Below are positions 1 to 64,000 of a stretch of DNA of 64,000 nt, in pieces; position 1 is the first letter of the stretch, and the number at the start of each line of letters is the position of its first letter. The stretch covers positions 62,001 to 126,000 of the forward strand of contig CANHCY010000001.1 in NCBI GenBank assembly GCA_947459295.1, written 5' to 3'. Both the position numbers and the translations under genes were made by a program. Below the pieces are notes generated by a model, which was not told the DNA's origin, made no database searches, and saw nothing but the letters and a program-made list of their open reading frames with translations. This DNA is from Chitinophagaceae bacterium (GTDB taxonomy: Bacteria > Bacteroidota > Bacteroidia > Chitinophagales > Chitinophagaceae).

Positions 1-1
1 T

Positions 2-1465
2 TTAAAGAACGAAAACCTGCAAGCGGCAGAACAAATTTTGCCAATTGTAACCAATAAATATCAATCTAATTTAGTGTCTGTGTTAGGTCGTTTAAATTAC
101 ACCTACGCCGATAAGTATATTTTATCTGTATCACATAGAAATGATGGATCTAGCAAATTTGGTAAAGACAATAAGTGGGCCGCTTTTTCTTCGGCAGGTC
201 TAGCCTGGAAATTACACAAAGAGTCTTTCATCAATAAAATTGATGCGATTAGTGAATTAACATTAAGAGCAAGTTATGGTCAAACTGGTAATCAGGGTAT
301 TGGCTCTTACGCTTCTTTATCAAAACTAGCTATATACAATTATACATTTAATGGTACGGTGCAAACTGGGTTAGCCGATGACGTATTTGCCGGTCCAGCT
401 AATGCGCAACTTAAATGGGAAACCACAAATGCATATAATGCTGGTTTAGATTTGGGTTTATTTAATGGACGTATCAATGCGCATGTTGATGTTTACTTAA
501 AACGTACCAACGACTTATTGCAATACATTACAACACCTGCATCTACAGGGTTTCAGCGTCAGTTAAGAAATTCAGGTTCAGTTGAAAATAAAGGTTTAGA
601 AATTGCGATGGATGCAACTGTTATCAATAAAAAAGATTTCCAATGGAAAACTAATTTTAATATTTCCTTTAATAGAAATAAAATTATTTCATTGGGTGGA
701 GATGTTAAAGAACAATTTGCAAGTAATATTTCTACACGAGATGCTCCATTTATTCAGCGTGCAGGATTACCAATTGGAACCTTGTATGGTTACGTAGAAG
801 ATGGCTATTTTGATAATGAGGCTGAAGTAAGAAACTCATTGGTATTTAGCGGACAACCTTCAAATATTATCAGACGAATGATTGGTGAAGTTAAGTATAG
901 GAATTTTGACAACGACCCAAGCTCTATTTCTGTTACAGACCGTGTAGTTATTGGAGATGTAAATCCAGATTATACATTTGGTATCACAAATAACTTTAAG
1001 TACAAGAGCTTTGATTTAAGTGTATTTATAAATGGGGTTCAGGGCAACGATATTGTGAATATGAATAGTGTTTGGAATGCTAATATTGGAACTTCTAAAA
1101 ATGTCACTTTAGATATGTTTAATGGGGCATGGAAAGAAGGTGCTGATAATTCTAATGCCATAGCGCCAAAGCCTATTAGACAGTTTTGGAGAACATTGCC
1201 ATTTACTAGAAGATTTATTGAGGATGGTAGTTTTGTTCGTATCAAGAATATCAATCTTGGTTATACACTTCCTGGTAAATTAGTTAAAGGTATTAATGCC
1301 ATTAAAGTTTCTTTGGGTGTAAACAACCTGTACACTTTTACAAAGTATACAGGATTTGATCCAGAAATAAATAGTTATGGCGATAATCCTGCATTGTTTG
1401 GAGTAGACTTAGGAGGTTTCCCTAATTCAAGAACTTACAATATTGTGATTAAATGCAACTTTTAA
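2..1465 (+). CDS. SusC/RagA-family TonB-linked outer membrane protein, C-terminal part (5' truncated by window edge)
   Basis: Open frame runs from base 2 with no stop; beta-barrel-rich C-terminus ('FVRIKNINLGYTLPGKLV...LGVNNLYTFTKYTGFDPEIN') typical of SusC; followed by SusD. Confidence 0.93.
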   Translation, partial: LKNENLQAAEQILPIVTNKYQSNLVSVLGRLNYTYADKYILSVSHRNDGSSKFGKDNKWAAFSSAGLAWKLHKESFINKIDAISELTLRASYGQTGNQGIGSYASLSKLAIYNYTFNGTVQTGLADDVFAGPANAQLKWETTNAYNAGLDLGLFNGRINAHVDVYLKRTNDLLQYITTPASTGFQRQLRNSGSVENKGLEIAMDATVINKKDFQWKTNFNISFNRNKIISLGGDVKEQFASNISTRDAPFIQRAGLPIGTLYGYVEDGYFDNEAEVRNSLVFSGQPSNIIRRMIGEVKYRNFDNDPSSISVTDRVVIGDVNPDYTFGITNNFKYKSFDLSVFINGVQGNDIVNMNSVWNANIGTSKNVTLDMFNGAWKEGADNSNAIAPKPIRQFWRTLPFTRRFIEDGSFVRIKNINLGYTLPGKLVKGINAIKVSLGVNNLYTFTKYTGFDPEINSYGDNPALFGVDLGGFPNSRTYNIVIKCNF

Positions 1466-1485
1466 ATTTTTATAAAACTTATTAT

Positions 1486-3108
1486 ATGAAAATTAATAAA
1501 TTAAATAGCTGGAAAATTTTATTGCCAGTTTTGATATTTTCAGCCTTTTCTTGTCAGAAGGTTTTAGAAGAAAAGCCGCTTTCTTTTTTATCTCCCGAAA
1601 ATTTCTATAAGAACGAGGCAGATGCTAAAGCAGCAATCAATGCCGTATACGGTGCACTATATACTTACGATCTGTATTTGCAGCCTATGTGGAATTTAAC
1701 GATGCTAGATGATGATCATGTATCAGGAGCTGATTGGTTTTTAGGTACATCAGGTGCTGGAAACCCACAGGGATATTGGGGTGTTGATGGACCATGGGTA
1801 GGTTGTTATTCTGTAATTGCTAGAGCAAATACCGTTTTAGAAAATGTAAGCACTATTAATACCAATATAGATCCTGCCGTAAAAAATAGAATTTTAGGAG
1901 AAGCTTATTTTTTTAGAGGTTGGGCTTATTTCCAATTGGTACAGTTGTATGGTGGCGTACCTATTCGCTTAAAGTCTTTATCCTTAGATCCAACAGCAAG
2001 TATTGCTAGGTCTTCGGTAGTAGATGTGTACAAGCAAATCATTGCAGATTTTAAAAGTGCTGAAACTAATTTGTTGCCAGCAAAAGATCCAAAAGCTGGT
2101 GAGGTTGGACGGGTTAATCGCTCAGTAGCTAAAGGCTACTTGGCAAAAACCTATATGACTATGGCATCAGGTGCAGCTACAGGAAATGTAAGTGTTAGAG
2201 GTGGTGCAGATAATGGTATGTATACTTATACAAAAACAGTAGTAGCTGGACTTGAAAATATTTCATCAAAAGATTATTACACTTTAGCTAGAGAAAAGGC
2301 GCTTGAAGTTATAGCTAGTAATGAATATTCTTTATATACCAATTGGACTGATTTATGGAATAAAGCTGGAAGAAACAAAACTGAGCATATGTGGCAGTTA
2401 CAAGCATTAGGCGGCTCGCTTTTTGTAAATGAACTGCATAATTATATGTCTGCATTTTCAACTTTTGGTAGAGGTGCTATGTGGTTTACGAACAACCATT
2501 ATAGAGATTACGATACCACCGATGTTCGTGTGTTAAATGGAGTTGTTCACAATTACGAAATGAACAATGCCGCTAAAACAAAGTATTACTATCCTTCATG
2601 GCAGGCTTATAATTATAGGGTTGTAAATGGTGCTACTTGGGCAAATAATGGCACTACAGATGATCGCGCGTATACTATTAAATATAGTGATGTGGCAGAT
2701 CCTACTGTATCTAGAAGTGATGCTCATTTTTCAATGATTCGTTTTTCTGAAATGCATTTAATAGTTGCTGAAGCTGATAATGAAATCAATAATGGTCCAT
2801 CTGCTCAGGCTTATACTGCATTAAATACAATACGTACTAGAGCAAAAGCGCAAACAGCGCCTGCTAATTTAACTAGAGATGAATTTAGAAGTTTTGTGCT
2901 TGCTGAAAGAGCGAGAGAGTTTGTTTTTGAAGGGATTAGAAGGTATGATTTAATGCGCTGGGGTATTTATTTACAAGTAATGAATAAAATAGGTATTGGT
3001 CAAAATAATATTACAAAAGTGAGAAACACACGTAATTTGTTGTTGCCTATTCCTCAAAGTGAACTTAACTCAAATACATTAATACCTGCTAATAACCCTG
3101 GTTGGTAA
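1486..3108 (+). CDS. SusD/RagB-family starch-binding-like outer membrane lipoprotein
   Basis: Lipobox 'SAFSCQK', N-terminal 'FLSPENFYKNEADAKAAINAVYGALY', C-terminal 'FEGIRRYDLMRWG...LLPIPQSELNSN'; start at internal ATG 1486 preferred over 1453. Confidence 0.95.
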   Translation: MKINKLNSWKILLPVLIFSAFSCQKVLEEKPLSFLSPENFYKNEADAKAAINAVYGALYTYDLYLQPMWNLTMLDDDHVSGADWFLGTSGAGNPQGYWGVDGPWVGCYSVIARANTVLENVSTINTNIDPAVKNRILGEAYFFRGWAYFQLVQLYGGVPIRLKSLSLDPTASIARSSVVDVYKQIIADFKSAETNLLPAKDPKAGEVGRVNRSVAKGYLAKTYMTMASGAATGNVSVRGGADNGMYTYTKTVVAGLENISSKDYYTLAREKALEVIASNEYSLYTNWTDLWNKAGRNKTEHMWQLQALGGSLFVNELHNYMSAFSTFGRGAMWFTNNHYRDYDTTDVRVLNGVVHNYEMNNAAKTKYYYPSWQAYNYRVVNGATWANNGTTDDRAYTIKYSDVADPTVSRSDAHFSMIRFSEMHLIVAEADNEINNGPSAQAYTALNTIRTRAKAQTAPANLTRDEFRSFVLAERAREFVFEGIRRYDLMRWGIYLQVMNKIGIGQNNITKVRNTRNLLLPIPQSELNSNTLIPANNPGW

Positions 3109-3129
3109 AATCAAATAAAAATTAATCTT

Positions 3130-4200
3130 ATGTACACAAATACTATTTTAAAATCGCTAAAGCAAAACGCGCTATGCTGTCTTGCTTTTTGTTCGATGCT
3201 AATCTTATTTTCTTGCAAAAAAGACAATTATGTAGATTATTCTACTAAGCCAAGTGCATTGCCGCCAAGTATTAATGCGGTAACAGATTTAAACAATAGG
3301 GCTCTGGCAGTTTCTTCCGTTGTTTATGGCGATTGGATCATCATCAAAGGTCAAAACTTAGCTACAACACTTAAAGTAGAATTTAGCAATGTAGCTGCTG
3401 CAGATTCTTTGTTTAGTGCAGATGATACAACTGTTACTGTTAAAATCCCCTCTAATTTACCAGACCCTGTTAATAACCCAATTAAGGTGACTACTAAATA
3501 TGGCACGGCGGTTTATAATTTTAAAATTTTACAACCAGCTCCAGTTATTACTTCATTTACTCCAGGTGCTGGCGGCGCAGGAACAGAAGTAACACTCACT
3601 GGTGATTATTTTTTAGGTGTAACAAGTGTTAAATTAAATACCACAGATCTAGCCATTGTGTCAAGTTCTAAAACACAAATAAAGGTTACCATACCATCAA
3701 CTATCACGGGTGGTTACTTTTTTGTAACAACACCTTCTGGTACAACAAAAGCTGCTATTTCTTATGGATTAGGATATGTAATTTATGCAGATGCTTTAAC
3801 AACAGGATGGTCTAATACATCTTATAGTACTACTGCTACTGTAACAAATACACTTAATGTGCTTAGAGGTACGAATTCAATTAAAACAAATTATACGGCA
3901 GGGTTTGGAGGATTCAGATTAACTAAAGCGGCGCCTGCAATTAGCACTGCTGGATATTCTGCCATTAAATTTTCTGTGTATGGTAGTACCAATTCTGGAG
4001 GATTTAAAATAAGGGTTATATTAAATGGTAGCTCTACTGTAACCTATACTTTAACCTTGCCAACTACCCTTGGTGTTTGGACACAAGTAGAAGTTCCATT
4101 ATCAAGCATTGGAAATCCAGCAACTATTTCTTCAATTGAATTAAAAGAATTTAGCGGTAAGATTTTTGAAGTATTTTTTGACGATATTGGGCTCTTTTAA
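3130..4200 (+). CDS. IPT/TIG-domain surface lipoprotein, probable glycan-binding protein of the PUL
   Basis: Lipobox 'LILFSCKKD', IPT/TIG-like repeats ('PVITSFTPGAGGAGTEVTLTGDYFLGVTSVKLN'), position after SusD. Confidence 0.8.
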   Translation: MYTNTILKSLKQNALCCLAFCSMLILFSCKKDNYVDYSTKPSALPPSINAVTDLNNRALAVSSVVYGDWIIIKGQNLATTLKVEFSNVAAADSLFSADDTTVTVKIPSNLPDPVNNPIKVTTKYGTAVYNFKILQPAPVITSFTPGAGGAGTEVTLTGDYFLGVTSVKLNTTDLAIVSSSKTQIKVTIPSTITGGYFFVTTPSGTTKAAISYGLGYVIYADALTTGWSNTSYSTTATVTNTLNVLRGTNSIKTNYTAGFGGFRLTKAAPAISTAGYSAIKFSVYGSTNSGGFKIRVILNGSSTVTYTLTLPTTLGVWTQVEVPLSSIGNPATISSIELKEFSGKIFEVFFDDIGLF

Positions 4201-4211
4201 ATAAAAGTCCA

Positions 4212-5342
4212 ATGCTATTAATTTACCGGGCTTGTATGTCTTTGTTATCATGTATAACTTTTATAACTGTTATACATGCACAGCAATGTTCAGACATGTC
4301 TGCAACCACATTAACGCAAAAGCTGTATAGTCATCTTTACCAATTAAAAGATGACTATACGATTTTTGGGCACCAAGACGCCATGGCTTATGGCGTTGGG
4401 TGGCGCAGTGTTCCAGGTAAAAGTGATATTAGTGATGTCGTGCATGATTATCCCGGTTTATATGGTTTTGATATTGCCAACATTGAGCTAGGCATGTCAA
4501 AAAATATTGATGGGGTTCCTTTTAAAGACATTAGATCTAATATTCAGGATGCATATGCAAGGGGTGGCGTGAGTACAATAAGTTGGCATGTTGGCAATCC
4601 CTTAACCGGGAAAAACGCATGGGACACGACACATGGATCTGTTGCTTCTGTATTACCTGGTGGACAACAGCACCAAAAGTATAAAAGCTGGTTAGATAAG
4701 GTTGCCGTTTTTTTGCAATCATTAAAAACGCCTGCAGGTGAACCTATCCCAGTTTTATTTAGACCTTTTCATGAATTAACGGGCACTTGGTTTTGGTGGG
4801 GAAAAAACAATTGCACCCCAGAACAGTTTATTGAGCTATGGAATTTTACACAAGATTATTTGATGCAAGTGAAAAATATTCATCATTTAATTTATGTCTA
4901 TAATACCGCCGATTTTGAAGATGAAGCATCGTTTTTACTAAGGTATCCTGGTGATCAAAATGTTGATATGCTAAGTTTTGATAGGTATCAATATGAAGGA
5001 GTAGATGGCCGTGCTATTTTTTTACGTGTAATGAATCAGCAACTTGGGATATTAACTAAATTGGCTTCAGCTAAACAAAAAATTGCTGCCATTGCCGAAA
5101 CAGGTTACGAAGCAATTCCAGACCCCAATTGGTGGACGGGTACATTATATCCGCTATTGAAACAGTATCCCGTTTCACATGTACTAGTATGGCGTAATGC
5201 TGGATTCATGAAGTCGACACAAAAAATGCATTATTACGCGCCTTATCCAGGGCAAATATCTGCACCCGATTTTAAACTGTTTTATACCTATCCAAAAATA
5301 CTATTTGAAAAACAATTAGCTACTAAAAATATCTATCAATAA
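4212..5342 (+). CDS. Glycoside hydrolase family 26 beta-mannanase/mannobiohydrolase, secreted
   Basis: 'FGHQDAMAYGVGW', 'VLFRPFHELTGTWFWWG', 'AETGYEAIPDPNWWT' are GH26-type motifs; N-terminal signal peptide. Confidence 0.9.
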   Translation: MLLIYRACMSLLSCITFITVIHAQQCSDMSATTLTQKLYSHLYQLKDDYTIFGHQDAMAYGVGWRSVPGKSDISDVVHDYPGLYGFDIANIELGMSKNIDGVPFKDIRSNIQDAYARGGVSTISWHVGNPLTGKNAWDTTHGSVASVLPGGQQHQKYKSWLDKVAVFLQSLKTPAGEPIPVLFRPFHELTGTWFWWGKNNCTPEQFIELWNFTQDYLMQVKNIHHLIYVYNTADFEDEASFLLRYPGDQNVDMLSFDRYQYEGVDGRAIFLRVMNQQLGILTKLASAKQKIAAIAETGYEAIPDPNWWTGTLYPLLKQYPVSHVLVWRNAGFMKSTQKMHYYAPYPGQISAPDFKLFYTYPKILFEKQLATKNIYQ

Positions 5343-5349
5343 TTATTAT

Positions 5350-7179
5350 ATGAAATTACATGTCATAGATATTGCGATCATTTTATTGTATTTAGCCACC
5401 ATGATTTTCATTGGTTTTTACATGCGTAAAAAAGCCAAGGAAAGCAAGGAAAGTTATTTAATGGCAGGTAAAAAACTACCCTGGTATTTATTAGGGTTGA
5501 GTGACGCAAGTGATATGTTTGATATTAGTGGAACCATGTGGATGGTAACACTATGTTTTGTGTATGGCTTAAAAAGTGTTTGGATACCTTGGTTATGGCC
5601 AGTTTTTAACCAGGTATTTATGATGATGTTTTTATCTAAATGGTTGCGAAGGTCTAATGCTAACACCGGTGCAGAGTGGCTTGCAACAAGATTTGGAACA
5701 ACGGGTAAGGGTGTTAAAGGGTCGCATACTGTTGTTGTTGTGTTTGCGCTTATTGGTTGTTTAGGATTTTTGGCATATGGCTTTATTGGGTTAGGAAAAT
5801 TCATTGAAATATTTATTCCTTGGAACTCAGTAGCAGCTTATGTTCCATTTGATGTTCCGGCTGCTTATGTGGCACATTTTTACGGCATTATTTTTACTTT
5901 ATTTGCTATGTTTTATTCCATTTTAGGGGGTATGCACAGTATCGTATTAGGAGATCTAATCAAGTACTTAATAATGACGGTTGCTTGTATTGCTATTGCA
6001 ATTATTGCAATGATGCACTTGCATAGCGGTAATAATGTGCTTGCTATTCCGGATGGATGGTTAACACCTTCTTTTAGTTGGGATTTAAATTTAGACTGGT
6101 CTGCAATTAATTTGGCAGTAAATGATAAAATAAAATCTGATGGTTATAGTTTGTTTGGAATCTTTTTTATGATGATGCTTTTTAAAGGCATTTTTGCAAG
6201 TTTGGCAGGTCCTGCACCTAATTACGATATGCAAAAAATACTATCCACCAAATCACCAAAGGAGGCGAGTAAAATGACGGGCTTTGTTTCCATAATTTTA
6301 TTACCCATTCGCTATTCCATGATTATTGGAATTACGGTACTTGCTTTGTTGTACTACAACCAATTAAATATTGCTTCGGTAGAAGGTCCCGATTTTGAAA
6401 AAATATTACCTGCCACTATTTATGCCTTTTTACCAGTAGGTATTTTAGGCATTACACTAACTGGATTATTAGGCGCTTTTATGGGTACCTTTTCTGGCAC
6501 TTTAAATGCTGCACAAGCTTATATCATAAACGATATTTACTTGAAGTATATGAATCCGAATGCTAGCAACAAAAAAATTGCTACAACAAATTATATCGTA
6601 GGTGTTTTGGTGGTCGCACTCGGCGTCCTATTGGGCTTTTTTGCAAAAGACGTGAATAGTATTTTACAATGGATTGTAGGGGGCTTGTATGGCGGATATA
6701 TTGCGGCTAATCTATTTAAATGGTATTGGTGGCGCTTTAATGCTAATGGCTTTGTAATGGGTATGGCTACAGGTATTGTTTCGGCACTTGTATTTTTAAA
6801 ATTATACGATGGTCTCTTTTTAAATGTATGGCCAATTATATTTTTACTTTCTATTATTGGTTGTATTGTAGGAACATACACAGCGCCTCCTACGTCAAAT
6901 GAAACCCTGATTCAATTTTACAAAACCGTAAAGCCTTGGGGCTTTTGGAAACCCATTCATGCACTGGTGGTTGAGGCGGATCCAAGTTTTGAACCCAATA
7001 AAAGATTTACCCTCGATATGTTTAATGTGGTGATAGGTATGATTGCCCAAACCTGTTTAACATTATTACCAATTTATGTAGTGTTATGGCTTAAAACGCC
7101 ACTATTTATTACGGTGGCTGTTCTTGCCGTTACGGTGGTTATTTTAAAAAGAACTTGGTGGAATAAATTAGAAGATTAG
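5350..7179 (+). CDS. Sodium:solute symporter family (SSS/SGLT-like) transporter
   Basis: Multi-TM protein starting 'IDIAIILLYLATMIFIGFYMRKKAKESKESYLMAGKKLPWYLLGLS'. Confidence 0.93.
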   Translation: MKLHVIDIAIILLYLATMIFIGFYMRKKAKESKESYLMAGKKLPWYLLGLSDASDMFDISGTMWMVTLCFVYGLKSVWIPWLWPVFNQVFMMMFLSKWLRRSNANTGAEWLATRFGTTGKGVKGSHTVVVVFALIGCLGFLAYGFIGLGKFIEIFIPWNSVAAYVPFDVPAAYVAHFYGIIFTLFAMFYSILGGMHSIVLGDLIKYLIMTVACIAIAIIAMMHLHSGNNVLAIPDGWLTPSFSWDLNLDWSAINLAVNDKIKSDGYSLFGIFFMMMLFKGIFASLAGPAPNYDMQKILSTKSPKEASKMTGFVSIILLPIRYSMIIGITVLALLYYNQLNIASVEGPDFEKILPATIYAFLPVGILGITLTGLLGAFMGTFSGTLNAAQAYIINDIYLKYMNPNASNKKIATTNYIVGVLVVALGVLLGFFAKDVNSILQWIVGGLYGGYIAANLFKWYWWRFNANGFVMGMATGIVSALVFLKLYDGLFLNVWPIIFLLSIIGCIVGTYTAPPTSNETLIQFYKTVKPWGFWKPIHALVVEADPSFEPNKRFTLDMFNVVIGMIAQTCLTLLPIYVVLWLKTPLFITVAVLAVTVVILKRTWWNKLED

Positions 7180-7192
7180 AAATTAATATAGC

Positions 7193-8356
7193 ATGAGCAA
7201 GCAATTTAATGAAAGGTTACAGCAAATTCGAAGCGGTCATGCCTCGTTACTTACAAGAAAAAACGAGGAAGCGTTTTATAATGGTTTATATACAAGGTAT
7301 AAGCATCCGGTTTTAACAGCCGAGCATGTTCCTGTAGAGTGGCGTTACGATTGTAACCCTGACACCAATCCATTTTTGATGGAGCGCTTTGGAATTAATG
7401 CGGTGTTTAATGCTGGCGCAATGTTTTGGAACGGTAAATATATTTTAGCAGCCCGTGTAGAAGGAGTAGACCGAAAATCATTTTTTGCAATTGCAGAAAG
7501 TCCTAATGGTATTGATTCATTTACTTTTTGGGATACGCCAATTCAAATGCCTCAAACAAATGAGCCTGATACCAACGTGTATGATATGCGTTTAGTTGCG
7601 CATGAAGATGGTTGGATTTATGGTTTATTTTGTACGGAGCGCAAGCAAAAAGGTGTGCCCGATTCGGATCAATCTTCTGCAGTTGCCCAATGTGGTATTG
7701 CTAGAACAAAAGATTTAAAATCATGGGAACGTTTACCGGATTTACAAACAAAATCTAATCAGCAGCGTAATGTGGTATTACATCCAACATTTGTGAATGG
7801 TATGTACGCGTTTTATACAAGACCTCAGGATGGTTTTATTGAAGCTGGAAGTGGAGGTGGCATTGCCATTGGTTATACAAAAGACATGCAGCAAGCCGTT
7901 ATTGATGAGGAAACGCTTATTGATAAACGCATTTACCATACCATCAACGAGTCAAAAAACGGCTTGGGTCCTGCGCCCATTTATACGCCGCATGGGTGGC
8001 TTCATTTAGCTCATGGCGTGCGTAATACAGCAGCGGGTCTTAGATATGTGTTGTATTTATTTATGACTGATTTGCAAAAAATAGATAGCATTATTTACAA
8101 GCCTGCTGGATATTTTATGGCACCCGATGGTGAAGAGCGTGTTGGCGATGTATCCAATGTATTGTTTTCAAATGGTTGGGTAGAACGTGAAGATGGTTCT
8201 GTGGCTATTTATTATGCATCTTCCGATACACGTATGCATGTTGCTACTACTAGCATTGATAGGTTGGTTGATTATGTAATGCATACGCCTGCCGACGGTT
8301 ATACATCTGCAAATGCAGTGGAGAGAGTGATGCAAATAATTAAGGGCAATTCATAA
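7193..8356 (+). CDS. GH130 4-O-beta-D-mannosyl-D-glucose phosphorylase-like enzyme
   Basis: '[34 protein letters not shown]...[10 protein letters not shown]' motifs of GH130; adjacent to epimerase and GH26. Confidence 0.9.
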
Positions 8357-8368
8357 AATTAATTTTGC

Positions 8369-9592
8369 ATGGCAGTTGATCCTGAAATTAAAAGGTTACT
8401 TGAAGGATATTCTAATGAGGTAGAAGCAGAACTAGTTTCTATACTTGATTGGTGGACGCAGCATATTCATAATCCAGCCAATAGTTTTTATTATGGCGAA
8501 ATAAATAGAAAAAATGAACCGGATGCTCAGGCGCCAATAGGTTTGGTGTTGCAGAGCAGATTGTTATGGACTTTTTCCGCGGCTTTTAAGCATACCCAAA
8601 ACCATCAATATTTAAAGGCGGCCAACCAGTCATATGATGCGCTTGTAAAAAAATTTTACGACAACAAAAATGGGGGCATGTATTGGTCTGTGCATCCAAA
8701 TGGCCAAGTAGCATCTGATAAAAAGCAAGCCTATGGCATTGCTTTTGCTATCTATAGTTTGTCTGCGTATTATGAAGTTACTTTAGATGCAGATGCTCTA
8801 AACAAAGCCACAGATTTATATACCTCTTTAGAAAAGCATTTTTTTGATTCTGAATTTGGTGGTTATATCGAATGCTTAGGCAACAATTGGTCTGATATAG
8901 ATGACGTGCGGTTGAGTGATAAGGATCAAAACGCTATTAAGTCTATGAATACCCACCTTCATATTATTGAAGCATATGCTACATTGTATAAAGTGCTTCC
9001 TAATGCGGCTATAAAACAGTCGATACAAAAACTGCTTTATTATTTTGAAGAGTTTATCATAGACGCAGGTACATTTCAGCAAAATTTATTTTTCGAAAAA
9101 AACTGGACGCCTACTTCTAGTGTGGTTTCTTTTGGGCATGACATAGAAGCGTCTTGGTTGTTACAAGAAGCGGCAGCTATAATTGACGACGATATGTATT
9201 TGCAAAAATTTACTAAACTTGTTACTGATATGGCTGGGGTTGTGGCTAATCATGTATCTAGTGAAGGCGCTGTCTACAATGAGTTTCACCCTAGTAATGA
9301 TACTTTAGACTTTGGAAAAGATTGGTGGCCACAAGCGGAGGCGATGGTTGGCTTTATAAATGCTTATCAGAACACGGGCAATATTCAATTTTTACATCAT
9401 TCTTTAAAGAGTTGGCAAGTTGTTAACGATTATTTTAAAGATCCAATTTATGGAGAGTGGCATTGGGGTTATGATTCAAGTGGTAATTTGATGGTAAGAG
9501 AAAAGGCTGGATTTTGGAAATGTCCTTATCATAACAGCAGGGCTTGTATAGAAGTGGCTAATCGTATCAGGTATTTGTTGAAACAACAATAA
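8369..9592 (+). CDS. Cellobiose 2-epimerase-like / AGE-family epimerase
   Basis: (alpha/alpha)6 AGE-family pattern: 'QSRLLWTFSAAFKHT', 'FGHDIEASWLLQEAA', 'DWWPQAEAMVGF', 'FWKCPYHNSRACIEVANRI'. Confidence 0.92.
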   Translation: MAVDPEIKRLLEGYSNEVEAELVSILDWWTQHIHNPANSFYYGEINRKNEPDAQAPIGLVLQSRLLWTFSAAFKHTQNHQYLKAANQSYDALVKKFYDNKNGGMYWSVHPNGQVASDKKQAYGIAFAIYSLSAYYEVTLDADALNKATDLYTSLEKHFFDSEFGGYIECLGNNWSDIDDVRLSDKDQNAIKSMNTHLHIIEAYATLYKVLPNAAIKQSIQKLLYYFEEFIIDAGTFQQNLFFEKNWTPTSSVVSFGHDIEASWLLQEAAAIIDDDMYLQKFTKLVTDMAGVVANHVSSEGAVYNEFHPSNDTLDFGKDWWPQAEAMVGFINAYQNTGNIQFLHHSLKSWQVVNDYFKDPIYGEWHWGYDSSGNLMVREKAGFWKCPYHNSRACIEVANRIRYLLKQQ

Positions 9593-9598
9593 CAGTGT

Positions 9599-10684
9599 AT
9601 GCGAAAAAATATTTTTTATATATTCTTTCTATTTTTTTGTGGTACTGCTGCAGCGCAAAGTGGGCAGCAACAAGTTTATTTGCCTACCCATAAGGCCATA
9701 CGCTATATGGGCCGAATGGATGTTTCCAATCCACTGCAACCCAGTTTTTGGCAGCCTGGTGTAAGTATTGAGTGGGCTTTTAGTGGTGATTCTTGTGGTA
9801 TTATTATTGAAGACGAAATAAAATGGGGGTCTAATCATAATTATATAGAATTGGTAGTTGATGGTAAACCTAAGCGAATCAAGTTGTCTAAACGTTTAGA
9901 TACTATTTGGACAAAGCCAACAAATAAAAATGCATGGCATCAATTGCTGATTTGTAAAAACACCGAAGCTAATATTGGGGCTTTAACTTTTGTTGGCATT
10001 GTTGCTCATAAAATACAATCGCCCACAACAGCGTATGCGCTTAAAATTGAGTGTATTGGTAATTCCATTACTTGTGGAACTGGCAGTGATGAATCTGAAA
10101 TCCCTTGCGGTAAAGGCGTTTGGTATGATCAACACAATGCCTATATGAGTTATGGCATGCAACTGGGTAGAAGATTAAATGCTCAAGTGCATTTGTCCTC
10201 TGTGTCTGGGATTGGCCTCATGCATAGTTGTTGTAATTTATCTGTAACTATGCCAACTATTTTTGATAAAATAAATATGAGTGACAATAAGTTGCCATGG
10301 AAATTTGAAAAGTACCAGCCAGATATTGTGACTATTTGTTTGGGTCAAAATGATGGCATTCAAGATTCAGCTTTATTTATTACTAACTATATTCAGTTTT
10401 TAAAAAGTCTTCGAGATAAATATCCTAAGGCAAAATTTGTGTGTTTATCAAGTCCAATGGCTGATGCTACCCTTAAAGCATTTATGGTAAAAACCATTCG
10501 TTCCATTGTAAAGCAGTGCATTACAGCGGGCGATAAAAATGTTTACAGTTATTTTTTTACAAAGCAGTATCGTGCAGGCTGTGATGGTCATCCATCGGTT
10601 GAAGAACAGGAACAAATAGCTAAAGAATTAGCTCAATTTTTAAGTATGGCTAAAGTTTATACAAATTCCACTAATAAAATTTAA
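9599..10684 (+). CDS. CE2-like SGNH/GDSL carbohydrate esterase, secreted
   Basis: Signal peptide; N-terminal jelly-roll-like region; 'IECIGNSITCGTGSDE' (block I), 'ICLGQNDG', 'GCDGHPSVEEQ' (catalytic D-x-H). Confidence 0.85.
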   Translation: MRKNIFYIFFLFFCGTAAAQSGQQQVYLPTHKAIRYMGRMDVSNPLQPSFWQPGVSIEWAFSGDSCGIIIEDEIKWGSNHNYIELVVDGKPKRIKLSKRLDTIWTKPTNKNAWHQLLICKNTEANIGALTFVGIVAHKIQSPTTAYALKIECIGNSITCGTGSDESEIPCGKGVWYDQHNAYMSYGMQLGRRLNAQVHLSSVSGIGLMHSCCNLSVTMPTIFDKINMSDNKLPWKFEKYQPDIVTICLGQNDGIQDSALFITNYIQFLKSLRDKYPKAKFVCLSSPMADATLKAFMVKTIRSIVKQCITAGDKNVYSYFFTKQYRAGCDGHPSVEEQEQIAKELAQFLSMAKVYTNSTNKI

Positions 10685-10729
10685 CATTCCAGTTTAGCGT
10701 TAATCCTTACTTTCGCCAAACGCTTTAAA

Positions 10730-11962
10730 ATGAATGTTTTTAAAAATCTGGTATTACTTCTTGTAGTAATTTCTTTTTCTTCGCTTAAGGCTCAAGAATT
10801 CAGGGCTATAGACTCCATTTTACAATTACAAATACAAAAGCATAATACCGCAGGTGCTGTTGGTTTAATTATTAAAGACGGCGTGGTTTTGTATGACAAG
10901 GCATTTGGTGTTGCCAATTTGGTACAAAAAACGCCTATGACTCCCCAGTCTATTTTTAGAATTGCTTCTCAAACAAAAGCGATTGTATCAGTTGCTTGTT
11001 TGCAATTAGTTGAAAGAGGGTTCATTCAATTAGATGACCCCATTCAAAACTACTTTCCAGCATTTACGAATCAAAAAGTAGTGTCTGGCACTCCAGAACA
11101 AATGGTGCTTGTACCTTTACAAAGGCCCATTACGATAAGAGATTTACTTACGCATCAGTCTGGTATTAGTTCTGCTGACGAATACCCGAAATATGCTGCC
11201 TTATTTAAAAAGTTTAACCTCGATAAGTCTTTAAGTAACAATTTTAAAACCCTTGCGAGTGAAGTGGAGCAAATAGCTCAAATGCCGCTTATGCATCAGC
11301 CTGGCGAACGATTTAGTTATGGACTTAGTACCAATGTGATAGGTGCGCTTATCGAAAAAGTATCCGGACTGTCATTAGAAGTCTATCTGCAAAAAAATAT
11401 TTTTGATCCTTTACAAATGAAGGACACTTATTTTTATTTACCCAAAAATAAAGCGTCAAGGCTTGTAGAACTTTACTACAAATCTTCGGATACAACCCTT
11501 GATACCGTTGATCCTGCTGTGTTTGACGCCAATTATCCTTTGCGACAAAATAGCAGCTATTTTTCTGCCATTGGAGGACTTGTTTCAACAACGCACGACT
11601 ATGCCAAATTTTTGAGTTGTTTGCTAAACGGCGGCACAGTTAAAAATAAAAAAGTGCTCAGTAAAAATTTAATCGATTCTTTAACCACCAATCAGTTGGG
11701 AACTAAAACATTTATTTTTGGAGGTTTTCCTTCTCTAAATAATTTTGGTTTAGGCGTTGGGTTAACCAGTAATAAAGGACAGGTTGTAAATCTGGCATCT
11801 GTGGGAAGTTATTTTTGGGGTGGTGCTTTTAATACTGCCTATATGGTGGATCCTACCAGAAAATTAATTACTGTATTTTTCTTTCAGCGCACACCATTTG
11901 CTCTATCCTCAGTGCTGTCTAGTTTAGAAAAAGCAACCATTAAAATTTTGGATCAAAAATAA
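10730..11962 (+). CDS. Serine hydrolase, beta-lactamase/penicillin-binding (class C-like) superfamily
   Basis: 'SQTKA' SxxK motif, 'YGLSTNVIGALIEKVSG' YxN-type motif, signal peptide. Confidence 0.9.
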   Translation: MNVFKNLVLLLVVISFSSLKAQEFRAIDSILQLQIQKHNTAGAVGLIIKDGVVLYDKAFGVANLVQKTPMTPQSIFRIASQTKAIVSVACLQLVERGFIQLDDPIQNYFPAFTNQKVVSGTPEQMVLVPLQRPITIRDLLTHQSGISSADEYPKYAALFKKFNLDKSLSNNFKTLASEVEQIAQMPLMHQPGERFSYGLSTNVIGALIEKVSGLSLEVYLQKNIFDPLQMKDTYFYLPKNKASRLVELYYKSSDTTLDTVDPAVFDANYPLRQNSSYFSAIGGLVSTTHDYAKFLSCLLNGGTVKNKKVLSKNLIDSLTTNQLGTKTFIFGGFPSLNNFGLGVGLTSNKGQVVNLASVGSYFWGGAFNTAYMVDPTRKLITVFFFQRTPFALSSVLSSLEKATIKILDQK

Positions 11963-11965
11963 TCA

Positions 11966-12838
11966 ATGACAGATCGTAGTTATCATAATCCGGAAGCAAT
12001 ACAGGCATTTATTACACTAGCACTACAAGAAGATGTTGGTGATGGAGACGTTACCACCTTATCTAGTTTCAATAACGGTGCCATTGGTATGGCAAACTGT
12101 TATGTTAAAGAAAATTGCACCCTTGCGGGTGTTTCACTCGCTATCGAAATTTGTACATGTGTAGATCCTGCGTTGCAAATACATTTTACCTATAAAGACG
12201 GTGATATTATTGAAGATACTCCGGTATGTATAGGTCAAATAACTGGTAAATTATCAAGTATACTAAAAGCGGAAAGGCTGCTATTAAACTGTATGCAACG
12301 CATGAGTGGCATAGCCACCGTAACCAAACAATTTGTGGACTTGGCTAAGGGCTCAAACATTGCCATTTACGATACGCGCAAAACAACACCCAATTTTAGA
12401 CTTCCAGAAAAGTGGGCAGTTGCAATAGGCGGTGGATTTAATCATAGGTTTGGTCTCGACGATCAAATTTTAATTAAAGACAATCATATTAAAGCGGCTG
12501 GTGGTATTTTACAAGCTTTAGACAACTGTATGGAGTACTGTAGTCAACAAAATTCTAGCATACCTGTTATTGTAGAAGTGCAAAATGAACAAGAATTTTT
12601 AGTAGCTATTCAACACAAAATTGTAAACCGTGTTTTAATCGATAATCACAAACCCGAGTTGCTAGAAAAATACATCCATTACCGTAACAGCATGGCGCCA
12701 GATAAAAAATTGGAAATTTCGGGGGGTATTACATTAGACACCATTAAGTCATACTTAATTTCTGGTATCGATTGTATTTCAGTGGGTGCATTAACGCACC
12801 AAGTTAGATCCATTGATATATCATTAAAAATAGTATAA
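11966..12838 (+). CDS. nadC: Nicotinate-nucleotide diphosphorylase (carboxylating)
   Basis: 'ALQEDVGDGDVTT', 'NCMQRMSGIAT', 'DTRKTTPNFRLPEKWAVAIGGGFNHRFGLDDQILIKDNH'. Confidence 0.97.
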   Translation: MTDRSYHNPEAIQAFITLALQEDVGDGDVTTLSSFNNGAIGMANCYVKENCTLAGVSLAIEICTCVDPALQIHFTYKDGDIIEDTPVCIGQITGKLSSILKAERLLLNCMQRMSGIATVTKQFVDLAKGSNIAIYDTRKTTPNFRLPEKWAVAIGGGFNHRFGLDDQILIKDNHIKAAGGILQALDNCMEYCSQQNSSIPVIVEVQNEQEFLVAIQHKIVNRVLIDNHKPELLEKYIHYRNSMAPDKKLEISGGITLDTIKSYLISGIDCISVGALTHQVRSIDISLKIV

Positions 12839-13822
12839 ATGTTATTTGAGCAGGAAGTAAACAAAGTGGGGTATTTGAGTAGGTCTGTGCCAGCAAATGT
12901 AAATTTAGTGGACGCGATATTGGCGCTCAAAAAAGAAAAAAATGCAACTATTTTGGCGCATTATTATGTTTCAGAGGATATCCAAAAAATTGCCGATCAT
13001 ATTGGAGATAGTTATGCCCTTGCCAAAATATCTAAAGAAATCAATACCAAAATGATTGTTTTTTGTGGGGTGCATTTTATGGCAGAAACCGCTAAAATTT
13101 TAAATCCGACAGCAAAAGTATTAATACCTGATTTACATGCAGGATGTTCTTTAGCTGATGCAACGCCACTCGATGCTTTTGTGGCTTTTAAAAAAGAGCA
13201 TCCGGATGCTGTTGTAGTAAGTTATATCAACTGTTCTGCCGAAATTAAAGCAGAGAGTGATTATATATGCACTTCGTCAAATGCAGTGGAAGTTGTAAAC
13301 GCTATTCCAAAAGATAAAAAAATTATTTTTGCACCCGACAAAAACCTGGGTTTATATGTTCAAAAAGTAACGGGTAGAGAACTCTTGCTTTGGGATGGTG
13401 CATGTATTGTGCACGTGAATATCTCGCAAGACAAACTACATCAGTTACAAATAGACAATCCAAATGCTGTTTTAATTGCGCATCCAGAGTGCTTACCGGG
13501 TATATTAGATAAAGCTTCTTTTATTGGTTCTACTAAAGCGCTTATTGAATTTGTAACAGTATCGGAACATAATGAGTTTATTGTAGCTACAGAAGCGGGT
13601 ATACTCTATAAAATGAAACAGGCGGTTCCTCATAAAAAAATTATTCCAGCACCAGCTCTAGAATCCAATAGCTGCGCATGTTCTGAGTGTCCGTACATGA
13701 AAATGAATAGCCTCGAAAAAATTTATAATGCGCTCTATTACGAGGTTCCTGAAATTACCATTCCATCATCTGTGCATGAGCGTGCTTTGCGCGCATTAAA
13801 TAATATGCTAACGGTATCGTAA
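12839..13822 (+). CDS. nadA: Quinolinate synthase
   Basis: 'ILAHYYVSEDIQKIADHIGDSYALAK', 'YINCSAEIKAESDYICTSSNAVEVV', Cys motif 'CACSECPYMKMNSLEKI'. Confidence 0.97.
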   Translation: MLFEQEVNKVGYLSRSVPANVNLVDAILALKKEKNATILAHYYVSEDIQKIADHIGDSYALAKISKEINTKMIVFCGVHFMAETAKILNPTAKVLIPDLHAGCSLADATPLDAFVAFKKEHPDAVVVSYINCSAEIKAESDYICTSSNAVEVVNAIPKDKKIIFAPDKNLGLYVQKVTGRELLLWDGACIVHVNISQDKLHQLQIDNPNAVLIAHPECLPGILDKASFIGSTKALIEFVTVSEHNEFIVATEAGILYKMKQAVPHKKIIPAPALESNSCACSECPYMKMNSLEKIYNALYYEVPEITIPSSVHERALRALNNMLTVS

Positions 13823-15387
13823 TGCAGTCCAAACATTTTGATACCATTGTTATTGGCTCGGGTGTGGCTGGCTTAACTTTTTTGCACTACTACAAAAAGG
13901 CGCAAGAAGCTGCAGACTCTAGTAAAGCTGGTGCGAGTCCTAATAAAAAATTAAACATCGCTTTATTTGCAAAGTCAGATATATCCAATACCAATACCAG
14001 TTGGGCACAAGGCGGCATTGCAGCTGTTGATACATCTAGTATACCAAATACTGATTCTTTTGAAGCGCATATATCAGATACTATGATTGCCGGTGGTCAT
14101 ACCAACAATGAATTTATTGTTAGAAAAGTGGTGGAGCAGGGTCCTTCTTTAATGCAGGAACTAATAAAAATGGGGATGCCTTTTGATAGTATCAGTCACG
14201 AGCAAATTGATTTAGCGCAAGAAGGTGGACATAGTCAGGCGCGCATTTGGCATGTTAAAGATTATACCGGTAAGGCATTGCAGCAAACGCTCCAAAATAA
14301 TACTGACGCAGAACCGTCTGTTTATTTGCAGGAACATGTTTTTGTAATAGGCATAAAAAAAGTTTCGGAACATTTATTTGAAGTAGATACCTATCATTTA
14401 AAAACAAAAGTACATACCACTTATACCACACATTTTGTGGTACTCGCAACAGGTGGAGTAGGGCAATTATATGCACAAACTACCAATACGGATGTTGCAA
14501 CAGGTGATGGTATTTATGTAGCACATAGTTTAGGGGCACGAATACAAGACTTGAGTTTTATTCAGTTTCATCCCACGGGTTTATATTCGAAAAATGCAAG
14601 TGTTTATTTAATTACAGAAGCATTAAGAGGAGCAGGGGCAGTGCTTCGCAATCATGCTGGCGAAAATTTCATGCCACGTTATGACAAGCGTGGTTCATTG
14701 GCTCCACGTGATATTGTGTCGCGCGCAATTGTTGCTGAAATGCAAAATGAAAATGCAACTCATTTATATTTAGATGCAACGGGTATAGATCCTGTCATAT
14801 TGGATTCACATTTTCCTTCTATTAAAGCCAGTGTTAAATTATTGGCAGACATTGATATTGCTACTGACTATATACCTGTTGTTCCAACGCAGCATTATAG
14901 TTGTGGTGGTATTGAAGTAAATGAATTTGGTGAATCTACTGTTGCGCAATTATATGCCATTGGCGAATGTGCGTGTACCGGGCTTCATGGAGCTAATAGG
15001 CTTGCCTCAAATTCACTACTAGAAGGCCTAGCCTTTGCTAAATTTGCAGCAGATCAAATTGTGGATGCATTAAAGCTTGCAAGCTTTTCTGATCCACAGA
15101 GGCAAATTCAAACAGACACTCAAAACAAATACGCTGTTTTAAAACTCGATAGGGCCGCTATCCAAAATATTGTTAGCAAATATGCTGGTGTTGTAAAAAC
15201 CACTGAAGGTTTATTAGAAGGGCGTTTGGCAATTACGGATTTGATAAAAAACGCGCCTGTTCTTGACTTTTTTAGTATAGAGGATTATGAAACCACCTGT
15301 ATGTCCACCACTGCGTTACTTTTATTGGACAACGCTATACTGCAAACAAAAAATGTTGGCGTTTTTTATAATGATTCTATTGCGTAA
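13822..15387 (+). CDS. nadB: L-aspartate oxidase
   Basis: FAD 'VIGSGVAGLTF', 'NTSWAQGGIAAV', 'FIQFHPTGLY', 'HYSCGGIEVNEFGES...GECACTGLHGANRLASNSLLEGLAF'. Confidence 0.97.
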   Translation: MQSKHFDTIVIGSGVAGLTFLHYYKKAQEAADSSKAGASPNKKLNIALFAKSDISNTNTSWAQGGIAAVDTSSIPNTDSFEAHISDTMIAGGHTNNEFIVRKVVEQGPSLMQELIKMGMPFDSISHEQIDLAQEGGHSQARIWHVKDYTGKALQQTLQNNTDAEPSVYLQEHVFVIGIKKVSEHLFEVDTYHLKTKVHTTYTTHFVVLATGGVGQLYAQTTNTDVATGDGIYVAHSLGARIQDLSFIQFHPTGLYSKNASVYLITEALRGAGAVLRNHAGENFMPRYDKRGSLAPRDIVSRAIVAEMQNENATHLYLDATGIDPVILDSHFPSIKASVKLLADIDIATDYIPVVPTQHYSCGGIEVNEFGESTVAQLYAIGECACTGLHGANRLASNSLLEGLAFAKFAADQIVDALKLASFSDPQRQIQTDTQNKYAVLKLDRAAIQNIVSKYAGVVKTTEGLLEGRLAITDLIKNAPVLDFFSIEDYETTCMSTTALLLLDNAILQTKNVGVFYNDSIA

Positions 15388-16484
15388 TGCAAATACATGT
15401 CATTTTCAAAAGACATAGATTCTAATAAGGTAAGTGGTGCCGCGTTTTGCAGTGGTGTGCTAGTAGCAATATCCAATCCTGCTTTTGCATTAGCATCTAA
15501 TAATAATTTACTTCCTATAAAATAGTCAAGTTCATTCACCCATTTTTTAGATAATAGATAAAAACTAAATACTGCACCTGCTTCTACTAAAACACTATAC
15601 AAGCCTTTTTGCAATAGTTGTTTGCCTAGTGTATCCAAATCTATTTCTCCATTAGCATTAAATGGCGTTTCAATAATTTCTGTATGTGCAGGTGGCTGCA
15701 AACTCGTATCAATTGCCCCTGGCGCTGTTACAACAAAAACTTTTGTTTCTGTTCTATTGTAAAATATTGGATGGGAAGATTGAGCAGGTTCAAGCATAGA
15801 GCCCGTTCTATCAATAATGACTGCGTTAAGCTCGGTGCTATGTGTATTAGGTATTCTGATATTTAAAGTGGCCTCATCTTGGATCACGGTTTTGGCAGTA
15901 GATACTATAGCGTCAACCTCAGTTCTTATATGCGTGTGTAAATAGGCTCTACTACTTTCGTTGGTGATCCATTTAGAAGCGCCTGTATAGTCGGCAATTT
16001 TACCATCTAATGTTGCTGCCATTTTGAGGCGCACAAATGGTTTGTTGCTTTTTTGATTGGTAAAAAATATTTTATTTAAAGAAATAGCTTCTGGTGTTTC
16101 AAGTATTGAAATATCAATCCCTTTTTGTTGTAATAACGAAAAACCGCTTACATGAGGGTTAGGATCCAAAGAACCTACTATTACTTTTTTAATGCCTGAT
16201 TTTAAAATCAAATCGGTACAAGGAGGGGTTTTTCCATGATGGGAGCAGGGCTCGAGGGTTACGTATAAACTGCAGTTACTTAGATCAGCGGTTTTTAAAA
16301 ACGCTTCTTCTATGGCAAATACCTCTGCATGCTTTTCGCCCCATTTTTGGTGGTAGCCAGACCCAATAATGGCACCATTTTTATCTACAACAATAGCGCC
16401 AACAAAGGGATTCCCTTTAATATCTTTTCTTTTGGCTTTTTTGGCTAAACTTAATGCTACGATTAAGTGTTCTAATGTTGTCAT
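15366..16484 (-). CDS. ribD: Bifunctional diaminohydroxyphosphoribosylaminopyrimidine deaminase / 5-amino-6-(5-phosphoribosylamino)uracil reductase
   Basis: Deaminase 'HAEVFAIEEA...VTLEPCSHHGKTPPCTDLI' and reductase 'VRLKMAATLDGKIADYTGASKWIT'. Confidence 0.96.
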   Translation of the reverse strand: MTTLEHLIVALSLAKKAKRKDIKGNPFVGAIVVDKNGAIIGSGYHQKWGEKHAEVFAIEEAFLKTADLSNCSLYVTLEPCSHHGKTPPCTDLILKSGIKKVIVGSLDPNPHVSGFSLLQQKGIDISILETPEAISLNKIFFTNQKSNKPFVRLKMAATLDGKIADYTGASKWITNESSRAYLHTHIRTEVDAIVSTAKTVIQDEATLNIRIPNTHSTELNAVIIDRTGSMLEPAQSSHPIFYNRTETKVFVVTAPGAIDTSLQPPAHTEIIETPFNANGEIDLDTLGKQLLQKGLYSVLVEAGAVFSFYLLSKKWVNELDYFIGSKLLLDANAKAGLDIATSTPLQNAAPLTLLESMSFENDMYLHYAIESL

Positions 16485-16488
16485 CGCT

Positions 16489-16496
16489 TATCTTTG
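16489..16496 (+). promoter_or_regulatory. Candidate Bacteroidota -7 promoter element (TATCTTTG) for the ribE operon
   Basis: Exact TAnnTTTG match 26 bp upstream of ribE ATG; no convincing -33 TTG at usual spacing. Confidence 0.45.
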
Positions 16497-16522
16497 CGCC
16501 TCAAAATTAAAGAAATCAGTCC

Positions 16523-17107
16523 ATGTTTACCGGAATTGTTGAATCTGCTATTATTTCAAGCATCGAAGTGCAGGAAACGGGCTGGACCCTTGCTGTTACA
16601 AGCGCTTCTACCACTGCCCGTGTTAAACTGGGGGATAGTGTTGCAGTAGACGGAGCCTGCCTATCGGTGATTGCAATCAATAACGACACCATGTCGTTTT
16701 TTGTGTCTACCGAGTCTATTTCAAAAACAATAATTAAGCATTACAATCAGGGTTGCAAAGTAAATATTGAACTTCCATTACAGCCTACTAGTTTTTTAGG
16801 TGGTCACTATGTATTAGGGCATGTAGATGATACGGCGCTTGTACAAAATATTGTGGTGTCTGATACGGCTTGGTTTGTAACCATCGCTTTTGATGCTTCT
16901 TTTTCAAAATATGCAGTGTATAAGGGTTCTGTAACAATTAACGGTGTTAGTTTAACAGTCAACAAAACAGATCAAAATTTGTTAGAACTGTGTATTATTC
17001 CTATCACACTTGAAAAAACCAATTTGAGTGCATTAAAAATAGGAGATCGGGTTAATATTGAGTTTGACATTTTAGCCAAATACACCGAAAAGTTGTTATC
17101 CAAATAA
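16523..17107 (+). CDS. ribE: Riboflavin synthase alpha chain
   Basis: Starts 'MFTGIVES'; duplicated lumazine-binding halves; 'GDSVAVDGACLSV', 'GSVTINGVSLTVN'. Confidence 0.97.
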   Translation: MFTGIVESAIISSIEVQETGWTLAVTSASTTARVKLGDSVAVDGACLSVIAINNDTMSFFVSTESISKTIIKHYNQGCKVNIELPLQPTSFLGGHYVLGHVDDTALVQNIVVSDTAWFVTIAFDASFSKYAVYKGSVTINGVSLTVNKTDQNLLELCIIPITLEKTNLSALKIGDRVNIEFDILAKYTEKLLSK

Positions 17108-17109
17108 TT

Positions 17110-17733
17110 ATGAATCATTCGTTTAGTTCTATAGATACTGCATTAACTCATTTTACAAATGGTGGACTACTTGTGGTGGTGGATGATGAGAGCAGAGAAA
17201 ATGAAGGGGACATTGTTTTTAGTGCGGCTCTATCAACACCTGAAAAAGTAAATTTTTGCGCTACACATGCACGTGGTCTTGTTTGCATTGCTATTTCAAA
17301 AAACATTGCACAAAAATTAGATTTACATCCAGTACCTAGTAACGCTAAGGATCCATTTAGTACGGCGTTTCATGATTCTATAGATGCTACACCGGCATTT
17401 GGTATTACAACAGGTATTTCTGCCAAAGAGCGTTCTATTACTGCAGCGCATATTGCTAGTGAAGCTAGTACGCCTAACGATTTTATTAAACCTGGACATT
17501 TATTTCCGGTTGTTGCAAAAGAAGGTGGCGTTTTAACTAGACCAGGTCACACAGAAGCAAGTGTTGATTTGTGTTTACTAACCAATCAACCTGCAGCTGC
17601 CATCATTTGTGAGATTATGGATACGGATGGAAATATGATGCGCAGAGATGGTCTTTTTGAATTTGCAAGCCATCATCAACTGCCAATAATTACGATTCAG
17701 CAATTAATTGATTACCGAAAAAAGATACAATAA
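17110..17733 (+). CDS. ribB: 3,4-dihydroxy-2-butanone-4-phosphate synthase
   Basis: 'GGLLVVVDDESRENEGDIVFSA', 'ARGLVCIAI', 'RPGHTEASVDLC'. Confidence 0.96.
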   Translation: MNHSFSSIDTALTHFTNGGLLVVVDDESRENEGDIVFSAALSTPEKVNFCATHARGLVCIAISKNIAQKLDLHPVPSNAKDPFSTAFHDSIDATPAFGITTGISAKERSITAAHIASEASTPNDFIKPGHLFPVVAKEGGVLTRPGHTEASVDLCLLTNQPAAAIICEIMDTDGNMMRRDGLFEFASHHQLPIITIQQLIDYRKKIQ

Positions 17734-17734
17734 C

Positions 17735-18316
17735 ATGGAACTTATTTCGGAAGCGCAACTCCCTACAAAATTTGGCAATTTTACCATCAAGGTTTTTAAA
17801 AACCCTATTAGTTTGGTAGAGCATTATGTGCTTCAAACAAATGAAGTAGGTGATGTAACACCGATGGTTCGCATTCATTCCGAATGTGCTACTGGTGATA
17901 TCTTTGGAAGTTTGCGTTGCGATTGTCAAGATCAGTTACATGAGTCACTTTCACTGATTGCAAATAATAAAAATGGTGCCGTTATTTATTTAAAAAATCA
18001 GGAAGGAAGAGGTATTGGTATTTCTAATAAAATTAAAGCCTATCATTTACAAGAGCAGGGTTTAAATACATATGAGGCTAATGAGGAGTTAGGGCTTCCG
18101 CTCGATGCGCGTACTTATGATGATGCTATTTCTATTTTAAAAATACTAGGGTACAGATCTATTACGCTGATTACAAATAATCCAGCAAAAGAAGAAGCTG
18201 TAAAAGCGGCGGGCATTACTTTTACCACACATCATATAAGTGCTTCTGTTAATGCACACAACAAAGCATATATCGATGCTAAAATAAATATTGGACAACA
18301 CCACATTACATTATAA
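17735..18316 (+). CDS. ribA: GTP cyclohydrolase II
   Basis: 'MVRIHSECATGDIFGSLRCDCQDQLHESL' Zn site, 'NQEGRGIGISNKIKAYHLQEQGLNTYEAN'; ATG at 17735, just after the ribB stop, preferred over 17708. Confidence 0.96.
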   Translation: MELISEAQLPTKFGNFTIKVFKNPISLVEHYVLQTNEVGDVTPMVRIHSECATGDIFGSLRCDCQDQLHESLSLIANNKNGAVIYLKNQEGRGIGISNKIKAYHLQEQGLNTYEANEELGLPLDARTYDDAISILKILGYRSITLITNNPAKEEAVKAAGITFTTHHISASVNAHNKAYIDAKINIGQHHITL

Positions 18317-18319
18317 GTT

Positions 18320-18733
18320 ATGATTGCAGTAGTACAAGCCACTTTTAATATTGAAATAACGGATTTATTGACGCAGGGTTGTGTGAACCAGTTAAATGCT
18401 ACGCAAACGCCTTATGTGCTGCTACAATGTCCAGGTGCTGTTGAACTTGTGGGTTATTCTAAAAAATTAATGGATACTAACAAATATGATGCAATCATTG
18501 TAATTGGGGCCGTTATTAAAGGCGATACGGATCATTACGAATATGTTTGCCAGTATGTAACAGAAGGCATGGCGGTACTATCTACACAGGCTTCTATTCC
18601 GCTCATTTTTGGTGTTTTAACTACTCAAACCGAAGAGCTTGCTTATGAGCGTGCTGCGCTTGACAAAATGAACAAAGGCAAAGACTTTGCTGATACGGCT
18701 GTATTTATGATAGACGCATACGCTAAGGCGTAA
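18320..18733 (+). CDS. ribH: 6,7-dimethyl-8-ribityllumazine synthase
   Basis: 'PGAVELVGYSKKL', 'VIGAVIKGDTDHYEYVC', 'IPLIFGVLTTQTEELAYERA'. Confidence 0.95.
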   Translation: MIAVVQATFNIEITDLLTQGCVNQLNATQTPYVLLQCPGAVELVGYSKKLMDTNKYDAIIVIGAVIKGDTDHYEYVCQYVTEGMAVLSTQASIPLIFGVLTTQTEELAYERAALDKMNKGKDFADTAVFMIDAYAKA

Positions 18734-18785
18734 CAATTACATTACATTTTGATAACATTACGGAAACAGTTAAGTAAGCATTAAT
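18731..18785 (+). promoter_or_regulatory. Pho-box-like array: five 11-bp-phased degenerate TAACA repeats
   Basis: TAACA 18731, TTACA 18742, TAACA 18753, AAACA 18764, TAAGC 18775, exactly 11 bp apart, upstream of the small protein / alkaline-phosphatase-superfamily genes. Confidence 0.65.
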
Positions 18786-18829
18786 GTGCAGCTTTACGGT
18801 GTTGGTATTTAAAAATTACCAAGCCAGAT

Positions 18830-19174
18830 ATGTACACACTACTTAATAATCAAAAGGAGCCTATTGCTTACATCGAAAACATGATGATTTTAGATGCCAC
18901 TAAGCAAAGTGTAATTGGCATCATTATCGGCGATTGTTTTTTTGGAAAAAAAGATCATGTAATTGGCAAAATATTTAAAGATCATGCTTATTTACTGAGC
19001 GGTGAAATTGTTGCATCTGTTGTTCGAGATCCAAATTATGTAAACACGGCCCCAACAAAAGAGCAAACAGCTGCTGCTTGGGAAATTTTATCGAAAATTA
19101 GTACGCATACATCCGACTGGATTGTAGAGAAAAATAAATGGGCTTCTATTTCACTTGAAGAATCGTTATCTTAG
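18830..19174 (+). CDS. Small conserved cytosolic protein of unknown function (possible '4-fold beta flower' family)
   Basis: Complete 114-aa ORF without signal peptide, immediately after the phased repeat array; family call from memory only. Confidence 0.6.
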   Translation: MYTLLNNQKEPIAYIENMMILDATKQSVIGIIIGDCFFGKKDHVIGKIFKDHAYLLSGEIVASVVRDPNYVNTAPTKEQTAAAWEILSKISTHTSDWIVEKNKWASISLEESLS

Positions 19175-19193
19175 GTGTCATAAAGTATTACTT

Positions 19194-20150
19194 ATGTTTC
19201 GAATTTTTCTAGTGATTTTATGCTCATTGCAAATTGCAGCGGCTCAAAATAAAAAAGTTTTATTTGTTATTGCAGATGGCATTCCTGCTCCCGAATTAGA
19301 AAAAGCAACCAAGCCTGGTTTTGACGCTATTATAAACAAAGGCGCCTATTTACCTTGTTATGTGGGTGGCGAAAAAGGAGGTATTACGCAGTCGCCAACT
19401 ATTTCTGCAGTAGGCTACAACTCACTACTTACGGGCACTTGGGCCAATAAGCATGGTGTGGTAGACAACGATATTAAAAACCCCAATTACAATTACCCTA
19501 CTATTTTTAAAGTATTTAAAGAGCAGTATCCATCAAAAAAAATTGGGGTATTTAGTACATGGATAGATAACCGAACTAAACTAGTGGGTGATGGACTAGC
19601 ACAAACAAATTATTTAAAGGTAGATTACCACAGAGACGGGTATGAGTTAGACACCATTCAATTTCCGCACGACAAAAACGCAACATATATTCATTTGATT
19701 GATGAAAAAGTGGTTGCAGAAGCTGCGCATATTATTAAAGACAGCGCCCCTGATTTATCTTGGGTGTATTTAGAATACACCGACGATATGGGCCACAAAT
19801 TTGGTAAAAGTCCGGAGCTTGATACGGCTATTTCAATGCTTGATAGGCAAATTCAAAAATTAATGCAGTCTGTTGCTTACCGTGAAAAAAGTTTTAATGA
19901 AGACTGGCTTGTTATCATTACTACTGATCATGGTAGAGACGCTCAAACAGGAAAAGATCATGGCGGACAGTCTGATGCAGAGCGTAATACCTGGCTAGTA
20001 ATGAACCACCGTCCAAATCATTACGCTTTTGAAAATAGAACAGCTGTTGTTGATATATTCCCAACTATTGCTACTTTTTTAAATATCAAATTATCAAAAA
20101 GTGTAGTGGATGCATTGGAGGGGGTTTCCTTATTGGATTCTAAATTTTAG
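19194..20150 (+). CDS. Secreted alkaline-phosphatase-superfamily phosphodiesterase/nucleotide pyrophosphatase-like enzyme
   Basis: Signal peptide 'MFRIFLVILCSLQIAAAQ', 'VLFVIADGIPAPELEKA', 'VYLEYTDDMGHKFG', 'IITTDHGRDAQTGKDHGGQS'; start at internal ATG 19194. Confidence 0.88.
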   Translation: MFRIFLVILCSLQIAAAQNKKVLFVIADGIPAPELEKATKPGFDAIINKGAYLPCYVGGEKGGITQSPTISAVGYNSLLTGTWANKHGVVDNDIKNPNYNYPTIFKVFKEQYPSKKIGVFSTWIDNRTKLVGDGLAQTNYLKVDYHRDGYELDTIQFPHDKNATYIHLIDEKVVAEAAHIIKDSAPDLSWVYLEYTDDMGHKFGKSPELDTAISMLDRQIQKLMQSVAYREKSFNEDWLVIITTDHGRDAQTGKDHGGQSDAERNTWLVMNHRPNHYAFENRTAVVDIFPTIATFLNIKLSKSVVDALEGVSLLDSKF

Positions 20151-20163
20151 AAATCTAAAACAC

Positions 20164-21525
20164 TTGCACAAGAAAACATTTACAGCTTCTGATTTTGGGC
20201 CTGATTTTAAATGGGGCGTAGGTATGGCCGCTCCTCAAAACGAAGGTGCTGCTTTTGAAGATGGCAAAGGTTTATCTGTATGGGATGTTTTTGCGCGTAA
20301 AAGAAATACCATTAAAGGTGGCGCGCGGCCCACTGTTGCTGCCGATTTTTACCACCGTTACAAAGACGATATTTTATTAGCCAAAGCGCTTGGCTTTTCT
20401 GTTTTTAGATTTTCTATTGCATGGAGTAGGGTATTACCAGACGGCATAGGAAAGGTTAATAAATTAGGAATCGATTTTTACCACCGCGTTATTGATGAAT
20501 GTGTTGCAAATGGTTTAGAACCTGTTGTTACTATTTACCATTGGGACTTACCCCATGCCCTTGAATTACAAGGTGGATGGACAAGTAGAGATATGATCAA
20601 GTGGTTTTCTAAATATGTAACGCTATTAACGGCGCATTATGGTAAAAAAGTAAAGCAGTGGATTGTGATGAACGAGCCTTTTGCTTTTACGGCACTTGGT
20701 TATATGATAGGCATGCATGCCCCCGGAAAAATGGGGACAACAAACGCTTTTCCAGCTATTTTTAATGCTGCTTATTGCACCGCAGAGGGTGGCAGAATTA
20801 TTAGGGAGCACTGCCCGCATGCTATTATAGGCACTAGTTTTTCAATTTCAGAAGCCAAGCCATATACAAATAGTGATAAAGATATTGCGGCTGCAAATAG
20901 AGCCGACGCACTCTTAAACCGTTTGTTTATAGAGCCTGTATTAGGTATGGGATTTCCGCAAATGGATCAATTTGATTTTTTAGATAAGTTGCATATTGCT
21001 ACCACAGCTTGGCGCTTTATTGATAAATTAAAATTTGATTTTGACTATATAGGGCTTCAAAATTATTTTTCAGTTACCATCAAGCACAATCCTTTAATCC
21101 CTTATGTTTCCGCCTCCGAAGTGAGTGCGAAGCAAAGAAAAATGCCGCATACTGCAATAGGTTGGGAGATCGATCCAAACAGCTTTTATGCAATGCTAAA
21201 AAGGTTTGGCAGTTACGAGGGCGTCAAGCAAATTATTGTAACAGAAGGAGGCGCTTGTTTTAAAGATCACTTGCATCATGGCGTGGTAAACGATCAAGAA
21301 CGCATTGATTATTTTAAAGCGTATCTAGGCGCATTATTGCAAGCAAAAAAAGAAGGCGTTAATATTGGGGGCTATTACGCCTGGACACTTACCGATAATT
21401 TTGAATGGGCTTATGGTTATAGCACAAGGTTTGGTCTTGTACACACCGATTTTGAAACACAACTCCGTACCGTAAAAAATTCGGGGTATTGGTTTAGAGA
21501 TTTTTTACAGGGCAAAGCTGTTTGA
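20164..21525 (+). CDS. GH1 beta-glucosidase-like glycoside hydrolase (exact start uncertain)
   Basis: 'FKWGVGMAAPQNEGA', 'FRFSIAWSRVLPDG', acid/base 'WIVMNEPFAF', nucleophile motif 'IIVTEGGA', 'YYAWTLTDNFEWAYGYSTRFGLVHTDF'; no ATG that avoids upstream overlap, so a TTG start is suggested. Confidence 0.93.
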   Translation: MHKKTFTASDFGPDFKWGVGMAAPQNEGAAFEDGKGLSVWDVFARKRNTIKGGARPTVAADFYHRYKDDILLAKALGFSVFRFSIAWSRVLPDGIGKVNKLGIDFYHRVIDECVANGLEPVVTIYHWDLPHALELQGGWTSRDMIKWFSKYVTLLTAHYGKKVKQWIVMNEPFAFTALGYMIGMHAPGKMGTTNAFPAIFNAAYCTAEGGRIIREHCPHAIIGTSFSISEAKPYTNSDKDIAAANRADALLNRLFIEPVLGMGFPQMDQFDFLDKLHIATTAWRFIDKLKFDFDYIGLQNYFSVTIKHNPLIPYVSASEVSAKQRKMPHTAIGWEIDPNSFYAMLKRFGSYEGVKQIIVTEGGACFKDHLHHGVVNDQERIDYFKAYLGALLQAKKEGVNIGGYYAWTLTDNFEWAYGYSTRFGLVHTDFETQLRTVKNSGYWFRDFLQGKAV

Positions 21526-22551
21526 TCGCTCAATTTCATCTACCTGATTTTTAGTTGGTTGTAAAGCTTTTGCTTTTTCAATCACCATTTGTACCAGTTG
21601 GTAGGTACTGTACTCAAGTGTTAACGGTGTTGGAGCAGGCAAGTCATACCACTTTGCAATATCAACAAAAAAGGTAGCGTGCATTTTAGCAACTACCGGA
21701 ACGCCTAACTTTTCTAGCGCCGCTGCATTGCATAACTGTTCGTATTGTCCTCTAATGGGTAAGCACATTAATTTTTTTCCTAAATAAAGTGCTTCGGCGG
21801 GGGTTTCAAATCCAGCGCCTGTAATAACGCCAGCGCTTTCAATCATGCTTTTGGTAAACCCTTCGTTTGAAATAGGCATGAACCTGATATTTTTTTCGAT
21901 GGTTTCTGTTTTCACTTCTTTGGTAAAAACTTCAAACCTAATACCAGGTGCTTTATGTAATTGTGTTGTAATAACTTTTTTAGAATAATGCGATAAATAA
22001 ACCGTTACATGCCCATTATTAACTGCTTTGGCAGCTATAATATCCGCTTTTATAACAGGGTTGAATATACCGGTATCATAGGCTTTAAAATGAAGCCCAA
22101 AATAAGCAGTTGCAGTACCATAATTTTGCAAAATCCATTCGCCAATCCATTCTTTTTTTTGAGGACGAGGAGCCGCATTACTTTTAAAGCTTGCTTGGTG
22201 CCCAAACTGAATGCTTGGTTTATTTTTTAGTTTGCATGTAAGTGAAGTGATGCATTCAAAATCGTTGATCACAATATCGTAGTCCTCTACTGGTAAAGCT
22301 TTGGCTTCTTTCCAAATTCTTTTAATGGAAAACTTTTGCCACATTTTAAAATAGTTGAGGCCGCCTCTATTTCCATAAAATAAAGAAACGCCTCTGCTTT
22401 TGTATTTTACCGGCAAACTGGTAGGTAAATGACTGTTTTCGCCACTTAAAAAAACGTCTACTTGTCCATATTGTTGTAAATAGGGTAATAATTCTACTGC
22501 TCTACTAATATGGCCATTGCCGGTTGCTTGTACTGCGTAAAATATTTTCAT
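21505..22551 (-). CDS. Glycosyltransferase (GT-B, MurG/GT28-like, 'glycosyltransferase family protein')
   Basis: 'MKIFYAVQATGNGHISRAVELLPYLQ...', 'GVITGAGFETPAEALYLGKKLMCLPIRGQYEQLCNAAAL'. Confidence 0.85.
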   Translation of the reverse strand: MKIFYAVQATGNGHISRAVELLPYLQQYGQVDVFLSGENSHLPTSLPVKYKSRGVSLFYGNRGGLNYFKMWQKFSIKRIWKEAKALPVEDYDIVINDFECITSLTCKLKNKPSIQFGHQASFKSNAAPRPQKKEWIGEWILQNYGTATAYFGLHFKAYDTGIFNPVIKADIIAAKAVNNGHVTVYLSHYSKKVITTQLHKAPGIRFEVFTKEVKTETIEKNIRFMPISNEGFTKSMIESAGVITGAGFETPAEALYLGKKLMCLPIRGQYEQLCNAAALEKLGVPVVAKMHATFFVDIAKWYDLPAPTPLTLEYSTYQLVQMVIEKAKALQPTKNQVDEIERSNSFAL

Positions 22552-23406
22552 CTATTGCGCTATTAAACTATTAAAAAATAAAGCAACGTCTTTGGTAAGT
22601 ACGTTTAGTTCTGGCAATTTATTTTCTGCACTTAAAATAGGGACTACTTTTGCAGCTTGCTCTTTTTCATTGTATTGGTGAATGTTCCATTCGCCATTTA
22701 CATATTCGAGTGACGTTAAATTTTCAATCCAATCGCCACTGTTTAAATACATCACTGATCCATGCTCATTGGTTACCATTCTTTTTTGAGGTTGATGGAT
22801 ATGACCACAAATTACATAGTCGTACCCTTGCTCAATAGCAAGCTCGGCGGCTGTTTGTTCAAAATTGCCAATCCATGACACTGCTTTTTTAACGCTATTT
22901 TTTACCTTCTTGCTAAAGCTCATTTTTTCTTTACCCATTAGTTTAAGGGCCCAGTTAATGGCGCTATTAAGCATAATTAAAAGGTCGTAACCGTGTCCAC
23001 CTAGCTTTGCAATAATTTTCGCACTTCCTTTGGTGGTGGCATCAAAAATATCACCATGAAAAATCCAGGTTTTTTTACCATCTAGTTCTAGTACCACTTT
23101 GTCGGTGAGCGTAAAGCCGCCCATTTCTAAGTCGGTGTAGCGGCGAAGGGCTTCGTCATGATTGCCCGTTATATAATACACTTTTGTGCCTTTACTTAAT
23201 AAACTAAAAATTTGCTTAATTACCTGCATATGTGCAGCCGGAAAATAATGTTTCTTAAACTGCCAGATGTCAATGATATCGCCGTTTAGGACTAATACTT
23301 TAGGTGCTACACTTTTTAAATAGGTTACAATTTCTTGGGCGTGGCAACCAAATGTGCCGAGGTGTAAATCACTAAGTACGAGAACATCAATGTCTCTTTT
23401 TTCCAT
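22552..23406 (-). CDS. Calcineurin-like metallophosphoesterase, LpxH-like / PlcP-like (candidate lipid-remodelling phospholipase C)
   Basis: 'VLVLSDLHLGTFGCHA', 'LNGDIIDIW', 'TGNHDEALRRY', 'IFHGDIFD', 'VICGHIHQPQ', 'YLNSGDWIENLTSLEY'. Confidence 0.85.
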   Translation of the reverse strand: MEKRDIDVLVLSDLHLGTFGCHAQEIVTYLKSVAPKVLVLNGDIIDIWQFKKHYFPAAHMQVIKQIFSLLSKGTKVYYITGNHDEALRRYTDLEMGGFTLTDKVVLELDGKKTWIFHGDIFDATTKGSAKIIAKLGGHGYDLLIMLNSAINWALKLMGKEKMSFSKKVKNSVKKAVSWIGNFEQTAAELAIEQGYDYVICGHIHQPQKRMVTNEHGSVMYLNSGDWIENLTSLEYVNGEWNIHQYNEKEQAAKVVPILSAENKLPELNVLTKDVALFFNSLIAQ

Positions 23407-23419
23407 TGGGTTAGTTTGT

Positions 23420-23474
23420 CAAAGTAATAACTCTAATATGAACAAATCTTTACGCCTATGTTAACAAATTGTAA
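23420..23474 (-). promoter_or_regulatory. Degenerate Pho-box-like array plus candidate -7 element for the metallophosphoesterase gene
   Basis: On minus strand TTACA-TAACA-TAAAG-TCATA at 11-bp phase (23474 to 23437), then TTACTTTG (23427-23420), one mismatch to TAnnTTTG. Confidence 0.35.
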
Positions 23475-23544
23475 CTTTAGAAGCAACTACGCTCAAGTGC
23501 CTACCTTGTTTTGTAATATCGTATACCACAAATTGTAATCATTT

Positions 23545-25623
23545 ATGCCTAAGTATTCTTATATACCTCGAGATTTAAGTTGGTTGAGTTTTAATGGAAG
23601 GGTGTTGCAAGAAGCCAACGACCCGTCGGTACCGTTAAAAGAGCGCATCCGTTTTTTAGGAATTTTTTCAAATAATCTGGATGAATTTTTTAGAGTACGC
23701 GTTGCAACATTAAAGCGGATGATTGAATTTAAAGGCAAGGGCAAAAAGCTTGATATGCATTTAGAGCAGCATTCGCAAAGTATTTTAGATGAAATACAAA
23801 CGATTGTATTAGAACAACAAAATGAATTTAACCGCATTTGGAAAAATATTGTACGTGATTTAAAAAAAGAAAACATAACGCTGGTAGATGAAAAGCATTT
23901 ATCCAAAGAGCAACAGGTTTTTGTAAAAGATTTTTTTGATAACCAGGTGCGTGGCAATGTAATACCATTAATGGTAGAGTCCATAGATCAAATGCCTTAT
24001 TTGAGAGACAAGAGTATTTATTTAGGTATTGTAATGCGCAAAAAAAATAGTGCCTACAAAAGTAAATACGCATTAATTGAAGTGCCTGTTTCTGCAATTG
24101 GACGTTTTGTAGAACTACCTACTAAAACGGGAGGGCATCAAATTATTTTATTGGAAGATATTATTAGGTTTAGTTTGCCCGTGATATTTTCTTATTTTGA
24201 TTCTGATTATTTTGAGTCTGCCATATTTAAAATCACCAAAGACGCAGAAATCGATATTGATAATGACCTAGCAAGCAGTCTTATCGAAAAAATTGAGAAG
24301 GGATTAAAAAATAGACGAAAAGGAAAACCTGTTCGTTTTGTGTATGATAGGGAAATGGACGCTGGTTTACTCGATTATTTGATTAGGCGTTTACAACTCA
24401 CTCAAAAAAGTAATATTATACCAGGAGGCCGCATTCATAATTTTAGACATTTTATGGATTTTCCAGACCTCGTTATGGAAAAAAGTGTGCGAAAGGCTTC
24501 GCTCCTGCATCCCGAACTTAGTAAAAGCCTTCGCGTAACGGATGTAGTGTTAAAAAAAGATGTAATGCTGCATTTTCCCTACCATAGTTTTAATTCGGTG
24601 ATTGATTTACTGAGAGAAAGTGCCATGGATCCGGATGTGCTTTCTATAAAAATTACAGCCTACCGCTTAGCGCCAGCTTCTAAAGTAATCAATGCATTAA
24701 TTAATGCCGCCCGTAATGGTAAAGACGTCATGGTTATGCTTGAAGTAAAGGCTAGATTTGATGAAGAGGCCAACTTAGAATGGAAAGATGTGTTGGAACA
24801 AGAAGGTATTACTGTATTATTTGGTGTACAAAATATGAAAGTGCACGCAAAAGTTTGTGTGATTAAAAAGCGTGAAAAAAATAAAACCGTACAGTACGGT
24901 TTTGTAAGTACCGGTAATTTGCATGAAAAAACGGCGCGTGTATATGGTGATCATTGCTTATTAACTAGTAACCGCAATATCATGGCCGATATTAATAAAA
25001 TATTCCAGTTTTTGGAGTATCCCGAAAAAGGATATGGCCCACTTTTAAGTTGTAAAACGCTTGTGGTGTCACCTATTTCTATGCGGCCAACCATTGTGGG
25101 TTTAATCAATCAAGAAATTAAAAATGCTAAGGCCAAAAAGCCTGCTGCTATCACCATTAAGTTAAATTCACTCAGTGACGTGGATTTAATTAAAAAACTA
25201 AATGATGCTGCCGTTGCTGGTGTTACCATCAACATGATTGTACGTGGTATTTTTTGCGCTCATGTCGACCATAAAAAATTTAATGCAAAGCCAAGAGCTA
25301 TCAGTATTGTAGATGAGTATTTGGAGCATGCCCGTGTAATGATCTTTTGTAACGGCGGAAAAGAAAAAGTGTTTATTTCTAGTGCAGACTGGATGGTGCG
25401 TAATATCGATCACCGCGTAGAAGCAGCTGTGCCTATACTTGACCCTGCTATTAAAAAGGAATTACAAGATATTATCCACATTCAGTTGCAGGACAATGTA
25501 AAGGCGAGGGTATTAGACAGTGCTTTATTAAATAACTATGTACCTTCGGGTTCAAGAAAAAAGATACGTTCTCAAATCGAGACTTATTTATACCTCCAAC
25601 AGAAAACGAATAGTAAAAAGTGA
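23545..25623 (+). CDS. ppk1: Polyphosphate kinase 1
   Basis: 'IPRDLSWLSFNGRVLQEA', 'DLLRESAMDPDVLSIKITAYRLAPASKVINALINAARNGKDVMVMLEVKARFDEEANLEW', 'YGFVSTGNLHEKTARVYGDHCLLT'. Confidence 0.97.
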   Translation: MPKYSYIPRDLSWLSFNGRVLQEANDPSVPLKERIRFLGIFSNNLDEFFRVRVATLKRMIEFKGKGKKLDMHLEQHSQSILDEIQTIVLEQQNEFNRIWKNIVRDLKKENITLVDEKHLSKEQQVFVKDFFDNQVRGNVIPLMVESIDQMPYLRDKSIYLGIVMRKKNSAYKSKYALIEVPVSAIGRFVELPTKTGGHQIILLEDIIRFSLPVIFSYFDSDYFESAIFKITKDAEIDIDNDLASSLIEKIEKGLKNRRKGKPVRFVYDREMDAGLLDYLIRRLQLTQKSNIIPGGRIHNFRHFMDFPDLVMEKSVRKASLLHPELSKSLRVTDVVLKKDVMLHFPYHSFNSVIDLLRESAMDPDVLSIKITAYRLAPASKVINALINAARNGKDVMVMLEVKARFDEEANLEWKDVLEQEGITVLFGVQNMKVHAKVCVIKKREKNKTVQYGFVSTGNLHEKTARVYGDHCLLTSNRNIMADINKIFQFLEYPEKGYGPLLSCKTLVVSPISMRPTIVGLINQEIKNAKAKKPAAITIKLNSLSDVDLIKKLNDAAVAGVTINMIVRGIFCAHVDHKKFNAKPRAISIVDEYLEHARVMIFCNGGKEKVFISSADWMVRNIDHRVEAAVPILDPAIKKELQDIIHIQLQDNVKARVLDSALLNNYVPSGSRKKIRSQIETYLYLQQKTNSKK

Positions 25624-26513
25624 AGTTAGCCGCCATTGATATTGGGAGTAATGCCGCCCGACTATTAATTAGTGAAGTTACCAAACAGCCAAAGCAGGAT
25701 CCTGTATTTAATAAAATTAATTTAGTACGCGTGCCGCTCAGACTAGGGTTTGACGTCTTTGAAACTGGAGAAATATCTAAGCCAAAGGTTAAGATGCTGA
25801 TGCAAACTTTAAAAGCCTATCAGCATTTATTGGAAGCCTATCAAATTAAACATGTGTATGCTTGTGCTACAAGTGCTATGCGGGATGCTAGAAACAGCAA
25901 AGACATCATTAGAAAGGTAAAGCTTGAAACGGGAATCGAAATTAAAGTGATATCTGGTCAAGAGGAGGCCTCTTTTATTTATGAAAACCATGTGGCTGAA
26001 AATTTAGATTCGGACCACTCATATTTATACATTGACGTGGGTGGCGGTAGCACTGAGCTTACTTTTTTTGCAAATGGTGCACTTGTTTCTAAAGAGTCTT
26101 TTAATATTGGCACCATTCGGATCTTAAAAGACCAAATACAGGATGAGACTTGGGAAGATCTCAAGGATTACGTTAAAAAGAACATCAAAAGTGCCCTTCC
26201 GTCGATTGCTATTGGAAGTGGTGGAAATATTACAAAAATATTATCTATGAGTAAGACCAAAGAAGGTAAACCCCTTAGTTTGGAGCTGCTCAAAGACTAC
26301 TATAAAGAGCTTTCTATTGTTAGCTTAGCGGACCGTATGAATTTATACGGACTTAAAGAAGATCGGGCAGATGTTATTGTACCTGCGTTACTTATTTATA
26401 TTCAGGTTATGAAATGGGCCAATATTGACGCTATTTATGTGCCTAAAATTGGCCTTGTAGATGGCCTTATACACCACCTGTATGATCAGGTTGGTAACAT
26501 TGCGGTAACATAG
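25620..26513 (+). CDS. ppx: Ppx/GppA phosphatase family (exopolyphosphatase-like); GTG start overlapping ppk1
   Basis: 'LAAIDIGSNAARLLISEV', 'YACATSAMRDARN', 'VISGQEEASFIYENHV', 'YIDVGGGSTELTFF', 'SFNIGTIRIL'. Confidence 0.92.
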   Translation: MKLAAIDIGSNAARLLISEVTKQPKQDPVFNKINLVRVPLRLGFDVFETGEISKPKVKMLMQTLKAYQHLLEAYQIKHVYACATSAMRDARNSKDIIRKVKLETGIEIKVISGQEEASFIYENHVAENLDSDHSYLYIDVGGGSTELTFFANGALVSKESFNIGTIRILKDQIQDETWEDLKDYVKKNIKSALPSIAIGSGGNITKILSMSKTKEGKPLSLELLKDYYKELSIVSLADRMNLYGLKEDRADVIVPALLIYIQVMKWANIDAIYVPKIGLVDGLIHHLYDQVGNIAVT

Positions 26514-26560
26514 AGGTAACATTCTGATAACACAGGCGTAACAATGCCGTAACACGCCAA
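26495..26560 (+). promoter_or_regulatory. Pho-box-like array: six perfect TAACA repeats at exact 11-bp period
   Basis: TAACA at 26495, 26506, 26517, 26528, 26539, 26550; first two lie in the 3' end of ppx. Confidence 0.82.
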
Positions 26561-26563
26561 AAG

Positions 26564-26571
26564 TAGTTTTG
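26564..26571 (+). promoter_or_regulatory. Candidate -7 promoter element TAGTTTTG for the TonB-receptor gene
   Basis: Exact TAnnTTTG 9 bp after the last TAACA of the array and 20 bp before the GTG start. Confidence 0.6.
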
Positions 26572-26591
26572 CTTCATAAAAGAAATACCCA

Positions 26592-29405
26592 GTGAAGCAA
26601 TTATTATCTATCGTTTTTTTACTTGTAATTAGTAGTTCATTATTTGCTCAAAAATCTAGGATTGTTGGTAAGGTCACCAATAGCAAAAATGAAGGTTTGG
26701 CAAGTGTGACCGTTAAACTATCTGGCGCTGCAACTGCCATGACCAGAACAGATGTGGATGGCCGTTTTTCTTTTGTTGTAGAAGCTCAAAAAAAATATTC
26801 ACTTACATTAAGTTACGTAGGTTACGAAGAAAAAACAATTGACGAAGTAGCTGTTGCAAAAGCTGGTGAGGAAGAAACAGTAAATATCATTTTAAATGAA
26901 GGTGGTAAAGTATTAACGGATGTAGCCGTAAAAACTACGGCTAGAACTGCTACCGCAAAAGGTGAAACAGTAAATGCGCTTATTACTTTCCAAAAAAATA
27001 CGAATACGGTAGCATCTGTAATTTCTGGTGAAGCGATTAAGCGTTCTCCAGATAAAAATACTGGTGAAGTATTAAAGCGTACACCTGGTGCAAGTATTCA
27101 AGAAGGTAAATTTTTGATTGTAAGAGGACTTGCAGAGCGTTACAATTTGGCACTTTTAAATGGAGTGCAATTAGGTAGCACCGAGCCTGACCGAAAAGCT
27201 TTCTCTTTTGATTTGATTCCGGCCAACATGATTGACAATATCGTTATCAATAAAGCGTTTGTTCCTGAGCTTCCGGGTGAGTGGGCAGGTGGTTTAATTC
27301 AGGTAAACACAAAAGATATTCCAACTAAAAACTTTTTTAATATTCAAATAGGTTCTGGTTTTAATAACCAGGCTGTGCAGGGTAATTTTTACGAGCACAA
27401 AGGTGGTAAAACAGATTATTTAGGTATTGATGACGGTACACGTTCTCTACCTGCTACCTACACCACCAAGTCTAAATTTGACGCCTTGCCAAATGCCGAC
27501 AAAACATATATTGGATCTACCATGCAAAATAGCTGGAACCCAATTGCTGCAAGTGGATTAACGCGTTTAAATGGTCAGTTTCAGATGAGTGCTGGTTTCA
27601 CAAAAGATTTAAAAGGCACTAAAAAAATTGCAGGTATTTTTGCAATGAACTACAACAAATCTGCGCGTCACATGATTGGTACCAACAGTGGTTTTAACTT
27701 TGTTGGAGACGGATCATACACAACTGATTTTGATTTTGATGATAATAGATATAGTAACGATTTATTATGGGGTGGACTTGGTAATGTTACATTCCAACTT
27801 AACAATAACAATAAAATTTCTGCAAAAACATTATTCAATATCAATGCTACCGATTTTACTTCTTTAAGAACGGGAATTGAGGGTAACGGTAATCAGTTTT
27901 TTGATAGCACCAGAGGTTACGAATATGGTTTTAAGCAAAACACTTTTTGGAACTCTCAAATTACGGGTGAGCACAATGTAAAGCCAAATGTTTTAAAGCT
28001 AAAATGGTATGGTTCATTTACAATTTTGGATAGCTATACTCCTGATCAGCGCAGATTATACTACTTAAAAGATAACAGTGCGCGAACTAATCCTTACACT
28101 GCGCTTTTGTCAAACGTATTATCACAAAAAAGCGGTAACCGTTTATATCAAAACCTAAATGATTATATATATATTGGTGGTGCTGATTTAGCCTATACAT
28201 TTAGCGCACTTGGTAGTAAGCAAACCCTTAAAGGTGGCTATTTATTCCAAGTAAAAGATCGTTTGTTTGATGCTAAACCATTCTCTATTTATTTACCAAG
28301 AGATAATGCTGCAATTCGTTTACAAGATCCGTCTTCAATTTTTGCGCCTAGCAACTTTGGTAGAGGTGAAGTGAATAGTAATTTATTAGCATTCGACGCT
28401 ATTAAAGGCAATATTTACAGATACTTGGCTAATACTATTTTAAATGCAGGGTATGTTCAAATGGACAACCAGCTTGGCAATAAATTACGTGTTATTTGGG
28501 GATTACGTGTAGAAGATTATGATCAATTAATTGGAAGTGTTTATAAATCAGATCCGCGTCATAACTATACAAGGGTTACCGATTTCTTACCAGGTTTAAA
28601 CGCTACATACAAGCTTAATAATTTAACCAACTTACGTTTATCTGCATCTCAAACAGTGGTAAGACCAGAGTTTAGAGAGCTTGCAACCTTCCAGTATTAC
28701 GATTTCGATTTAAATGCTGCAGTGCAAGGGCTTCCAACACTTGAGCGTACAAAAATTACAAATTTAGATTTACGATATGAATTGTATCCAGCTTCTGGTG
28801 AAGTTATTACAGTAGGCGCATTTTATAAATATTTTGATAAGCCTATCGAAATGGTGTACAATTTTGGTGTGGGTGGCTCTAGTACTTTCAATTTTGCAAA
28901 CCCTAATAGTGCCAATGCATATGGTGTTGAGTTTGAAATCAGAAAGAAATTAGATTTTTCTCAAACATTCAAAAACTTCACCCTACAAGCCAATGGTTCA
29001 TACATTAGCAGTAGGGTACAAGACGGCAATTTATTATTGGATCGTCCATTACAAGGTCAGTCTCCTTATTTGATTAACTTTTCTGCTCTTTATGATTTGC
29101 CTGAAAAAGGGTTCAGTGCAACTTTACTTTTCAATCAAATTGGGCGTCGTGTAACATTTGTAGGAAGTTTAGATCAGCCAGATATTTATGAATCATCTCG
29201 CCCTGTATTTGATTTTCAAGTAAGCAAAAAATTTGCGAACAACAAAGCAGAGATAAGACTTAACATTCAAGATATTTTAAACCGCACACTTTATTTCTAC
29301 CAAAATCCGGATGGCAATGCAAGGCTAGATAAAGCGAATGATCCATTCCGTTTAAGTAGAACCACTGGTACCAACTATGGCGTTAGCTTTTCTTATTCTT
29401 TATAA
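26592..29405 (+). CDS. TonB-dependent outer membrane receptor with N-terminal carboxypeptidase-regulatory-like domain
   Basis: Signal peptide, 'IVGKVTNSKNEGLASVTVKLSG...TDVDGRFSF', plug 'FLIVRGLAERYNLALLNGVQLGSTEPDRKAFSFDLIPANMIDNIVI', barrel C-terminus 'YGVSFSYSL'. Confidence 0.95.
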   Translation: MKQLLSIVFLLVISSSLFAQKSRIVGKVTNSKNEGLASVTVKLSGAATAMTRTDVDGRFSFVVEAQKKYSLTLSYVGYEEKTIDEVAVAKAGEEETVNIILNEGGKVLTDVAVKTTARTATAKGETVNALITFQKNTNTVASVISGEAIKRSPDKNTGEVLKRTPGASIQEGKFLIVRGLAERYNLALLNGVQLGSTEPDRKAFSFDLIPANMIDNIVINKAFVPELPGEWAGGLIQVNTKDIPTKNFFNIQIGSGFNNQAVQGNFYEHKGGKTDYLGIDDGTRSLPATYTTKSKFDALPNADKTYIGSTMQNSWNPIAASGLTRLNGQFQMSAGFTKDLKGTKKIAGIFAMNYNKSARHMIGTNSGFNFVGDGSYTTDFDFDDNRYSNDLLWGGLGNVTFQLNNNNKISAKTLFNINATDFTSLRTGIEGNGNQFFDSTRGYEYGFKQNTFWNSQITGEHNVKPNVLKLKWYGSFTILDSYTPDQRRLYYLKDNSARTNPYTALLSNVLSQKSGNRLYQNLNDYIYIGGADLAYTFSALGSKQTLKGGYLFQVKDRLFDAKPFSIYLPRDNAAIRLQDPSSIFAPSNFGRGEVNSNLLAFDAIKGNIYRYLANTILNAGYVQMDNQLGNKLRVIWGLRVEDYDQLIGSVYKSDPRHNYTRVTDFLPGLNATYKLNNLTNLRLSASQTVVRPEFRELATFQYYDFDLNAAVQGLPTLERTKITNLDLRYELYPASGEVITVGAFYKYFDKPIEMVYNFGVGGSSTFNFANPNSANAYGVEFEIRKKLDFSQTFKNFTLQANGSYISSRVQDGNLLLDRPLQGQSPYLINFSALYDLPEKGFSATLLFNQIGRRVTFVGSLDQPDIYESSRPVFDFQVSKKFANNKAEIRLNIQDILNRTLYFYQNPDGNARLDKANDPFRLSRTTGTNYGVSFSYSL

Positions 29406-29444
29406 TCATTAATACTTAATAAAAATTCTTAAAACAAATAAAAA

Positions 29445-30908
29445 ATGAAAAAATCGATTTTGTTAGCAGCTGCCTTTGTTGCACTTATTGCTACAAGTTG
29501 TAGAAAAATTGAAATGGATGGTGGAACAAACGTTATCCAACAACCTACAACACCTGGTGTTCAAACTATTACTTTAAAAGGCCGTATCGCTAAGGATACT
29601 GTTTTAAGAGAAGGTAATAATTATATTTTAAGTGGAATTGTTTATATCGTAAATAATGCTAAAATAACTATTCAGCCTGGTGTTACCGTAAAAGCTGACT
29701 ACACAGGCGCTAATGTGGCTGCACTTGTTATTACGCGTGGTGCTCAAATTATTGCAGATGGTACGCAAGAAAAGCCAATTGTATTCACATCAAATTCTCC
29801 AACTCCACGTTCTGGTGACTGGGGTGGTATTGTAATTTTAGGTAAAGCAAGTATTAATAGCACGTTTACTGGCGTTGGTGGTGGCGCAGGCACACTTCAA
29901 GTAGAAGGTGGTATCGATAACTCATTTGGTGATGGTATCGCTGGTGGTGGTGCTACTCCAAACGATGATGATAACTCAGGTATTTTGCGCTATGTAAGAA
30001 TTGAATATGCAGGTTATGCGTATCAGCCTGACAAAGAAATTAACAGCTTGACAATGGCTGCTGTAGGTAGAGGTACAGTTATTGATTTTGTTCAGGTTAC
30101 CTATGGTAAAGACGATGCGTTTGAGTGGTTTGGGGGTACTGTAAACTGTAAGCACTTGATTGCCTACAAAACACAGGATGATGATTTTGATGCAGATAAT
30201 GGTTACAGCGGTAAAGTACAATTTGGAATTGTATTGAGAGATTCTACTATTGCGGATATCTCCCGTTCAGAAGCGTTTGAGTGTGATAACGATCCAAGTG
30301 GTTCTATTAACAGGCCTCAAACTACGGCTGTATTCTCAAACATCACTGTGGTAGGTCCAAGAGCCACACTTGCTAACAAGGGTAATAGTTTATACCTTGG
30401 TGCAGCTCATTTAAGAAGAAATACTGGTGTTTCTATATTTAACTCCGTGTTTTTAGGCTGGCCTGCTGGTTTAATTATTGATGCGAGAAATGGTCGTGCA
30501 CAAGAATTAAACATTTTGGATAGTACAGTACGTTTTAAAAATAATATTATTGCTGGTTGCGGTCCTGAAACAGGAAGTGATAATTCATCTTATACTTTTA
30601 TTGCTTCTACTGCTAACGTAAGTTTATGGAACACAGATTCTCTAAGAAATAGAATGAGTAACACTGCTTTCGGAAATAGAGTACTAGCTACTGTTGGTGA
30701 AACAAGAATCATTGCACCATTTAGTTACAGTGCACCTGACTTTATTCCTTTTGGTGGATCTAATGGTAACCAAGACGTGTTAAGAGGCGCTAGCTTCTCA
30801 GATCCTAAATTGGTTGGTTTTACAACTGTACCATTTAGAGGTGCTTGTGACGCTGCTGGGTTTGATGCAAACTGGTGGAAGGGTTGGACTAGATTTATCA
30901 ATCAATAA
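29445..30908 (+). CDS. Beta-helix-like surface lipoprotein paired with the TonB receptor
   Basis: Lipobox 'LIATSCRK'; repeated hydrophobic strands 'ITIQPGVTVKADYTGANVAALVITRGAQIIADGTQEKPIVFTS...GDWGGIVILG'. Confidence 0.8.
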   Translation: MKKSILLAAAFVALIATSCRKIEMDGGTNVIQQPTTPGVQTITLKGRIAKDTVLREGNNYILSGIVYIVNNAKITIQPGVTVKADYTGANVAALVITRGAQIIADGTQEKPIVFTSNSPTPRSGDWGGIVILGKASINSTFTGVGGGAGTLQVEGGIDNSFGDGIAGGGATPNDDDNSGILRYVRIEYAGYAYQPDKEINSLTMAAVGRGTVIDFVQVTYGKDDAFEWFGGTVNCKHLIAYKTQDDDFDADNGYSGKVQFGIVLRDSTIADISRSEAFECDNDPSGSINRPQTTAVFSNITVVGPRATLANKGNSLYLGAAHLRRNTGVSIFNSVFLGWPAGLIIDARNGRAQELNILDSTVRFKNNIIAGCGPETGSDNSSYTFIASTANVSLWNTDSLRNRMSNTAFGNRVLATVGETRIIAPFSYSAPDFIPFGGSNGNQDVLRGASFSDPKLVGFTTVPFRGACDAAGFDANWWKGWTRFINQ

Positions 30909-30941
30909 TTTGTTTAGAAGGATTTTATAAAGTTTGTTTAT

Positions 30942-30973
30942 AAAAGAGGCCCCGAATTTTCGGGGCCTCTTTT
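30942..30973 (+). terminator. Rho-independent (likely bidirectional) terminator
   Basis: Perfect 15-bp inverted repeat AAAAGAGGCCCCGAA-TT-TTCGGGGCCTCTTTT between convergent genes. Confidence 0.93.
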
Positions 30974-31007
30974 GTATTATGCGATCTTATTATTGTTGCG
31001 CTGAAAA

Positions 31008-31478
31008 TTAATGATTAAAGCGTTCTGGTTTTTCGAGTGGATTTGTTTTCCAATCCGGGTCGTAGCTAACAAACATGCTGAGCCATAAAGAGCGGGACAG
31101 TCTCATCAGGAGGGGCTGCACTGCAAAGAGCAGCACAAAGGCCGTTCCCATCCAATAAAACATGCGGTTGTCGTCGATGTCAAAAGTCATGCCTATTAAA
31201 ACTTTCCAGGCCACAAAAGTGGAAACAATAAATGCTACCGATAAGGCGTAGCTCACATAGCCAGTACCATAATAAAACCCTACCTCAATTTCGGTGGGTT
31301 GGCCACATACCGGGCAGTGTTCGTGCATATCGGTATTGGTTTTAAATTTATAAGCTTGTTTGCTTAAAAAGATTTCTCCTTCTCTACAACGTGGGCATTT
31401 ATTGGCTAGTGCTGCCGGAATAAAATATTTGCTGAGGGGTTTAGGCATGTTGCTTGCGAATTTGTACGAATGATGCAA
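31008..31478 (-). CDS. DUF983 family membrane protein with paired CxxC motifs
   Basis: 'CPRCREGEIF', 'HCPVCGQPTEIEVGFYYGTGYVSYALSVAF', two TM segments. Confidence 0.9.
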   Translation of the reverse strand: MHHSYKFASNMPKPLSKYFIPAALANKCPRCREGEIFLSKQAYKFKTNTDMHEHCPVCGQPTEIEVGFYYGTGYVSYALSVAFIVSTFVAWKVLIGMTFDIDDNRMFYWMGTAFVLLFAVQPLLMRLSRSLWLSMFVSYDPDWKTNPLEKPERFNH

Positions 31479-31499
31479 AGGTAACTTAATTGTTTTCGA

Positions 31500-31700
31500 T
31501 TATCTGTTTATTGAACAACTGCCGCCGCCATAGCCGCAGCCTGTTTTTGTTTTAGACGCGTAAATGCCAATTGTAATCATTAGCACACCAAAAATAGCAG
31601 GCATCCAGTCTTTAAACTGCCATGCAATTACTAAAAACATACCACCCATAATTAAACGAATCACGAGCACAAAGTCTATTTTTTGAAGTAAGCGTATCAT
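31500..31700 (-). CDS. Small integral membrane protein of unknown function
   Basis: 66 aa, TM-rich, C-terminal 'GCGYGGGSCS'; co-directional with the DUF983 gene. Confidence 0.7.
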   Translation of the reverse strand: MIRLLQKIDFVLVIRLIMGGMFLVIAWQFKDWMPAIFGVLMITIGIYASKTKTGCGYGGGSCSINR

Positions 31701-31754
31701 AACATTAGATTTAGATACAAATTTCGGGGTAATTATTTGCCCGAAACGTGACTT

Positions 31755-31784
31755 TTGTTACGCAGGACGATTCAACTATATTTG
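31755..31784 (+). promoter_or_regulatory. Bacteroidota-type promoter TTG-N19-TATATTTG for murF
   Basis: TTG 31755-31757, TATATTTG 31777-31784; ATG 31806 follows at plausible distance. Confidence 0.65.
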
Positions 31785-31805
31785 TTACATATAAAAGGTA
31801 GGCGC

Positions 31806-33119
31806 ATGAGCATTTCAGAAATTTATGACATTTACTTACAGTATCCGAGTGTTGTAACAGATACCCGCAAGCTAAAGGAGGGTGACTTTTTCTTTGCTTT
31901 AAAGGGGCCTAATTTTAATGCCAATACCTTTGCGTTTAAAGCCATAGAGGCGGGTGCTGCATACTGTTTGGTGGATGAGCCGCTCACTACCATTGCTGGT
32001 TATTACGAAGGAAACAACGAAGCGCAAAAAGAATCAGCCCTTGCAAAAATGATTGTGGTGGAGGATGTGCTTGACACGCTGCAAGCGCTGGCAGGATATC
32101 ACCGCAGCACTTTTGATATTCCTTTTATAGCTATTACAGGAAGTAACGGTAAAACCACCACCAAAGAATTAGTGTATGCGGTACTTTCTAGTCATTTTAA
32201 AACCTATACGACACAAGGGAATTTAAACAATCATATTGGCGTGCCACTTACTATACTTAGCATCAAAAAAGATGCGCAAATGGCCGTGATTGAAATGGGC
32301 GCCAATCACCAAAAAGAAATTGAAGGCTACTGTGTGTACACAAAACCTACGCATGGTATTATAAGTAATTGTGGTAAGGCACATTTGGAAGGATTTGGTG
32401 GCGAAGAGGGCGTTAAAAAAGGTAAGGGTGAACTCTATATTTTTTTACGCGGCCATAATGGCACTGCATTTGTATATACAGGGTATAATTATTTAAAAGA
32501 GATGAGCGCCGGCATTCAAAACATTGTCCCTTATATACATGGTGAAATAAAAAGTAGTGAGCCGTTTTTAACGGTGGCAGCAAATATAAATGACACAGTC
32601 ACCACGGTAAGTTCGCAACTAGTGGGCTCTTATAACTTACCCAATATATTATGCGCCTTAACTATTGGAAAACATTTTGGTGTTCCTGAACATAAAATGG
32701 TGGAAGCCATTGAAGCTTACGCGCCTTCTAATAGTAGATCGCAATTGATTACTAAAGGCACTAACACTATTATACTAGACGCTTACAATGCCAACCCGAG
32801 TAGCATGAAAGTGGCCATCGAAAATTTTGCAAAGCTAGCAGGTGACAATAAAATTGTTATGCTAGGTGCCATGATGGAACTGGGTGATCATTCAACCGCA
32901 GAGCATTTGGCGTTATTACAACTTATTGCATCTTATTCATTTACACATGTGGTGCTTGTTGGAGAAGATTTTTTAGCATATCAAAACGCATTACCTCAGT
33001 TTATATATTTTAAAACAACTGCCGAGGCTAAAGCTTGGTTGGTAGAAAAAAATCCAACACATGCGCAGCTATTAATTAAAGGATCGCGAAGCATGCAAAT
33101 GGAAACGGTACTGGCATAA
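31806..33119 (+). CDS. murF: UDP-N-acetylmuramoyl-tripeptide--D-alanyl-D-alanine ligase
   Basis: 'DTRKLKEGDFFFALKGPNFNANTFAFKAIEAGA', P-loop 'AITGSNGKTTTKELVYAVL', 'DAYNANPSSMKVAIENF'; start moved to 31806 because the promoter occupies 31755-31784. Confidence 0.95.
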   Translation: MSISEIYDIYLQYPSVVTDTRKLKEGDFFFALKGPNFNANTFAFKAIEAGAAYCLVDEPLTTIAGYYEGNNEAQKESALAKMIVVEDVLDTLQALAGYHRSTFDIPFIAITGSNGKTTTKELVYAVLSSHFKTYTTQGNLNNHIGVPLTILSIKKDAQMAVIEMGANHQKEIEGYCVYTKPTHGIISNCGKAHLEGFGGEEGVKKGKGELYIFLRGHNGTAFVYTGYNYLKEMSAGIQNIVPYIHGEIKSSEPFLTVAANINDTVTTVSSQLVGSYNLPNILCALTIGKHFGVPEHKMVEAIEAYAPSNSRSQLITKGTNTIILDAYNANPSSMKVAIENFAKLAGDNKIVMLGAMMELGDHSTAEHLALLQLIASYSFTHVVLVGEDFLAYQNALPQFIYFKTTAEAKAWLVEKNPTHAQLLIKGSRSMQMETVLA

Positions 33120-33152
33120 ACACACCATAAGCGCAACGTATGCGCATAAAAA

Positions 33153-33187
33153 AACCACCACTAAATGAATAGTGATGGTTCTTTTTT
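33153..33187. terminator. Bidirectional terminator-like hairpin between murF and gldJ
   Basis: AACCACCACTA / TAGTGATGGTT 11-bp stem (one non-WC pair), flanked by A-run and T-run. Confidence 0.75.
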
Positions 33188-33207
33188 ATTTTCCTTTCCT
33201 TTCCTTT

Positions 33208-34797
33208 TTAACGTTTGTTCTTTTTGGTAGGCATAAATATACCTGTTTTTGCTTTTTTAGAAGTTCCTTCTGAAGAACCGTAGTGGTTCATCGCGCAACG
33301 GAAACCAATGGTGTTGGTACTTTGGTCTTCTTCTAAAAATCTTCTAGCACCTGGGCTTAACCAATAAGCGCGGTCGTTCCAGCTTGCACCTTTTACTACA
33401 CGAGACTTATCAGAAATAAGCGATGTAATACCATAGCTGTAACCTGCATTACTTGCAGAGTCACCATCTAGGTGGTTAACAGCATAACCTTTTTGATAGT
33501 TACGGCGGTTTACGAGTGTTGAATCAGATTCTGTCTTATAAATGATACGACCTTTGTCATCTCTTAAATTACCAGCGCCTCTAGAAAAATCAATTTGCTT
33601 GAATTCGTTACCTCTAAAAATATTGTAATCGTCACCATCAACAGCTGTCATTGGACGGTACACATCGGCAACCCACTCACTTACGTTACCAGACATATTG
33701 TATAGTCCGTATCCGTTTGGTGTGAAAGTAACTACTTCGGCAGGGATGGCAGCATTATCGTTTAGTCCACCAGCCACACCCATGTTATCACCGGCGCCAC
33801 GCTTAAAGTTAGCAAGCATAGAACCTTGGTAAGAACCTTTTTGAGTGTAACGAACGTTATCGTAACCATTATTTTTCCAAGCATAAATTTGCTTGTTAGA
33901 AATTAATTCTTCACCACGTTTGTTGCTCTTAGATTTACGTTGAGGGTTAGCAGCAATATAACCGTAAGCAGCATATTCCCACTCAGCTTCTGTTGGAAGG
34001 CGATAGTCACCAAATAAAATACCATCTTCAAAACTTACTTTGGTACGCGGTCTACCTTGCGCATCTTTTAGAGGATTGCTTTTTTTAGCAGCATCTCTAC
34101 CAGGCGTTGCTTGGTATTCACCCAATAAATAAGCTCTGGTGTTGAAGTTATCTTGACCCGCTCCGTTTAATCCTTTTTTAATTTGATTTTTAGGATCTAG
34201 GTAGCTGCTTTTCATGAGTGTTAATTCATTTACGCGGTCGGTACGCCAGATACAATAATCGGTTGCTTGTTTCCAGCTCACACCTACTACAGGGAAATTA
34301 TTGTAAGAAGGGTGACGGAAATAATATTCTACCATTGGCTCGTTGTAGGCAAGTTCTGAACGCCAAACGAGTGTGTCAGGTAATGCTTCTAACACTACAG
34401 TGTCCATGCCAAATTTAGATTGACCTGGTGTAGTTCCTTCTGGGAATACATTTGATAGCCAATATAAATATTCGCGGTAGTGAAGGTTTGTTACTTCTGT
34501 TTTGTCAATAAAAAACGAGTTTACAGTAATTCTGCGTTGGATATTATTCCAATCGCCCATTACGTCTTCTTGCGCTGCGCCCATGGTAAAAGTACCACCT
34601 TGAACAAATACAAGGCCTGGAGCTGCTTTAATGTCTTTAGGTTTTGGCACATTAAAATTACCCATTGTTTTGTCGTTGTAATTCCAACCAGTAGCCGAAG
34701 AAGTTTGCGGCTTTTTCTTAAATGGATTACATGAAATAACAGCACCTGTTAGGGTGGTGAGTAAAACTAAATTGCGAACTGTTTTTGTGAACTGCAT
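33208..34797 (-). CDS. gldJ: Gliding motility/T9SS lipoprotein GldJ (SUMF1/FGE-sulfatase fold)
   Basis: Lipobox 'GAVISCNPF', 'SSATGWNYNDKTMGNF', 'GLVFVQGGTFTMG', 'FIDKTEVTNLHYREYLYWL', 'VVKGASWNDRAYWLSPGARRFLEEDQSTNTIGFRCAM'; neighbours murF and porU/porV. GldK not fully excluded. Confidence 0.85.
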   Translation of the reverse strand: MQFTKTVRNLVLLTTLTGAVISCNPFKKKPQTSSATGWNYNDKTMGNFNVPKPKDIKAAPGLVFVQGGTFTMGAAQEDVMGDWNNIQRRITVNSFFIDKTEVTNLHYREYLYWLSNVFPEGTTPGQSKFGMDTVVLEALPDTLVWRSELAYNEPMVEYYFRHPSYNNFPVVGVSWKQATDYCIWRTDRVNELTLMKSSYLDPKNQIKKGLNGAGQDNFNTRAYLLGEYQATPGRDAAKKSNPLKDAQGRPRTKVSFEDGILFGDYRLPTEAEWEYAAYGYIAANPQRKSKSNKRGEELISNKQIYAWKNNGYDNVRYTQKGSYQGSMLANFKRGAGDNMGVAGGLNDNAAIPAEVVTFTPNGYGLYNMSGNVSEWVADVYRPMTAVDGDDYNIFRGNEFKQIDFSRGAGNLRDDKGRIIYKTESDSTLVNRRNYQKGYAVNHLDGDSASNAGYSYGITSLISDKSRVVKGASWNDRAYWLSPGARRFLEEDQSTNTIGFRCAMNHYGSSEGTSKKAKTGIFMPTKKNKR

Positions 34798-35019
34798 ATG
34801 CTTATAAATTCAATAAAAAATTGATTCTAATTTACCTCTGCGAATATATAAGTTTTCCGTCAACTTAAGGGTGGCTTAAGGCCTGATCTTGTTACAAAAA
34901 ACTTAAGATTATGGGGTTGGGGGGTGTTTTTGACCCTATTTTATGATTTTTTTAAGGTAAAGGCCTGCCTGTGGCCTCGTATCAGTAGCTTTGGCATCAA
35001 AGTTTGTTATACTTGTAAT

Positions 35020-38000
35020 ATGGGTAAACCCGGGCGCTACATATGGTTGATTTTGGTTGTTTTTTGGACTTTGATAGGGTCCAAAGCGGCTATGACCCAG
35101 GTGGGCTTGTTTAACAAGGGGGCTTGGGGTAAAGTTGGGGTTACGGCTAGGGGTGTATATAAAATTGATATAGCTGCACTTAATAGTATGGGGCTTTTAC
35201 CTGCTGGGGGCGTTATTGCTTCCGATAAAATCAGACTTTTTGGATCTGGTGGTGCAATGTTACCAGAAGCGGTGGGCGAGGCGAGGTCTAGTGTTTTTAC
35301 CGAAAACGCATTACTTATAAATGATGGGGGTGATGGTATATTAAGTGGGCAAGATTTTATTGTTTTTTATGCGCCGGGTCCGCACAGGTGGCATTACGAT
35401 AGTAATAATGACCAGTATAATTATGTAAACAATTTGTATTCCGATACTGCATTTTATTTTTTAAATGTTGATGGGCATATTGGAGGAAGTGCTAAACGTA
35501 TCGGTACCGGTAATGCCGCGCATGTCAACGCCACAGCGGGTCCTCGCGTTACAAGTTTTATTGATAACTGGATTTACGAAAAGGATAATATTAATGTATT
35601 AGCCTCCGGAAAATTGTGGTTGGGTGATGCGTTTAGTATGGCGAGTGGCGGAACTACTTCGCGTAATTATGTGGTGGACATGCCTGGTTTAATTAGTACC
35701 GATAGTGTTACTTTAAAAGTATACGCTGCTGCCAGAAGCATTGGTGTGCCTGCAAATTTTGCTGTACGGGTTAATAATAATTTAGTGCAAAATGTTGTGC
35801 TTCCGGCGGTGAGCGGCGGCTTTTTAGATACCTATGCCAGTTATGTTACGGCTCAAACAAAATTTTTGGCTAGTACTGGTGCTTTGCAACTGAATGTACA
35901 ATTTAGTGCAGGCGGTGGTGGAAGTGGGGTAGGTTTTGGTGCCGAAGGTTTTTTAGATAAAATAGAATGCACGGCTACAAAGGCGCTGAGTATGAGTAGT
36001 GCCAGTAGCGGTATAGGGGGAAGTGTTGTTGGCGGGTCTGTTAGTGGCGCGCTTTTTTTTAGAAGCGCAGCTACTGCTGCAGTTACGCCGGCTACGTTTG
36101 TAGTAAACGCTGGAGGGTTGCAAAATTTTGCAAATACAACGGTGCTGGATATAACAGATATTGCTACGCCTAAAAAAATGGAAGGAAGTTTTAGTGGAAG
36201 CACATCGTCCGATTTTGTTTTTAATAACGATAGAGTTGCTTCGCGCGAGTATGTAGCGTTTACGCCATCACAAATTTTAGTACCTGCAATACTTACACCT
36301 GCGCCTAATAATAATTTGCACGCGTTGGCACTTGATACGGCAGCTAATTATTTAATTATTACGCACCCTAGTTTAGTTGCAGCGGCTAATAAATTAGCAC
36401 AGTTTCATACCGCGCAAAAAGCTGGCATTAAACCACTGGTACTTACTACAACGCAGATGAATCAGGCGTTTGGGAGTGGCGCGCCGGATCCTACGGCCAT
36501 AAGAGACGGTATCGCATTTTTTGCAAGGGCGTATGGAAGTTTGAGTGGCGGCGGGGTGGGCAGCGGCGCGGGTGGCGGCGGAACTTTTGCGCAAAAGCAG
36601 TTTTATGTTTTATTACTTGGCGCGTCTAGTTACGATTATAAAAACCGCATAAATGGCAATGTAAATTTGGTGCCGGGTTATCAGTCAAGTGCATCACTTG
36701 ATCCATTAAGTAGTTATACTAGTGATGATTATTTTGCGCTGCTGGACAGCAGCGCAAACATTAACATAGAGCCATTACTCACAAATTTTAATGCAACAAA
36801 CACACAAGTAAACATAGGCCGTATTCCTGCAAAAAACATAAGCGAGGCAAACACGGTTATCGATAAAATTATTAACTACCATAGTGCTACAAGCCAGGGC
36901 CCATGGCGTTTACAGGAGCGTTTTATAGCCGATGATAAAGATTTTAATTTGCACGTGCAAGACGCAGAAGCAGTGTCTGGTGCAGCGCAAAAAGCAAATG
37001 CTTTATTTAATCAGCAAAAAATATATTTAGATGCGTATCCATTAGTGAGTGGGAGCGGAGGAGGAAGGTATCCAGCAGTTAATGAAGCGCTCGTAAATGC
37101 ATTTAATAGTGGATCGTTAGTCATTAATTATAGTGGACACGGCAATTATTTACGCCTCGCAGACGAAGCTATTTTTAGTAGCACCGAAATCCCACTTATA
37201 AATAACGCTAGCAAGTTACCGCTAGTCATTACTGCTAGTTGCGATTTTTATCCGTACGACGATCCTTCAAAAAAATCTTTGGGGCAGCAGTTACTTTTTG
37301 GTGCTGGGAATGTTGGCGCGGGCAGCGGTGGTGTTGGCGGCGGGGGTTCTAATGCCGGTGCTAGTGGCGCTATTGCGCTACTCACAACGCCGCGCCTTGT
37401 ATTTGCGTACAGCAATAAAATTATCAACGAAAATTATTTTGTGGCAGCGCATAAACCGGATACAAATACCGGATTATTACCAACGCTTGGGGAAGCAGTT
37501 AAAAACGCTAAAAACCTTACGGTGCAGCAGTCGCGAGATTTTATCAATACCAGAAAATTTGCACTATTAGGTGATCCTGCTATGCGCCTTGCGTATCCAA
37601 ATAGTAGTATTGTTTTAGATAGTGTGAACAGTAAAATTATTGGTGCAAATGATACGCTTGTGTCTGGTAAGCTGTATACATTTAAGGGTAGCGTTATGGC
37701 GCCGCGCAGCGGCGCCATAGGCATCATTAACAGCACAAATACAAATTTTAACGGCACCCTCTATTTCACACTCTACGACAAACAAATTACGCGCACCACA
37801 CTCAAAAACGATGCATCAACACCAGCCGCAAACTTTAATGCGCAAGAAAATATTTTGTACGCTGGACTAGTGAGCGTAGCGAACGGGAAGTTTTCGGTTT
37901 CGTTTGTGCTTCCACTCGATATTAGTTTTGCCCCAGGTAAAGCAAAAATTAGCATGTATGCGCAGCAAACTATTAACCCAACACTCATAGCGCAAACTTT

Positions 38001-38790
38001 ACCTGATGCAGCAGGGGTAGACACTAGTTTTTATACCATGGGAAGTGGTGCCGTCATTACAGATAAAGTGGGCCCGGTCATTGATCTATTTTTAAATGAC
38101 TATAATTTTAAAAATGGCGGACTCACACATTCGGATCCGGTGTTACTTATAAATCTGCAAGACGCTTCCGGCATCAATACCTCTAGCAGCGCCATCGGGC
38201 ATGATATTATTGTAACGCTCGATAATAATCCGGCTACCACGCGCACGCTCAATGCATTTTATCAGGCCAATATTAATACCTACCAGTACGGTACGGTTAG
38301 ATATCAACTTCCTACTTTAACCCCTGGGCCACATACATTACAAGTGCGCGCATGGGATAATGTCAATAATTCAAACACTAGAACTTTAGGGTTTACGGTG
38401 GCCGCAACAGCCGGAAGCATCGGGTCAACTGGCGGTGCAACTGGCGGCGGAACCGGTGGCACCGGCACCTCAAGCGACATGTCTCCACTGGTGATAGACA
38501 AGGTTATGAACTTCCCTAATCCTTTTACCGATCAAACCACTTTTTCATTTGAGCATAATTTTCCGGGGCAAAACATAGCGGTAAACCTTAGTATTTATAC
38601 GCAAAATGGCAAGCTGGTCAAACAAATTAATAAAACTGCTAATACAAATGGCACCCGAAATGTGCAAATTACTTGGGACGGTACCGATGCCACGGGTTCA
38701 AAAATTGCAAGAAATGTTTATATTTACAAAATACAAATAAGCGCGGCGGGCACAAATTATCAGACCTCCGGAAAACTTATTTGTTTGTAA
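35020..38790 (+). CDS. porU: Type IX secretion system C25-family sortase PorU, with Gly/Ser-rich insertions
   Basis: Catalytic-His motif 'VINYSGHGNYLRLADEAIF' (His codon 37138-37140), catalytic-Cys motif 'VITASCDFYPYDDP' (Cys codon 37240-37242), 'GAIALLTTPRLVFA', C-terminal FlgD-like 'FPNPFTDQTTFSFEHN'; followed by porV. Confidence 0.93.
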   Translation: MGKPGRYIWLILVVFWTLIGSKAAMTQVGLFNKGAWGKVGVTARGVYKIDIAALNSMGLLPAGGVIASDKIRLFGSGGAMLPEAVGEARSSVFTENALLINDGGDGILSGQDFIVFYAPGPHRWHYDSNNDQYNYVNNLYSDTAFYFLNVDGHIGGSAKRIGTGNAAHVNATAGPRVTSFIDNWIYEKDNINVLASGKLWLGDAFSMASGGTTSRNYVVDMPGLISTDSVTLKVYAAARSIGVPANFAVRVNNNLVQNVVLPAVSGGFLDTYASYVTAQTKFLASTGALQLNVQFSAGGGGSGVGFGAEGFLDKIECTATKALSMSSASSGIGGSVVGGSVSGALFFRSAATAAVTPATFVVNAGGLQNFANTTVLDITDIATPKKMEGSFSGSTSSDFVFNNDRVASREYVAFTPSQILVPAILTPAPNNNLHALALDTAANYLIITHPSLVAAANKLAQFHTAQKAGIKPLVLTTTQMNQAFGSGAPDPTAIRDGIAFFARAYGSLSGGGVGSGAGGGGTFAQKQFYVLLLGASSYDYKNRINGNVNLVPGYQSSASLDPLSSYTSDDYFALLDSSANINIEPLLTNFNATNTQVNIGRIPAKNISEANTVIDKIINYHSATSQGPWRLQERFIADDKDFNLHVQDAEAVSGAAQKANALFNQQKIYLDAYPLVSGSGGGRYPAVNEALVNAFNSGSLVINYSGHGNYLRLADEAIFSSTEIPLINNASKLPLVITASCDFYPYDDPSKKSLGQQLLFGAGNVGAGSGGVGGGGSNAGASGAIALLTTPRLVFAYSNKIINENYFVAAHKPDTNTGLLPTLGEAVKNAKNLTVQQSRDFINTRKFALLGDPAMRLAYPNSSIVLDSVNSKIIGANDTLVSGKLYTFKGSVMAPRSGAIGIINSTNTNFNGTLYFTLYDKQITRTTLKNDASTPAANFNAQENILYAGLVSVANGKFSVSFVLPLDISFAPGKAKISMYAQQTINPTLIAQTLPDAAGVDTSFYTMGSGAVITDKVGPVIDLFLNDYNFKNGGLTHSDPVLLINLQDASGINTSSSAIGHDIIVTLDNNPATTRTLNAFYQANINTYQYGTVRYQLPTLTPGPHTLQVRAWDNVNNSNTRTLGFTVAATAGSIGSTGGATGGGTGGTGTSSDMSPLVIDKVMNFPNPFTDQTTFSFEHNFPGQNIAVNLSIYTQNGKLVKQINKTANTNGTRNVQITWDGTDATGSKIARNVYIYKIQISAAGTNYQTSGKLICL

Positions 38791-38870
38791 CCCCCCTTTT
38801 GTACTAAATGTTTTGAATGGTTTAAATTTTACTTTAAAAATTTTACTGGCTTCACACAAAACATTTGACT

Positions 38871-40073
38871 ATGTCTACATTTCACGCATCGTATAAAGCG
38901 CCACTAACTGCCGCATCTAAAAATGCATGCAAACTTTTTCGCGCAACAATCGCGGCAATAGCAATCATCGCATTAACTTCTATTAGCACAACAGTAATCG
39001 CTCAAGCCGATTCTATAAACATTGTGTCTACGGCGGTTCCGTTTTTGCGTATTTCTCCAGATGCGCGCGCAGGTGGTATGGGTGATGTAGCTATTGCAAC
39101 TTCTCCAGACGCCAACGCTTCTTTTTGGAATATTTCAAAAGTTAATTTTGCAAAAAAGCGCGGCGCCATTGCTGTTAACTACACGCCTTGGTTAAAAGAT
39201 TTAGGTTTAACGGATGTGTATTTAGCAACCGTTGCGGGGTATCGTCAACTCGATGATGTGCAGGCCGTTACCGGATCACTTCGTTTTTTTAGTTTAGGAA
39301 ATATTCAGTTAACAGATTATTCTGGTAATTTATTAAACTCGGTAAAACCTTCAGAATTCGCTGTAGACCTAGGTTACACGCGTATGCTGAATGATAAAAT
39401 GAGTGTGGGTGTGGCGCTTAGATATATTAATTCACGCCTTGTTGTGGGCGATGTTGGAACCGGTGTTTTATACAAAGCAGGTAACGCTGTTTCTGCGGAT
39501 GTTTCTGTATTTCATGATGCTACTGATGAAGGCGAAGGTTTACGCTGGGGTGTAGTGCTTTCAAATTTGGGAACAAAAATTGGGTACACCAACGATGCAA
39601 AAAATAAAGATTTTATACCTGCAAACTTTGGCGCAGGGGTTTCTTATACCAAAGATTTAGACGGAAGTAATAAAATTACATTTGCCCTCGACATTAATAA
39701 ATTACTCGTACCTGCGGCGCCTACTGCAACGGGTGTTTACAGCGTAGATTCTGCCAATTTATCGGAATACCGCACAGGTGGCGTAGTGGCTAGCTGGTTA
39801 AAATCTTTTAATGATGGAACGGGTGTTGGAAAATCTATGCAAGTATCTGGTGGATTAGAGTATGCATATAACGAACAGTTTTTTGTTCGCGCTGGATATT
39901 TTTATGAAAACAGAAACCGCGGTAATAGAAAATACGCAACAGTAGGAGCGGGCTTTAAGCTCGATTTTATGGATATTAATTTATCGTATCTGATTCCTGC
40001 TGGAGCAGGCATTACGCGTAATCCATTATCCAATACCATGCGCCTGGGCGTTGCCTTTAAACTTGGTGAATAA
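38871..40073 (+). CDS. porV: Type IX secretion system outer membrane protein PorV (LptO)
   Basis: '[71 protein letters not shown]'. Confidence 0.95.
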
Positions 40074-40536
40074 TACAAACGGCGTGTGCTACAAGGCCTT
40101 CCTCTCTGCCAACAAAACCCATCGTTTCGGTAGTTGTAGCTTTAATAGAAACATCTTTTATGCCAATGCCTAAAATGTTTGCAATGGTTTCTTGCATGGT
40201 GGCAACATAAGGTTTAATTTTTGGCGCTTCTAAACAAAGTGACGCGTCTATGTTTCCAATCGCATAACCCTCGGCTTCAATTAATGCGCGTGTTTTAGCG
40301 AGTAAAATTTTACTGTCAATATTTTTAAACTCCATTGAGGTATCCGGAAAATGAACGCCAATATCTCCAAGGCATGCGGCGCCAAGTAGTGCATCGCAAA
40401 TAGCGTGTAATAATACATCGGCATCGGAGTGGCCTAGGGCACCTTTATGGTGAGGGATGGTAACGCCACCAATAACCAAATCTCTACCTTCTACTAGTTG
40501 GTGAAAATCAATGCCGTAGCCAATGCGTAGTTTCAT
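40057..40536 (-). CDS. ispF: 2-C-methyl-D-erythritol 2,4-cyclodiphosphate synthase
   Basis: '[51 protein letters not shown]', '[24 protein letters not shown]'. Confidence 0.97.
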
Positions 40537-40584
40537 GTATTTCAAATTGTGTTTCAAAGTTACGTTTTTATATCTTTACCGGGT

Positions 40585-41877
40585 ATGAAGCAGCAGCCTG
40601 TTATTGCCGTTATTGGACTTGGATATGTGGGACTCCCGCTGGCAGCTGCGTTTAGTGCTCAATACCGGGTTATTGGATATGATATAAATGAAGAGCGGAT
40701 AGCGCAGTTACAAAACGGCATCGACGCAACGCATGAAATTGTGCCGGAGGTTTTAAAGGCCGCGATTAACGCCACAAGTAGTAGTGTAGGTTTAACCCTC
40801 ACGCACAATCCAAACGATTTATCCGAAGCCAATATTTTTATAGTAACGGTTCCAACACCACTTACATCAGATAATTTACCTGAATTAAGTTTTTTAACCG
40901 CTGCTAGTGAAGTTGTAGGAAAACATATTAAGCCTGAGGGCATTGTGGTGTATGAATCTACGGTGTACCCAGGTTGTACCGAGGAGGTTTGTGTGCCGGT
41001 GGTGGAGGCGCATAGTGGTCTAGTTTTTAATACAAATTTTTTTGTTGGTTATTCACCAGAACGAATAAACCCAGGAGATACGCTTAGGCCACTACAATCT
41101 ATTGTAAAAGTGGTGTCCGGAAGTACGCCAGCAGTTACCGAGCAGCTTGCAAGTTTATATGGGTCCATTATTACGGCGGGTGTTTTTGCTGCCTCTAGTA
41201 TTAAAGTGGCCGAAGCTGCTAAGGCCATCGAAAATGCACAGCGCGACGTAAATATTTCATTTATGAATGAGTTAGCGTTACTGTTTGATGCATTGCAAAT
41301 TGATACACAAGAAGTGCTTGAGGCGGCGCGTACCAAATGGAATTTTTTACCCTATAGCCCTGGGCTGGTTGGCGGACACTGCATTAGTGTAGATCCGCAT
41401 TACTTGGCGTTTAAAGCAAAAGCAGTAGGGTATGAGCCGCATGTTATTTTATCAGGAAGGGCTGTTAATGAAAAAATGGGAGTGTTTGTTGCGCAAAAAA
41501 TTATTACTGCACTAGCCACAAAATTTAATGGAAATATTGCAAATAAAACCGTGCTAATTGCTGGCTTTTCATTTAAAGAAAACTGCCCCGATACCCGCAA
41601 TACTAAAGTAATTGATATTTACACAACCCTATCTGCTGCTGGGTTACAGGTAAGTGTGTTTGACCCGGTGGCAGATGCTGCAATGGTGCAAAAGTCCTTT
41701 AATTTAAAACTAACTGATCATAATAGTTTAGCAACTCATTACGACGCAATTATTTTAGCGGTCCCTCACCAGCAAATACTAGCAACCATTAATTTTGAAT
41801 CCTATAAAAATGCTGGTTCATTTATTTACGATGTAAAAGGAGTGCTCCCTAAGGCCATTGTATACGGAAGGCTTTAG
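40585..41877 (+). CDS. Nucleotide-sugar dehydrogenase (UDP-N-acetylhexosamine 6-dehydrogenase-like, WbpO/TviB type)
   Basis: 'IAVIGLGYVGLPLAAAF', 'VVYESTVYPGCTEEVCVPVVE', 'EAAKAIENAQRDVNISFMNELALLF', 'GLVGGHCISVDPHYL'. Confidence 0.93.
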   Translation: MKQQPVIAVIGLGYVGLPLAAAFSAQYRVIGYDINEERIAQLQNGIDATHEIVPEVLKAAINATSSSVGLTLTHNPNDLSEANIFIVTVPTPLTSDNLPELSFLTAASEVVGKHIKPEGIVVYESTVYPGCTEEVCVPVVEAHSGLVFNTNFFVGYSPERINPGDTLRPLQSIVKVVSGSTPAVTEQLASLYGSIITAGVFAASSIKVAEAAKAIENAQRDVNISFMNELALLFDALQIDTQEVLEAARTKWNFLPYSPGLVGGHCISVDPHYLAFKAKAVGYEPHVILSGRAVNEKMGVFVAQKIITALATKFNGNIANKTVLIAGFSFKENCPDTRNTKVIDIYTTLSAAGLQVSVFDPVADAAMVQKSFNLKLTDHNSLATHYDAIILAVPHQQILATINFESYKNAGSFIYDVKGVLPKAIVYGRL

Positions 41878-41972
41878 GAAAATCTTCAAAATCCCCGCTT
41901 GTTAAAGGTTTTGAGCCTGATTTTAAACAATGAATGATATATAATCTTAATAAGTTTTTCGCCGTTTTTTAA

Positions 41973-42002
41973 TTGACTTTCACTGAATTAGCTATATATT
42001 TG
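41973..42002 (+). promoter_or_regulatory. Bacteroidota-type promoter TTG-N19-TATATTTG for the exopolysaccharide operon
   Basis: TTG 41973-41975, TATATTTG 41995-42002, same 19-bp spacing as the murF promoter. Confidence 0.7.
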
Positions 42003-42318
42003 CAGGAGTTGAGTTGATAGCGTATGAATTACCCCCCCCCACGTCTATTAACTTACTAAAAATCAATTAGTTGCGTTTGTAAAAATTAACCTATCCCCCC
42101 TAGTTTATGTTGCTACCGTGGATGGGTATTTTATTTTTAGCACTAAACGATTAAAATAATACTTGGTCTAAGCGGCGGAAAGCTGTCAATTGGCGGCTGC
42201 TACTTGTGACTGAGAAAGGCGGAGCCCTGCGCTGGAGCCAACAAAAGCGCAACAAACACAACAAAACAACCAATTCAAACCTATTTTATCCCCCCAATTT
42301 TTTAAACCATACTTGTAC
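42003..42318 (+). promoter_or_regulatory. Long (~0.3 kb) untranslated leader with poly-C tracts
   Basis: No supported CDS; C9 at 42032-42040, TATCCCCCC at 42092-42100 and 42287-42295; small hairpin TGCGCT/AGCGCA 42228-42251. Confidence 0.5.
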
Positions 42319-44766
42319 ATGCAATTACAACAACTCATAAAAAAAGCAGGTTTCATTATTCTAACAATAATGCTAGTTGCTACTACAGCCACTGCGCAAG
42401 ATTTGTTTAAGGGTAATAATCTAGCCAACGTTAAGGTAGATCAGTTAACAGATGCAGATATTGCAAAATTAAAAACGCAGTTAACCTCTCAGGGAATTAC
42501 TATTGACCAGGCAGAGCCTATGGCTATTGCAAAAGGCATGAGTGCTGCAGAGTTTGCAAAACTTAAGGCACGTGTTGCCGGTGCAGCAACCACCACAGGA
42601 GCAAAAACAACCAAAGCTCCAGAGGCGCGCACCAACAACCCAACCGATACTGCAGACACTGAAAACTACACGCAAAAACAGCCTAAGCCATTAATCAATC
42701 CACTCATTTTTGGATCAGAACTTTATACTAGTGTTGCGCCTAGTTTTGAACCCAACATGTCACTTGCAACGCCGCTTAATTATGTGCTTGGCCCTAACGA
42801 CCAAATTGCCATTAGCGTGTATGGTGTGCAGGAATACAGTGGCGATTTACTAGTGAGTCCAGAAGGAAACATTAATGTTCCTAACGTTGGCCTGATAAGA
42901 GTTGCAGGATTAACAATAGAAGATGCAACTCAAAAAATCAAAAACACCATGGGTGCAACAGTGTATTCTTACCTCCGCAGTGGTGGAAGTAAAATATCTG
43001 TTACCCTTAGTAAAATACGCACCATTAAAGTAACCATTATTGGTGCCAACCGCCCAGCAACTTACAGGCTGTCTAGTTTAGCAACAGTCTTTAATGCACT
43101 TTATGTGAGTGGTGGTCCAACAGCGTTTGGATCTTTTAGAGAAATTGAATTACTCCGCGATAACAAACTATTTAAAAAAATAGATTTGTACCGCATGCTT
43201 TTAAATGGCGATCAATCGGATAATGTGGGTTTAAAAGATAATGATGTTATCAGAATCCCTTCATACAAAACAAGAGTTTCTATAGAAGGTCAAGTAAAAC
43301 GCCCAGGCATTTTTGAAGTTTTAGCTGGTGAAAATTTCGCTAATATTTTAGCATTTGCATCTGGCTTTACCGACACTGCGTACCAAGCAAGTGTTAAAGT
43401 ATATGCACAAACAAATAAAGAGCGTCAAATTAAAGATTTACAAGAAACGCAGTACAATAATTACCAACCTCAAATTGGTGATGTATTTGTTGTAAGTAAA
43501 TTATTAAACCGCTTTAGTAACCGCGTAAAAATTGCTGGTGCAGTATACAGGCCCGATGTATTTGAACTTACCAGTAATTTAAAAGTTGCCGACCTTATCC
43601 GTAAAGCAGATGGTTTAACCGAAGACGCTTACACCGGCCGAGCACAAATTATTCGTTTACAAGAAGACCTTACCAGATCGGTAATAAGTTTTGACGTAGC
43701 TAAAGCGCTTAACGGCGATGCTAACAATAATTTTTTATTAAACAGAGAAGATGAAGTAGTGATCACTTCTAAATTAGACCTTAGAGATTCTTTAAACGTA
43801 TACATACAAGGTGAAATACGTAAGCCTGGTTCTTTTGAATTTACACAAGGCATCACATTAAAAGATTTGATTTTACAAGCAGGTGGTTTTACCGACGCTG
43901 CATTTAAAAGTATTGAAATTGCGCGCTTAATTAAGCGCGATAGTATCGAACAAAAAGATTTTAGAGCCGCCGAAATTATTAGTACCGAGGTGGATGGTGA
44001 TATCAGCACTGCCGCTGCAAGTATTAAGCTTACCCCGTTTGATGTAATTACGGTTAAAAGAAAAGCAGGTTATACATTACCTGAATCGGTACGTATATCT
44101 GGCCAAGTGCAATACCCAGGCCCATATGCATTAAGTGCAAGAAACGAGCGCGTAAGTGCGATATTAAAGCGGGCGGGTGGTTATACTGCCGATGCATTTA
44201 TTGAGGGCGCTTATTTAGTGCACAACAAAACTGCAGAAGAAAAAAAGCGTGAAGAAGAAAATATTGAGCGCGCACAAAAAATATTAAAAGATTCTAGTGG
44301 TCTTGCACAATTAGAGGCGCAAAAAAACACTGCGTTTATTAAAGTGCCACTTAATTTAGATAAAATTTTAAGTAATCCAGGGTCTGAAGAAGACATTGTT
44401 TTAAAAGTTGGCGACGAAATTTTTATTCCTAAATACGATGGGCAAATTAAAGTAGGCGGCGCGGTATTATTAACCACGCAAGTACCTTACAGTAAAAACA
44501 ACAGTTTTGGTAATTACATAACTGCAGCGGGTGGTTACAGTGCCGATGCTATCAAGCGCAAGGCCTATATTGTATATGCCAATGGCGAAGCTGCTAGGTC
44601 TAGTAAGTTTTTATTTTTTACAACCAGACCCAAAGTAAAACCAGGGTCTGAAATTATAGTACCTAAAAAGGCTGAGGGTAAAAAGGTAAGTACTGGTGAG
44701 CTTATTGGCATTAGTAGTTCCATAGCATCACTTGCTGGTTTAATTATAGCCTTATTAAGATTATAA
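42319..44766 (+). CDS. Polysaccharide export outer membrane protein (Wza-like) with multiple SLBB domains
   Basis: 'YVLGPNDQIAISVYGVQEYSGDLLVSPEGNINVPNVGLIRVAGLTIEDA', repeated SLBB segments 'VYIQGEIRKPGSFEFTQGITLKDLILQAGGFTDAA', C-terminal TM. Confidence 0.93.
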   Translation: MQLQQLIKKAGFIILTIMLVATTATAQDLFKGNNLANVKVDQLTDADIAKLKTQLTSQGITIDQAEPMAIAKGMSAAEFAKLKARVAGAATTTGAKTTKAPEARTNNPTDTADTENYTQKQPKPLINPLIFGSELYTSVAPSFEPNMSLATPLNYVLGPNDQIAISVYGVQEYSGDLLVSPEGNINVPNVGLIRVAGLTIEDATQKIKNTMGATVYSYLRSGGSKISVTLSKIRTIKVTIIGANRPATYRLSSLATVFNALYVSGGPTAFGSFREIELLRDNKLFKKIDLYRMLLNGDQSDNVGLKDNDVIRIPSYKTRVSIEGQVKRPGIFEVLAGENFANILAFASGFTDTAYQASVKVYAQTNKERQIKDLQETQYNNYQPQIGDVFVVSKLLNRFSNRVKIAGAVYRPDVFELTSNLKVADLIRKADGLTEDAYTGRAQIIRLQEDLTRSVISFDVAKALNGDANNNFLLNREDEVVITSKLDLRDSLNVYIQGEIRKPGSFEFTQGITLKDLILQAGGFTDAAFKSIEIARLIKRDSIEQKDFRAAEIISTEVDGDISTAAASIKLTPFDVITVKRKAGYTLPESVRISGQVQYPGPYALSARNERVSAILKRAGGYTADAFIEGAYLVHNKTAEEKKREEENIERAQKILKDSSGLAQLEAQKNTAFIKVPLNLDKILSNPGSEEDIVLKVGDEIFIPKYDGQIKVGGAVLLTTQVPYSKNNSFGNYITAAGGYSADAIKRKAYIVYANGEAARSSKFLFFTTRPKVKPGSEIIVPKKAEGKKVSTGELIGISSSIASLAGLIIALLRL

Positions 44767-44776
44767 AGTATCCCCC

Positions 44777-45874
44777 ATGCAAACAAACAACAACGATATA
44801 CAAAATATAGATCAGGATGAAATTTCTTTAAAAGAACTCATCTTAAAAATAAAAGATTGGTACCGCTTTTTAGTATCTAAGTGGGTAGTGCTGGTAGTAG
44901 CTGGTATTATAGGTGGTGCCATTGGTGTGGGTTATGCTTTTATGCAAAAGCCAACCTTTACAGCTAGCTTAAGTTTTGCATTAGAAGATGAAAAATCGGG
45001 TGGTGGTGGACTCTCTGGTGCACTAGGTTTAGCGAGTAGTTTAGGAATCGATTTAGGAACCAGTGCAGGTGGTGCTTTTAGTGGGGCTAATTTAATTGAA
45101 CTCATGAAAAGCCGTAAAATAGTAGAAAAGGCTTTACTAAACCCCATTGCTGTTAATGGTAAAACTCAAAGCTTGGCTCAGTACTTTATTAATTTTAATG
45201 AGCTTAATAAAAACTGGTCAGATAAACCAACACTTAAAAACATTGCATTTGATGTAGACGCAGACCGCTCCAAATACACACTCCAACAGGATAGTATTTT
45301 AGGAAACTTGTATGCATCTATTGCAGGCGCCAACGGACTATTAAGTGTTGCGCAAAAAGATAAAAAAATATCCATTATAAGTATTGAGGTAAAAAGTACC
45401 AATGAGCTTTTTAGTAAGGCTTTTACCGAAAGCATTGCACAAGAAGTATCTAGCTATTACATAGAAATTAAAAGTAAAAAAGCTAGGCAAAACATGGAGA
45501 TACTTCAACACCAAACAGATAGTATTAGAGCCGAGCTTAATGGTGCTATCGTAGGTGTTGCCGCTGCCGCCGATAATACATTTGGGTTAAACCCCGCTAT
45601 GATGGTGCGTAAAGCACCGGGTACGCGCAGACAGGTTGATGTTCAGGCCAATACGGCTATTTTAACGCAATTAGTTACCAATTTAGAAATGGCAAAAGTG
45701 AGCCTTCGTAAAGAAACGCCCCTTATTCAGGTAATAGACAAGCCCATACTTCCACTAAAAAAAGAAGGGGTAGGTAAATTAAAGTCGTTAATAGTTGGCG
45801 GATTTTTAGCAGGATTTTTAACAGCACTCGTACTTATATTTAAAAAATTATTTGCAGGTATCTTGGCAGATTAA
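44777..45874 (+). CDS. Wzz/chain-length-determinant-family protein
   Basis: Two TM segments flanking a coiled domain; 'FLVSKWVVLVVAGIIGGAIGVGYAFMQKPTFTASLSFALE'; no kinase Walker motifs seen. Confidence 0.88.
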   Translation: MQTNNNDIQNIDQDEISLKELILKIKDWYRFLVSKWVVLVVAGIIGGAIGVGYAFMQKPTFTASLSFALEDEKSGGGGLSGALGLASSLGIDLGTSAGGAFSGANLIELMKSRKIVEKALLNPIAVNGKTQSLAQYFINFNELNKNWSDKPTLKNIAFDVDADRSKYTLQQDSILGNLYASIAGANGLLSVAQKDKKISIISIEVKSTNELFSKAFTESIAQEVSSYYIEIKSKKARQNMEILQHQTDSIRAELNGAIVGVAAAADNTFGLNPAMMVRKAPGTRRQVDVQANTAILTQLVTNLEMAKVSLRKETPLIQVIDKPILPLKKEGVGKLKSLIVGGFLAGFLTALVLIFKKLFAGILAD

Positions 45875-45910
45875 TCTTAATATTATTTAACTAATAGCGC
45901 CCCCACTATT

Positions 45911-47830
45911 ATGTTTACACGCAAAAAACAATTTATGCTTAACAAAATAAATATTGTTCCTCGCTGGATCATATTTGTTATTGACCTAGGGGTTACTACT
46001 ACCGCATTATTACTTGCTTTTATTGTAAAGCAAAATTTAACGCTGGTTGGTGTCAATTGGGAGAGCTTATTTACTACTGTTGCTATTATGCTTATTGTAA
46101 ATGCATTTGTATTTACAACCATAAAAACCTATGCTGGTATTGTGCGCTACACAGGTATGCAAGATGCGCTGCGTATTGCGGTATCGGTATTTGCGTCTAG
46201 TGTGGTACTCTATTTGATTTCAATTATTAGTAGTCCTATACAAAATGATTTAGTACTTAACAACGTAGTTATTATTGTATACGCTACCTTTAGCTTTTTA
46301 GCACTATTAACATATAGGGTAGCAATTAAATTTGGTTTTGCCTATTTGCGTTCTTATAAAATGAAACGCAAAACGGTGGTAATTTTTGGTGCTGGTGAAG
46401 CGGGTGTTGCAACTAAAAGAGTGTTAGAGCATGATGGTCAAAATCATATTAGCATTTTAGCCTTTGTGGACGATGACCGTAAAAAAACAAAAAAGGCACT
46501 GGATGGCGCACGCATTATAAGTTTTAATGACCTTGCTGCTTTAGCCGCAGAGGAACCTATCGATGAACTTATTATTGCATCTTTTACCATTACTGCAAAA
46601 CGCAAAAATGAATTAGTTGACTTTTGTTTAAACCACGATATTAAAGTACTAGTGGTTCCTGCATACAGCAACTGGACCGAGGGTAGTTTTTCTAGCCGTC
46701 AATTACGTTCAATAAATATTGAGGAGTTATTGGAGCGCGACCCAATCCATATTAATAACAATCAAATACGCGCTCAAATAAAAGGTAAGCGTGTGCTTGT
46801 TACTGGTGCTGCCGGGTCTATTGGATCCGAAATTGTGCGCCAATTAATGCACTATAGCCCCGAGCTAATTGTATTATGTGATCAGGCCGAAACACCTTTA
46901 CATACGCTGGAGCTTGAGTTACAAGAAACTGGTAAATCCGTTAATTGTATTTCATATTTAGCTAGTATAACCAACGAGGCACGCATGCGCCAGTTGTTTA
47001 CCAGTTTTAAACCACACTATGTGTATCATGCTGCTGCTTATAAGCATGTGCCTATGATGGAGCTTTGCCCTACCGAGGCGGTGCGTAACAATGTATTAGG
47101 CACGCAACTTATTGCAAATTTGGCTAACGAATATGGTGTAGAGCGTTTTGTAATGGTTAGCACCGATAAGGCCGTTAACCCTACCAATGTTATGGGTGCC
47201 AGTAAACGCCTTGCTGAAATTTATGTGCAAGGGCTTAGTAAACACAACACCAACACAAAATATATTACTACTCGTTTTGGTAATGTACTTGGGTCTAATG
47301 GATCTGTAATTAATAGGTTTAAGCAACAAATAGAAAAGGGTGGGCCTATTACGGTAACGCACCCTAATATTACGCGTTACTTTATGACCATACCAGAAGC
47401 ATGCCAACTAGTATTAGAGGCAGGTAGTATGGGTAATGGTGGTGAAATATTTGTGTTTGATATGGGGCAACCAGTAGCTATTGCCGACCTTGCTAAAAAA
47501 ATGATTCGCCTATACGGTCTTATCCCTAATATTGATATTGATATTGTGTATAGTGGACTACGCCCTGGTGAAAAGCTTTATGAAGAGCTTTTAAACGATG
47601 GGGAAAACACAGGCAATACCTACCACGATAAAATTATGATTGCTAAAGTGCGTGAGGTTGAGTTTGTAGAGGTATCTAAACATTTTAATGAACTTGTTAC
47701 ACTTGTAAGTTCTGAAGAAAGTGATATGTACTTAGTTGCTAAAATGAAGGAAATGGTGCCAGAGTTTGTAAGTAACAACAGTGTATTTGAGAAGCTTGAT
47801 ATGGGTGGTAAAGTGGTTGGAATGGATTAG
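45911..47830 (+). CDS. Membrane-bound nucleotide-sugar 4,6-dehydratase (CapD/WbpM/PglF-like)
   Basis: N-terminal TM helices, 'VTGAAGSIGSEIVRQLMHYSPELIVLCDQAETPLHTLELEL', 'HAAAYKHVPMMELCPTEAVRNNVLGTQ', 'VSTDKAVNPTNVMGASKRLAE' (Met in place of SDR Tyr). Confidence 0.94.
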   Translation: MFTRKKQFMLNKINIVPRWIIFVIDLGVTTTALLLAFIVKQNLTLVGVNWESLFTTVAIMLIVNAFVFTTIKTYAGIVRYTGMQDALRIAVSVFASSVVLYLISIISSPIQNDLVLNNVVIIVYATFSFLALLTYRVAIKFGFAYLRSYKMKRKTVVIFGAGEAGVATKRVLEHDGQNHISILAFVDDDRKKTKKALDGARIISFNDLAALAAEEPIDELIIASFTITAKRKNELVDFCLNHDIKVLVVPAYSNWTEGSFSSRQLRSINIEELLERDPIHINNNQIRAQIKGKRVLVTGAAGSIGSEIVRQLMHYSPELIVLCDQAETPLHTLELELQETGKSVNCISYLASITNEARMRQLFTSFKPHYVYHAAAYKHVPMMELCPTEAVRNNVLGTQLIANLANEYGVERFVMVSTDKAVNPTNVMGASKRLAEIYVQGLSKHNTNTKYITTRFGNVLGSNGSVINRFKQQIEKGGPITVTHPNITRYFMTIPEACQLVLEAGSMGNGGEIFVFDMGQPVAIADLAKKMIRLYGLIPNIDIDIVYSGLRPGEKLYEELLNDGENTGNTYHDKIMIAKVREVEFVEVSKHFNELVTLVSSEESDMYLVAKMKEMVPEFVSNNSVFEKLDMGGKVVGMD

Positions 47831-48111
47831 TGTGGTCCACACTAATATTGAGTATTTGTAGATAGTCATAAATCATTAATAAGCTGAAAATCAATCACTT
47901 TATATGTTCGATTTTTTGTTTATAGGTAACACAAAAAGGTTGAAAAATAGGTTGAATGTGCGCAGTTTTGTGCGTTATTTTATCGAAAAACAATTGAGTA
48001 ATTTTTTCAAGCAAACCACATTCAAATTCAACTATTTAAAATTTAAACCAAACCAACCAATTGCTTTGAGTTTATTTTTTTCGAAAAAATAATATTAATT
48101 CAATTTTTGTT

Positions 48112-49194
48112 ATGATAAATGTAACCAAACCATTTCTTCCTCCAATTCAAGAATATTTAGAGTATATCTCTGGCATTTATAAAAGAACATGGTTGACTAA
48201 TAATGGGCCATTAGTTAATGAATTGGAAATTCAATTAAGGAATTATTTAGGGACACCTCATCTCCTTTTTTTAACAAACGGCACTGTCGCCCTACAATTA
48301 GCTATTAAAGCACTAGATTTAAAAGGAGAAATTGTCACAACCCCATTTAGTTATGTTGCGACGACCAGCAGTATCGTGTGGGAAGGTTGTAAGCCCGTTT
48401 TTGCTGATGTGGATCCACTAACTATGAATATCTCTCCAGAAAGTATTGAAAGAGCTATCACTTCTGATACTTCTGCAATTCTCACAACTCATGTTTATGG
48501 AAATCCATGTGAAATCGATGCAATAGATGTAATAGCAAAAAAACATAATCTTAAAGTTATATACGATGCAGCTCACTGTTTTGGCACAACTTATAAAGGG
48601 AAAAGCGTTTTTCAGTATGGTGATATAAGCACTACAAGTTTTCACGCTACAAAACTATTTCATACAATAGAAGGAGGTGCCGTATTCTGTAATTCGCCCG
48701 AAATTTTAAAAAAAATAGCATACATGCGAAATTTCGGACACGATACACCAGAATCTTTTACTGAATTAGGTATAAATGGTAAAAATTCAGAGGTGCATGC
48801 TGCAATGGGCCTATGCAATTTAAAATACGCAGATGAAATACTTGCAAAAAGAAAAACATTGTCTGATCGTTATGATTTTGCTCTTAAATGCTTGAAACAT
48901 ACAAAACCAACAATAAATCAAAGCGCGAAATTCAATTATGCTTATTATCCTGTGATTTTACAAAACGAAGAAATTGTTGAAAGGATTATTTATAACCTAA
49001 ATGATAACCAGATTTTCCCAAGAAGATATTTTTATCCATCTCTTAATACTTGCTTGCCATATTTAGAAAAATCTGTAATGCCAAACTCTGAAACATTAAG
49101 TAAAAAAGTAATTACTTTACCTTTATATCACGATTTAAGTTTTGAAGAAATAGATTTTATATCACGTATTATTTTACGAACTCAGAACAATTAA
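48112..49194 (+). CDS. DegT/DnrJ/EryC1-family PLP-dependent sugar aminotransferase
   Basis: 'TWLTNNGPLVNELEIQL', 'TTPFSYVATTSSIVWEGCKPVFADVDP', PLP-Lys 'SFHATKLFHTIEGGAVF'. Confidence 0.93.
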   Translation: MINVTKPFLPPIQEYLEYISGIYKRTWLTNNGPLVNELEIQLRNYLGTPHLLFLTNGTVALQLAIKALDLKGEIVTTPFSYVATTSSIVWEGCKPVFADVDPLTMNISPESIERAITSDTSAILTTHVYGNPCEIDAIDVIAKKHNLKVIYDAAHCFGTTYKGKSVFQYGDISTTSFHATKLFHTIEGGAVFCNSPEILKKIAYMRNFGHDTPESFTELGINGKNSEVHAAMGLCNLKYADEILAKRKTLSDRYDFALKCLKHTKPTINQSAKFNYAYYPVILQNEEIVERIIYNLNDNQIFPRRYFYPSLNTCLPYLEKSVMPNSETLSKKVITLPLYHDLSFEEIDFISRIILRTQNN

Positions 49195-49201
49195 TTTCTA
49201 T

Positions 49202-49903
49202 ATGAGACTAGCTATAATGCAGCCATATCTGTTTCCTTACATTGGATATTTTCAATTAATGAATGCTGTTGATAAATTTGTGATTTATGATGATGTTAAT
49301 TATATCAATCGTGGTTGGATTAACAGAAACAGAATTCTTTCAAATGGGAAAGCGCATATGATCACTATTCCTTTGATTGGCGCAAGCCAGAATAAATTGA
49401 TCAATGGTATTACTATAATTCAAGACCCATTATTTTTTTCTAAATTATTACGAAGTGTGTCAGAATCATATAAGAAAGCACCATATTATTCCGAAATTTT
49501 TCCATTAATTGAAGAAATTTTACTGTGTAAAGAATCAAATTTATCTGAGTTCATTCATTTCTCGTTAATTAAAATAAAGGAATATCTTGGTATCCCTGCA
49601 TTAATAGTAAAATCTTCTTCTATTTACAATAACGAGGAGCTCAAAGCTCAAAATCGAATATTGGATATTTGTAAAAAAGAAAATGCCCTACATTACATAA
49701 ATCCAATTGGAGGAAAGGATATTTATAACCAAGAATTATTTGAAAATAATTCAATTGAATTAAGCTTTATCAAAACTAATGAGATTGTATATAGTCAGTT
49801 CAAAAACGATTTTGTTCCAGGCTTGTCTATTTTGGATATTTTGATGTTCAATTCTGTTGAGCAAACAAAAAGACTTTTGTTAAAATATCAGCTTATTAAA
49901 TAA
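49202..49903 (+). CDS. WbqC-family protein
   Basis: 'MRLAIMQPYLFPYIGYFQLMNAVDKFVIYDDVNYINRGWINRNRIL'. Confidence 0.92.
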   Translation: MRLAIMQPYLFPYIGYFQLMNAVDKFVIYDDVNYINRGWINRNRILSNGKAHMITIPLIGASQNKLINGITIIQDPLFFSKLLRSVSESYKKAPYYSEIFPLIEEILLCKESNLSEFIHFSLIKIKEYLGIPALIVKSSSIYNNEELKAQNRILDICKKENALHYINPIGGKDIYNQELFENNSIELSFIKTNEIVYSQFKNDFVPGLSILDILMFNSVEQTKRLLLKYQLIK

Positions 49904-49931
49904 ATTTATTTTATCATTTTAAAAATATACT

Positions 49932-50162
49932 ATGAAACTAAATAAAATTTTAGTAGAATCCTTTGGTGCAAAACAGGACCAATTAATCGATTCATTCTCT
50001 ATTTATAGTTTTCCTGAATGGGATTCTATGTCTCATATGTTTTTTATCACTAAACTAGAAGAAGAATATGATATAGTAATTTCAGGTAATGAGATCGAAA
50101 GTATGAGAACAGTGAAAGATGTAAAAAATATCATATTGACTAAGGGTAAAAATATAGAGTAA
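49932..50162 (+). CDS. Acyl/peptidyl carrier protein
   Basis: 76 aa; phosphopantetheine site 'EWDSMSHM' (Ser codon 50025-50027); acidic helical pattern. Confidence 0.85.
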   Translation: MKLNKILVESFGAKQDQLIDSFSIYSFPEWDSMSHMFFITKLEEEYDIVISGNEIESMRTVKDVKNIILTKGKNIE

Positions 50163-50909
50163 ATGGAGATTTGCAATTCAAATATTTTAATTACAGGAGG
50201 CGCAAGAGGAATAGGCAATTTCCTTGCTTTACATTTATTGAAAAAAGCTAATAAGGTATTTGTTATTGATAGCAATATAGAATTATTAAATGATTTGCCT
50301 ATTTCAGATAAGCTAGTTTCTTTTGTTTGTAACATTACTATTCCTGAAGAACTTGAAATAGTAATACGTCAAATATTCGAATTACATGGCGGGGTAGATA
50401 TTTGTATTAATAATGCAGGAATTATTCATAGTGAACCCCTGATTAATTTATTAGATCGCACAGATCGCAGACATAGTATAATTAACTGGCAGAAAGTTAT
50501 TGATGTCAATTTGAGTGCCGTCTTCTACGTCACCATGAACGTCGCCGATCAGATGATTTTTAAAAAAAGAAAAGGCGTAATAATAAATATCAGTTCTATT
50601 TCTGCACAGGGGAATGTTGGCCAATCGGCTTATTCAGCTTCTAAAGCTGGAGTTGAGGCTTTGACAAAAACTTGGAGTAAAGAGCTAGCTATGTTTGGTA
50701 TCCGATCTGCGTGCATAGCCCCTGGTTTTTTTGACACTCCATCCACCAAAGAAAAGGTAAATACTCATATGCTTGAAAAATGGGAAAAGTCAATTCCTTT
50801 AAAACGTTTGGGCAATTTAGATGAGCTTCTTACCTCAGTTGAGTTCATTATAGCAAATGATTATTTTAACGGTAAAATTCTATCTATTGATGGTGGATTA
50901 AATTTATAG
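50163..50909 (+). CDS. Short-chain dehydrogenase/reductase (FabG-like)
   Basis: 'ITGGARGIGNFLALHLL', 'INNAG', 'SAYSASKAGVEALTK', 'IDGGLNL'. Confidence 0.94.
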   Translation: MEICNSNILITGGARGIGNFLALHLLKKANKVFVIDSNIELLNDLPISDKLVSFVCNITIPEELEIVIRQIFELHGGVDICINNAGIIHSEPLINLLDRTDRRHSIINWQKVIDVNLSAVFYVTMNVADQMIFKKRKGVIINISSISAQGNVGQSAYSASKAGVEALTKTWSKELAMFGIRSACIAPGFFDTPSTKEKVNTHMLEKWEKSIPLKRLGNLDELLTSVEFIIANDYFNGKILSIDGGLNL

Positions 50910-50912
50910 TTT

Positions 50913-52466
50913 ATGGAATCAAGTAATTATCAATATAATTTGGCATTAAGCTTTTATAAAGTTGTAAAGGATAACTCTGATAGAGCTGCACTAAGTTATC
51001 CGGATGGAAATAGAATTTCATATAGCGAATTAAATGAATTGTCTAATAGATTAGCTAGATTTCTTATTGGTAATGGCATCGGTAAGAATTCTGTAGTCGC
51101 TATTTTCAACGAAAAGTCACTACATGCATATGCTTTAATTCTTGCTTGTTTGAAAGTAGGGGCTATTTACACCAATTTGGACGTAACAAGTCCATGGATA
51201 AGGTTAGAGAAAATACTTGACACTTGTGCTCCTGCAATGGTTTGTTTTGATAGTCTTAATGACGAATTGGCGACTAGTGTCCAGAAATGGAATAATGAAA
51301 TATTATCATTTAATCTCAATACTGAAGATTTTAAATCAATGCTATATCAGCATGATCTTGGGAATTGCGAGAATGTTAATACAATAACTGGTTCGCATCC
51401 TGCTTATATTATGTTTACATCAGGTTCAACAGGTTTCCCGAAAGGTGCGGTAATGAGTCATCAAAATTTATTGAATTTTATTAAATGGGGAAAACAAACA
51501 TTTGATGTGACATCAGATGATGTATTTACAAATGCAAACCCAATTTATTTCGATAATTCAGTTTTCGATTTTTATGTATCCATTTTTAACGGAGCAACAC
51601 TTGTTCCATTAAGTCATGATTTAGTTAAGCAGCCAAAACTTTTGGTAGATGCAATTAATAAATCAGGTTGTACAATTTGGTTTTCTGTACCATCTTTACT
51701 TGTTTATTTGTTAACTACAAAATCTCTGAACACTGATGATTTTAAAACTATCACTAAAATATCCTTTGGCGGGGAAGGGTTCCCTAAAAACAAGCTAAAG
51801 CAATTATATCTGATGTTTGGTAATAGGGTACAGTTATTTAACGTATATGGTCCAACTGAATGTACCTGCATCTGTTCGGCTCATATAATTTCAGATGCTG
51901 ATTTTGAGAATATGAATGAGTTAGCTACTTTGGGATTTATATCCCCAAATTTTGGTTATGAAATTCTGCCCATTGACAACTCTAATCTTAATCTTGGTGA
52001 ATTATGTTTAACCGGTCCATGTGTAGGCATGGGATATTATAATGATTTAGAACGTACCTCGAAAGCATTTGTTCAAAATACTAATGTGGGTTACCTTCAA
52101 AATATGTATAAAACAGGCGATATAGTGGAGAAAGCAGAAAATGGATATTTATACTTTCGGGGCAGGGTGGATAACCAGATAAAACATATGGGTTATAGAA
52201 TTGAGTTGGAGGAAATAGAAGCGGCCTTTAGTTCGCTTTTATACGTGGATGAAGTTGGTGTAATTTATCAAAAGCTTAGTGCTGAACTTGGTCAGATTGT
52301 TGCCTTTATTAGTGTCAATAATTTAGAAAAGGATGCGACAATTATATTGAATGATATAAAACAGATTGTACCGCCATATATGGTACCTAGAATAGTTAAA
52401 ATATTACCTATTTTGCCAAAAAATCAAAATGGGAAAATTGATAGAAAGCAATTAAATGAATTATAA
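50913..52466 (+). CDS. Adenylation-domain (AMP-binding) ligase, DltA/NRPS A-domain-like
   Basis: A3 'YIMFTSGSTGFPKGAVMSH', 'YFDNSVFDFYVSIFNGATL', 'FNVYGPTECTCICS', 'YKTGDIVEKAENGYLYFRGRVDNQIKHMGYRIELEEIEAAF', A10 'LPKNQNGKIDRKQL'. Confidence 0.93.
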   Translation: MESSNYQYNLALSFYKVVKDNSDRAALSYPDGNRISYSELNELSNRLARFLIGNGIGKNSVVAIFNEKSLHAYALILACLKVGAIYTNLDVTSPWIRLEKILDTCAPAMVCFDSLNDELATSVQKWNNEILSFNLNTEDFKSMLYQHDLGNCENVNTITGSHPAYIMFTSGSTGFPKGAVMSHQNLLNFIKWGKQTFDVTSDDVFTNANPIYFDNSVFDFYVSIFNGATLVPLSHDLVKQPKLLVDAINKSGCTIWFSVPSLLVYLLTTKSLNTDDFKTITKISFGGEGFPKNKLKQLYLMFGNRVQLFNVYGPTECTCICSAHIISDADFENMNELATLGFISPNFGYEILPIDNSNLNLGELCLTGPCVGMGYYNDLERTSKAFVQNTNVGYLQNMYKTGDIVEKAENGYLYFRGRVDNQIKHMGYRIELEEIEAAFSSLLYVDEVGVIYQKLSAELGQIVAFISVNNLEKDATIILNDIKQIVPPYMVPRIVKILPILPKNQNGKIDRKQLNEL

Positions 52467-53149
52467 TGAAAAAAAAAATAGTAATATTTGGCATAGGCAA
52501 AATTGCAGAAATTGTATATTATTATGCCACTCAAGATTGTGGGTTTGAGGTAAAAGCATTTTGTGTGGATGATTCATTTAAAACTAGTGATAATTTCTTA
52601 GGGAAACCAGTTATTGGGTTTGGACAAGTTGAAAATACTTATCCTCCTTCTGAGTATAATATGTTTGTAGCTGTTGGTTATCATGACCTGAATGCATTAC
52701 GTAAACAAAAATGCACAGAGTCCATGGAAAAAGGTTATACATTAGTTTCAATTATAAGCCCATTCACTAATTTGCCTTCAAATGTCACTTTTGGCTACAA
52801 TTGTTTTATTATGCCTCCTGCCATAATTCATCCATGTGTAGCAATTGGGAATAATGTTTTTATATGGAGTGGGGCCTTGGTCGGTCACCACTCAAGAATA
52901 AGCGATCATTGTTGGCTGACTAGTAATTGTAATATTGGCGGTAATGTTGAGTTGGGTGAGCAAACATTTGTGGCTTTGAATGCTACAATTGCTAATTCAA
53001 TTGCAATCGGAAAATTTTGTTTTTTGGGAGCAAATACCTTAGTAACAAAGACAATGGCTGACGAACAGGTTGTTATTTCTGAATCGTCTAAGCCAATTCG
53101 ATTAAATAGTAAACAATTTTTAAAAATGTCATCCTTTTCATCTTTATAA
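52466..53149 (+). CDS. NeuD/PglD/VioB-like sugar acyltransferase (left-handed beta-helix)
   Basis: N-terminal Rossmann-like 'IVIFGIGKIAEIVYYYA' plus hexapeptide repeats 'CVAIGNNVFIWSGALVGHHSRISDHCWLTSNCNIGGNVELGEQTFVALNATIANSIAIG'. Confidence 0.9.
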   Translation: MKKKIVIFGIGKIAEIVYYYATQDCGFEVKAFCVDDSFKTSDNFLGKPVIGFGQVENTYPPSEYNMFVAVGYHDLNALRKQKCTESMEKGYTLVSIISPFTNLPSNVTFGYNCFIMPPAIIHPCVAIGNNVFIWSGALVGHHSRISDHCWLTSNCNIGGNVELGEQTFVALNATIANSIAIGKFCFLGANTLVTKTMADEQVVISESSKPIRLNSKQFLKMSSFSSL

Positions 53150-53901
53150 TGTTTAAAAGAATTGAGAATCATTCTTACAATCTAAATACTGGCTTTCCAA
53201 TTACCCAGTCCGTAATTAGTGGATCTCAGAATGGGAGTATTTTTCAATTTGGGCAAAACTATTTTATTCTTCACAAAGCAGGATTTTCATCGTTAATTCA
53301 TTCAACTAATTGTTTTGAAGAATTGCTAGAATTATTTAGAAGTGAATGCATTCCTGAATATTTTCATTTGTATAATTCCCCTGAAGTTTTGATAGATAAA
53401 CTTAAAGAATTGAGTTCTGAATTCAGTTTTAAAATTAGAACTAGAATCCGACTTGAATATATAAGTAAAGATTTGTTAAATGTGAATAAAATTGATGGAT
53501 TTATCGTTGAAAAGGTAAGTAGTTCCAATTTTGATCATTTTCAAGAATTAGGTCTTATGCTTGATTCAAAATTTTGGAATAGTAAAGATGATTTTATTTC
53601 AGGAGCTAGAGGGGTAGTTGCTACAGATAACAAAGGAAATCCTGTAAGTATATGTTATGCAGCTTCATTGTCAAATCAGAAAGCAGAAATTGATGTTCTG
53701 ACAGTTGATAAATTTAGAGGAATGGGGTTAGCTAAACTTTTGGTATCTAATTTTGTAAATAATTGTGTTTCTGATAAAATAATTGCTAGTTGGGATTGTT
53801 TCGAAGATAATTTTGGTTCAATTAATACAGCACTTTCTCTAAAATTTCTTGAATGTAAAAAATATAATTTTTTATCATTATTCAAACATTTAAAATATTA
53901 A
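53149..53901 (+). CDS. GNAT-fold acyltransferase
   Basis: 'AEIDVLTVDKFRGMGLAKLLVSNFVNNC' motif A; start overlaps preceding stop. Confidence 0.75.
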   Translation: MFKRIENHSYNLNTGFPITQSVISGSQNGSIFQFGQNYFILHKAGFSSLIHSTNCFEELLELFRSECIPEYFHLYNSPEVLIDKLKELSSEFSFKIRTRIRLEYISKDLLNVNKIDGFIVEKVSSSNFDHFQELGLMLDSKFWNSKDDFISGARGVVATDNKGNPVSICYAASLSNQKAEIDVLTVDKFRGMGLAKLLVSNFVNNCVSDKIIASWDCFEDNFGSINTALSLKFLECKKYNFLSLFKHLKY

Positions 53902-54002
53902 AAACTCTAATTGAATGCATTTTTAAAATTAGGTTTAAAAATGAGCAAAATGTCTAATATCATTTTTTGTTTAATTCAGAGTAAAGTAAATAAAAAAAGC
54001 GT

Positions 54003-54956
54003 ATGAATTTTATTTGGAATAAAAAAGGAATGATTTTCAATCCAATAGATAGGTATGAATGGATGCAGCAATATGCCCAAGTACCCACTATTTTGGAGTT
54101 AAATGACAGATTAAGAATTTATTTTACTTGCCGTCCAAAACCTGATACTTATGGAAAATTTGTAAGTTATATTTCATTTATAGATGTGGATAAAAGTGAT
54201 CCTGAAAAAGTGCTTTACATTCATGATAAGCCTGTCCTTGATCTTGGCGTTTTAGGGTCATTTGATGAATTTGGAACTCATCCTTGTTGTTTTATCTTTA
54301 ATAAAGAAGAATTATTTTTCTATTATCAAGGATGGAGTAGACCATCTTCAGTCCCTTATGAAACTGCAATTGGACTTGCGACAAGTGATGATTTGGGATT
54401 AAGTTTTAATAAGTTTTCTAAAGGTCCCTTATTTGGCAGAAATTATCAAGATCCTTTTTTGGAAAATGGCTTTTTTGTATACTCAGAAAATCAATCTTAT
54501 TATTTATTCTATGCCTCTTGTAAGGAATGGATTAATTTATCTGGTAAGTTAGAGCCAGTTTATAAGATTGTAATGGCTACATCATCAGATGGAATTAACT
54601 GGCATCGAAAAGGAGTTGAGCTTTTTAACCCTAAATTTGATTTAGAGGCTTCCGGTCGGCCATGCGTTATCAAAATAAAGAATTTGTATCATATGTGGTT
54701 CTGCTACAGAAATGTAAAATCATTTAGAGGAGATTCAGATGGCGCATATAGGATAGGGTATGCATATTCAACGGATTTGATTAATTGGACTAGGGATGAT
54801 GATAGGTCAGGTATAGATATTTCTTCATTTGGATGGGATTCAGAAATGATTGCATATCCCTATGTATGTAAGGTAAAGGATAAATATTTTATGTTTTACA
54901 ATGGAAATAATTTTGGAAGAGACGGTTTTGGTTATGCAGAATTAATAATTAAATAA
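54003..54956 (+). CDS. Five-bladed beta-propeller glycosidase-like protein (GH43/GH32/GH130-like clan), cytosolic
   Basis: Blade repeats 'YAQVPTILELNDRLRIYFTCR', 'SYYLFYASCKEW', 'GRPCVIKIKNLYHMWFCYR', 'AYPYVCKVKDKYFMFYNGNNFGRDGFGYAEL'; no signal peptide. Confidence 0.75.
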   Translation: MNFIWNKKGMIFNPIDRYEWMQQYAQVPTILELNDRLRIYFTCRPKPDTYGKFVSYISFIDVDKSDPEKVLYIHDKPVLDLGVLGSFDEFGTHPCCFIFNKEELFFYYQGWSRPSSVPYETAIGLATSDDLGLSFNKFSKGPLFGRNYQDPFLENGFFVYSENQSYYLFYASCKEWINLSGKLEPVYKIVMATSSDGINWHRKGVELFNPKFDLEASGRPCVIKIKNLYHMWFCYRNVKSFRGDSDGAYRIGYAYSTDLINWTRDDDRSGIDISSFGWDSEMIAYPYVCKVKDKYFMFYNGNNFGRDGFGYAELIIK

Positions 54957-54962
54957 TTAAAT

Positions 54963-55688
54963 ATGAATATTGAACGACAACATCAAGGAGTTTTTGAGTA
55001 CAAAAAATTTGATGGTAGAAGAGATGATTATTATGAAACATTAAATCAATATAGGGGTTTGGATATTCCTTTGCAGGATTTAGTTGAAAATTTCACCTGT
55101 TTTACAGGTCATATGAGTTTATCAAGGTATCTTGGACTGTATGAATTATACAAGCAGACTTTAGGAGTAGCGGGCCACATTGCAGAGGTAGGCACGTTTA
55201 AGGGTTCTTCATTTTTTCTATTTGCTAAATTGATTAAAATTTTTGAAAGTGAGTCGTTGACACAAGTTCACGGTTTTGATTGGTTCGGTGGTATGGAGAC
55301 AGATAAAGTAGCGGATTTTAAAGTTGAAAAAGGAAGTTATCAAGCTGATGAGGCAACTGTTAGAAAACTTATTGAGATTCAACAATTGGGGAATATAGCA
55401 TTTTTGCATAAGTTAGATGTCACAAAAGAATTGGACGTTTTTTTAAAAAAATACAATCATCTTCAGTTTAAAATGGTTTTTTTAGACGCCGGATTGTATG
55501 AAGTGGTAACAGTTGCGCTGCCATTGCTTTGGGAGAGATTGACACCTGGGGGTATTTTAATAATGGATCAGTATAATCATGAGTTATCACCCGGCGAAAC
55601 TATGGCTGTTAGAGAAATTCTGCCTAATGCCAAAGTCAAAACACTTCCTAATATATGGATGCCATCTGCATATATCATTAAAGAATAA
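54963..55688 (+). CDS. TylF/MycF-like class I SAM-dependent methyltransferase
   Basis: 'GHIAEVGTFKGSSFFLFAKLI', 'HGFDWFGGM', 'MVFLDAGLYEVVTVALPLLWERLTPGGILIMDQYNHE'. Confidence 0.8.
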   Translation: MNIERQHQGVFEYKKFDGRRDDYYETLNQYRGLDIPLQDLVENFTCFTGHMSLSRYLGLYELYKQTLGVAGHIAEVGTFKGSSFFLFAKLIKIFESESLTQVHGFDWFGGMETDKVADFKVEKGSYQADEATVRKLIEIQQLGNIAFLHKLDVTKELDVFLKKYNHLQFKMVFLDAGLYEVVTVALPLLWERLTPGGILIMDQYNHELSPGETMAVREILPNAKVKTLPNIWMPSAYIIKE

Positions 55689-55755
55689 TTATTTCCTGAT
55701 AGTTAATTAGTAATATTGAAATTTGAGTCTATATCAATTGAATTACAAATAATAC

Positions 55756-57270
55756 ATGTCCAATAATAGGATTATTTTAAAGAATAGTATTTTATTAAAC
55801 ATCAAATTTTTAGTAACCAGTTTTTCAGGGTTAATAGTAACACGTATACTGTTTAAGTTTTTTGGTGTATCTGACTATGGAATAGTTAGTGTTGTAAGTA
55901 GCTTAGTAATAATTATTGGTTTAATTAATGCATCTATGGTAACTACTACATTTAGATTTTTATCATTAGCGAATGCATCAAGCGATGAATTTAGAATAAA
56001 TAAAGTATTTAATATAAGTTTCACTATTCATTTAGTTATCGGAGTACTAATCATTTTTTTATCTGAAAAATTCGGAGTTTGGTATGTAATAAACAATTTA
56101 AATCTTCCTCCTCAAAGAGTCCCTGATGCATTATTTCTTTTTCGGGTTTTAGTATATACAAGTGCGATTAGTTTGGTAAGTGTACCATATCAAGGAGTTT
56201 TATATTCCAATGAAAATTTTTTTATTATTTCAATGATCGAGATTGTTAAATCTTTATCTCTATTAATCTTGTACAGTAGTATGCGTTTCTTTACATTGAA
56301 TAAGATAGTTAATTATTCAATAGTAAATGCTATTGTGACATTAGTTGTCGCGGGTTTATATATTATATATTGTATAAAATATAACAAAACGTCAGTAAGA
56401 TTGAAATTTCAAAACAAGTTGAGTGAATATAAAGAAATGTTTTTTTTTTCTACTTGGGTTTTATTAGGAGCAACTGCTCAAACTGCAAAAGATACTGGAT
56501 CTCAACTAGTTCTAAATAAATTTTTTGGCACTGTTGTTAATTCTTCGTTTGGTATAGCAGCTAGTATTAGTATTTTTGTCAGAATATTATCTAATAATAT
56601 TGTACAAGCTGCAACACCACAAATTATTTCAAGTAGTTCATCTGTAAATAGTCAAAGAGGGTTGCAACTTGTCACCTATCTTAGTAAGTATTCCTTTTTT
56701 TTACTATTCATAACTACACTCCCATTTCTGTTGGAAACAGAGTTGGTCATAAAATATTGGCTTGGAGACGTGCCAATATATGCAGTAGTTTTTTGTAAAT
56801 TAATGTTGTTTATTGGATTAATTGATAGTCTATCTTCCAGTTTTTCAGCATTTATTTCTTCGTCTGAAAAGATAAAATGGTTTCAAATCACCACAAGTTC
56901 TGTACTGATTTTTGGTTTACTTTTTTCTTATCTGCTTTTCAAGATGGGATATCCACCTCAATATATTTCTTTAATTTATATAGGAACATCAATATTTAAT
57001 TTGTTTATTGTCCTTTTACTAATGAAAAAATTATTAAAATTCAATATTCATTTCTTATTTAAAGTTTCTTATTCAAGAGTAATTAAAGTTCTTGCAACAA
57101 CTTCACCAATATTTATTCTAATTCCGAAAATAGCTATAATTGAATTTAGATTTATTTATGTAGCAATTATTTCTGGAATTTGGTCAATTTCCTCAATTTA
57201 CTTCTTCGGTTTAGAATCAAACGAAAGAAAAAGTATTTCTAATTTTGTAATTCATTTTTTTAAACGTTGA
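55756..57270 (+). CDS. Wzx-like polysaccharide flippase / MOP superfamily
   Basis: 504 aa polytopic; 'NIKFLVTSFSGLIVTRILFKFFGVSDYGIVSVVSSLVIIIGLINASMVTTTFRFLS'. Confidence 0.88.
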   Translation: MSNNRIILKNSILLNIKFLVTSFSGLIVTRILFKFFGVSDYGIVSVVSSLVIIIGLINASMVTTTFRFLSLANASSDEFRINKVFNISFTIHLVIGVLIIFLSEKFGVWYVINNLNLPPQRVPDALFLFRVLVYTSAISLVSVPYQGVLYSNENFFIISMIEIVKSLSLLILYSSMRFFTLNKIVNYSIVNAIVTLVVAGLYIIYCIKYNKTSVRLKFQNKLSEYKEMFFFSTWVLLGATAQTAKDTGSQLVLNKFFGTVVNSSFGIAASISIFVRILSNNIVQAATPQIISSSSSVNSQRGLQLVTYLSKYSFFLLFITTLPFLLETELVIKYWLGDVPIYAVVFCKLMLFIGLIDSLSSSFSAFISSSEKIKWFQITTSSVLIFGLLFSYLLFKMGYPPQYISLIYIGTSIFNLFIVLLLMKKLLKFNIHFLFKVSYSRVIKVLATTSPIFILIPKIAIIEFRFIYVAIISGIWSISSIYFFGLESNERKSISNFVIHFFKR

Positions 57271-57273
57271 TTC

Positions 57274-58239
57274 ATGTTCAATACAACTAGATATGCCCCT
57301 GTTTTAATTTGTACATTGCATAGGGATGTTCTTTTTAAGCAATGTATCGAATCGCTCGCAGCTTGTGATTATGCACAATTAACGGATCTTTATATATGTG
57401 TTGACTTTCCATATAATGAATCTCAATTTTTTGGATATAATAATATAATCAATTATTTGCCTTCTATTAAAGGGTTTAAAACTTTAAATATAACCATTAG
57501 AGAAAAAAATTTCGGGGTCAATGAAAATTGGTCGAAAATGCAACAATTTGTTTTTCTTGAACATGACAGAATTATAATTTCAGAAGATGATAATATTTTT
57601 GCAAAGTCTTTTTTGGATTTTGTTAACAAAGGCTTGGAAAAATTTAAAGATAACCGTAAAATATTTAGTATTTCCGGTTATAATTTTCCAATCAATTTAC
57701 CTGATGATTTGCTGTCTAACATTTATCTTTGGCCTGGATTTGCGGGGTGGGGAGTTGGTTTATGGAGGGATAGGTATTACCAAGCGAAAGAAACGTTTGA
57801 AAATTTAGATTTAAGTATCCATTACAAAAAAAGGTTCTTCAGTGATTCCAAAAAGGTATGGAGATTGCATAATGTTGCTAATCATATAGTGCCTAGTTTG
57901 TTAGCATGTGTAATGAAAAAAGTATTTTTAGGTGATGTACATTATTGTTTATTCATTAATGAAAAAAATATGTTATCAGTTTTTCCTCCTGTTAGTTTAG
58001 TAAAGAACTTGGGTCAGGATGGAAGTGGAGTGAATAGCGGCGTTGACAAACTAAATATTTATTTAAATCAACCTATCTATAATAAAAAAATAAATTGGGA
58101 GTTTTATCCAATCGAAAATGCCAAAATAAATAAATTAATATATAATCATTTTAAAATTAGTTTTTTGAGTAAAATAAAACTTTGTATTAATTTATTTAGG
58201 TATCATCTTTTTTCAAATCTAAATGCATCTAAATATTAA
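57274..58239 (+). CDS. Glycosyltransferase (GT-A, GnT-I/GT2-like)
   Basis: 'APVLICTLHRDVLFKQCIESLAAC', 'IIISEDDNIFAKSFLDFVN', 'WPGFAGWGVGLWRDRY'. Confidence 0.82.
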   Translation: MFNTTRYAPVLICTLHRDVLFKQCIESLAACDYAQLTDLYICVDFPYNESQFFGYNNIINYLPSIKGFKTLNITIREKNFGVNENWSKMQQFVFLEHDRIIISEDDNIFAKSFLDFVNKGLEKFKDNRKIFSISGYNFPINLPDDLLSNIYLWPGFAGWGVGLWRDRYYQAKETFENLDLSIHYKKRFFSDSKKVWRLHNVANHIVPSLLACVMKKVFLGDVHYCLFINEKNMLSVFPPVSLVKNLGQDGSGVNSGVDKLNIYLNQPIYNKKINWEFYPIENAKINKLIYNHFKISFLSKIKLCINLFRYHLFSNLNASKY

Positions 58240-58249
58240 ATCTATTTTA

Positions 58250-59170
58250 ATGAATAATGAACAAATAAAATCGCCTTTAGTTTCTCATAGTGAAATTAAG
58301 CACCTTTTTGATTTATCTACAAAAAGTCTAACTCAAGATTACAAAAAATTTAATATTGACACCAGGAATTTGTTTAAGGATATTGATATAATTTCAGCCT
58401 ATCAGTGTAATTTTACAGGGTATAAGTTTTATTATCCACCAATTCAAGGAGATTCTAAGTTTTACGAAGAATGTAGTAAGATAAGTTGGTATTATGTTCC
58501 GTGGAAATGGGAACATGAAGAGATATTAAAATTCTTGAAAAATGATGATAAGATATTAGAAGTTGGCTCAGGTAGTTCCGGCTTTATTAATGGTCTCATT
58601 GATAAAAAGATACTTGATTGTACTGGGCTAGAATTAAATAGAGAACAAGTAGTTATTGCTTCAAGTCGAGGTTTAAACGTTTTAAATGAGTCTATTGAAA
58701 ATCATTCATTGCGCAACAGGTTGTATTACGATATTGTTTGTAGTTTTCAAGTTTTAGAACACGTTTATGATGTAAAATCGTTTATTCAGTCATCATTAGA
58801 TGCTTTAAAAATCGGGGGAAAATTAATTATTAGTGTCCCAAACAATGGATCATATGTTTATGACTCTAAAAACATATTTAATTCACCGCCGCATCATGTT
58901 GGAATGTGGGATGAAGCATCTCTTACAAGCGTTGCTAATCTGTTTGATCTACAATTAGAATGTATAATTACAGAACCAATACAAGAACATCATAAAGATT
59001 TCTTTTTTCATGTAGTTTATAAAAATACATTTAATTTCATCTATAAGTTCAGACTTTTAAGAAAAGTTTTCGAACTAACCATTGCTAAATACTTTCTTAA
59101 TCATATTTTAAATTATACAACTAAATGGATTCCAGGTCATACAATAATTGCAGTGTATAAAAAAAAGTAA
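58250..59170 (+). CDS. Class I SAM-dependent methyltransferase
   Basis: 'KILEVGSGSSGFINGLIDKK', 'YDIVCSFQVLEHVYDVKSFIQSSLDALKIGGKLIISVPNN'; start at ATG 58250 preferred. Confidence 0.88.
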   Translation: MNNEQIKSPLVSHSEIKHLFDLSTKSLTQDYKKFNIDTRNLFKDIDIISAYQCNFTGYKFYYPPIQGDSKFYEECSKISWYYVPWKWEHEEILKFLKNDDKILEVGSGSSGFINGLIDKKILDCTGLELNREQVVIASSRGLNVLNESIENHSLRNRLYYDIVCSFQVLEHVYDVKSFIQSSLDALKIGGKLIISVPNNGSYVYDSKNIFNSPPHHVGMWDEASLTSVANLFDLQLECIITEPIQEHHKDFFFHVVYKNTFNFIYKFRLLRKVFELTIAKYFLNHILNYTTKWIPGHTIIAVYKKK

Positions 59171-59185
59171 GTAAAATACATTTTA

Positions 59186-60370
59186 ATGAAAGTTTTATGG
59201 TTCACAAATGTTCCTATTAAATTTAATCAAGAATCTAAAGGAACAGGCACTTGGATGAATAGCTTATTGAATGAGGTTAAAAATAAAATTCAATTAACTG
59301 TATGCTATTATGGTTTGGTAAATGACGATTTTTATTCAGATAACGTATCCTTTATTGTTTTACAAAGAAAAAAATATCATCATCTTATTAACACAAATTT
59401 TTACAATAAAAGAATCACAAATAAATATCTAGAAATTATTGATAAGGTTAAGCCTGATGTTATTCATATTCATGGAACTGAAAATGATTTTTCGAATATT
59501 TTAAGGCACAAGAATAGGTTACCCCCTATTGTAATTTCAATACAAGGTAATCTCACCATTTATAAACATTTTTATTTTCGAGGCACTTCGATTTTGAAAT
59601 GTATTTTAACTCTTAATTTTAAGTTTTTATTGTATTATTTATGGTTTTCAAATAAAAGTACTAACGAAAGGATAGCTTTATCCAATTTATCAAATGTTTT
59701 TGGCAGAACCGATTGGGATTTTAGGATTACGAGAGTCCTTGCTCCTATGTCTAATTATTTTAGAGTTGGTGAAATTCTAAGAGATGATTTTTATATCAAT
59801 GAATGGAGGTACAATAAAAATGGAAAAATAGTTATTTATACTACAACAGGAGATTCTGTTTATAAGGGTTTGGAAGTAATATTTCAGTCGATTAATATTC
59901 TAAATGGATTTGGTTTAGAATTTGAATGGCGGGTTGCCGGAATTTCATCAGATAATTCTCTTGTCAGATTGATGAAATTTGAATCTTTATATAAAAACAA
60001 ATCGAATTTGATTTTACTAGGTCCGTTAAATTCCAACGATATTGTCAATGAAATGTTAAATGCACATCTATATGTGAGTACTTCACATATAGAAAATAGT
60101 CCGAATTCTTTATGTGAGGCTTTATTAATTGGTATGCCATGTGTAACTTCTTTGGCAGGCGGGACAAGTAGCCTTGTAACTGACAAAATAGATGGTTTGT
60201 TAATACAAAATGGAGATCCTTGGAGTTTATCTGGTGCTATTATTGATTTATTGTCAGATAAAAATAAATTGATAGAATTAGGGAAAAATGCAAGACGTAG
60301 AGCTTTGATTAGACATGGTAAAGAAAATGTAGTTAATGAACTTTTACTTGGCTATCGTAGAATTTTGTAA
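59186..60370 (+). CDS. GT4-family glycosyltransferase
   Basis: 'DVIHIHGTENDFSN', 'STSHIENSPNSLCEALLIGMPCVTSLAGGTSSLVTDKIDGLLI'. Confidence 0.92.
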   Translation: MKVLWFTNVPIKFNQESKGTGTWMNSLLNEVKNKIQLTVCYYGLVNDDFYSDNVSFIVLQRKKYHHLINTNFYNKRITNKYLEIIDKVKPDVIHIHGTENDFSNILRHKNRLPPIVISIQGNLTIYKHFYFRGTSILKCILTLNFKFLLYYLWFSNKSTNERIALSNLSNVFGRTDWDFRITRVLAPMSNYFRVGEILRDDFYINEWRYNKNGKIVIYTTTGDSVYKGLEVIFQSINILNGFGLEFEWRVAGISSDNSLVRLMKFESLYKNKSNLILLGPLNSNDIVNEMLNAHLYVSTSHIENSPNSLCEALLIGMPCVTSLAGGTSSLVTDKIDGLLIQNGDPWSLSGAIIDLLSDKNKLIELGKNARRRALIRHGKENVVNELLLGYRRIL

Positions 60371-60415
60371 CTATTCAATCAGAGCAATTTAATTTATTTT
60401 CTAAAACGTAAAAAT

Positions 60416-61528
60416 TTGTATTGGTCTATTCTTTTATTCCTAATCTCTGTTCTTTTAATTCTATTTCATGAGAGTAAGAATTTATCTATATTTAAATTTT
60501 TTTTATCTTTTATTTTATCAATATTTATTGTATTTGGAAGTAAATCAATGCAAGATTTTTCAGGGTATGTAGATTTCTACAATAATTTAGATTCATTTGA
60601 CACAAAATTTTCTGGATTAAATTTAGTCCAAAGACAAATAGCATTAATTACTTCATCAAGTGGAGGTTTCGAGCCTGGATTTATATATTTAAATCGTATT
60701 TTTTTCGATCTTGGATTTACTGCTTTACAATTTTTAACATTTATCACATTTTTTACAAATTACTTTTTACTTAATTTTTTATCGAAGTATCCAAGATTTA
60801 CAGCTAGTTTGTTCTTTTTAATCTCGACACAATTTTTTTTTCAGCAGGGTAATCTGGTGAGGCAGATGTTTGCTATATCTATTCTCCTTAATGCAATAAA
60901 ATATTTGTATACTCGTAAGCTTGGTTTATTCGCTCTTTTAGTAATTTTGGCTTCATCTATACATGTTGGTTCTATGATATTTATGTCTGTTTATTTTTTT
61001 AATTCATTTTATATTAAGAGAGTTATTCTTTTTATTATTTGGCTTTGTTCTGTAATTATTTTTTATTTTCCACAATTAATTCCTCTAGATTTTGGTACTT
61101 TTGGTATTTTTTTCACAAAAGAATTAATTAAAAATGATAGTGTTGGGGATTTAGTACACTTTAATTTTATTTACAATTTTGTTTGTTTATTATTTCTAAT
61201 ATCATACGAAAAAATCTCATCACTTAAAGAAGAAAAGGTTTTATTTTTAATATTTTTTGTTGGTGTATGTCTGGGAAATTTAGTTTCTATTTCTGAATGG
61301 TTTTATCGAATTAGCTTATATTTTTTGCCTACCTTAATAATTTTACTTTCTAAAATTTATATACCTATTAAATCAATTTTCAGGATTAATTCTAAAAACA
61401 ATCAGATAATTGTGTACAGTGTTGTATTTTTATTTTTATTATTTTATCCATTTAGATTTGTAATCTTTACAAATACTACTGCAATTGGTAAAGAGGTTTA
61501 TAGTATATCAGAATTTTTTCGACATTAA
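60416..61528 (+). CDS. EpsG/Wzy-like polysaccharide polymerase (polytopic membrane protein)
   Basis: ~10 hydrophobic segments, 'FEPGFIYLNRIFFDLGFTALQFLTFIT', 'QQGNLVRQMFAISILLNAIKYLYTRKLGLFALLVILASSIHVGSMIF'; TTG start uncertain. Confidence 0.82.
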   Translation: MYWSILLFLISVLLILFHESKNLSIFKFFLSFILSIFIVFGSKSMQDFSGYVDFYNNLDSFDTKFSGLNLVQRQIALITSSSGGFEPGFIYLNRIFFDLGFTALQFLTFITFFTNYFLLNFLSKYPRFTASLFFLISTQFFFQQGNLVRQMFAISILLNAIKYLYTRKLGLFALLVILASSIHVGSMIFMSVYFFNSFYIKRVILFIIWLCSVIIFYFPQLIPLDFGTFGIFFTKELIKNDSVGDLVHFNFIYNFVCLLFLISYEKISSLKEEKVLFLIFFVGVCLGNLVSISEWFYRISLYFLPTLIILLSKIYIPIKSIFRINSKNNQIIVYSVVFLFLLFYPFRFVIFTNTTAIGKEVYSISEFFRH

Positions 61529-61554
61529 ATTAATATTATAAATATATTACATGC

Positions 61555-62775
61555 ATGTTTAATCCCAAAAAAAGACTAGCCTCAAAACATTTTTTTTTAG
61601 GGGGAATATATCCACCTCTTGAAATAGATAATATTTCAAAAAATAGCACAAAAGGACTAGATATTGCATCTCATAATTTGCAGTTGTCATTTATACAAGG
61701 CTTAAGATTATATTATGAAGACCTTGAAGTTGTTTCTGTCTTGCCAGTATCTTCTTTTCAATTAGGTTACAATCAATTATTAGTGCCGTCATCTAACTTT
61801 ATGTTAAATGGTTCTTCTAAAAACCACAGTGTTGGTTATTTAAATTTCCCTTTTTTAAAACATTTCTTTATTTTATTTTCATTATTTTATTTTTTAAGAA
61901 ATATTTTATTTTGCAAACAAAAATATATTTTTTTTTTGTACGGCCTTAGTACCCCAAAACTATTAAGTTTATGTATTTTAAAGTTATTTAAGAACAACAT
62001 AAATATAGTAGTTTACATACCAGATCTACCAAACTACATGAGTTCGACTAAAAATATATTTTACAGATCAGCAAAATATATTGATAAAATAATTATATAT
62101 CATTTATTAAAGAAAATAGATAAATTTATTTTAATTTCAAAGCATATTGCTGGAAAATTAAATCTACTCGATAATTATATTGTGGTTGAGGGAATTTATT
62201 CGAATTTACATGCGGATACAGATTATATATCTAAAGAAGTTGTTCCTACTATTATGTATGCCGGTTCATTAGATAATTCCTATGGAGTTAAGCATCTTAT
62301 CGAGGCATTTAAGTGTCTAAAAAATAAAAATATAAAACTTTGGTTATGTGGCACAGGTCCACATGAGAAAGATTTAAAAGAATTAGCAAAGTATGATTCT
62401 AGAATAATCTTTTTTGGATTTGTAGCTCCTAATGAAGTAATACAAATGCAAAAGAAAACAACTTTACTGGTTAACCCAAGATTGTCTTTCCATGAATTTA
62501 CTTTGTATTCTTTCCCGTCCAAATTATTAGAATATTTAGCATCGGCAACTCCGACAATTACATACAGAATGAAGGGAATACCTGATGAATATTATGAATA
62601 TTGTATTATTCCTGAATCTGAATCAATTTGTGATCTAGCAAAATCTATAAATAAATATATAAATCTACCAAATCATGATTTAATCTCTTTTGGAATCAAG
62701 GCAAGAGCATTTATTTTAAGCGAAAAATCAGTGAATGTTCAATCTGAACGTATTTTTAACTACATTAATAGTTGA
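61555..62775 (+). CDS. GT4-family glycosyltransferase
   Basis: 'IMYAGSLDNSYGVKHLIEAFKCLKNKNIKLWLCGTGPHEKDLKELAKYDSRIIFFGFVAPNEVIQMQKKTTLLVNPR...YSFPSKLLEYLASATPTITY'. Confidence 0.9.
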   Translation: MFNPKKRLASKHFFLGGIYPPLEIDNISKNSTKGLDIASHNLQLSFIQGLRLYYEDLEVVSVLPVSSFQLGYNQLLVPSSNFMLNGSSKNHSVGYLNFPFLKHFFILFSLFYFLRNILFCKQKYIFFLYGLSTPKLLSLCILKLFKNNINIVVYIPDLPNYMSSTKNIFYRSAKYIDKIIIYHLLKKIDKFILISKHIAGKLNLLDNYIVVEGIYSNLHADTDYISKEVVPTIMYAGSLDNSYGVKHLIEAFKCLKNKNIKLWLCGTGPHEKDLKELAKYDSRIIFFGFVAPNEVIQMQKKTTLLVNPRLSFHEFTLYSFPSKLLEYLASATPTITYRMKGIPDEYYEYCIIPESESICDLAKSINKYINLPNHDLISFGIKARAFILSEKSVNVQSERIFNYINS

Positions 62776-62801
62776 TTTTCAAAGTAAAATTTAAAGAATA
62801 T

Positions 62802-63716
62802 ATGATTAATCGAATTTTATCAATTCACCCATTAATTGAATTTTTCGTTCGTCTTGTTTATTTAAAATTTCCCTTTTTAAATAAATTGAATACGGGTAGA
62901 TTCATCTACAAGAATAGTAACTATTATAATTTCGATGAATTATTTGTTCGGCTAGATTCTATGGGAGTTGATAAAAATGGCATTTTAATTATCCATTCTT
63001 CATATGATAATCTTAAAAATTGCGGGTTAGAGCCTAATCAAATTATTGATAAGCTTAAAGATTATATTAGTCCATATGGAACTTTGGCAATGAACGCTAC
63101 CCGAAAATTTAAGAGAGATAATAATGGGTTTTTGATATACGATACAAAAAAGTCTAGAGTAAATAGTGGTGTAATTCCAGCTTTTTTTTTAAAGTCAATG
63201 GATGTTGAAGTTAGTAGTTTTCCAATAAATTCCATGGTTGTATACGGTAGGAGGGCTAAAGAAATAGTTAAAAATAATCTTGATTGCAGTAATTCTTCGA
63301 GTTGTGGTGATACTTCATCTTGGAAATTTTGTATGGATAACGGTGCTTGGGTATTAGGAATGGGCATTGATCTTACTCATAGTTTGACAATTATTCATGT
63401 ATTGGAAGAATCGAATCATGATTTGTGGCCAATAAAAGATTGGTTTGAATCAAAAAAATTCAAAATTATAACAAATGGAATATCTAAAGAAGTTGAAGTT
63501 ATGGATAGGAGAGAAGTTTGGGGTAAGTTGCATTTTGCAGAAAGAACTTTGGCAAAGGATTTAATAAAAAAAGGAATAATAAAAGTATTTTATTTGGGAG
63601 AAACTAGATTTGAATTGTTAAATAGTAAAGAGTTGTATCATTTCTTAAAAAGTAAGAACAAAAATGCGTATCCATATTTTTTTATAAATCGAAAATATTT
63701 TAAATCACATAATTGA
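62802..63716 (+). CDS. AAC(3)-fold N-acetyltransferase homologue, likely a sugar-modifying acyltransferase
   Basis: 'ILIIHSSYDNLKNCGLEPNQIIDKLKDYISPYGTLAMNATRKF', 'WVLGMGIDLTHSLTIIHVLEE'; ATG 62802 or overlapping TTG 62772. Confidence 0.82.
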   Translation: MINRILSIHPLIEFFVRLVYLKFPFLNKLNTGRFIYKNSNYYNFDELFVRLDSMGVDKNGILIIHSSYDNLKNCGLEPNQIIDKLKDYISPYGTLAMNATRKFKRDNNGFLIYDTKKSRVNSGVIPAFFLKSMDVEVSSFPINSMVVYGRRAKEIVKNNLDCSNSSSCGDTSSWKFCMDNGAWVLGMGIDLTHSLTIIHVLEESNHDLWPIKDWFESKKFKIITNGISKEVEVMDRREVWGKLHFAERTLAKDLIKKGIIKVFYLGETRFELLNSKELYHFLKSKNKNAYPYFFINRKYFKSHN

Positions 63717-64000
63717 TGGAATTTATTTTTCCCGAACTTAACAGTTTTAATTCTTTATGCTTTGTTGATAGTAAAAATCTTTTGGTTTCTAAGAGTAATC
63801 GTATTTATATTTTTGATTTAGAAAATAAATCATTTTCATTTTTAGTAAATCTACCTTGTAGAAGATCTACTAAATGTGTATTAAAATTTAGCATTTTAAG
63901 TAGACTATATAGAGCTGAAATAATTTATGGGATACATTTTTATAATAATAATTTTCTAGTCTGCTTTGAAAATTTTATATATAACGTAGATATTTCAACT
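63716..64000 (+). CDS. 3'-truncated CDS of unknown function, running off the window
   Basis: ATG overlaps the preceding TGA (TGATG); frame open for 95 codons to the window end (MEFIFPELNSFNSLCFVDSKNLLVSKSNRIYIFDLENKSFSF...). Confidence 0.65.
   Translation, partial: MEFIFPELNSFNSLCFVDSKNLLVSKSNRIYIFDLENKSFSFLVNLPCRRSTKCVLKFSILSRLYRAEIIYGIHFYNNNFLVCFENFIYNVDIST

Follow-up and report, generated by a model that had tools for sequence, protein, structure and literature searches.

The DNA that follows ribH, the lumazine synthase gene at 18320-18733 of the plus strand (PF00885, by Pfam and sequence), holds a short run of TAACA-like repeats ahead of a small-protein gene. The locus raises the question of whether this run is a promoter that responds to phosphate starvation and, if so, which gene it serves. 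We addressed this question in the window (the whole 64-kb stretch of DNA that was analysed), in the rest of the genome and in related genomes. Comparison of sequences leads us to read 18731-18796 as a Bacteroidota-type Pho box, that is, a phosphate-starvation promoter, with a probability of roughly three in four.

A phased repeat array and its predicted core promoter element

The repeats comprise five 11-bp units (TAACA, TTACA, TAACA, AAACA and TAAGC; 18731-18785, plus strand), which read TAACAATTACA TTACATTTTGA TAACATTACGG AAACAGTTAAG TAAGCATTAAT and which the sequence and the matrix scores mark as a predicted Pho box. All five stand in register, as do the tandem direct repeats of a Pho box; two match TAACA exactly and two with one mismatch, and the first three bases of the array are the TAA stop codon of ribH. 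A degenerate -7 box, CAGCTTTA (18789-18796, plus strand; consensus TAnnTTTG), recognized by sequence and model, begins 14 bp beyond 18775, where the last unit starts. The sigma-A element that has been mapped in Flavobacterium has this same TAnnTTTG consensus (PMC9723704). As a reference we used the array at 26495-26571 of the plus strand, where six TAACA units (26495-26560) are followed by a perfect -7 box, TAGTTTTG (26564-26571); its last unit starts at 26550 and its box at 26564, again 14 bp apart, and relatives have the same offset. The initial annotation had described both the 11-bp register at 18731 and the offset shared with the 26.5-kb array, and both are present as it described them. 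The site thus keeps the fixed core-promoter position of a Pho box, with a -7 box that is itself degenerate.

TAACA-like words occur frequently in AT-rich DNA such as this intergenic region (31% GC), so that chance similarity had to be weighed. A first matrix, derived solely from the six units of the 26.5-kb array, ranked 18731 first outside the training array when both strands of the window were scanned with three or four units. A promoter model of four units, a 3-bp spacer and a -7 box was trained on 54 loci, all from other genomes; the 18731 site, the porin site on contig C9 and the pst promoters (see below) lay outside the training set, and the training loci were aligned by the model itself, which makes its consensus partly self-reinforcing. 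With this model, the window ranking was 26517 (44.7 bits), 23420 on the minus strand (35.4 bits) and 18731 (17.8 bits), the third independent site in the 64 kb; the next unrelated site reached 10.7 bits. Shuffled AT-rich sequence, the control suggested by the initial annotation, separated well from the site, with a maximum of 7.9 bits in 200 kb against 17.8, and shuffled local sequence never reached the 18731 score. The exact tail was 2.4-2.7e-8 per position under window or local base composition, corresponding to a chance expectation of about 0.003 such sites per 64-kb window. With the orientation of the array and its downstream gene also as expected, chance is a very improbable explanation.

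The signal at 18731 is carried by units 1-3 and the exact phase. Unit 4 (AAACA) is weak (+0.8 bits), unit 5 (TAAGC) is penalized by the model (-4.1 bits), and the -7 box scores 4.3 bits, compared with 8.2 and 9.3 bits at the two strong window sites. With degeneracy at units 4 and 5 and in the -7 box, the promoter is probably weak. On the plus strand at this site, no sigma-70-type promoter, terminator or Rfam element was found. The stability of an AT-rich hairpin at 18802-18822 is nothing out of the ordinary (z -1.0).

Phosphate genes behind related arrays

The second-ranked window site was absent from the initial annotation, and its score is twice that of 18731. It consists of TTACA, TAACA, TAAAG and TCATA followed by a -7 box, TTACTTTG (23427-23420), at 23420-23474 of the minus strand, and it precedes a gene pair on that strand: plcP, for a PlcP-like phosphoesterase of lipid remodelling (22552-23406; PF00149/PF12850, with arrays in relatives), and downstream of it a glycosyltransferase gene (21505-22551; profile matches to PF13528). 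The pairing of PlcP with a glycosyltransferase is known from lipid remodelling in bacteria starved of phosphate (PMC4796936). Between this array and the TonB-dependent receptor gene of the 26.5-kb array (26592-29405, plus strand; carboxypeptidase-regulatory-like domain by Pfam, arrays at orthologues) sit the polyphosphate kinase gene ppk (23545-25623, plus strand; TIGR03705 over cut-off) and a Ppx/GppA-family exopolyphosphatase gene (25620-26513, plus strand; PF02541 by Pfam). The 487-aa protein encoded behind the receptor (29445-30908) gave no Pfam or NCBIfam match.

Beyond the window, pattern searches covered a genome of 2.3 Mb that is 83% complete. The exact three-unit pattern was confined to the 26.5-kb array and C9:18472, and the 18731 site was recovered with one mismatch to it. 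When a relaxed pattern was searched and up to one mismatch allowed, the only perfect sites were the TonB-receptor and porin promoters, and 18731 had too many mismatches to be matched. The C9 site is the best in the genome (49.2 bits), and its TTTG box likewise stands at the 14-bp offset; it precedes the gene of a phosphate-selective porin (PF07396), divergent from PhoU_div (DUF47) and PHO4 permease genes. The best match to TIGR02136 (PstS) in this genome (G000, C65:2973-3797) is weak, at 60.8 bits against a cut-off of 206.6. Either the PHO4 permease beside the porin may serve this organism in its place, or pstS may lie in the missing part of the assembly. The presence of gldM and of a PorP/SprF protein, together with the -7 box, indicates that the genome belongs to Bacteroidota.

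Comparative evidence relates these arrays to phosphate. Among family genomes, an upstream array was found at 26 of 30 TonB-receptor orthologues and 22 of 30 plcP orthologues, each count including one locus from this genome, compared with 1/30 on the reverse strand in both cases and 1.4% of random windows; the spacing to the -7 box is fixed in both sets. Across 198 genomes, the bare DNA pattern was found at 42 places and its reverse at 18 (overlapping units counted separately). Among the genes behind the blind matches to the forward pattern are those for TonB receptors, OMP_b-brl_4 proteins and one PlcP. In three genomes the matches precede an outer-membrane protein gene followed by the gene for PstS and further pst-phoU genes, the arrays scoring 39.7 (L309), 33.8 (L310) and 40.0 bits (L311). 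PstS is over the TIGR00975 cut-off in all three. L311 has PstS, PstC, PstA, PstB and PhoU all over curated cut-offs, with PhoR- and PhoB-like genes adjoining, and L310 carries PhoU as well as a plcP-glycosyltransferase pair with its own array (40.2 bits). The same array with fixed -7 spacing therefore precedes plcP, the TonB-receptor gene and pstS-phoU operons, and for this reason we interpret it as a Pho box. Taken with the phosphate porin, these are core Pho genes, and the shared architecture lends support to the Pho-regulon promoter that the initial annotation had predicted at 18731.

Two further observations concern the pst operons. In relatives, putative outer-membrane proteins of about 430-450 aa are encoded between array and pstS (by the first gene downstream in L112, L123, L124 and L139), and the three members of this family that were scanned had no Pfam match. 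TIGR02136 was discarded as a route to PstS, as it retrieved mostly other binding proteins (arrays at 2/30); it was the blind matches that led to genuine pst operons.

The regulator of the array is presumably the PhoB of a PhoB/PhoR-like pair encoded elsewhere in the genome, on contig C22. Against TIGR02154 this PhoB reaches 226 bits, short of the equivalog cut-off (296); the PhoB proteins encoded next to pst in relatives also fall short of it. Upstream of this genome's phoB (L109:3762-3860, minus strand) we observed two in-phase units, TAACA and TAATA, and a perfect -7 box, TAAATTTG, which could allow autoregulation; in this region the strict model did not rise above 6 bits. The genome encodes at least two further members of the OmpR/PhoB response-regulator family, and one of them, for example an envelope-stress or RprY-like regulator, might use the array to control outer-membrane genes, with the phosphate link being secondary. 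Most blind matches do precede TonB-receptor or outer-membrane protein genes, and PhoP of Riemerella anatipestifer, whose motif TTTAACA is similar, controls many non-phosphate genes (PMC9603813). We nevertheless consider this improbable, given that the shared targets (pst-phoU, plcP-glycosyltransferase, the phosphate-selective porin and a gene that follows phoBR) constitute a Pho regulon rather than a general set of envelope genes. For 18731 itself, we infer both the identity of the regulator and the phosphate signal by analogy with these loci.

The small protein and the phosphatase downstream

The first gene behind the 18731 array encodes a 114-aa, weakly beta-flower-like protein (18830-19174, plus strand), and homologue arrays and gene neighbours suggest that it is the likely direct target. 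By unit score, 10 of 26 homologues have arrays including this one (9/25 outside this genome; 1/26 on the reverse strand), and 4/26 homologue promoters reach 5 bits with the strict model. Homologues lie directly behind plcP-glycosyltransferase in three genomes (L017-L019), behind phoBR in two (L025 and L031, whose PhoB is 85-86% identical to that of this genome) and, in one case, near ppk; in G078, the plcP promoter of an operon that contains a homologue carries an array (L153). The fold of the protein is predicted with confidence (pLDDT 94.6), and a search with it returned no PDB match. Its resemblance to the beta-flower family PF21784 is a resemblance only (13.5 bits, below the cut-off of 25); weak beta-flower matches recur in 21 of 21 relatives (best E 1e-7), below family cut-offs. 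We further suggest, tentatively and as clearly less than an even chance, that the family is an unrecognised member of the Pho regulon which either acts with PlcP and the glycosyltransferase in the exchange of phospholipid for glycolipid or feeds back on PhoBR, the arrays being a Pho box with a promoter geometry of the group's own.

Two congeneric homologues (L016 and L023) have no array, which leads to the possibility that 18731 is a decayed Pho box, an ancestral promoter no longer regulated, with 18830 transcribed mainly by read-through from the riboflavin genes. The negative score of unit 5 and the low score of the -7 box would agree with decay, and ribH ends only 96 bp upstream of 18830 with no plus-strand terminator-like site between them. 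All five units nevertheless keep their phase, orientation and offset, and their summed score greatly exceeds what chance would give. Moreover, TTTA in place of TTTG was also seen at conserved promoters of relatives (L060 and L152), so this substitution need not signify decay. Such a loss of regulation is in our judgement unlikely, and a functional, if weak, Pho box remains the preferred reading.

The second gene, 19 bp after the first, encodes a secreted protein of the phosphodiesterase/alkaline-phosphatase superfamily (19194-20150, plus strand; PF01663 by Pfam). The initial annotation had taken this enzyme as fitting a Pho-regulon promoter. That argument is not supported, since none of 30 family members in relatives has an upstream array; the phosphatase is not a conserved Pho target and was ruled out as evidence for the promoter, the likelier conserved target being the small protein. 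Judging from the 19-bp spacing only, the phosphatase is probably co-transcribed with the small protein by read-through. At 318 aa it is shorter than most members of its family (about 390-411 aa), as is that of relative L072, and it may have lost its C-terminal part.

Proposed mechanism and comparison with known systems

Regulators of the OmpR/PhoB family bind direct repeats. PhoP of Mycobacterium tuberculosis requires exactly 4 bp between its 7-bp direct-repeat motifs, which gives a period of 11 bp, and it binds arrays of three or four motifs with higher affinity than pairs (PMC4832192). By analogy, one PhoB-like response regulator would occupy each 11-bp unit here (T-A/C-A-C/T-A followed by 6 bp), so that three to six units would carry several PhoB~P in a head-to-tail stack, and the promoter-proximal PhoB~P would touch RNA polymerase at the TAnnTTTG -7 box, 14 bp past the last unit start. 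A PhoB stack that ends 14 bp before the -7 box fits an activator in contact with RNA polymerase. When phosphate is scarce, 18731-18796 would switch on the 18830 gene and then, probably by read-through, the phosphatase; both the transcription start and the co-transcription are what we infer for this site. With degenerate proximal units and a degenerate -7 box, the response may be weaker or later than at the plcP and TonB-receptor promoters.

A TAACA array at a fixed distance from TAnnTTTG provides a testable site model, one that predicts phosphate-starvation genes from sequence alone. At this locus it points to the small protein, which is uncharacterised and has links to lipid remodelling and phoBR, as a probable Pho member.

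In Escherichia coli, the PhoB Pho box of pstS and phoA consists of 11-bp-period direct repeats of the unit TGTCA that replace the -35 region at a fixed distance from a core promoter element, and it controls pst-phoU and other phosphate genes. The arrays described here share the 11-bp direct repeats, the fixed core distance and pst-phoU among other phosphate targets. They differ in having three to six units of TAACA or TAATA instead of TGTCA, and in a core element that is the Bacteroidota TAnnTTTG, 14 bp after the last unit start.

Our literature search found no described Pho-box array for Bacteroidota, though PhoB is known there. In Bacteroides fragilis, a member of the same phylum, the pst promoter is a direct target of PhoB (BF1576), the pst genes are phoB-dependent, and ppk and phosphate permease genes respond, a likeness in regulator and target; unlike our arrays, this regulon is presented without a Pho-box sequence in the passages found (PMC3547664). 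The Riemerella PhoP, a PhoB-like regulator from the same phylum, has an ArcA-like motif by DAP-seq (583 peaks) whose most conserved bases, TTTAACA, contain the TAACA unit, but it was not reported as an 11-bp array at a fixed -7 distance, and its targets are mostly non-phosphate (PMC9603813).

Gene content agrees with that of the regulon of Flavobacterium johnsoniae, which at low phosphate induces PlcP, a glycosyltransferase, TonB-dependent transporters and PhoB, but not OprP (PMC8115612). Ten Flavobacterium genomes near F. johnsoniae, which was itself not among them, had no exact three-unit array, and at plcP these relatives gave negative model scores and only faint in-phase units. We therefore abandoned the attempt to tie the array to the measured induction through these relatives, and the low-phosphate data support the gene content of the regulon, not the array motif. 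Set beside these systems, 18731 is probably a Pho-box promoter of rather low strength that adds a site to a known class, with a sequence and spacing specific to its group.
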